IMG/VR virus record: IMGVR_UViG_3300043444_000274
Coordinates: 1-27,630 of that record
Length of the DNA stretch: 27,630 nucleotides
Direction: 5' to 3' (one strand)
Source of the DNA: a virus
Part shown: positions 1 to 27,630 of the stretch, in pieces
How the letters are laid out: each line of letters starts with the position of its first letter
How positions within the stretch are numbered: the first letter of the stretch is position 1
Position numbers and translations under genes: made by a program
The notes under the pieces: model-generated
Told to the model about the DNA's origin: nothing
Database searches by the model: none
What the model saw: only the letters and a program-made list of their open reading frames with translations

Positions 1-162
1 AAGCGCGTCGGCACTCACGCAATTGGCGTGGGAATTTATGACTACACAATGATGGGAATGCCGCAACGCGGTGTGATTGCCCAAGAAGTTGAAGCGGTGC
101 GACCTGACCTCGTCAAGCGTCACGCCAGTGGTTACTTGATGGTGAATTACGGAGGTCTGTGA
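1..162 (+). CDS. C-terminal end of a virion protein with an S74-type intramolecular chaperone domain (partial)
   Basis: The reading frame is open from the first base and stops with TGA at 160-162, giving 53 residues of a gene that starts outside the window. The segment GVIAQEVEAVRPDLV followed by SGYLMVNYGGL matches the end of the peptidase S74 (endosialidase chaperone) domain, which usually reads G-hydrophobic-x-A-Q-[DE]-V, P-[DE]-[AL]-V, then GY-x-x-V-x-Y. Such domains help trimeric phage fibres or spikes to fold and often cleave themselves off. The catalytic Ser/Lys region lies upstream and cannot be seen. The stop overlaps the next start (TGATG), so it sits in the late virion operon. The domain call is fairly sure; the identity of the full protein is unknown. 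Confidence 0.72.
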   Translation, partial: KRVGTHAIGVGIYDYTMMGMPQRGVIAQEVEAVRPDLVKRHASGYLMVNYGGL

Positions 163-530
163 TGAATGACGATTTGATGTTTGAGTACCTGGTCCAGATG
201 GGCCAAATGCGCCCCGAGGAAGCGGAGCTCAAGAAAAAGCAGGCGATGGTGGATGCCTTGCGCAAGAACTCCATGTCTCAAATGCAGGGCGAGATGGTCG
301 GCAAGCACTACGTTGCGCCAGGCATCGGCCAAGCCATCTCGCAGCTGGGTCAGGGCTACCTGGCCTCAAAGGCGCAGGGCGGCGTTGATCAGCAAATGCG
401 TGGCATGAACGATCGCCAACGCATGGCTCTTGAGCAGCTGCGCAAGCGTCGCATGACGCCCGCTGCGCCCATGAATAACGCTATGAACACCGAAGACTAC
501 GGCTTCGACATGCCAGGTTCTGGATATTGA
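162..530 (+). CDS. Small virion-associated protein, possible first ejection protein (122 aa)
   Basis: Encodes 122 residues. ATG 162 overlaps the preceding stop and lies 5 nt after a GGAGGT Shine-Dalgarno at 151-156; the in-frame GTG at 159 is too close to that site. The N-terminal half is charged and helical (PEEAELKKKQAMVDALRK). The middle is Gly/Gln-rich (GIGQAISQLGQGYLASKAQGG) and the tail is Met- and Arg-rich. I recognise no catalytic motif. It is followed by two larger proteins and then a tail fibre, which resembles the order of P22 genes 7-20-16-9, so a role as a small ejected internal protein is inferred from position only. Confidence 0.72.
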   Translation: MNDDLMFEYLVQMGQMRPEEAELKKKQAMVDALRKNSMSQMQGEMVGKHYVAPGIGQAISQLGQGYLASKAQGGVDQQMRGMNDRQRMALEQLRKRRMTPAAPMNNAMNTEDYGFDMPGSGY

Positions 531-532
531 TC

Positions 533-1780
533 ATGGTCGATTACACCTTGTTCAACAACGAGGAGGAGCAACCGCAAGTTGGCCTCTTAAAAAAGTCGAG
601 GGCGATGATTCAGTCGCCTGGCGGCGTTCTGTCAAATACAGTGCGGCCTAATCAAGGCGGCATGCTCCCCAACGCGATCGACGCGTATCGATCAAAAGCT
701 GCGCAGCTGTATGAGCAAGGCAGCGACCTCTACAACCAAGAGCCTGACTTTTCGCAGTTTCAAAAGTTTGCCAAGCAACGTGCCCAGCAGGGCGACGCGG
801 CTATGCTCAACGCGTTGGCAGCTCAGTTTGCAGGGGATAGCTTTGCCCCCGTGCAAGAGCAGTACCTCAAGAAGGCTGCCTCGTCACGCGACCCAATGAA
901 GATGGGCAGCGGCGTCATTACCGCTGAAGGCGAGTATCTGAAAGACCCAGAGGTCGCTCAGAACAAGAAAGCCGAGTTCTTGCTGCAGCAGGCCAAGGCC
1001 TACGAGACGATGGCCGCGACTGCTGAGACTGCTCGCGAGCGCATCGCAAGCGAACGCAAAGCGCGTGAGTTTGAGCAGATGTACAAGATGGAAATGTTGG
1101 GCTTGCGCCGTGACATGGCCGCTCAGAACTCTGGCGGCACATTCAGTCAGTCTGGTTTCACTCCAGACGGCAAGACGCTAGTCACCAACAAGACCGGCAT
1201 GAACTTTGTGCTGGATGTTGGCCCACAAGGTCAGCCCATCTACACGCCTTACGGCGGCGCGGCGATTCCAAAGGCCACGTTCGAAAAGAACGTCGGCGCT
1301 GCTCAGACCTTCCAAACCAAAGCAGACTCGTCTGATGCGCTGGTCAAGAAGATCGAGTCAAACCCTGACGCGTTTGGCATCACAGCTGCCGCGGTATCGC
1401 GGTTGCCTTCAGCCATTCAAGGCCGCGTCGGCGCCCAGCTGCTTAACGAAGACACGCTAAAGCTGCGTGCTGACGTACTGCGCCAGGCCGCGATGGAGAT
1501 CAGCGACATCTACGGCGCTGCTCAGTCAGTAGGCGAGGCGGCACGCGCTGCGACGTTCATTCCCGCTGCAGAAGATCCTCCGCAGATCGTCATGGAAAAG
1601 CTCAAAGCGGCTCGCGACTACGCACGCAGTAACGCGCAGGCGTTTGGCGGCGCGATCAACGATGCAGCGCGTAATCGCTCTGGCGGCTCACAGCCCCCAG
1701 GCGGTAGCGGTGGGTTGTCTGCGGATGAGCAGGCCGAGCTGGCGCGTTTGCGTGCAAAGCATAGAAAGACCACACCATGA
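533..1780 (+). CDS. Putative internal virion / DNA ejection protein (415 aa)
   Basis: Encodes about 415 residues from ATG 533; an in-frame TTG at 527 overlaps the upstream stop and could also start it, and neither has a strong ribosome site. Residues about 30-190 are highly helical and Ala/Gln/Lys/Glu-rich, suggesting a coiled coil (QQAKAYETMAATAETARER). The C-terminus is low complexity (SGGSQPPGGSGG) and ends in a charged helix. No enzymatic motif is visible. It lies second in the 122-415-589 aa series before the tail fibre, the place of a P22 gp20-like ejection protein. The next gene starts inside its stop (ATGA). Coding is certain; function is inferred from context. Confidence 0.8.
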   Translation: MVDYTLFNNEEEQPQVGLLKKSRAMIQSPGGVLSNTVRPNQGGMLPNAIDAYRSKAAQLYEQGSDLYNQEPDFSQFQKFAKQRAQQGDAAMLNALAAQFAGDSFAPVQEQYLKKAASSRDPMKMGSGVITAEGEYLKDPEVAQNKKAEFLLQQAKAYETMAATAETARERIASERKAREFEQMYKMEMLGLRRDMAAQNSGGTFSQSGFTPDGKTLVTNKTGMNFVLDVGPQGQPIYTPYGGAAIPKATFEKNVGAAQTFQTKADSSDALVKKIESNPDAFGITAAAVSRLPSAIQGRVGAQLLNEDTLKLRADVLRQAAMEISDIYGAAQSVGEAARAATFIPAAEDPPQIVMEKLKAARDYARSNAQAFGGAINDAARNRSGGSQPPGGSGGLSADEQAELARLRAKHRKTTP

Positions 1781-3546
1781 GCGAACGCCAAGAACTTGAA
1801 GAACTACGTCGCCTTGAGGAGCTTGAGCGCAAGCTCGCGTCTCAAGATCTTGGCGAAGTGCGAAAGCAAAAGGAACGCAGCCAGGCCAACGCATACGCTG
1901 GCCAGGATGTTGGCCAAATGGGCACGTTCATGCGCGGCCTGGGCGGTGCAAAGGCCGCTTTTGACGGCGCAGCGATGGGCCTCAAGGGCTTGTTTACGGA
2001 TCTGACGCCCGAAGACAAGGCGCTCTTAGAGCAGGGCAAAGCGTTCGTAAAGCAGGGCGACACAGCTGCAACAGTGGGCAACATCGCCGGCGAGATCGGC
2101 ATGCTTGCCGCGCCCTCAACTCGAGCTGTGCAGGGCGTGCAAGCCGCAAGCATGGCCGCCAAGGCTGTGCCCTATCTTGGCAAAGCACTGGCCGCCACGC
2201 GTACAGGCACAGGAGCAGCTGCGGCTGGTTCTGGCTTGGCATCGGCAGCCCTTGCACCAGAAGACCGCACCAGCGCCTTTTACGGCGGTGCAGCTGGCGG
2301 CGCTGTGGGTGACGTGGCCGGTCGCTTCCTGACCAAGACATTGGGCGGGGTTGTCTCTGACAAGGTATCGCCTGCCGCACGCGAGCTCATGGATCAAGGC
2401 GCCAATGTGCCAATGTGGAAGGCCACAGACGATGCAACGCGCACAGGCCGCGTTTTGCGTAACGTTGCCGAGCGTGCCAAAGCATTGCCAGTGGCCGGCG
2501 ACATCATCAAAGGCCAAGAGCGTGCCGGTGTCGAGTCCTGGAACAAGCTACTGCTGCGTGAGGCAACGCCACCCCAGCCCGTGCTTGACGATGCTGGCAG
2601 CGTTTTGCGCTGGGAGCGTCCTCCTGTCAAAGACGTTGGCTCCAAAGGTTTGCAAGAGCTGTCGGAGCGCTTTGACGAGGCCTACGGCGCGTTATACGGC
2701 AGCCGAGGCGTGCCTGTTGACGATCAATTCAACAAGCAAGTCGTTGAGCTCCTGCGCAACACCAAGGCCTATTTGCCTGGCGCGTCTGACGATGTTGCCG
2801 GCGCGGTACGCAAAGCCACAGACACGTTGGCTGGGTTGACTAGCCCAACGACTACACGCGCAGGCGGTGAAAGCGTTGGTAAGGGTGTTGTCAGCTCTCG
2901 GATCAAGACGCCGATCGTCACGACGGTTGAGCCTGGCCGAGAAGTCACGACACACGGCAACGTGAAAAAAGCTCTTGACGGTGTGAATGATTCGATCACA
3001 GCGGCTTGGAAAGCTGGCGACGCAGAAAAGGCCGAGGCTTTGACAGCGTTGCGTTCAACGATCGAGTCGTTGCGCTCAAGAGGTTTGCCTCCCGAGGTGG
3101 CGTCTGAAGCGGCGGAGATCAACAAGGCTTACGCCAAGTTCAAGACCGTCAGCCGTGCGGCTTCCATGTTAGGAGCTCAGAAAGAGGGCGGTGTGGTGAC
3201 GCCTGCCCAGCAGCTCAACGCCATCCGCGCCCGCGACAAGACGCCAGACAAGTCTGCGTTCTCACGCGGTGAAGCACCAGGCCAGCAACAAGCACTGACT
3301 GCCCAACAGGTTTATGGCAACACGTTGCCCGAAGTTGGTCCAGGCACTGCCGAGAAAATGATGCTTGTCGGTGGCTTTGGTTTGCCTATGGTCGGCATGG
3401 ACGCAGGCGCGTCTTTGTTGCTTGGCACGCAGGCAGGCCAGAACATGCTGATGGGCAAATATCCTGTCCAAGGCGCTGTACGAAAATATGGCCAAGAGTA
3501 TTTAATTCCGGCGCTGCGCAACTATGGCGCCGCGATGGGCAACTAG
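1777..3546 (+). CDS. Putative DNA ejection / membrane-penetrating internal virion protein (589 aa)
   Basis: Encodes 589 residues, with the start in a 4-base ATGA overlap with the previous gene. The N-terminal 40 residues form a charged helix (ERQELEELRRLEELERKL). Residues about 100-190 are rich in Ala and Gly with amphipathic or hydrophobic stretches (AGEIGMLAAPSTRAVQGVQ, FYGGAAGGAVGDVAGRFL), as in phage proteins that enter the host envelope with the DNA. A central charged region follows, and the last 80 residues have another Gly/Met-rich hydrophobic part (MMLVGGFGLPMVGMDAGAS). The largest of the three proteins just before the fibre, it matches the position of P22 gp16. No lytic transglycosylase motif was seen. 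Role inferred. Confidence 0.8.
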   Translation: MSERQELEELRRLEELERKLASQDLGEVRKQKERSQANAYAGQDVGQMGTFMRGLGGAKAAFDGAAMGLKGLFTDLTPEDKALLEQGKAFVKQGDTAATVGNIAGEIGMLAAPSTRAVQGVQAASMAAKAVPYLGKALAATRTGTGAAAAGSGLASAALAPEDRTSAFYGGAAGGAVGDVAGRFLTKTLGGVVSDKVSPAARELMDQGANVPMWKATDDATRTGRVLRNVAERAKALPVAGDIIKGQERAGVESWNKLLLREATPPQPVLDDAGSVLRWERPPVKDVGSKGLQELSERFDEAYGALYGSRGVPVDDQFNKQVVELLRNTKAYLPGASDDVAGAVRKATDTLAGLTSPTTTRAGGESVGKGVVSSRIKTPIVTTVEPGREVTTHGNVKKALDGVNDSITAAWKAGDAEKAEALTALRSTIESLRSRGLPPEVASEAAEINKAYAKFKTVSRAASMLGAQKEGGVVTPAQQLNAIRARDKTPDKSAFSRGEAPGQQQALTAQQVYGNTLPEVGPGTAEKMMLVGGFGLPMVGMDAGASLLLGTQAGQNMLMGKYPVQGAVRKYGQEYLIPALRNYGAAMGN

Positions 3547-3555
3547 GAGTAACAC

Positions 3556-6153
3556 ATGCCACGCAACGCATCCGGCGTCTACACGCTACCCGCAGGAAAC
3601 CCGGTCGTACCGGGCACAGTCATCGACGCCGCCTGGGCGAACGACACGCTGGAGGACTTGGCCAACGAGGTCACGAACTCGCTGTCGCGCACTGGCGCCG
3701 GCGGCATGCTGGCTCCCTTTCGTATCGCTGACGGCAACGTCACAGGCCCTGGCCTGGCATACCTGAACGAGACCAACTCTGGCCTGTACAGGTCTGGCGC
3801 CGGCTCAGTCTGGATGTCAATCCTCGGCGTCAACACCGCCCAGTTCTCGACTGTCGGCGTGACGATTCCTTCAGGCAAGGCGCTGACAGCTCAAGGCAAC
3901 GCAAGCGTCACTGGCACGCTTGCTGTGGGTGGTGCGACTACCTTGGCCTCTACTTTGGCCGTGACTGGTGCTCTTACCGCAACAGGTGGCGTTCTTGGCA
4001 ACATCACCGCAGGCTCTGGCACATCGACGTTCAACAACGTCACGATCAACGGCAACCTGGACATGGACGCCGGCAGCTCCGGCACGATCACCAACCTGCC
4101 CAACCCAACAAACCCAGGCGACGCGGCCAACAAGGCCTACGTTGACGCGCAGGACGCGCTGCGCCTGGCACTGACGGGCGGCACGATGACTGGCGTCATT
4201 GCCATGTCAAACAACAAGGTCACGGGCGTGGCGACGCCTACCGCTGACCAGGATGCAGCCAACAAGGCCTACGTTGACAACATCGCCCAGGGCATCGATG
4301 CGAAGGCATCCTGCCGCGCTGCGACGACGGCCAACATCACGCTGTCAGGCAACCAGACGATCGACGGCGTGGCCGTGATCGCAGGCGATCGCGTGCTGGT
4401 CAAGAACCAGTCAAGCGCAGCTGAGAACGGCATCTATGTCGCAGCTGTGAGCACCTGGTCGCGTGCATCTGATGCCAACACCTGGGACGAGCTCGTCGCT
4501 GCTTACACGTTCATTGAGAGCGGCACAGACAACGGCAGCAACGGCTTCATCTGCACGATCGCACCAGGCGGCACGTTAGGCGTCACAGCTGTGACCTGGG
4601 CCCAGTTTTCTGGCGCTGGTCAGATCCTGGCCGGCACGGGCATGAGCAAGACCGGCAACACACTCAACGTGAACACCGCCTCGAGCTCGCGCATCGTTGT
4701 CGGTGCTGACGAGATCGACCTGGCCACCACCGGCGTGACTGCTAACACCTACAAGTCGGTGACGGTTGACCAGTGGGGCCGCGTGACTGGCGGCACAAAC
4801 CCGACGACTTTGGCCGGCTTTGGCATTGGCGACGCGTACACACAGGCACAGACTGACTCGCTGCTTGCGGCCAAGCTCTCAACGTCTGGCGGCACGATGT
4901 CTGGTGTCATCGCGATGGGCGCCAACAAGATCACCGGCCTGGCTGATCCAACGAATGCCCAGGACGCGGCCACCAAGACCTACATCGACACGATCTTTGG
5001 CTCGACGACTACGGCTGCTGCGTCTGCAGCTGCTGCAGCGGCGTCTGCCTCGGCTGCCTCTACATCGGCCTCAAACGCCTCGAGCAGCGCGTCTTCTGCA
5101 TCTGCATCGGCGTCAGCTGCTGCCGCCTCTTTCGACTCGTTTGACGATCGCTACCTAGGCGCCAAGGCATCTGACCCAACGGTGGACAACGACGGCAACC
5201 CTCTGCTGACTGGTGCGCTGTATTGGAACACCACCAGCAACGTGATGAAGGTCTATGACGGCGCTGCTTGGATCGCGGCTTACTTGCCCGCCTCTGGTTA
5301 CGCACAGCTGGCCGCGACCAACACATTCACGGCCAACCAGATCATCAGCGCCAACACAGCAAGCGCAGCTTTGAGCATCACTCAAGCAGGCTCTGGCAAC
5401 GCGCTGTACATCGAGGACGTGGCTGCTGACGCGACGCCGTTTGTGGTGTCTTCCACTGGTGCTGTCGGTATCGGAACAACGACACCTGACAACGTGACGT
5501 CTGCCGGCATCGCGTTGGTCTCAAACGACGGTTACTACCCACAGGTGGTCAACCGCAACAAGACCAACGACCCCAACGCGTCTTACATGGTGTTCGACAA
5601 GGACCGCGCTGGCGCGATCGTCCAGAGCGGCGACAACTTAGGCAACATCATCTGGCGCTCGTTTGACGGCACAAGCTACTTGCAGTCCGCAGCCATCATT
5701 GGCTACTCAGACGGCACGCCTGGCACAAACGACGTGCCTGGTGCTCTGGTGTTCTTCACAACTGCTGACGGCGCTTCTGCACCGACTGAGCGCTTGCGCA
5801 TCACCAACGCCGGCACGATCACATTGGCCAACGACTACAAAGAGAACGTCGTCACAGCCAACACCTCGACCGCGTACACGATCGCGATCAGCGGCGGCAC
5901 TGTGCAGATCTTGACGCTGACAGGCAACTGCACCTTCACGTTCCCAACTGCCACGGCAGGCAAGTCATTCACGCTGCTGCTCAAGCAAGACGGTACGGGC
6001 TCGCGCACGGTGACATGGCCTGCCGCGGTGAAGTGGCCAGGCGGCACAGCACCAACGATCACTTCAACTGCGTCAAAGCTGGACAAGTATGTGTTCACGG
6101 CTGACGGCACAAACTGGTACGGCAGCAACGCTGGCCAGAACTACACAGTGTGA
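3556..6153 (+). CDS. Phage tail fibre protein (865 aa)
   Basis: Encodes 865 residues; ATG 3556 follows GGAGT with good spacing. The N-terminus (MPRNASGVYTLPAGNPVVPG, then a WANDTLEDLANEVTNSLSR segment) is the attachment domain seen in many short-tailed phage fibres. Next come beta-rich repeats with two GGTM[TS]GVIAM modules, each followed by a [DN]AA[NT]K-[AT]-Y-[VI]-D segment, typical of fibre shafts. Residues about 480-530 are almost pure Ala/Ser, a flexible or coiled linker. A VGIGTTTP element and a C-terminal beta domain (TFTFPTATAGKSFTLLLKQD) are common in fibre tips. It probably adsorbs the virion to the cell surface. No S74 domain is present at its own C-terminus. Confidence 0.93.
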   Translation: MPRNASGVYTLPAGNPVVPGTVIDAAWANDTLEDLANEVTNSLSRTGAGGMLAPFRIADGNVTGPGLAYLNETNSGLYRSGAGSVWMSILGVNTAQFSTVGVTIPSGKALTAQGNASVTGTLAVGGATTLASTLAVTGALTATGGVLGNITAGSGTSTFNNVTINGNLDMDAGSSGTITNLPNPTNPGDAANKAYVDAQDALRLALTGGTMTGVIAMSNNKVTGVATPTADQDAANKAYVDNIAQGIDAKASCRAATTANITLSGNQTIDGVAVIAGDRVLVKNQSSAAENGIYVAAVSTWSRASDANTWDELVAAYTFIESGTDNGSNGFICTIAPGGTLGVTAVTWAQFSGAGQILAGTGMSKTGNTLNVNTASSSRIVVGADEIDLATTGVTANTYKSVTVDQWGRVTGGTNPTTLAGFGIGDAYTQAQTDSLLAAKLSTSGGTMSGVIAMGANKITGLADPTNAQDAATKTYIDTIFGSTTTAAASAAAAAASASAASTSASNASSSASSASASASAAAASFDSFDDRYLGAKASDPTVDNDGNPLLTGALYWNTTSNVMKVYDGAAWIAAYLPASGYAQLAATNTFTANQIISANTASAALSITQAGSGNALYIEDVAADATPFVVSSTGAVGIGTTTPDNVTSAGIALVSNDGYYPQVVNRNKTNDPNASYMVFDKDRAGAIVQSGDNLGNIIWRSFDGTSYLQSAAIIGYSDGTPGTNDVPGALVFFTTADGASAPTERLRITNAGTITLANDYKENVVTANTSTAYTIAISGGTVQILTLTGNCTFTFPTATAGKSFTLLLKQDGTGSRTVTWPAAVKWPGGTAPTITSTASKLDKYVFTADGTNWYGSNAGQNYTV
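4123..4278 (+). repeat. 24-bp direct repeat within the tail fibre gene
   Basis: The 24 bases at 4123-4146 recur at 4255-4278 with one difference; both encode AANKAYVD and mark successive shaft modules. A more diverged third copy, encoding DAATKTYIDT, lies near 4965-4990. This looks like duplication of a fibre shaft unit. Confidence 0.75.
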
Positions 6154-6161
6154 GGTGACTG

Positions 6162-8126
6162 ATGTTTAGCTCAAACAGCTCTCAGGTATCAAACGCCGCC
6201 AACTACATTGAGGATGTGTTCAGCACATACCTCTATACAGGCAACGGCTCTACACAGACCATCACCAATGGCATTGATTTGTCTACTAAGGGTGGTTTGG
6301 TTTGGTTGAAATCGAGAAGTCAAGTTGCATCGCACGGATGGTTTGACACCTTAAGAGGTGCAAATAATCAATTGATTTCCGACTCTACTGCCGCCGCCCA
6401 AGCGGTAAGTTCCAGATTGGATGCGTTTACGTCTTCTGGATTTACGTTGGGAACTTATGGCTCGTTAAATGGTTCTGGTTCTACTTACGCCTCATGGACA
6501 TTCCGCAAGCAACCAAAGTTCTTTGATGTGGTGACTTGGACAGGGAATAATGCAACAAGTAGACAAATAAGCCATTCATTAGGAAGTGTCCCGGGGTGCA
6601 TTATTGTTAAATGCACTTCAAATGCGGCAAACTGGGTTGTTTATCACAGAAGTCTATCAACTGATTCTGGCACTGTTGATAGCAACAACTTAGTATTAAA
6701 TTCAACAGGCGCACAATCTGGTGGTGCTTGTTTTGGCGATGACCAGTATCAAACTTCAACTTACTTCACTTTAGGAAGACTTGGTTCTGGCTTTAATGAC
6801 ACATTCAATCGTTCTGGTTACACTTATGTCGCCTACCTATTCGCCCATGACGCAGGAGGCTTTGGTCTGACTGGAACAGACAATGTGATTTCGTGTGGGT
6901 CGTTTACTACTGATTCAGGTGGTAACTTTTCTGTGTCTTTGGGGTATGAGCCTCAGTTAGTGCTTGTAAAAAGAACTGATGCAACACAAAACTGGTTTAT
7001 TGCAGACACAATGAGAGGTTTTTCTCAGTCACAATTTGCAACATTAAATCCAAACTTATCTGCTGCTGAAACAGCTAACAACAGCAACTATATTTCACCA
7101 AATGCAACTGGTTTTGGAAGCATTGGAAATCAATTCCTTTCTGGTTCAGCAACCTACATCTACATAGCCATTCGTAGAGGCCCTATGAAAGTGCCTACGA
7201 GTGGGACGAGTGTGTTTGCGCCTGTTGCGGCAAACAATACGCAAGGCACAAAGAACACAACAGGCTTTCCTGTTGATTTGCAGCTTCAAGCATGGCGTGA
7301 TGGTGTTAATGCAAAAATTGCTGTTGACAGGTTGCGCGGTGTATCAACTAACGCAACAAATGGCGAAAAGTATTTAGTAACTAATACAACTGCGGCAGAA
7401 GTTGCAGGTACAAGTTTGACGCAATATTGGGACAATACTGGGTTTCAAACAGCATTGGGTTGGGCTAGTTTTTCAAATGTTTATTGGAATTTTGGGCGTG
7501 CCCCCGGTTTCATGGATGTGGTTTGCTATACAGGGACGGGAAGTGCAACGACTGTGTCGCATAACTTAGGTGTTGCGCCAGAACTCATTATTACCAAGAA
7601 AAGAAGTTCTACTGAGTCATGGTGGACATGGTGTAACTATGCGCCTAACTCAACAAATGGAAATTATGCAAACGCCTTAAATGCAACATGGGCTTACGAT
7701 AATCAAGGCACATCTATTTGGGGTTCTACAGTTACACGCACATCAGCCGCATATTCTGTTGGTTCAGTTCAAGAGGTTAATGGGTATGGTATTACCTATG
7801 TTGCCTACCTATTTGCCACTTGTGCAGGTGTTTCCAAAGTAGGCTCATACACAGGTACGGGCGCAACTCAAACTATCGCCTGCGGCTTCACAGGTGGTGC
7901 AAGGTTTGTATTAGTCAAGCGCACAGACAGCACAGGCGACTGGTACGTCTGGGACACAGCCCGTGGCATGGTTTCAGGTACTGACCCGTCGTTACTTCTA
8001 AACAGCACAGCTGCTGAAGTTAACGCCAACAGCATCTACACCACAACAGGTGGCTTCCAGATCGTCAGCACAGCCGCAGGCATCAATGCCTCTGGCGGCA
8101 CTTACATCTTCTTGGCAATCGCATAA
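6162..8126 (+). CDS. Repeat-built tail fibre / receptor-binding protein, DUF7483-like (654 aa)
   Basis: Encodes 654 residues, with GAGGTG just before ATG 6162. It is made of diverged beta-rich modules with recurring elements: YTGNGSTQTI, VVTWTGNNATSRQISHSLG, VVCYTGTGSATTVSHNLG and SYTGTGATQTIACGF; then hydrophobic lines such as LVLVKRTDATQNWF and FVLVKRTDSTGDWYVWDTARG; and closing lines such as TYVAYLFA, TYIYIAIRRG and TYIFLAIA. This pattern fits the DUF7483 proteins of environmental phages, usually thought to be fibre or adhesin subunits. Bases about 6250-7840 are clearly AT-richer, with different codon use from both ends of the gene and from neighbours, which suggests exchange of the central part. 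It lies between the main fibre and a tail assembly chaperone. Role inferred. Confidence 0.85.
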   Translation: MFSSNSSQVSNAANYIEDVFSTYLYTGNGSTQTITNGIDLSTKGGLVWLKSRSQVASHGWFDTLRGANNQLISDSTAAAQAVSSRLDAFTSSGFTLGTYGSLNGSGSTYASWTFRKQPKFFDVVTWTGNNATSRQISHSLGSVPGCIIVKCTSNAANWVVYHRSLSTDSGTVDSNNLVLNSTGAQSGGACFGDDQYQTSTYFTLGRLGSGFNDTFNRSGYTYVAYLFAHDAGGFGLTGTDNVISCGSFTTDSGGNFSVSLGYEPQLVLVKRTDATQNWFIADTMRGFSQSQFATLNPNLSAAETANNSNYISPNATGFGSIGNQFLSGSATYIYIAIRRGPMKVPTSGTSVFAPVAANNTQGTKNTTGFPVDLQLQAWRDGVNAKIAVDRLRGVSTNATNGEKYLVTNTTAAEVAGTSLTQYWDNTGFQTALGWASFSNVYWNFGRAPGFMDVVCYTGTGSATTVSHNLGVAPELIITKKRSSTESWWTWCNYAPNSTNGNYANALNATWAYDNQGTSIWGSTVTRTSAAYSVGSVQEVNGYGITYVAYLFATCAGVSKVGSYTGTGATQTIACGFTGGARFVLVKRTDSTGDWYVWDTARGMVSGTDPSLLLNSTAAEVNANSIYTTTGGFQIVSTAAGINASGGTYIFLAIA

Positions 8127-8135
8127 AGGAACATC

Positions 8136-8582
8136 ATGCAAGTAAGAATCAGAGAAACAGGCGCGGTCATGTACGAGGGCGAGTTCCGCGCTCTGCATGC
8201 CAACACATCATTCCCCGCGCAATTGAGCGAGCAGCTCATCAACGACATGGGCGCGGACATCGTGTTTCAAGGCCCTCAGGCACAGCCCACGCGCTACCAG
8301 GTCGCGTTTGCCGATGGCGTCGAGCAGATCGATGGCAAGTGGTTCACCAAGCACAGCGTGAGCGACATCGATGACCAGGCCAAGGCCGCGCTCGACACTA
8401 CGCAAGCAGCGTCGGTCAGGTCTACGCGCAACACGCGCCTGTCTGAGTGCGACTGGACGCAAGTGGCGGACGCGCCGGTAGACAAGGCGGCTTGGGCGAC
8501 CTACCGCCAAGCTCTGCGTGACATCAGCTCGCAGACGGGGTTCCCTTGGGACATTCAGTGGCCAGAAGCACCGACTGCCTGA
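8136..8582 (+). CDS. Phage tail assembly chaperone protein (148 aa)
   Basis: Encodes 148 residues; AAGGA lies 5-6 nt before ATG 8136. The C-terminal 50 residues carry the signature R-x-x-RN-x-[RL]-L-x-[EA]-CDWTQ, DAP-x-x-x-x-x-WA-x-YRQALRDI, GFPW-x-I-x-WP, typical of the Phage_tail_APC family, whose members sit directly after tail fibre genes and are believed to help fibres fold or attach. The N-terminal half (RIRETGAVMYEGEFRALHAN) is the usual variable part. It is the last gene of the virion operon; a candidate promoter for the lysis unit overlaps its stop codon. Confidence 0.87.
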   Translation: MQVRIRETGAVMYEGEFRALHANTSFPAQLSEQLINDMGADIVFQGPQAQPTRYQVAFADGVEQIDGKWFTKHSVSDIDDQAKAALDTTQAASVRSTRNTRLSECDWTQVADAPVDKAAWATYRQALRDISSQTGFPWDIQWPEAPTA

Positions 8583-8596
8583 TGCGATAATCGCAC
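8581..8596 (+). promoter_or_regulatory. Candidate late promoter (extended -10) before the lysis unit
   Basis: GATGCGATAATCGCAC overlaps the stop of the tail chaperone gene. TGC-GATAAT at 8583-8591 is an extended -10 element (TGn plus 5 of 6 consensus bases), with no clear -35. The same 16-mer with two changes recurs at 27526-27541 before the expected capsid gene. TGCGAT-A-ATCGCA is also a perfect odd palindrome here, so a regulator might bind. Transcription would start near 8598, leaving a leader of about 46 nt before the gene at 8644. Confidence 0.55.
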
Positions 8597-8643
8597 GACA
8601 TAACTAGAACATCATCAACCCACGACGCCTACGAAAGAATCAA

Positions 8644-8820
8644 ATGGAAATTTCAATTCAACTCGAGCTGAACGAAGTCAACGCGGTACTGGACGCGATC
8701 GGGGCACTCCCGACAAGCACCAACACCTGGCCCATCGCGGCCAAGATCCGCGCCCAGGCAGAGGTCCAGCTCCCAAGGAATGAAGAAGGGGCGGGCGATG
8801 AAGGAAGTACCACTGACTGA
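8644..8820 (+). CDS. Small conserved-looking phage protein of unknown function (58 aa)
   Basis: Encodes 58 residues from ATG 8644, the first start codon after the candidate promoter. It begins with an amphipathic segment, MEISIQLELNEVNAVLDAIG, followed by LPTSTNTWPIAAKIRAQAE, and ends with an acidic, Gly/Ser/Thr-rich tail. Soluble, without Cys or membrane segment. I recall similar short proteins beside lysis genes in environmental phages, but no function is known to me. Its end overlaps the next gene in another frame. Confidence 0.7.
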   Translation: MEISIQLELNEVNAVLDAIGALPTSTNTWPIAAKIRAQAEVQLPRNEEGAGDEGSTTD

Positions 8821-8983
8821 TGACCAGATCGAGGCGATCGCGGAGCGTGCTGCCGAGGTCGCCTTAAACAAGGTCTACACAGAAGTCGGCAAATCAGTTT
8901 TAAAGAAGCTCGCCTGGCTCACAGGTGCAGCTGTTATCGGCCTGGCCATGTGGCTCGCAGGCCATAACTCTCTCCCCAAGTGA
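8798..8983 (+). CDS. Small single-pass membrane protein of the lysis unit (61 aa)
   Basis: Encodes 61 residues. ATG 8798 is preferred because GAAGGGG lies about 6 nt upstream; the in-frame ATG at 8780 directly abuts AAGGA and has no usable spacing. The first 35 residues are a soluble helix (LTDDQIEAIAERAAEVALNK), then one hydrophobic segment (LAWLTGAAVIGLAMWLAG) and a short polar end. Size, topology and the place ahead of holin and endolysin suggest a holin-like, antiholin or pinholin role, but no family match is certain. Confidence 0.7.
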   Translation: MKEVPLTDDQIEAIAERAAEVALNKVYTEVGKSVLKKLAWLTGAAVIGLAMWLAGHNSLPK

Positions 8984-8988
8984 TCAGC

Positions 8989-9090
8989 ATGAAGGACTGG
9001 CTGATCGCGTTCATCGCCGCAGCCGCGCTCTGCGGCCTGGTCCTGTGGTCGGTCTACGTCATGGTCTTCATGTGGAGGCTGCCATCGTGA
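8989..9090 (+). CDS. Very small hydrophobic protein (33 aa)
   Basis: Encodes 33 residues from ATG 8989 to TGA 9088-9090. Nearly all of it is one membrane segment (WLIAFIAAAALCGLVLWSVYV) followed by MVFMWRLPS. The ribosome site is weak, but the ORF fills exactly the space between neighbours, begins 5 nt after the previous stop, and its stop overlaps the next start (GTGA), so coupled translation is likely. Function unknown; possibly lysis-related. Confidence 0.5.
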   Translation: MKDWLIAFIAAAALCGLVLWSVYVMVFMWRLPS

Positions 9091-9584
9091 TCGATCCAAT
9101 CAGCGCCCTGGAGGGCCTACAAAAAGCCATCAGCATGGTCAAGAAGGCCAGCAAGGTCGCCAATGACCTAGGCGGCCTGGCGCCCATGATCGGCAAGATG
9201 TTCGACGCCAAGAGCATGGCCACCAAGGCGATGGTGGAGGCCAAGAGATCCGGCAACAAATCCAACCTTGGCACAGCGCTCCAGATCGAGATGGCGCTGG
9301 ACGAGGCCAAGCGTTTCGAGGCAGAGCTGATGCTCCTGTTCCAGGCATCTGGCCGCGCTGACGTCTGGGCAAAGATTAAGCAGCGCCAGGCGCAGATGGA
9401 CGCAGACGACGCGCATGAGGCACGCAAGCTCAAGGCCGAGGAAAAAAAGCGCAAGGAAAAAGAGCAGGAGCAGATGGAGATGGCCGCGCTCATTGGCGGC
9501 ATCGCGTTCGTCGTGCTCCTGGTCTTCATCGGCGTCGTTGAGCTGATGGACTTCTGCGAAACAACACGCCGCTGCGGTCGATGA
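9087..9584 (+). CDS. Coiled-coil protein with C-terminal membrane anchor, lysis region (165 aa)
   Basis: GTG 9087 is chosen as start because GGAGG at 9074-9078 lies 8 nt upstream and the start overlaps the previous stop; the frame is open further upstream but without a ribosome site. The product has 165 residues: helical residues 1-90 (IDPISALEGLQKAISMVKKA), a charged segment about 95-130 (LKAEEKKRKEKEQEQ), and one membrane segment about 134-155 (LIGGIAFVVLLVFIGVVELM). It might scaffold a lysis or host-takeover complex at the inner membrane. I do not recognise a named family; similar proteins occur in environmental podoviruses. It ends in ATGA, starting the next gene. Confidence 0.75.
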   Translation: MIDPISALEGLQKAISMVKKASKVANDLGGLAPMIGKMFDAKSMATKAMVEAKRSGNKSNLGTALQIEMALDEAKRFEAELMLLFQASGRADVWAKIKQRQAQMDADDAHEARKLKAEEKKRKEKEQEQMEMAALIGGIAFVVLLVFIGVVELMDFCETTRRCGR

Positions 9585-9730
9585 ATGAGTACCAAAAGCA
9601 ATTCAACCTGTTCTGCAAAGTCATTTGTTACGGCTGGGCTGCCTGGTGGTTTTTGGGCTTCCTGAGGTTCCTGCCTGACGACCTGTCGAACAGGATTGTG
9701 AATTTGCTACTTGAAAAGATTGGACTTTAA
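9581..9730 (+). CDS. Small aromatic-rich membrane protein (49 aa)
   Basis: Encodes 49 residues. ATG 9581 overlaps the previous stop by four bases (ATGA), so it is probably translated by coupling. Residues 10-31 form one hydrophobic, Trp/Phe-rich segment (VICYGWAAWWFLGFLRFL); the rest is an amphipathic tail (DDLSNRIVNLLLEKIGL). It ends 2 nt before the holin gene. No lipobox or spanin-like periplasmic domain is seen. Function unknown, probably part of the lysis cluster. Confidence 0.6.
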   Translation: MNEYQKQFNLFCKVICYGWAAWWFLGFLRFLPDDLSNRIVNLLLEKIGL

Positions 9731-9732
9731 AA

Positions 9733-10236
9733 ATGCTGTCTCTGTTCTCAACCCTCGGCGGCCTGCTGATCTCTGGCCTGCCCAAGCTCCTGGACTACTT
9801 CCAGAACAAAGCTGACCAAAAGCATGAGCTGGCGCTGGCCAGGGTCCAGACAGAGCGCGAGCTCGAGCTGGCGGCCAAGGGCTTTGCAGCGCAGCAGAGG
9901 GTCGAGGAGATCCGCACCGATCAGATCGCCATGCAGACCGACGCGCAGATGACTGTGGCCGCGTATGACCACGACAAGAAGGTCCTGGAGCGAGCCAGCA
10001 CCTGGGTCGTCAACTTCGTGGGCACTGTGCGCCCAATGGTGACCTACATCTTCGTGCTCGAGCTGTGCGCGATCAACGCCTGGATCGCCTTCTACGTCTA
10101 CGAGCACCCCAACCTTGTCCAGAACATGGACGACCTGATCCGCCTGGCCGACATCATCTTCAGCTCTGACGAGATGGCCATGTTGGGCGGGATCATCGGC
10201 TTCTGGTTCGGCTCACGCAGCTGGAGCAAGAAGTGA
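9733..10236 (+). CDS. Putative 3-TM holin (167 aa)
   Basis: Encodes 167 residues. After a short hydrophobic N-terminus (FSTLGGLLISGLPKLLDYF) comes a long charged helix (about 25-95). Then follow WVVNFVGTVRPMVTYIFVLE, a second hydrophobic helix around CAINAWIAFYVYE, and a last segment MAMLGGIIGFWFGSRSWSKK. The order of a long cytoplasmic helix, the R-P membrane turn, and a final glycine-rich helix with a basic end fits the 3TM holin family (GTA_holin_3TM type), which opens the inner membrane for the endolysin. The endolysin gene starts within its stop codon, which supports the call. Confidence 0.75.
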   Translation: MLSLFSTLGGLLISGLPKLLDYFQNKADQKHELALARVQTERELELAAKGFAAQQRVEEIRTDQIAMQTDAQMTVAAYDHDKKVLERASTWVVNFVGTVRPMVTYIFVLELCAINAWIAFYVYEHPNLVQNMDDLIRLADIIFSSDEMAMLGGIIGFWFGSRSWSKK

Positions 10237-10760
10237 ATTTGAGCAAGGCCGGTGCAGATCTCATGCACCAGTACGAGGGCTGCAGAAACCGGCCCTACCT
10301 ATGCCCCGCGCACATCTGGACGATCGGCTGGGGGCATGTGCTTTACCAGGAGCAGATCAGGCTGCCGATGGTGCGGGTGAAGGAGATCCACAGCCCCGTG
10401 ATCCGCAAGGAATACCCACTGAGACCGGAGGACAGCCGTGTTTGGAGTCAACAAGAGATCGATGCGCTATTCGCAAGTGACGTCGCTAGTTTTGAGCGTG
10501 GTGTTTTACGACTTGCTCCCAATCTGCTTGGCAATCAAGGCGCTTTCGACGCGTGTACCAGCTTTGCGTTCAATGCCGGGCTGGGAAACTTTCAGCGTTC
10601 CACTATTCGGATGAAGATCGGGCGCCAGGACTGGGAGGGGGCCGCGGAGGCCTTCATGCAGTGGACCAGGGGAGGAGGCAAGGAGCTGCCTGGCCTGGTC
10701 AAACGGCGCAAGGCTGAGAAGGCTCTATTCCTCAGCACGATGGAAACTGAGGACGAATGA
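10233..10760 (+). CDS. Endolysin, glycoside hydrolase family 24 lysozyme (175 aa)
   Basis: Cleaves peptidoglycan between MurNAc and GlcNAc to burst the cell. GTG 10233 has GGAG 6 nt upstream and overlaps the holin stop. The N-terminus aligns with T4-type lysozyme: E15 (HQYEGCRNRPYL), C24 and T30 (HIWTIGWGH) stand where T4 has E11, D20 and T26. The catalytic Asp is therefore Cys, a variant known from other active phage lysozymes. The second half has the usual AFDACTSFAFNAGLGNFQ and FMQWTRGGGKELPGLVKRR elements. No signal peptide or SAR anchor is present, so it depends on the holin. Length is normal for the family. Confidence 0.95.
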   Translation: MNLSKAGADLMHQYEGCRNRPYLCPAHIWTIGWGHVLYQEQIRLPMVRVKEIHSPVIRKEYPLRPEDSRVWSQQEIDALFASDVASFERGVLRLAPNLLGNQGAFDACTSFAFNAGLGNFQRSTIRMKIGRQDWEGAAEAFMQWTRGGGKELPGLVKRRKAEKALFLSTMETEDE

Positions 10761-10814
10761 CTGTGCCAGAATTGTGCCGTGGACATGTGCCACGCAGATT
10801 GCCATTGAGACCTT

Positions 10815-10841
10815 GAGCCCTGTAAATCAGGGCTCTTTTTT
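10815..10841 (+). terminator. Intrinsic terminator after the lysis genes
   Basis: A perfect 8-bp stem GAGCCCTG (10815-10822) / CAGGGCTC (10828-10835) with loop TAAAT is followed by six T residues (10836-10841). It ends rightward late transcription before attP and keeps it from reading against the integrase gene. Confidence 0.93.
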
Positions 10842-10849
10842 GTCTGATC

Positions 10850-10911
10850 AGATTCGAAATCCGGTGTACGGTTCTACCGTACCGTGGGTTCGAATCCCAC
10901 CCCTTCCGCCA
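10850..10911 (+). other. attP: 3' half of a class II tRNA-Ser (probably CGA anticodon)
   Basis: From 10850 the sequence reads like the anticodon loop through the CCA end of a serine tRNA: TTCGAAA loop with CGA as probable anticodon, a long variable arm (GTACGG-TTCTA-CCGTAC), T-arm GTGGG-TTCGAAT-CCCAC, acceptor strand CCCTTCC, discriminator G, and CCA at 10909-10911. No 5' half (D-arm, GGAAGGG) lies upstream; a terminator does. It is therefore not a working tRNA but the phage copy of the attachment site, next to the integrase stop. Integration would rebuild the host tRNA. The exact crossover core cannot be fixed from one sequence. Confidence 0.85.
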
Positions 10912-10913
10912 AA

Positions 10914-11951
10914 TCAAGCACTTACAGCTCCCTTGAAGTCTGGCCCAGCGGCGTCATTCGCCGGCTGTGCCAGATTTGTGTCAGGGAGCACGACACGCTC
11001 GGCTGCTGCAGCCAGGTGATCGCCCGGAATGTGCGCGTACTTGCGCACCATCTCGGTGGTCGCCCAGCCGCCCAGCTCCTGGAGCACGGTGGTCGGAGTG
11101 CCGGCCATCGCATGCCAGGTCGCCCAGGTGTGACGAAGGTCATGGAAACGGCACCAGGGCGCTCCAATCTGCGCTGTGACGCGTTTCCAGACGCTGGGGG
11201 ATATACGGTCGCCCACATCCTTGAAAACGCGTCCTAGGCGCTCTCCTGGCATCGTGGCCAGCAGCTGCCAGGCTTGGGCGTTCAAGGGCACGACCTGGCG
11301 CTCGTCGCCCTTGTGCTCGTCCGCGTGAATGATCAGGGTATTGAGCTCCAGGTTGACGTTCTCCCAGGTCAAGTTGAAGACATTGGATCTTCTCAACCCG
11401 GTGAGCAAAGCTAAACGGACCGGCGTCCGGTATTTCTCCGGTAACAGCGCCAGCAAATCGGCTGCTTGCTGGTGTGTCAGGAATGCGACTCGACGGGCCG
11501 GCTCGTTCTCCTCGATGAACTTGGGCGCCTCGTCCAGCCACTCCCAGACGTTCTTGGCGCGGTTGAGCACGCCGCGGATCAGGGCGCGGTAGCGGTTCCT
11601 GGTGGCCGGCTTGACGTCCTGGGGCAGGATCTCCTCGACCATGCCGGCGGTGATCTCATGCAGCCACTTGACCTTCTTGCCCAGCTCCTTGCGGAAGAAG
11701 GCGATCTTGTCCTTGTCGTCCTGGAAGGACTTTTTGCTGCCCTTCTCGACAACCCAGCGATCGAGCGCCTGGTCGAGCGTCTTCTTGGGCTTCTCCTTGA
11801 ACTTGCGCGTGCGGTAGAAGTCGGCCAGCTCGCGTGTGTAGGCCTCCTTGGCCAGCTTCTCGTCTTGAGTGCCAAGCGACTTGCGAAGTCGCTGGCCATC
11901 AATGGTGACGTTGATCCAGTAGGTGTTGCCGCGCAGTACAGGTTTGCTCAT
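10914..11951 (-). CDS. int: Tyrosine-type phage integrase (345 aa)
   Basis: Site-specific recombinase that joins attP to the host tRNA-Ser gene. The N-terminus (LRGNTYWINVTIDGQRLRKS) is an arm-binding domain; residues about 57-145 form the SAM-like core-binding domain; the catalytic domain holds R187 (LLTGLRRSNV), H270 and R273 (FHDLRHTWATWH), W296 (ELGGWAT) and the nucleophile Y305 (MVRKYAH). All catalytic residues expected for an active enzyme are visible, with K214 a candidate for the beta-hairpin lysine. Its stop codon is 3 nt from the end of the tRNA part. It reads leftward, toward the lysis genes. Confidence 0.97.
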   Translation of the reverse strand: MSKPVLRGNTYWINVTIDGQRLRKSLGTQDEKLAKEAYTRELADFYRTRKFKEKPKKTLDQALDRWVVEKGSKKSFQDDKDKIAFFRKELGKKVKWLHEITAGMVEEILPQDVKPATRNRYRALIRGVLNRAKNVWEWLDEAPKFIEENEPARRVAFLTHQQAADLLALLPEKYRTPVRLALLTGLRRSNVFNLTWENVNLELNTLIIHADEHKGDERQVVPLNAQAWQLLATMPGERLGRVFKDVGDRISPSVWKRVTAQIGAPWCRFHDLRHTWATWHAMAGTPTTVLQELGGWATTEMVRKYAHIPGDHLAAAAERVVLPDTNLAQPANDAAGPDFKGAVSA

Positions 11952-12015
11952 TTGTGTGCCTCATAAATCCGGTGGATAAAGTGACTGTAACACAACATTG
12001 AGAAAAACACATCGG

Positions 12016-12495
12016 TCAGGGGTTTGTTTTCCCCCAGTAGGCGATCAGGGCAGCCTCCGCTTTGCCGTCGTCCTTCACGCGTTTGAACTCCCCAGCTGAC
12101 GCCGGCCAGATCTGGGCAGCCTTTTGACGGCTGCCATCCTTGCCAGAATTGAGCTGGAGCGCTTTCTTCCACTTGCCAGGGGTAACGGTAGTGGCGGGGA
12201 TCTTCAGGCCCGCCAGGACGCCTTTGGCCAACCCGAAAGACTCACCGAAGGCAAACATGGAGGTGACGCCCTGGCCAGGCATGGCGCCCACCTGCTCGAT
12301 GACGGCCCTGGCGCCCTGGTAGGCGTAGAGCTCGAGCTCCGCAGCCAGCATCTCGGGCGAGACGCGGCGCTTGGCTTTGCCGCCAACGATCATCTCGACA
12401 GCGGGCATCTCAAAGACATGCACCAGCTTGCCGGTGTCCTCGATGATGGCGACAGCGCCTGACGCGCCTGGATCTATTCCGATGATGAAGCTCAT
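12016..12495 (-). CDS. RuvC-like Holliday junction resolvase (159 aa)
   Basis: Predicted to cut four-way DNA junctions formed in phage recombination and replication. The RNase H-like fold carries the expected acidic residues: D8 in IIGIDPGASGA, E67 in AVIEQVG, and D142/D143 with E147 in KDDGKAEAALIA. The central ESFGLAKGVLAGLKIP and TPGKWKKAL segments are typical of bacterial and phage RuvC-like proteins. The last gene of the early left operon; its start overlaps the stop of the HNH-like gene by four bases. Confidence 0.9.
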   Translation of the reverse strand: MSFIIGIDPGASGAVAIIEDTGKLVHVFEMPAVEMIVGGKAKRRVSPEMLAAELELYAYQGARAVIEQVGAMPGQGVTSMFAFGESFGLAKGVLAGLKIPATTVTPGKWKKALQLNSGKDGSRQKAAQIWPASAGEFKRVKDDGKAEAALIAYWGKTNP

Positions 12496-12995
12496 TTGTT
12501 GAGCCCTCCTATGAGCTGAATGAATGGGTTGAAGTAGTCGCGCCAGGTCTTGCCGCGCTTGATCACGCTGACGGTGGCCTGGCTTATGCCGAAGCGGGCG
12601 GCGATCTCTCGCTGCGTGCCCTCGGCGTCTCGGATCTCCGCGGCCAGCTCCAGGTTGAGCTTGCTGTGCTGCCTGGCCTTCTCAGACAGCTTTTTCATGC
12701 GGACAGGGCTGCTGGTGTATTTGCGTTCCTTCGAGACCATCTCCTGGAGGCGCTTGCGCGTCACCACCAGGAGGTGATCAGGATTCACACACAGCTCGTT
12801 GCGGCACTTGCAGGTGACCAGCTTGCCTTTGATGGCTTTGCCTTGGGCCTCTGCCAGGAAGCGGCGCACCGCTCCGACGCGGCCCTTGTAGTTCATCGTT
12901 GGCGTGGGTGCGTTGGACTGCATTGCGCCAGTCCACTCCCAGCAGTCACCGATCTCCTCGATGTGCATGCGCACGCGTTCAATCAGTTCCTTCAT
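12492..12995 (-). CDS. HNH-like zinc-binding protein with C-terminal helix-turn-helix (167 aa)
   Basis: The N-terminal half (CWEWTGA near residue 18, then TCKCRNELCVNPDHL at 61-75) is the HNH_3-type fold with structural cysteines C64 and C69 and the final H74. The position normally holding the first catalytic His appears to be C62, so nuclease activity is doubtful. Residues about 117-150 form a helix-turn-helix (GTQREIAARFGISQATVSVIKRG). It could be a degraded homing-type endonuclease or a DNA-binding regulator. It lies between a 36-aa membrane protein and the resolvase, overlapping both. Confidence 0.8.
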   Translation of the reverse strand: MKELIERVRMHIEEIGDCWEWTGAMQSNAPTPTMNYKGRVGAVRRFLAEAQGKAIKGKLVTCKCRNELCVNPDHLLVVTRKRLQEMVSKERKYTSSPVRMKKLSEKARQHSKLNLELAAEIRDAEGTQREIAARFGISQATVSVIKRGKTWRDYFNPFIQLIGGLNK

Positions 12996-13089
12996 CAGCG
13001 CCCCTCGTCATGACACAAAGGGCCATCGTCAACATTCCGACAAACACGCCGGCAAACAACGCAGCAAAAAGCCAGAGCCAGTGAATCAT
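12979..13089 (-). CDS. Very small membrane protein (36 aa)
   Basis: Reads from ATG 13089 to TGA at 12979-12981. The product is one membrane segment (HWLWLFAALFAGVFVGMLTM) with a polar tail (TRGADEGTD). Its start overlaps the stop of the exonuclease gene (ATGA) and its end runs 17 nt into the HNH-like gene, the arrangement of a coupled operon gene. Function unknown; one of three such proteins in this recombination operon. Confidence 0.6.
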   Translation of the reverse strand: MIHWLWLFAALFAGVFVGMLTMALCVMTRGADEGTD

Positions 13090-14282
13090 TTTTTGAACGC
13101 CTCCATCGTCTTGACGGCGCTCTTGATCTTCTTGGCCGCCTCGCGCTTGACTGGTGTGTCGGCCTTCACGGGGATGTCGTCAGGGTGCGTGGCCAGGTCG
13201 TCCCACATCGTCTCGAGGTCGGTGCGCTTGACGTCACCCGACTCGACGGTGCTGATTGGAAATTCGTTCTTATGCGCGATCACCTCGGCCATGAGCGAGC
13301 CTGGGCAGTTGTGCAGCTCTTTGCTGCTGAACGTTGCGCCGTACTCTTTGATGCCCTCGGGGCCGTTGACAAAGTGCAGGCCGTTCTCTTTGTGCTTGTA
13401 GGCGATCCAGTTCTCACCGCCGTCCTGTGCGTCCGCGTAGGGGACCAGGTAAGGGATCATCAGATGGATGTTGCAGCCCTTGATCTGGTCTTCGTTTGAC
13501 AGCTGCTTGTTGTGGGGCTTGCAATGCCATGCTGCATTCTCAACGGGTGAGGAATGGCAGCAGGTGCGGCAGTTCGCCTCGGCAGCCATGCCACCGTGGC
13601 AGTGCTTCCACATCGAGCAGTATTTGCACTCAAAGAAGTCGGCGTCAGTGCTGATTCTCCAGGGCGGCGCTGGCATCTCGATCAGTCGTTTGGCGCGATC
13701 GATCAGCTGGTCAAAGCGAGCCTTGTCGAAATGCACCCACTCGGTGTAGACGGCTGAGTCGTTCTTGTTCTCGGCCATGTACAGGGCGCGGTCGATCTCC
13801 ATCAGGCCCATGTAGACCTGCATCTGGTCGTAGTGCTGTGGCTTTGCGCCCTTCACGCTCTTGGACAGCAGCGCCTTAAATGACTTGTCGTTGTGCGTCT
13901 TGCACTCCACGACTGCCGGCGTCTTGGGCGCCTCGGGCAGTCCCTTGGCCACCGCGTCCAGGGAGCCACTGAAGTGGCCATCGCAGGCGTTGACGCGCCA
14001 CTGGTCGCCGCTCTCTGGGTCCACGTCCCAGACCTGGACGCCAGCGCCACGCAGCTCCTCAAAGAAGCGCGACTCGGCTGCCTGGCCAACGCCAAACAGT
14101 CTAAGCATGCGGCCTTCGAATTCTGGCTTGAGCGCCCAGCGCCAGGTCAGCCAGATGTAGCGGTCGCAGCTGTGGCCGATCAGGGACGCGCCCATGTGAG
14201 GGCGGTGCTCCTGCGGCTTTGATTCGTACCAGCGAATGATTGCCGCGCTGGTGGTGTGTTGGGATTCGGGTATTTGTGCCAT
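13086..14282 (-). CDS. RecB/Cas4-like PD-(D/E)XK exonuclease with probable Fe-S cluster (398 aa)
   Basis: Start at ATG 14282 is chosen because AGGG lies about 8 nt upstream; ATG 14288, in an ATGA overlap, has the site too near. The nuclease core shows E70 (VGQAAESRF), D109 (GHFSGSLDAV), E126 and K128 (AVVECKTH) and Q153/Q155 (HYDQMQVYMG). Four cysteines, C39 and then C219-x2-C222-x5-C228, have the spacing of the 4Fe-4S cluster of Cas4/AddB-type nucleases. After residue 235 a second cysteine/histidine module appears (CRTCCHSS, WHCKPH, GCNIH). It probably resects DNA ends for the Sak4-like annealing protein encoded upstream. Assignment to the superfamily is firm; the exact activity is inferred. 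Confidence 0.85.
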   Translation of the reverse strand: MAQIPESQHTTSAAIIRWYESKPQEHRPHMGASLIGHSCDRYIWLTWRWALKPEFEGRMLRLFGVGQAAESRFFEELRGAGVQVWDVDPESGDQWRVNACDGHFSGSLDAVAKGLPEAPKTPAVVECKTHNDKSFKALLSKSVKGAKPQHYDQMQVYMGLMEIDRALYMAENKNDSAVYTEWVHFDKARFDQLIDRAKRLIEMPAPPWRISTDADFFECKYCSMWKHCHGGMAAEANCRTCCHSSPVENAAWHCKPHNKQLSNEDQIKGCNIHLMIPYLVPYADAQDGGENWIAYKHKENGLHFVNGPEGIKEYGATFSSKELHNCPGSLMAEVIAHKNEFPISTVESGDVKRTDLETMWDDLATHPDDIPVKADTPVKREAAKKIKSAVKTMEAFKK

Positions 14283-14284
14283 GT

Positions 14285-14428
14285 TCATTTCCCTGCAATT
14301 GCCATTGCGACCAGAGGCAGGATCACCCAGTAACCGCGCAGCCCTACAAACCAGCCAAGCGCAAAGCCAAGGGACGTCACAGCAATCCAGCCGTTTTGAA
14401 AAAACCATTGTGAGTATTCGTTAAGCAT
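14285..14428 (-). CDS. Small membrane protein with two hydrophobic segments (47 aa)
   Basis: ATG 14428 to TGA 14285-14287. Residues 7-35 (WFFQNGWIAVTSLGFALGWF) and 37-45 (YWVILPLVAMAIA) form two short hydrophobic segments divided by GLRG. A GAGAAA site lies upstream. Its stop overlaps an alternative start of the exonuclease gene. It begins directly after the hairpin at 14451-14496. Function unknown. Confidence 0.55.
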   Translation of the reverse strand: MLNEYSQWFFQNGWIAVTSLGFALGWFVGLRGYWVILPLVAMAIAGK

Positions 14429-14450
14429 CGTTTTTCTCGTTCAAAAAGGT

Positions 14451-14496
14451 GGGGCCGCTGTCCGGCCCTCCGGGAACCCCCAGAGGCAGCGGCCCC
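14451..14496 (-). terminator. GC-rich hairpin in the early left operon (partial terminator or processing site)
   Basis: A perfect 10-bp inverted repeat, GGGGCCGCTG (14451-14460) and CAGCGGCCCC (14487-14496), encloses 26 nt. On the leftward transcript the stem is followed by ACC and then five U residues. It lies between the DUF669 gene and the exonuclease genes, so it could reduce exonuclease expression relative to the upstream genes. Confidence 0.55.
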
Positions 14497-14501
14497 GTTG
14501 T

Positions 14502-14981
14502 TTAACCCCAGGGCTTTGCAGCCTTTGCTGGTGCAGCTGAAGGAGCTGGCGCCGCGGGAGCCTTGGGCTTGGCGTTGTTGATGTGGCCACCGATGCCCTG
14601 GTAGCCCCAGATCACGTTGCGCGTCTCGTCCTTTTTGTCGATGCCAATCTCGGCCACAAAGGGCTGGTCGTGCAGCTGCTCGCTGTCTTCCACGTCATCG
14701 ATGCCGATGGCCATGCAGAGCTTGGCCAGTGACTCCTGGGCGATCTTGACGGCCTGGTGGTTGGGGTTGTCCAGGTTCAAGCGCTCCCAGTGACGGCGGC
14801 CTGAGTGCTCACCAGAGATGACGTGCATCTCGAGCTCGAGGTAGTGGCCGGTGTTGGCTTTGGTCGGTTTGGTTTCCGACTTCACGATCATCATTTCGTA
14901 CTCGCCTGCGGGCAGCGGGCCGTATGAGTTGGAGCGTTCTTCGATCTGGATTGCAGATGCTTTGAAGTTAATGAGTGCCAT
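14502..14981 (-). CDS. DUF669 family protein, probable ssDNA-binding protein (159 aa)
   Basis: The N-terminal 120 residues carry the DUF669 pattern: MALINFKASAIQ, then PLPAGEYEMMIVKSETKPTK, then TGHYLELEMHVISG, then RLNLDNPNHQAVKIAQ, then LHDQPFVAEIGI. DUF669 proteins lie beside Sak4/RecT-type genes in many phages and behave in predictions as OB-fold single-strand DNA-binding proteins. The C-terminus is a flexible Pro/Ala-rich tail (PKAPAAPAPSAAPAKA) ending in KPWG; unlike classical SSB tails it is not acidic. Lies directly after the Sak4-like gene. Confidence 0.85.
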   Translation of the reverse strand: MALINFKASAIQIEERSNSYGPLPAGEYEMMIVKSETKPTKANTGHYLELEMHVISGEHSGRRHWERLNLDNPNHQAVKIAQESLAKLCMAIGIDDVEDSEQLHDQPFVAEIGIDKKDETRNVIWGYQGIGGHINNAKPKAPAAPAPSAAPAKAAKPWG

Positions 14982-15000
14982 GTTTGAAAAGTTCCTAGTT

Positions 15001-15747
15001 TCAGTTTTGAGACGCGGTCAATGCCGCAGCGAATTCAGCCCAGTCGAGCTTCATGTTCTTCAAGCCAAACCTGTTGCCGCCCATGTGAGCGGGGTGAGGT
15101 TCGACATGGAGAATTCGGTCGCCCGTTGTGCGGGCCTTTGTTTCTTTGTTGCCGTAGCCGGCGTCTGACTGCGTCGTGACGATCCGGTAGTTGGCCCAGC
15201 CGATGACGTCTGCCCATTCCTGGACAAGAGCTGCAGCGCGGTCGTGCAGCTTCAGGACATATTGGTCATAACCGTCGTGCAGTGGTGACTCGAAGTGCTT
15301 GATCTTGTCGTGCGCAATCAAGATTACGGCCATGTTGCGCGTCTGGCGCAGGGCTTCAAGGCCGTTCAACAGGTTGCGCCACTCGTCAGCTGCAGCGATG
15401 TAGCCCTTGCCGTAGCCTGCGGCCTCGATACTGGCCCACTTGTTGGCCTTGCAGACGTGCGCGTGAATCAGGGGCTCAAGCCAGTCAAGCGAGTCAACAA
15501 ACACAGTGCCGTATTCGTGCTGCTCGTTGAGCAGCGTGGTGATGGCCTCGTAGACCTGGTCAAGTGATGTGGCCAAAGGGAAGGCAGACGCATCGACTGC
15601 GTCGGCGCCGTCCTCGGTCAAGATGCCGATCGCGTTGGGCGCCATCGATGCAAAGGTTGTCTTGCCGATCTTGCCGGGGCCGGCAATCACGATCTTGGGG
15701 GCACGCATGCGCTTTGTGCGCGAGATGGAGGAGAGATCAAAAGCCAT
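15001..15747 (-). CDS. Sak4-like RecA-fold ATPase, single-strand annealing protein (248 aa)
   Basis: Residues 17-31 (PKIVIAGPGKIGKTT) hold a Walker A loop with K29 and T30. YGTVFVDSLDWLE near residue 80-90 is the Walker B region, and NMAVILIAHDKIK near 138-150 is the sensor strand of the short RecA fold. This is the AAA_24/Sak4 pattern of phage 'nucleotide-binding' proteins, known to promote single-strand annealing with a partner SSB. Here the DUF669 gene follows 19 nt downstream and the exonuclease a little further, making a full recombination set. Size is normal for Sak4. Confidence 0.87.
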   Translation of the reverse strand: MAFDLSSISRTKRMRAPKIVIAGPGKIGKTTFASMAPNAIGILTEDGADAVDASAFPLATSLDQVYEAITTLLNEQHEYGTVFVDSLDWLEPLIHAHVCKANKWASIEAAGYGKGYIAAADEWRNLLNGLEALRQTRNMAVILIAHDKIKHFESPLHDGYDQYVLKLHDRAAALVQEWADVIGWANYRIVTTQSDAGYGNKETKARTTGDRILHVEPHPAHMGGNRFGLKNMKLDWAEFAAALTASQN

Positions 15748-15795
15748 TTTTATTTCCTTAAAAGTTCAGGCCGTCGTGGGATTGTGAAATTCGCA

Positions 15796-15987
15796 TCAGT
15801 CTTCGTATGATTTTTTTGGCCGATCGCGATCGAGTCGTTTGAATACCTGGTGGTATGTGTCTGGCTTGCCGCCAAGGAAGCGACGCAGCCATTCAGCACC
15901 GCCCAGGTCTTGGAACTTTTCAAACTCGGTATCGCTCATGCGAATCCAGCGAGGTTTGAGTGGTTCAGGCGGGGCAGGGCGTGGCAT
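15796..15987 (-). CDS. Small basic protein of unknown function (63 aa)
   Basis: Encodes 63 residues rich in Pro and charged residues: a Pro-rich start (MPRPAPPEPLKPRW), a helical centre (SDTEFEKFQDLGGAEWLRRF) and a basic end (RLDRDRPKKSYED). It lies 3 nt after the membrane protein gene and 48 nt before the Sak4-like gene. The ribosome site is weak. No family is recognised; a short DNA- or protein-binding accessory is possible. Confidence 0.6.
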   Translation of the reverse strand: MPRPAPPEPLKPRWIRMSDTEFEKFQDLGGAEWLRRFLGGKPDTYHQVFKRLDRDRPKKSYED

Positions 15988-15990
15988 GTA

Positions 15991-16164
15991 TCAGCTGCTC
16001 CACCAGGCAACGAGCAAGCAGGCCAGGCCGACACCGATCGCGATGGCCAGCAGGTAGCCGCCAACGGTTTCAAACATGGGCTCCTGGCCGCGAGCTTCAG
16101 GGTGGCCAACTTCGAATGTGCAGTCAGCGAGAGTGCGAGGGGTTTGGTAGTGAGAGAGTTTCAT
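15991..16164 (-). CDS. Small single-pass membrane protein (57 aa)
   Basis: ATG 16164 (GGAAAC site about 7 nt upstream) to TGA 15991-15993. The N-terminus, MKLSHYQTPRTLADCTFEVG, matches a pattern I remember from many environmental phages (TPRTL-[AS]-[DE]-[CA]-x-F). The C-terminal half is one membrane segment (YLLAIAIGVGLACLLVAWW). An internal ATG at 16077 would give only the membrane part. Start overlaps the previous stop by four bases. Function unknown. Confidence 0.68.
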   Translation of the reverse strand: MKLSHYQTPRTLADCTFEVGHPEARGQEPMFETVGGYLLAIAIGVGLACLLVAWWSS

Positions 16165-16373
16165 TTTGATGTTTCCGTTTTTGTGATTGCTTGGTATTGC
16201 TTGGGTGCGTACTCGTTCCAGATCTTGCCGTCTGCGTCGAGCTGCTTGCGAGCTGTGCGAAGGGCGTCTCGCTCATCGCGTCCAGCGCACCAGGCCTTGT
16301 GGTCGTCGCTGTAGTCGTAGTACCAATCGTGAGCCTTGAGTGCTGCGCGGTATTCCTGTTCTGTGTTCATCAT
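16161..16373 (-). CDS. Small charged protein of unknown function (70 aa)
   Basis: ATG 16373 (MMNTEQEYRAAL) is preferred, with AAGGA about 9 nt upstream; an upstream in-frame TTG at 16394 is less likely. The product is helical and rich in Asp, Arg and Trp/Tyr (KAHDWYYDYSDDHKAW, RDERDALRTARKQLD, IWNEYAPKQY). Similar short proteins occur in early operons of environmental phages, but no function is known to me. The end overlaps the next gene (ATGA). Confidence 0.68.
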   Translation of the reverse strand: MMNTEQEYRAALKAHDWYYDYSDDHKAWCAGRDERDALRTARKQLDADGKIWNEYAPKQYQAITKTETSK

Positions 16374-16390
16374 CGTTCTGGTTCCTTGCT

Positions 16391-16597
16391 TCAATAAATT
16401 GCGGCGCCAACCAAAGCGTTGATGTCCAAACCAGCTTCTTCTGCACGTTGGCCTGCTGCGCTAGCAGCTACAGCAAACAGTTTTGCGTCAGTGGCGTCCT
16501 TGCCGGCGTTTTCAAGATCAACGCAGGGGTCGCTGAGATAGACGCCTGTTTGATTTTCGATTTGCACCAGCTTTGCAATGAGTTCTGCGTAGGTCAT
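16391..16597 (-). CDS. First gene of the early left operon, unknown function (68 aa)
   Basis: Encodes 68 residues, acidic and Ala-rich (MTYAELIAKLVQIENQTG, then KDATDAKLFAVAASAAG, then AEEAGLDINALVGAAIY). A GAGAA site precedes ATG 16597. It lies 118 nt from the end of the repressor gene; that gap holds the candidate leftward promoter and a 21-bp palindrome. Probably helical and soluble; no family recognised. Confidence 0.65.
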   Translation of the reverse strand: MTYAELIAKLVQIENQTGVYLSDPCVDLENAGKDATDAKLFAVAASAAGQRAEEAGLDINALVGAAIY

Positions 16598-16671
16598 GTG
16601 TTTCTCGTTTCATCGTTCCCGCCTAAATCAGGCGTAAAGTGATTTGGCCACAACGATGCGAAAAGCACAAC

Positions 16672-16708
16672 AGTATCCCGACAAGAACGTGGGGTTATTA
16701 ACTCCACG
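16672..16708 (-). promoter_or_regulatory. Candidate early left promoter with overlapping operator palindrome
   Basis: A 21-bp palindrome at 16688-16708, CGTGG-x-GTTA-T-TAAC-x-CCACG with one mismatched pair, overlaps TTAATA (minus strand), a possible -35. Eighteen bases further the minus strand reads GATACT (16672-16677), a possible -10. This is the only regulatory-looking site ahead of the recombination operon. A further short dyad, CGCCT-AAATC-AGGCG, lies at 16620-16634. Both promoter boxes are weak matches. Confidence 0.4.
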
Positions 16709-16715
16709 CTGAGGT

Positions 16716-17297
16716 TTACTGCGGCTTGATCCAGAGAACGCGTGAGGCCCAGACGACGTTCGCGTCGGTGCGCAGCAGCTCGCCAGTCGTCTTGCCCAGG
16801 TTGAAAGTACCACTGCGATAACCGCGGTGCAGGAATGCGACGACGTGCTCACCGTTATCGAGAGCGACACAGCACATCTGGCCCAGGTGCTGGCGCGGAT
16901 CATCCTCAGAGGGAGAGACAAAGATCATCCAGCCGTCAGAGGGATTGTTTGGCGCACGCATCTGGAGCGCATACGTTCCCTCGGGGCAGTCAGCAGGGCC
17001 GATCACCTTGTCGTGCGTGCGCTTGGGAAACAGCGTCACAGCGGAGTTGGCGTCAACGTAGCCGGCCACTTTTACGCGCCTGACGTCTTCGCTGACCTCG
17101 ATGCCTGCCTGGCGCAGCACCTCAGTGATCGGCACGCCAAGGATCAGGCTCACCTGGTGAGCCTCCTCGTTCGTCATCTTGCGCTGACCGCGTAGCATCA
17201 GCGACACCGCCGCAGGATCGAGCTCCATGAGCTTGGCCAGACCACGCTGCGACAGCTTGCGCGTGGCTAATAGTTGACGAAACCACTCGGTATTCAT
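16716..17297 (-). CDS. CI-like phage repressor, XRE-type helix-turn-helix (193 aa)
   Basis: Start ATG 17297 has AGAGG about 5 nt upstream and begins the conserved domain; the open frame extends 33 codons further upstream into the operator region. Residues 12-60 form an XRE helix-turn-helix (KLSQRGLAKLMELDPAAVSL). The C-terminal part (EGTYALQMRAP, DGWMIFVSPSEDDPRQHLG, HVVAFLHRGYRSGTF) resembles the S24/LexA-like fold of CI repressors, but I cannot find the usual Ser in a G-[SD]-S-M motif or the partner Lys, so self-cleavage is doubtful. It faces a Cro-like gene across 78 bp and probably keeps lysogeny. Confidence 0.85.
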   Translation of the reverse strand: MNTEWFRQLLATRKLSQRGLAKLMELDPAAVSLMLRGQRKMTNEEAHQVSLILGVPITEVLRQAGIEVSEDVRRVKVAGYVDANSAVTLFPKRTHDKVIGPADCPEGTYALQMRAPNNPSDGWMIFVSPSEDDPRQHLGQMCCVALDNGEHVVAFLHRGYRSGTFNLGKTTGELLRTDANVVWASRVLWIKPQ

Positions 17298-17375
17298 GGG
17301 GACCTCTGAACGGGGTCCTTCAAGGTTGTCATAAACTCGGCGTTGAGTCAATCGCAACCCATTGGAGTAATACAC
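17298..17375. promoter_or_regulatory. Immunity switch: repressor/Cro intergenic operator region
   Basis: The 78 bp between the divergent repressor and Cro-like genes hold several dyads: imperfect ACCTCTGAA / TTCAAGGT (17302-17326), ACTC-GGCGTT-GAGT (17335-17348) and TTGA-G-TCAA (17343-17351). A weak rightward promoter CTGAAC-N18-CATAAA (-10 at 17330-17335) is possible. The layout is that of a lambda-type switch; the precise operators cannot be fixed by eye. Confidence 0.5.
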
Positions 17376-17618
17376 ATGACCATTCCCGTCGTCCATACGC
17401 TTGAGCCCGCTTACACAGTGATCGAAAAGCTAGGAGGAAAAACCGCTGTAGCCGAGGCACTCGAGCTCGACAAATCAACGCTCTCACGCTGGTGCCAGCC
17501 ACGCCCTGGTGGCACTGGTGGCCTGATCCCGCAGCGGTATTGGCCGCAGCTCATAGAGATGGCACGCGACCAACGCGTGCGCATCGGTGTCAAGGAGCTT
17601 GCCGCCGTTGAGGTGTGA
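17376..17618 (+). CDS. Cro-like helix-turn-helix regulator (80 aa)
   Basis: Start ATG 17376 has TTGGAG about 9 nt upstream; the frame is open earlier but lacks a ribosome site. Residues about 12-40 (YTVIEKLGGKTAVAEALELD, then KSTLSRWCQPR) form a helix-turn-helix of the YdaS/Cro type, followed by IPQRYWPQLIEMARDQ, a segment common in early regulators of environmental phages. First gene of the rightward early operon and divergent from the repressor, hence most likely the Cro or CII counterpart. Confidence 0.83.
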   Translation: MTIPVVHTLEPAYTVIEKLGGKTAVAEALELDKSTLSRWCQPRPGGTGGLIPQRYWPQLIEMARDQRVRIGVKELAAVEV

Positions 17619-17641
17619 GCATGGTCGTCGGAGCAACATCG

Positions 17642-19753
17642 ATGACCAACAGCGACTTCCTCGCGGAGATTTACGGCGAGATGGAGCCAGGCACCCACGG
17701 CTGGGTGTGCTCGTTCCGCGCTGACCCCAACAACGCGCCCCCGACAGTTTGGTCGGGACGCGCCTACAAGGGCATGCCTAACCAGGCAGCCCTGATCGAT
17801 CGTTCTGTCCAAGACAACACCTATTTCTGCACGTCTGTGTTGGGTGCAACACCAGACGGCGAGATCGCTCGAAACAAGTCGGCGTTCGTTCGACTTGCGG
17901 TGCTAGTCCTAGATGACGTCCAACTGTCTGACGTCCAAGGCTTTTCTTACGCCTTGCAAACGAGCCCAGGAAAGTTCCAAGTAGGTATCTTTCTCGATGG
18001 GGAAGACGCTGATACCCGAAACAGAGAGCTAATCGACCGGCTTATGTCGGCTTTGGCCGCCCGTGGCCGTTCGAACGACGCCTCGGGCAACGCCTGCGTG
18101 CGGTACGTCCGCCTGCCCAATGGCATGAACACCAAGCCCAGGGCCGCCGGCGAGTGGCAGGTCAGGCTCGAGGTCTGGCAGCCAAACATCCGCTGGAGCC
18201 TGGACGATGCCTGCGCGGCCATCGGAATTGACCTAGACAGTTTGAAGATCGCGGCCAAGCTGTCGAACACCCCATCTTCATCAACTGGCGCAACAAATCA
18301 TGCAGGCGAAATGATCGCCGGCCTGACCGATCCAAACCCAGGCACACGCGTCTATCACGAAAGCATCACGCGCCTGGCCGCCAGCCTGGTGGCCGGTGGC
18401 ATGTTTCCTGGTGCAGCCGTTGACTTCCTCTACAGCCTCATGGATCAGAACCGGCCAGGTGATCCCGAGGAGCTGCGTCGCTGGGAGTCACGCCGCCAGG
18501 AGATCCCTCGCGCTGTGAAGTCCGCGGAGAAGTTTGCGCCCGAGGAGCGCCAGCCGCCGAGCATCACCGTCAACCTGTCAGTGCCTGGTGGCTCACCTAG
18601 TGAGCCTGCACCCGAGGTCAAGGGTGATCTGCAGCCGATGGATTGGGGCGCTCTCGAGCACAAGCAGCCCGAGCCCACCAACTGGCGCTTCGAAGGCTGG
18701 CTGCCCGAGGGCACAGTCACTTTGCTCAGTGCCAACGGCGGCGTGGGCAAGTCCAACCTGTCATTGCAGCTGGGCGTGGCGATGGCTCATGGCATGAGCC
18801 TGTTTGACATCGAGACTAAGCCATCCAAGGTGCTGATCCTGTCCGGTGAGGACGAGGCACGCACCGTCCACTTCCGCGTGGCCAACATCTGCGCAGACCT
18901 GGGCCTGTCCATGTCAGAGCTGCGCGATCGCCTGGTCGTCTATGACCTGACCCAGGCCGACTGCGTCCTGTGGAAGGACGGCGGCACGACCGAGCGCATG
19001 CAGTGGCTGGCCGATGTGACCGTGGCCAGCAAGGCCAACGTCGTGATCATCGACAACGCCTCGGACGTCTTCGCGTCCAACGAGAACGACCGCACCGAGG
19101 TCCGCGGCTTCATGCGGGCGCTCAACCTGATCGCCAACGTCACACGCGCAGCTGTCTTGCTGCTGGCGCACGTTGACAAGGCAAGCGTCAGGGGCGGGGC
19201 AGGCCTGGACAGCAACACGACGTTTTCGGGCTCCACAGCCTGGAACAACTCAGCCCGCTCACGCTGGGCGATGGTGCGTGACGCTGACACCGTCGTGCTC
19301 AGACATGAGAAGTGCAACCTGGGCCCACTGCAAGAGGAGCTGCGCATCGAGTTCGATCCAAGCGCCAAGGTCTTCAAGCGCTTTGGCACATCACCAGGCC
19401 TCAAAGCTGCGCAGACACTGGTGCGAAATACACAACGCGCTGTGATTCTCAAACTGATCGGACGGGCTGCAGGCGAGGGCCTGAACCTGTCAATGAAGGC
19501 CAACGCGGCAGCGAACAACATCTTCAACGTGCTCAACACTGATCCAGAGTTCCCCAATCACCTGGGACGCAAGGACTTCTTCAGCATCTTGCGCGACATG
19601 GAGAACGAGAACCTGATCACCCAGGAGACCTACAAGAAGCACAACCGCATGCCTGGTCAGCGCGTGGTGCTCACACCAGCTGGTCAGACGCGTGTGGCTT
19701 TGGGTAGTGGAGCTGGGCCTACCTGGGCACAGCGTGAGGAGGACGACGAGTGA
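17642..19753 (+). CDS. Replication protein: primase-like domain fused to RepA-type helicase (703 aa)
   Basis: Start 17642 (MTNSDFLAEIYGE) is chosen from a GGAG 8 nt upstream and from similarity to known primase starts; ATG 17621, also with a ribosome site, would add seven residues. Residues about 1-190 resemble archaeo-eukaryotic-type phage primases (AVLVLDDVQLSDVQGF, LQTSPGKFQVGIFL, RYVRLPNGMNTKP). Residues about 345-580 form a RecA-like hexameric helicase of the RepA/AAA_25 type: Walker A SANGGVGKSNLS (about 361-372), Walker B NVVIIDNASD (about 465-475), and VLLLAHVDKAS. The C-terminus (DFFSILRDMENENLITQETY) looks like a winged helix. Likely primes and unwinds phage DNA. Confidence 0.9.
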   Translation: MTNSDFLAEIYGEMEPGTHGWVCSFRADPNNAPPTVWSGRAYKGMPNQAALIDRSVQDNTYFCTSVLGATPDGEIARNKSAFVRLAVLVLDDVQLSDVQGFSYALQTSPGKFQVGIFLDGEDADTRNRELIDRLMSALAARGRSNDASGNACVRYVRLPNGMNTKPRAAGEWQVRLEVWQPNIRWSLDDACAAIGIDLDSLKIAAKLSNTPSSSTGATNHAGEMIAGLTDPNPGTRVYHESITRLAASLVAGGMFPGAAVDFLYSLMDQNRPGDPEELRRWESRRQEIPRAVKSAEKFAPEERQPPSITVNLSVPGGSPSEPAPEVKGDLQPMDWGALEHKQPEPTNWRFEGWLPEGTVTLLSANGGVGKSNLSLQLGVAMAHGMSLFDIETKPSKVLILSGEDEARTVHFRVANICADLGLSMSELRDRLVVYDLTQADCVLWKDGGTTERMQWLADVTVASKANVVIIDNASDVFASNENDRTEVRGFMRALNLIANVTRAAVLLLAHVDKASVRGGAGLDSNTTFSGSTAWNNSARSRWAMVRDADTVVLRHEKCNLGPLQEELRIEFDPSAKVFKRFGTSPGLKAAQTLVRNTQRAVILKLIGRAAGEGLNLSMKANAAANNIFNVLNTDPEFPNHLGRKDFFSILRDMENENLITQETYKKHNRMPGQRVVLTPAGQTRVALGSGAGPTWAQREEDDE

Positions 19754-19929
19754 GCTTTGTGAAACAACAGATTGAAATGCCGCAGTCACTCAAGAACATG
19801 CACCGCTTCAAGCTGTGCAGCAAGTGCGAGACAGAGAAGCCGCCAGAGGGCGGCATTGAGATGAGCGCCACACGCTGGATCTGCGCAGCGTGCTGGACGC
19901 ATCGAGCAACAAGGAGACCAAACAAATGA
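19750..19929 (+). CDS. Small zinc-finger-like protein (59 aa)
   Basis: GTG 19750 overlaps the helicase stop and lies 7 nt after a strong GAGGAGG site. The 59 residues hold two CxxC pairs, CSKC at 23-26 and CAAC at 45-48, spaced as in a zinc ribbon, and a basic end (HRATRRPNK). It probably binds DNA or a protein partner in replication. No named family. Its stop overlaps the next start. Confidence 0.68.
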   Translation: MSFVKQQIEMPQSLKNMHRFKLCSKCETEKPPEGGIEMSATRWICAACWTHRATRRPNK

Positions 19930-20156
19930 CAGAACCACTACTCACAGGCGAGGAGATCGATGAGCTGATCCAGGTCGGCATCGACAACGGCGTGAAGGAC
20001 ATGCGCGTCTTCGCCCGAATGATCCAGCAGGCCACGCTCAATGAGCTGGCCAACCGCATCGACCGCATGCCCTTTGGTGACACCGCGGCATCGTTCTCGA
20101 TCTGGGTCAGAGACCAGGGCAAGAGCTGGGACTGGCCAGGGAGGGAGCAGCTGTGA
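19926..20156 (+). CDS. Small acidic protein of unknown function (76 aa)
   Basis: ATG 19926 lies in an ATGA overlap with the zinc-finger gene, with AAGGAG about 10 nt upstream. The product is helical (LTGEEIDELIQVGIDNG, RVFARMIQQATLNELANRID) and ends in WVRDQGKSWDWPG. No catalytic motif. Its last bases overlap the glutaredoxin start, so it belongs to the same coupled series. Confidence 0.68.
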   Translation: MTEPLLTGEEIDELIQVGIDNGVKDMRVFARMIQQATLNELANRIDRMPFGDTAASFSIWVRDQGKSWDWPGREQL

Positions 20157-20392
20157 ACATCTTCATCTACACAAAGAGCGGCTGCCCCAACTGCGTGGCG
20201 GCCAAGCAGCTGCTCAAGTCCAAGGGCTTGCGCTACGTCGAGAACAACATGGAGGACTCAGGCGTGCGCCTGGCGTTTGAGTTCGCCTACCCAGACCTGC
20301 GGCAGATGCCCCAGATCTTTATCAACGACCAGCGCGTCGGTGGCCTGGCTGGGCTGCAGGCGGCATTGAAACAAATGGAAGGACAAGCATGA
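20153..20392 (+). CDS. Phage glutaredoxin (79 aa)
   Basis: Thioredoxin-fold dithiol protein with the active site C11-P-N-C14 (YTKSGCPNCVAAKQLL), the cis-Pro segment QMPQIFINDQ and the GGLAGLQAAL end motif of glutaredoxin-like proteins. It may supply electrons to ribonucleotide reductase or act on another phage or host thiol protein; no reductase gene lies in this window. GTG start overlaps the previous stop. Length is normal for small phage glutaredoxins. Confidence 0.9.
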   Translation: MNIFIYTKSGCPNCVAAKQLLKSKGLRYVENNMEDSGVRLAFEFAYPDLRQMPQIFINDQRVGGLAGLQAALKQMEGQA

Positions 20393-20808
20393 CCAAAGAC
20401 GAAGCATTACGCCTTGCATTGGAGGCGTTGGAAAACAACCGCAGAACGCATCATTACTGCGAGGACACATGGTACTCATGCCCTAAGCATGAAGATGGAT
20501 GCGCCAATGATTCTGAGGGTGACGAGTGCAACTGTGGGGCTGATGAAGCCAATGCTGAAATTGACCAAGCCATCACCGCCATTAAAGCCGCACTAGAAGC
20601 GAAGGATGAGCCTGACCAATACGCAATGGACATTGAATGCACCAAGTGCGGGGCAAAACAATCAGGCGTTCTTACTGTTCACACAACCCCACCACAGCGC
20701 AAGCCGCTGACGGATGAGGAAATATCTGAACTGATACGCGCAACACATAACACTGGCAGCTTTGTTCGGGCCATCGAAGCCGCACACGGCATTAAGGGGG
20801 CGTCATGA
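20389..20808 (+). CDS. Cysteine-rich phage protein of unknown function (139 aa)
   Basis: ATG 20389 overlaps the glutaredoxin stop. The N-terminal part (MTKDEALRLALEALENN) is a common start of phage accessory proteins. A central region has many Cys/His (HHYCEDTWYSCPKHEDGCAN, ECNCGADEAN) and a second CTKCGA element near residue 84. The C-terminus (RKPLTDEEISELIRATHN) recurs in many phage proteins. It looks modular and slightly AT-richer than its neighbours, as if acquired. A metal-binding role is possible, otherwise unknown. Confidence 0.75.
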   Translation: MTKDEALRLALEALENNRRTHHYCEDTWYSCPKHEDGCANDSEGDECNCGADEANAEIDQAITAIKAALEAKDEPDQYAMDIECTKCGAKQSGVLTVHTTPPQRKPLTDEEISELIRATHNTGSFVRAIEAAHGIKGAS

Positions 20809-21077
20809 GCGATGGCGGCAAAGGATCTGGACGACGTCCAGGCAAGGGCTACCAGGACAGCTGGGACAGGATCTTTGGCAAAAAGAGCTGCCCACCATGT
20901 TATGGCAATTGCAACCAGGGCAGGAATTGTCCTGCTCGATTGGGGCCTGCTTCCACTGCTTCCGGTTCGCTTCCGGTAGCGGGAGCAGAGCAGGAGCACC
21001 AGGAGCAAAGTGTGCCCCACCACCCCAAGGGTGGGGGCACTTTGCCCGTGCGCGAGGCTGCTTCTGCTTCCACTTAG
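20805..21077 (+). CDS. Small protein with conserved N-terminus (90 aa)
   Basis: ATG 20805 overlaps the previous stop by four bases. The first 30 residues (MSDGGKGSGRRPGKGYQDSW, then DRIFGKK) form a pattern common to short phage proteins of unknown role, followed by CPPCYGNCNQGRNC. From about residue 45 the DNA is dominated by inverted repeats (20940-21100), so the rest of the protein may be low-constraint coding. Confidence 0.65.
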   Translation: MSDGGKGSGRRPGKGYQDSWDRIFGKKSCPPCYGNCNQGRNCPARLGPASTASGSLPVAGAEQEHQEQSVPHHPKGGGTLPVREAASAST

Positions 21078-21115
21078 ATAGGGTGTGGGAGTGGGAGCAG
21101 TGCAGTTATCCACAG
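20940..21115 (+). other. Dyad-rich segment with perfect DnaA box; possible replication origin
   Basis: Holds a strong hairpin at 21007-21043 (AAAGTG...CACTTT with a GC-rich inner stem), interspersed CTGCTTC/CTTCCAC repeats (about 20949-20963, 21059-21074) whose complements appear as GTGGGAGCAG-like runs (21084-21105), and TTATCCACA at 21106-21114, a perfect DnaA-box consensus. It lies at the end of the replication gene set. Origin function is only inferred. Confidence 0.4.
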
Positions 21116-21124
21116 GAGGAAAGA

Positions 21125-21226
21125 ATGGCTTCACACATGTATTTCATTGCCGGCATAGCGCTGTGCGCGTTTGGGTTCTGGATGATCGGGCTGCTGCTGA
21201 TGGCGTTCGCGTTTGTCGTTGAGTGA
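21125..21226 (+). CDS. Very small membrane protein (33 aa)
   Basis: ATG 21125 follows a strong AGGAGGAAAG site. The 33 residues are almost wholly hydrophobic (MYFIAGIALCAFGFWMIGLL, then LMAFAFVVE), one or two short membrane segments. Very good translation signal, yet no recognisable family. It starts 10 nt after the DnaA box and is followed by the packaging genes. Confidence 0.62.
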   Translation: MASHMYFIAGIALCAFGFWMIGLLLMAFAFVVE

Positions 21227-21245
21227 GTGGTGGGAAAATCTGAAC

Positions 21246-21863
21246 ATGGAAACAAACACCCAACAAATGCCTGAATTCAAGTTCCCGGATCTCGCCCAGG
21301 TCATGGCCACAGCGGAGATGCAGCAGCGCATGGACGAGGCTGAGGAGCGCGTGCGGCTGGAGAAGTTAGCGGCGGCTCAGGATGCCCAAAAAGCCAAAAC
21401 AGAGCCAAAAACAGAGGGGAAGCAGGGCGCGGTGAGCCCGCGCAACGGCCAGCCAGTGCCGGCGGGGCCGGGCCGCACGCCGGGCGTCAAGAACCGGCTG
21501 ACGAACCTGCGCGAGGCCGTGCTCGAGGCGTTCGACGAGGTGGGAGGACCGGCCTACTTGGCCAGGCTCGCTCAAGGAACCTCGAGCGATCGGGCCGCGT
21601 TCGTCGGCCTGGTGGCCAAGGTGCTGCCGACGCAGATCAACGCCAACGTGGAGGGCGGCATCCAGGTGCAGCTCAGCTGGCTTGGCCAGCGCAACATTGG
21701 CACAACTGTGGCACAACCGGCCGAGCAGGTCACGCAAGTCGTTGATTTAGAACGGGATTCGGCAGGCAAGTACCGGATTAAAGATCCGGTGGAGTCGCCG
21801 GCAGGTGTCGCCGGCAGCATGCCGGAGGCAGGCAAGGGCGCAGGAGAGCCGCAAGGTGACTGA
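21246..21863 (+). CDS. Putative terminase small subunit-like protein (205 aa)
   Basis: Start ATG 21246 is chosen (GGGAAAA upstream); TTG 21213 is less likely. The N-terminal 60 residues are charged and helical. The core GPGRTPGVKNRLTNLREAVL, then AYLARLAQGTSSDRAAFVGL and VAKVLPTQINANV, matches the G-R-[PT]-x-G-x-[KN]-N-[RK] start and KVLPLQ-type end of proteins encoded just before large terminases in many phages. This suggests the DNA-recognition part of the packaging motor. The large terminase gene begins 530 bp downstream. The C-terminus is Gly/Pro/Glu-rich and probably disordered. Role inferred from pattern and place. Confidence 0.7.
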   Translation: METNTQQMPEFKFPDLAQVMATAEMQQRMDEAEERVRLEKLAAAQDAQKAKTEPKTEGKQGAVSPRNGQPVPAGPGRTPGVKNRLTNLREAVLEAFDEVGGPAYLARLAQGTSSDRAAFVGLVAKVLPTQINANVEGGIQVQLSWLGQRNIGTTVAQPAEQVTQVVDLERDSAGKYRIKDPVESPAGVAGSMPEAGKGAGEPQGD

Positions 21864-21953
21864 CGCTACCACGCCCTCACCACTGCTGCGATCGCGTCTC
21901 CTGCGTGGATCTGACGCGATCCAGCCCGTGTCTGGCCTAGCCGGAAAGTTCCA

Positions 21954-22013
21954 GACCCCCACCCCCCTTTCGGTCGGGGAGGGGGGTCGAGCTGTAAACG
22001 GGTCCCCCCACCA
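21954..22013 (+). promoter_or_regulatory. Possible competing GC-rich hairpins before the packaging genes
   Basis: GACCCCCACCCCCC (21954-21967) can pair with GGGGAGGGGGGTC (21976-21988), and the same G-run can pair instead with CCCCCC at 22004-22009. The two structures exclude each other, as in attenuators. No T-run follows the first stem, so a classical terminator is unlikely. It lies in the 191-bp gap between the small terminase-like and DUF3310 genes; nothing else is seen in that gap. Confidence 0.4.
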
Positions 22014-22054
22014 ATTTTCACCAACCCAAAAAGACAAGATGAGGAAAACGCAAC

Positions 22055-22399
22055 ATGACCACGACAAACCCAATTGGCCCCTGGCACTGCCCAGACTGCA
22101 AGACATCCCCCATCGAGGCGCACAAACCCGGCTGCATGTTTGCGCCCAGCTTCGAGAAGATCGAAGTCCCCAGGCTGAGTGACGCGCTCAACGACCATGA
22201 CCCCGTCAACCACCCGAGCCACTACACCGAGCACCCCTCGGGCGTCGAGTGCATCCAGATCACGGAGCACATGAACTTCTGCCTGGGGAACGCGGTGAAG
22301 TACATCTGGCGAGCCGGCCTCAAGAACGACAACGCGATCGAGGACCTGAAAAAGGCCCGCTGGTACGTTGACCGCGAGCTCGAGAGGCTCACCAAGTGA
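22055..22399 (+). CDS. DUF3310 family protein (114 aa)
   Basis: Residues about 50-112 hold the DUF3310 pattern: NHPSHYTEHPSGVECIQITE, then FCLGNAVKYIWRAGLK and IEDLKKARWYVDREL. DUF3310 proteins are common in phages and are often called nucleotide kinase-like, without proof. The N-terminus adds a zinc-binding-like part (WHCPDCKTSPIEAHKPGC). ATG 22055 follows a GAGGAAAA site. It overlaps the large terminase start (GTGA). Confidence 0.9.
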   Translation: MTTTNPIGPWHCPDCKTSPIEAHKPGCMFAPSFEKIEVPRLSDALNDHDPVNHPSHYTEHPSGVECIQITEHMNFCLGNAVKYIWRAGLKNDNAIEDLKKARWYVDRELERLTK

Positions 22400-23739
22400 A
22401 CCTCAACGAGTACGTCCCCCGCAGCGTCTTCACCCCGCTGCACAACCGCGACAAGCGCTGGGTCTGCGTCGTGGCGCATCGGCGCTGCGGCAAGACGGTC
22501 GCGATGTGCGCTGACCTGGTGATCGGTGCGCTCGAGACGGCGCTGCCAAAACCTCAGTTCGCGTACATGGCCCCGCAGCGTGACCAGGCCAAGAGGGTCG
22601 CCTGGACCTACCTCAAGGACCTGACGCGTCCGATGTGGAGCAAGCCGCCCAACGAGTCGGAGCTGAAGATCACGATCAACAACGGCCACGGCGGTGAGTC
22701 AACGATCTATGTCGCCGGCGCCGACAACTACGACGCCCTGCGCGGTATGTACTTTGACGGCGTTGTTTTGGACGAGGTCGGCCAGATCAGACCGAGTGCC
22801 TGGTACAAAGTCCTGCGTCCAGCCCTGTCAGACCGCCGCGGCTGGGCCATCTTTGCCGGCACGCCCGCGGGCAAGAACATGTTCTGGAACCTGCGCGAGG
22901 AAGCGCGGATGAATCCTGGCACGCACATGCTGCTCGAGCTCCCCGCGTCCAAGACAGGAATCATCCACCCCGATGAATTACGGGACGCGAAGGCTCAGAT
23001 GACTGAGGACGCGTTCCTGGTCGAGTACGAGTGCAGCTTTGACGCTGCCGTGCCAGGCGCCTACTTCGCCAAGCAGATCGGTGAGGCCTACGCCGAGGGG
23101 CGGATCGGCAAGCACGCGGTTGATCCGGCGTTCCCTGTGAACCTGGTCGCTGACTTAGGTTTCACCGACAGCTGCTCCTGGTGGGGCTGGCAGGAGACGC
23201 GCGACGGCATCCGCATCGTTGACTTCATGGAGGACGACAACCAGCCGATCCAGCACTACATCGACTGGGTGAAGTCGAGACCGTACCTGGTCAACCCCAA
23301 GGGCATCTTTCTGCCACACGACGCCCGCGCAAAGTCGCTGCAGACCGGCAAATCAATCATCGAGCAGTTCCTGGCCAACGGCATCCGGCCCAACCTGGTG
23401 CCCGAGATGTCACTGCAGGATGGCATCGAGGCCGCGAGGATGGTGATCCCGCACTGCTGGTTTGACGAGGAGAAGACCTACGAGGGCCTCGAGCACCTGC
23501 GTGCGTACATGCGCGAGTGGGACGAGAAGACGCAGACCTACCGCAACAGACCCAAGCACGACCAGCACTCACACGCCAGTGACTCGTTCAGATACCTGGC
23601 CCTTGCTGCGCGTCCGACGTCGAGGAAATCGAGCCGTGTTACTACAATCTCATCACTGCCCAAAGGCGGCATGAGCTACGCCTTTGCACTTAATGACATT
23701 TGGGACTGCCAAGCGGTGCAGTCTGGAAGGGTTGGATGA
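22396..23739 (+). CDS. terL: Terminase large subunit, ATPase-nuclease (447 aa)
   Basis: Motor that pumps DNA into the prohead and cuts it. Walker A VVAHRRCGKT (residues 25-34, K33), Walker B GVVLDEVGQ (D126, E127), and a coupling-like FAGTP motif near 153. The RNase H-like nuclease shows D253 (LVADLGFTDS), D309 (LPHDARAKS) and D396 (SHASDSFRYLA), as in Terminase_6C-type domains. GTG start overlaps the DUF3310 stop. Length and motifs are complete. The packaging mode (cos, pac or terminal repeats) cannot be told from the protein alone. Confidence 0.96.
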   Translation: MNLNEYVPRSVFTPLHNRDKRWVCVVAHRRCGKTVAMCADLVIGALETALPKPQFAYMAPQRDQAKRVAWTYLKDLTRPMWSKPPNESELKITINNGHGGESTIYVAGADNYDALRGMYFDGVVLDEVGQIRPSAWYKVLRPALSDRRGWAIFAGTPAGKNMFWNLREEARMNPGTHMLLELPASKTGIIHPDELRDAKAQMTEDAFLVEYECSFDAAVPGAYFAKQIGEAYAEGRIGKHAVDPAFPVNLVADLGFTDSCSWWGWQETRDGIRIVDFMEDDNQPIQHYIDWVKSRPYLVNPKGIFLPHDARAKSLQTGKSIIEQFLANGIRPNLVPEMSLQDGIEAARMVIPHCWFDEEKTYEGLEHLRAYMREWDEKTQTYRNRPKHDQHSHASDSFRYLALAARPTSRKSSRVTTISSLPKGGMSYAFALNDIWDCQAVQSGRVG

Positions 23740-25676
23740 TGAGTAACAGCGCATCAATTACGAGCGAAAGCGACTTCGCAAACACGCCAAACGGCCTGGC
23801 CCAGAAGTGGCAGACCGAGATTCAGGCCTCGCAGCAGGAGCTGCTGAAGTTTCACCAAGACGCGAACCGCATCACGCAGCGCTACCTGGACAAGCGCGAC
23901 GCGTATGCCAAAGACGAGAGCAAGGTCAATTTGTTCTGGTCAACGATGCAGGTCTTGCTGTCCATGCTTTACGCACGGCCACCGAAGGCTGACGTTGCGC
24001 GTTCCTTCCAGGACTATGACGACGACGTCGCCCGCGTATCCGGCACGATCCTGCAGCGTTTGCTCAACCGCGCCTTTGACGACAACGTCTCGGCCTGGGA
24101 CTCAGCTGTGCGCCAGGGCATCGAGGACTGGCTTGTTGTCGGCTCTGGCCAGATCTGGCTGCGTTACGAGGTGACGACTGAGCCCTACGAAATCCCTGCC
24201 GTTTTTGATGAGTACGGCCAAGAACTCAGCCCCGCCGAGGAGGCCGAGCGCATCACCAACGAAGACGCGCCGTGCGACTACATCTACTGGGAGGACTTTT
24301 TCTACTCCCCCGCCCGCACATGGCATGAGGTGCGCTGGGTTGCGCGTCGCGTTTTCATGACCAAAGACCAGCTGGTCGAACGCTTTGGCGAGGTGATCGC
24401 TGCGCAAGTGCCCCTGGGCAACTACAGCAAGAAGGATCAGGTCAACGACCAGTCACCCAAGCATGACCCCTGGAGCAAGGCCGAGGTTTTCGAGATCTGG
24501 TGCAAGGAAAAGCGCAAGGTCTATTGGTACGCCAAGAGCTGCGACACCATCCTGGACGTCAAAGACGACCCGCTGGGCCTCGATGGATTCTTCCCCTGCC
24601 CGAAACCCCTGGTGGCCAACGTCACCTCGAGCAACTTCATGCCTCGGGCGGACTACATCTTTGCCCAGGACCAGTTCAACGAGCTGGACGAGATCAACAC
24701 CCGCATCACCTGGCTCACTCGCGCAGCGCGTGTGGTCGGTGTGTACGACAAGAGCGCCGAGGGCATTCAGCGCGTGTTCAATCAAGGCACTGAAAACCAG
24801 CTGATCCCCGTGGACAACTGGGCAATGTTCGCTGAGAAGGGCGGAATCAAAGGCCAAGTGGACTGGATACCGATCGACCAGGTCGTCAACGCCATCGATC
24901 ACTTGCGCCAGTACCGCCAGGACAAGGTTGTGCAGATTTACGAGGTGCTGGGTGTCTCCGACATCATGCGCGGCAGCTCAAAGGCCTCTGAGACCGCGGC
25001 TGCCCAGCAGATCAAGGCTCAGTTTGGCTCGACGCGTATCCAGCTCAAGCAGTTCTACATCGCTGACTGGATCACGCAGGCCTTGCGCATCAAGGCCGAG
25101 ATCATTTGCAAGCACTTCCAGCCCGAGACGATCATCAAGCGCAGCAACATCGAGCGCACGCCCGATGCACCGCTTGCGATGGCCGCCGTTCAGCTCCTCA
25201 AAGACGAGGAAATGAACGAGTACCGCATCAACATCGAGGCCGACTCGATGGCAGCGCTTGACTGGGCTGCAGAGCGTGACGCCGCTGTGCAGTTTATGCA
25301 GGGCCTGGGCGCGTTTATCTCCCAGGTCGCGCCGATGGCCCAGGCCGTACCGCAGGCAGCGCCTGTCTTGTTGTCCTTGCTCCAGTGGAGCGTGAGTAAG
25401 TTCCGCGTCAGCACCCAGATCGAGAGCGTTTTGGACCAGGCGATTGGTGCTCTCAAGCAGCAGGGCATGCCCCAGCCAAAACCAGACCCCATGCAAGACG
25501 CCGAAGTGGCCGAAAAGCAGGCCGGTGCGGCAGAACGCATGGCCAAGGCCAAGAACACCAACATGGAAGCGACTGCCAAGGAGGCCCAGCTGCGTGCGAT
25601 GGGCATCTTGCAGCCACAGCCCCAACTGCCACCGGCAGCACCCCAAATGCCGCAAGTCGGCGGTCCCATGCAGTGA
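23739..25676 (+). CDS. Portal protein (645 aa)
   Basis: Forms the ring through which DNA enters and leaves the head. ATG 23739 has GAAGGG 7 nt upstream; ATG 23736 is also possible. Directly follows the large terminase. Residues about 1-120 (LLKFHQDANRITQRYLDKR, LSMLYARPPKADV) and the centre (GVSDIMRGSSKASETAAAQQ, IKAQFGSTRIQLKQFY) match large portal proteins of short-tailed phages. The C-terminus has a helical barrel-like, Gln/Pro/Met-rich tail (QPQPQLPPAAPQMPQVGGP). About 645 residues fits the podovirus portal size. Assignment rests on position and overall pattern. Confidence 0.88.
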   Translation: MSNSASITSESDFANTPNGLAQKWQTEIQASQQELLKFHQDANRITQRYLDKRDAYAKDESKVNLFWSTMQVLLSMLYARPPKADVARSFQDYDDDVARVSGTILQRLLNRAFDDNVSAWDSAVRQGIEDWLVVGSGQIWLRYEVTTEPYEIPAVFDEYGQELSPAEEAERITNEDAPCDYIYWEDFFYSPARTWHEVRWVARRVFMTKDQLVERFGEVIAAQVPLGNYSKKDQVNDQSPKHDPWSKAEVFEIWCKEKRKVYWYAKSCDTILDVKDDPLGLDGFFPCPKPLVANVTSSNFMPRADYIFAQDQFNELDEINTRITWLTRAARVVGVYDKSAEGIQRVFNQGTENQLIPVDNWAMFAEKGGIKGQVDWIPIDQVVNAIDHLRQYRQDKVVQIYEVLGVSDIMRGSSKASETAAAQQIKAQFGSTRIQLKQFYIADWITQALRIKAEIICKHFQPETIIKRSNIERTPDAPLAMAAVQLLKDEEMNEYRINIEADSMAALDWAAERDAAVQFMQGLGAFISQVAPMAQAVPQAAPVLLSLLQWSVSKFRVSTQIESVLDQAIGALKQQGMPQPKPDPMQDAEVAEKQAGAAERMAKAKNTNMEATAKEAQLRAMGILQPQPQLPPAAPQMPQVGGPMQ

Positions 25677-25684
25677 GGTAACAC

Positions 25685-26050
25685 ATGGAAAAAGCAAACG
25701 AATTCGCGTCGCTGCTGGTCAAGTCGCGCTCATTGGGCCATGTGGCTCACTGGGCGACTGACAGCTACTCCAAACACATGGCGCTGGCCTCGTTCTACGA
25801 GGGCCTGGGCGAGCTCATGGACGAGTTTGTCGAGCAGTACCAGGGCTACTACGGCAAGCGCATGAAGGTCGAGATCCTGACGTGCGACTTGGACGACGAC
25901 GTCGCCGGCGAGCTCGAGGAGCACATGGAGTGGATCGAGCGCTACCGCTACGACGTCTGCGACAAGGACGAGACTGCGTTGCAGAACGCGATCGACGAGA
26001 TTGTCGGGCTGTACCAGACCACGATTTACAAACTTCGAATGCTCAAGTGA
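25685..26050 (+). CDS. Small four-helix, DUF5856/Dps-like protein (121 aa)
   Basis: Encodes 121 residues, all helical, with GAGGT before ATG 25685. The line SRSLGHVAHWATDSYSKHMA, then FYEGLGELMDEFVEQYQGYY, has the His/Glu spacing of small ferritin-like bundles (DUF5856 type) found in phage head regions. H20, H23, H31, E39, E43 and E47 could bind metal, but this is not shown. It lies between portal and scaffold genes, so it may be packaged or needed during assembly. Function unproven. Confidence 0.72.
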   Translation: MEKANEFASLLVKSRSLGHVAHWATDSYSKHMALASFYEGLGELMDEFVEQYQGYYGKRMKVEILTCDLDDDVAGELEEHMEWIERYRYDVCDKDETALQNAIDEIVGLYQTTIYKLRMLK

Positions 26051-26057
26051 GGAACGA

Positions 26058-26381
26058 ATGACCAGACGCCGCTGGATTCAAGACAGAAAAACGGGTGAGC
26101 TGATTGAGATCACCGACGACTATCAACCCGAACTGCGCACCGACTCTGGCGCCCTGTGGGGCGACAGCAGCTACGCGGGCATGAAGGCGCCAGACGGCAC
26201 TGACATCTCCTCGCGCACAAAGCATCGTGAGTACATGAAGGCCAAGGGCCTGACCACGATGGACGATTTCACGAATTCTTGGGCGAAAGCCAAAGAAAGC
26301 CGCGAGCGGTACATGACCGAAGGCGGCTCATTTAAGCGTGCCGACATAGAGCGCGCAATTCATAAACTTCAAAACAGGTGA
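26058..26381 (+). CDS. Conserved-looking head-region protein (107 aa)
   Basis: ATG 26058 follows GAGGAA; the open frame begins earlier inside the previous gene but has no ribosome site. It starts with RRRWIQDRKTGELIEI and contains APDGTDISSRTKHREYMKAK, a pattern I recall between portal and scaffold genes of environmental podoviruses, then a basic helical end. Probably an assembly or minor head protein; function unknown. Confidence 0.75.
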   Translation: MTRRRWIQDRKTGELIEITDDYQPELRTDSGALWGDSSYAGMKAPDGTDISSRTKHREYMKAKGLTTMDDFTNSWAKAKESRERYMTEGGSFKRADIERAIHKLQNR

Positions 26382-26387
26382 TACCCC

Positions 26388-27527
26388 ATGTCAGAACCCA
26401 CGACAACCATGCGCGATGCCCTTGAGGCCGCGTTCGAGAAAGCAGACGAGCCACTACAAACAGCGCCAGCTTCTGAGCCGGTATCGGCCTCGGAGCCGAT
26501 CGGCTCAAGCGAGCCCGTCGCAGCTGCATCCTCTGAGCCAGCAGCAGCCCCTGCCGCGTCGCAGGATTTGAACGCTCTTTCCGAAGAAAAGCCCGCTGAT
26601 AACGAGCTCGTTCAACAACCCGAGCGCGACGAGCAAGGAAAATTTAAAAAACCAGAGGGTGTCCAGGCTGGACCCAAGTCAGGCCCACGTCAGCAAGGCG
26701 AAAGGGCCCCTGCGTCCTGGCGCCCAGACATTCGCGAGCACTGGGGCTCACTACCTGAGCCTGTGCGTGCTGAAATCCAGCGCCGCGAGACCGAGGTCGC
26801 ACGCACCTTGCAAGAAACCGCCGAGGCACGCAAGACAGCCGAGGCCGTCATGAAGACGATCGCCCCGTATGAGGCGTTCATCAAGGCTGAGAACAGCAAC
26901 CCCTTGCAGGCGATCGACAACCTTATGGGCACGGCTGCGCGTCTGCGTACTGGCACGGCGCCCGAGCTCGCGCAGCTGGTGGCCGGCATCGTCAACCAGT
27001 TTGGCACTGGCCGCTTTGGCAATGGCTTCATCGAGATGCTCGACAGCGCCCTGGCTGGCCAAACACCGCGCCAGGACCCACAGCAGCTGGCCATCGAGCA
27101 GGTGCTTAACCAGCGCCTGGCGCCGATGCAAAACATGCTCACGCAGTTCCAGCAGGCGCAGCTCCAACAGCAGCAGCAGGCCACCCAGGCCGCGCAGTCC
27201 GAGGTGTCAACGTTCCTGGAACGCGCCGAATTTGGTGAGGACGTCCGCGAAGACATGGCCGACATCATCGAGGCAGCGCAACGCCGCGGCCAGAGCATCA
27301 CCTTGCACGACGCTTACAAAAAAGCCTGCCTGATGAACGACAACGTGCGCTCTGTGATCTCCCAACGCGCCAAAGCACGCGGAGCTCAACAAAAAACCAG
27401 CGCCGCTCAGAAGGCCAGGTCGGCTGCCGTGCAGGTTTCCGGCTCCGCGCCTATGGGCGCCTTGAGGCAAGAGAGCACCGACGTGCGCTCTGCGATCGAG
27501 GCAGCCATTACGATGACCTCACGCTGA
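26388..27527 (+). CDS. Head scaffolding protein (379 aa)
   Basis: Guides assembly of the major capsid protein into proheads. The N-terminal 100 residues are low complexity and acidic (Ala/Ser/Pro/Glu, then GPKSGPRQQGERAPASWRP). The middle is helical (IREHWGSLPEPVRAEIQRRE, then EVARTLQETAEARKTAEAVM); a Gln-rich stretch lies near 250-275, and the C-terminal third is a charged helix, as in scaffolds that bind capsid by a basic end. ATG 26388 follows AGGTG. The gene lies after the portal and directly before the expected capsid gene. No protease domain was seen. Confidence 0.87.
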   Translation: MSEPTTTMRDALEAAFEKADEPLQTAPASEPVSASEPIGSSEPVAAASSEPAAAPAASQDLNALSEEKPADNELVQQPERDEQGKFKKPEGVQAGPKSGPRQQGERAPASWRPDIREHWGSLPEPVRAEIQRRETEVARTLQETAEARKTAEAVMKTIAPYEAFIKAENSNPLQAIDNLMGTAARLRTGTAPELAQLVAGIVNQFGTGRFGNGFIEMLDSALAGQTPRQDPQQLAIEQVLNQRLAPMQNMLTQFQQAQLQQQQQATQAAQSEVSTFLERAEFGEDVREDMADIIEAAQRRGQSITLHDAYKKACLMNDNVRSVISQRAKARGAQQKTSAAQKARSAAVQVSGSAPMGALRQESTDVRSAIEAAITMTSR

Positions 27528-27541
27528 TGCCATAATCACAC
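27526..27541 (+). promoter_or_regulatory. Candidate late promoter (extended -10) before the capsid gene
   Basis: GATGCCATAATCACAC starts in the scaffold stop codon. TGC-CATAAT at 27528-27536 is an extended -10 element; 14 of 16 bases match the site at 8581-8596, which also starts inside a stop codon. No good -35 is visible. Transcription would start near 27543, just before the hairpin. Confidence 0.55.
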
Positions 27542-27569
27542 CATGTCGAGAGAAATCTCGACTGGTGTG
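27537..27569 (+). promoter_or_regulatory. Long hairpin with GAAA tetraloop in the capsid gene leader
   Basis: CACACCA-T-GTCGAGA-GAAA-TCTCGAC-TGGTGTG makes 14 base pairs with one bulged T and a GNRA loop. No T-run follows, so a terminator is unlikely. If transcription starts near 27543, the inner 7-bp hairpin would sit at the 5' end of the capsid mRNA and could protect it. AGGAG at 27599-27603 is followed by no start codon before the window ends. Confidence 0.7.
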
Positions 27570-27630
27570 CCCAAGCACCCCAGCCACCGCATGATCCTAG
27601 GAGACGCCTCGCGTCCCACCTACGACGAAG

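Follow-up and report, generated by a model that had tools for sequence, protein, structure and literature searches.

What is the role of the strong hairpin that lies between a putative scaffold gene and the expected capsid gene of this phage? The window analysed here (27,630 nt) is a whole linear IMG/VR record that ends 61 nt past the hairpin, and 77 related loci retrieved with the upstream (putative scaffold) ORF serve as the comparison set. The first-pass annotation had described a near-perfect 14-bp hairpin with a GAAA loop, and exactly this structure is found at 27537-27569 (P1). Its features had been read correctly but incompletely: P1 is one of several stems of what appears to be a regulatory RNA. 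P1 as a stand-alone element was rejected, since it is the first stem of a conserved, folded leader of ~175 nt. The leader is proposed to act in cis, as a 5' RNA that regulates translation of the major capsid gene by masking its ribosome-binding site, a reading that is given a probability of about 0.72 from sequence comparison and computed folding. By this comparison, the clearest functional signal is the anti-Shine-Dalgarno loop with the conserved core, downstream of P1 and partly past the window end. The features of the window are as follows.

26388 to 27527, plus strand: putative scaffold ORF of 379 aa, with its stop codon at 27525-27527; placed like Mx8p47.
27508 to 27513, plus strand: -35-like element TTACGA, 17 nt upstream of the -10; in relatives often TTGCGA.
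27528 to 27536, plus strand: extended -10 element TGcCATAAT, which adjoins the scaffold stop codon and ends directly at P1.
27537 to 27569, plus strand: P1, the reported hairpin, with 7+7 bp, bulged T 27544, a GAAA loop and compensatory changes in relatives.
27569 to 27571, plus strand: 5' strand of P2 (GCC), with its partner GGC past the contig end; G27569 is common to P1.
27577 to 27579, plus strand: 5' strand of P3 (ACC), with its partner past the contig end.
27581 to 27589, plus strand: 5' strand of P4 (CAG[CCA]CCG), invariant, with its partner CGG[A]CUG past the contig end; first CCA/A internal loop.
27590 to 27598, plus strand: J4/5, CATGATCCT, the putative anti-Shine-Dalgarno segment; pairs with AGGAGTCAT in L002 (8 bp, one bulge).
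27599 to 27621, plus strand: P5 (AGG[A]GACGC-loop-GCGTC[CCA]CCT), with the second CCA/A loop (A 27602, CCA 27616-27618).
27619 to 27624, plus strand: 5' strand of P6 (CCTACG), with its partner CGTAGG past the contig end; CCT is common to P5.

The upstream ORF has no match in PHROG or Pfam, so that "scaffold" is a name from position only: like Mx8p47, it lies between a small ORF and the capsid gene. The small ORF (25685-26050, between portal and scaffold) matches PHROG 858 (starvation-inducible regulator) and Pfam DUF5856. In the related loci, a gap of ~185-200 nt separates the putative scaffold from the next gene, which encodes a major head protein of PHROG 9953 (Mx8-type) with 72% identity to that of Stenotrophomonas phage BUCT555 and 64% to that of Myxococcus phage Mx8. 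P1 thus sits between the putative scaffold and the capsid gene in relatives, in line with the first-pass view of a capsid gene leader. The nearest match to the window is L002, with an upstream ORF 100% identical to that of the window; its capsid gene starts at 6323, equal to ~180 nt past ATG 27543. That ATG, if it were the conserved capsid start, had been named as evidence against the hairpin's role. It is missing in many relatives (e.g. L003, which reads CACACCACG), so that 27543 is not the capsid start; a conserved leader peptide starting there was rejected on the same loss. L002 shares one contig, IMGVR_UViG_3300047554_000338 (71149 bases), with L022. On this contig, the RNA leader belongs to one head-gene region and an endonuclease ORF to another, related one; the contig may be a concatemer, a chimera or two prophages. 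Elsewhere in the window, an ORF on the minus strand (10914-11951) resembles a tyrosine integrase by eye, which suggests a temperate phage.

P1 is composed of CACACCA (27537-27543), the bulged T 27544, GTCGAGA (27545-27551), the GAAA loop (27552-27555) and a 3' arm of TCTCGAC (27556-27562) and TGGTGTG (27563-27569). All 14 pairs (7+7) are Watson-Crick, with one bulge and a GNRA loop. The RNA folds at -21.8 kcal/mol compared to -6.6 when shuffled (z -6.9), and the surrounding 131 nt also fold better than expected (z -4.25). Significance by pair count alone was rejected: once G-T pairs are counted, about two hairpins of 14 bp or more turn up in each shuffled window, and the case for P1 therefore rests on position and comparison. 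P1 stands out from chance in having only Watson-Crick pairs, in where it lies and in being kept through compensatory changes in the relatives. The stem is strongly covariant in a model-fitted alignment, where one pair occurs as GC 14, UA 9, CG 7 and UG 5 times; the covariation check proposed by the first-pass annotation is thus passed by the P1 stem. The stem is retained while its sequence and length vary, the lower stem is lost in some relatives, and the apical loop is GNRA in 21/42. An intrinsic terminator (a GC-rich stem followed by a U tract) was considered and rejected; there is no T-run 3' of P1 and terminator prediction makes no call there, as the earlier description "not a standard terminator" had it. 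Another strong hairpin, of 16 bp and a bulge (GCAAAGTGTGCCCCACCACCCCAAGGGTGGGGGCACTTTGC), is located at ~21005-21047.

The leader is apparently driven by a sigma70-like promoter, which overlaps the end of the putative scaffold gene at its stop codon. Among the 16 nt 5' of the stem, the best hexamer agrees with TATAAT at 4.86/6 positions on average over 42 diverse relatives, versus 2.32 in coding controls. The TG of the extended -10 is present in 26/42 relatives, the distance from the -10 to the stem is 0-1 nt in 40/42, and a TTGnnA-like -35 is frequent 16-17 nt upstream of the -10. The hairpin had been placed at the predicted transcript start. It does directly follow the promoter, but the usual -10 to +1 spacing would put +1 near 27543, inside the 5' arm of P1. 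A transcript begun there would then include the upper 7-bp stem, and the complete 14 bp would be possible only in RNA reading through from upstream. The most likely role of P1, a variable stem at the 5' end, is to protect the end of the RNA or to insulate the fold.

In related contigs, the leader spans ~175 nt between the promoter and the Mx8-type capsid gene. Alignments of 24 and then 42 diverse leaders contain P1, P2 (GCC/GGC), P3 (ACC/GGT), P4 (CAG[CCA]CCG/CGG[A]CUG) and P5 (AGG[A]GACGC/GCGUC[CCA]CCU). A further segment, P6 (ACG/CGU), is drawn as a pseudoknot with P4 and is 87.6% paired, while P7 (CAUCUGA/UCAGAUG, with an inner hairpin) abuts the Shine-Dalgarno sequence. In a sequence-only alignment of the 42 leaders, 86.7% of the cells are paired, compared to 78.5% after shuffling and 28-44% after sliding. 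The covariation score is 0.224 versus 0.109, and 28 pairs are changed on both sides. The pairs of P4 are near-invariant within the leader family and hence yield no covariation signal; in the distant leaders L048-L051, however, the flanks of P4 change together (GAG[CCA]CCG/CGG[A]CUC). The invariant core consists of CAGCCACCG and CGGACTG. A CGAC/GTCG hairpin within the P4 loop was rejected, as it is absent from L025 and L028. The covariance model R1, built from the leaders, recovers held-out distant leaders at the right place (L050, E 1e-4; L049, E 0.002).

The segment between P4 and P5, J4/5, is complementary to the Shine-Dalgarno sequence and spacer of the capsid gene, with compensatory changes. 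Over 51 distinct leaders, the true partners score 13.66, compared to 11.1 for permuted partners (maximum 12.18, 0/5000), in a permutation test from which shared ancestry is not fully removed. When a 10-nt window is slid across the leader, only J4/5 and the windows overlapping it stand out (z 9.2). The pairs beyond the GGA core give a z of 8.0, and of 4.9 with one leader per distinct spacer. Examples of the helix between J4/5 and the spacer are AAATGCTCC/GGAGCATTT in L148, AATGCTCCAT/ATGGAGTATT in L040, ATGATTCCTT/AAGGAGTCAT in L043 and TAACTCC/GGAGTTA in L026. The L002 helix (-6.5 kcal/mol) is a weaker form of this pairing, and in L020, L045, L044, L172, L088 and L169 the pairing is poor or in another register. 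A segment that pairs with the Shine-Dalgarno region with compensatory support, the mark of a translational-control leader, is thus present.

Computed folding points in the same direction. The minimum-energy fold of the L002 leader gives the pairing of J4/5 with the Shine-Dalgarno sequence unprompted, and the Shine-Dalgarno core pairs with J4/5 at P>0.5 in 55/71 leaders. In nested folds of 27 leaders, the mean occlusion of this core is 0.94, versus 0.67 with the leader shuffled. The closed state is thus the one favoured in the computed folds. When the invariant P4 is imposed on a nested fold, the penalty is 3-15 kcal/mol (six leaders), in a calculation that does not score pseudoknots; core and closed fold, the one conserved and the other favoured, are therefore either alternatives or joined in an unscored pseudoknot. 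The models suggest a two-state switch between the core and the closed state.

The leader appears to be specific to the capsid gene. A pattern scan of viral contigs that made no use of the capsid gene gave at least 78 new loci, at least 55 of which match R1, with many of the scanned contigs also in the R1 training set. Among the R1 matches listed, 55/55 end 10-17 nt upstream of an Mx8-type capsid start on the same strand and none has a metabolic gene context, while the listed pattern hits without an R1 match have no Mx8-type capsid gene adjacent. A host-genome RNA was rejected: with strict filters, by which weak matches could be missed, R1 was found in 0 of 399 genomes of the bacterial order sampled around G002 and in 1 of 299 genomes around G001, the one being the phage-bearing contig itself. 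At gathering thresholds, Rfam 15 has no match in the window or in 30 loci with full leaders, and a permissive Rfam scan of the L002 leader returned only weak snoRNA noise.

The capsid leaders of this lineage were also compared more widely; 160 unique ones fall into 55 families with little mutual DNA similarity. The CCA/A internal loop occurs in 17/55 family representatives, compared to 2.6 in shuffles (maximum 6/55 in 30 rounds). No other of the 256 possible 3x1 internal loops comes near it (next: UCA/A, 8). In 660 coding windows of the same contigs, it ranks 117th, at 3.3%. It is also present in the leaders of Mx8 and Mx9 (GCG[A]ACGG..CCGU[CCA]CGC). In the 41 families whose gap holds no ORF, complementarity to the Shine-Dalgarno region is likewise greater than in shuffles (z 6.8). 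Taken singly, 13 of these families are at p < 0.05, where about 2 are expected; examples are helices of 13 bp in L053 and of 10 bp in both L188 and L296. The 3' strand of a CCA/A helix forms part of the anti-Shine-Dalgarno segment in L048 and L229, so that the two would be mutually exclusive there. That occlusion in nested folds is general to the leader families was not supported: the other families give 0.79 versus 0.74 shuffled, which is not clearly above. A different arrangement is seen in the leaders of L188, L199, L202, L210 and L218, which have two to three hairpins with a common loop type AUUCA(A/C)GC. These may be a further repeated element for protein binding; the 3' strand of such a hairpin continues into an anti-Shine-Dalgarno segment in L188 and L210.

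The capsid gap can also be filled by an ORF. In many relatives (L065-L077, L256-L283) it holds an ORF of ~45-65 codons and no structured leader. In L016 (6153-6764), L018 and L022, a 203-aa endonuclease-VII/HNH-like ORF (PHROG 1035, weak match) replaces the whole leader; its ATG is at the position of 27543 inside P1 and its end overlaps the capsid ATG. The leader thus seems dispensable when an upstream ORF runs into the capsid start, and its replacement fits a role in translation initiation.

Taken together, the sequences compared contain a promoter, a conserved fold (P1-P5 and P7), a J4/5 that covaries with the Shine-Dalgarno sequence and spacer, and a specificity to the capsid gene. In the mechanism proposed from these, the RNA would alternate between a closed state, with J4/5 on the ribosome site, and a core state, in which P2-P4 form with the CCA/A loops. 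A factor recognising the core, most probably a protein that the phage makes during infection, would shift the balance, and the timing or amount of capsid protein would be set post-transcriptionally. A tentative extension is that the CCA/A loop binds a virion protein (the Mx8-type major head protein or the scaffold) and has been reused in unrelated folds. The leader would then act as an autogenous operator with two stable states, linking capsid translation with assembly; we regard this as possible but speculative.

Other explanations account for parts of these data. The one with most in its favour, although still doubtful, is that P1 stabilises the abundant capsid mRNA or protects its 5' end and that the other structure is incidental. 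The position of P1 at the promoter, a stem kept despite varying sequence and length, and GNRA loops in half of the relatives would all suit such a stabiliser, and the stabilisation offered by the first-pass annotation is plausible for P1 alone. It leaves unexplained, however, the invariant core (CAGCCACCG, CGGACTG) and the covariation of J4/5 with the ribosome site, and the predicted +1 lies inside the 5' arm of P1. A processing site, at which RNase III or another enzyme would split the scaffold and capsid mRNA, could use the 14-bp intergenic stem in read-through RNA, but a stem that varies in length and loses its lower part in some relatives makes this quite improbable, and the downstream core would again be unaccounted for.

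An invariant core, alternative helices and ribosome-site sequestration are all riboswitch-like, and a small molecule might thus control capsid translation. This is nevertheless unlikely: among the matches listed the leader precedes only one virion gene, the host genomes gave the 0/399 and 1/299 above, no Rfam riboswitch matches, and the recurrence of CCA/A in unrelated leader architectures fits a macromolecular partner better. A DNA element (a packaging or recombination site) with chance inverted repeats would be at home in the late region among head genes. The strand-specific order of promoter, leader and ribosome-binding site, the G-U pairs among the variants, the pairing with the Shine-Dalgarno spacer and the ORF that takes the leader's place in some phages make such an element very improbable. 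Translational control by a leader that hides the ribosome-binding site is thus the reading preferred here.

In tailed phages, gene order and strong ribosome sites are the usual explanation for how capsid, scaffold and portal are balanced. With a conserved capsid leader able to mask its own ribosome-binding site, head assembly would also be controlled at the RNA level; if the virion-protein reading is true, the capsid gene would have an RNA operator, in a tailed dsDNA phage. The leader offers a defined RNA for protein-binding tests, with its promoter, its anti-Shine-Dalgarno loop and the recurring CCA/A, and adds an RNA family that is absent from Rfam. In the part of the literature that was covered, no capsid-leader RNA of a dsDNA phage was found.

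The leader appears to belong to the previously known ribosome-site-sequestering kind, of which it is a new member without an Rfam match. The SAM-II and preQ1 riboswitches are Shine-Dalgarno-sequestering pseudoknots, in which a conserved core is likewise combined with an anti-Shine-Dalgarno helix. The capsid leader differs from them in that it has no Rfam match and, among the matches listed, no metabolic gene context. The nearest functional analogy is the MS2-type coat-protein operator, a small RNA hairpin (bulged A, tetraloop) that regulates the coat gene. Here, however, the phage is a tailed dsDNA phage with an Mx8-type major head protein, the element is a CCA/A internal loop and the protein binding is putative. 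In the S4 alpha operon, a leader with a pseudoknot keeps the ribosome off its own site or traps it there. The S15/rpsO leader, also structured and with a pseudoknot, is described as acting in the same way (cited in PMC3014915). The capsid leader resembles these ribosomal-protein leaders as a structured leader acting at the ribosome site, but it is phage-borne and matches none of the r-leader families of Rfam. The nearest phage analogue is the T4 gene 32 leader, where a pseudoknot 67 nt upstream nucleates the spreading of gp32 over the ribosome site in autogenous control (PMC3014915). In both, a fold in a phage mRNA leader upstream of the start codon would control translation. In contrast to gp32, which is a DNA-binding protein, the gene concerned here is that of the capsid, and the loop is predicted to pair with the Shine-Dalgarno sequence itself.
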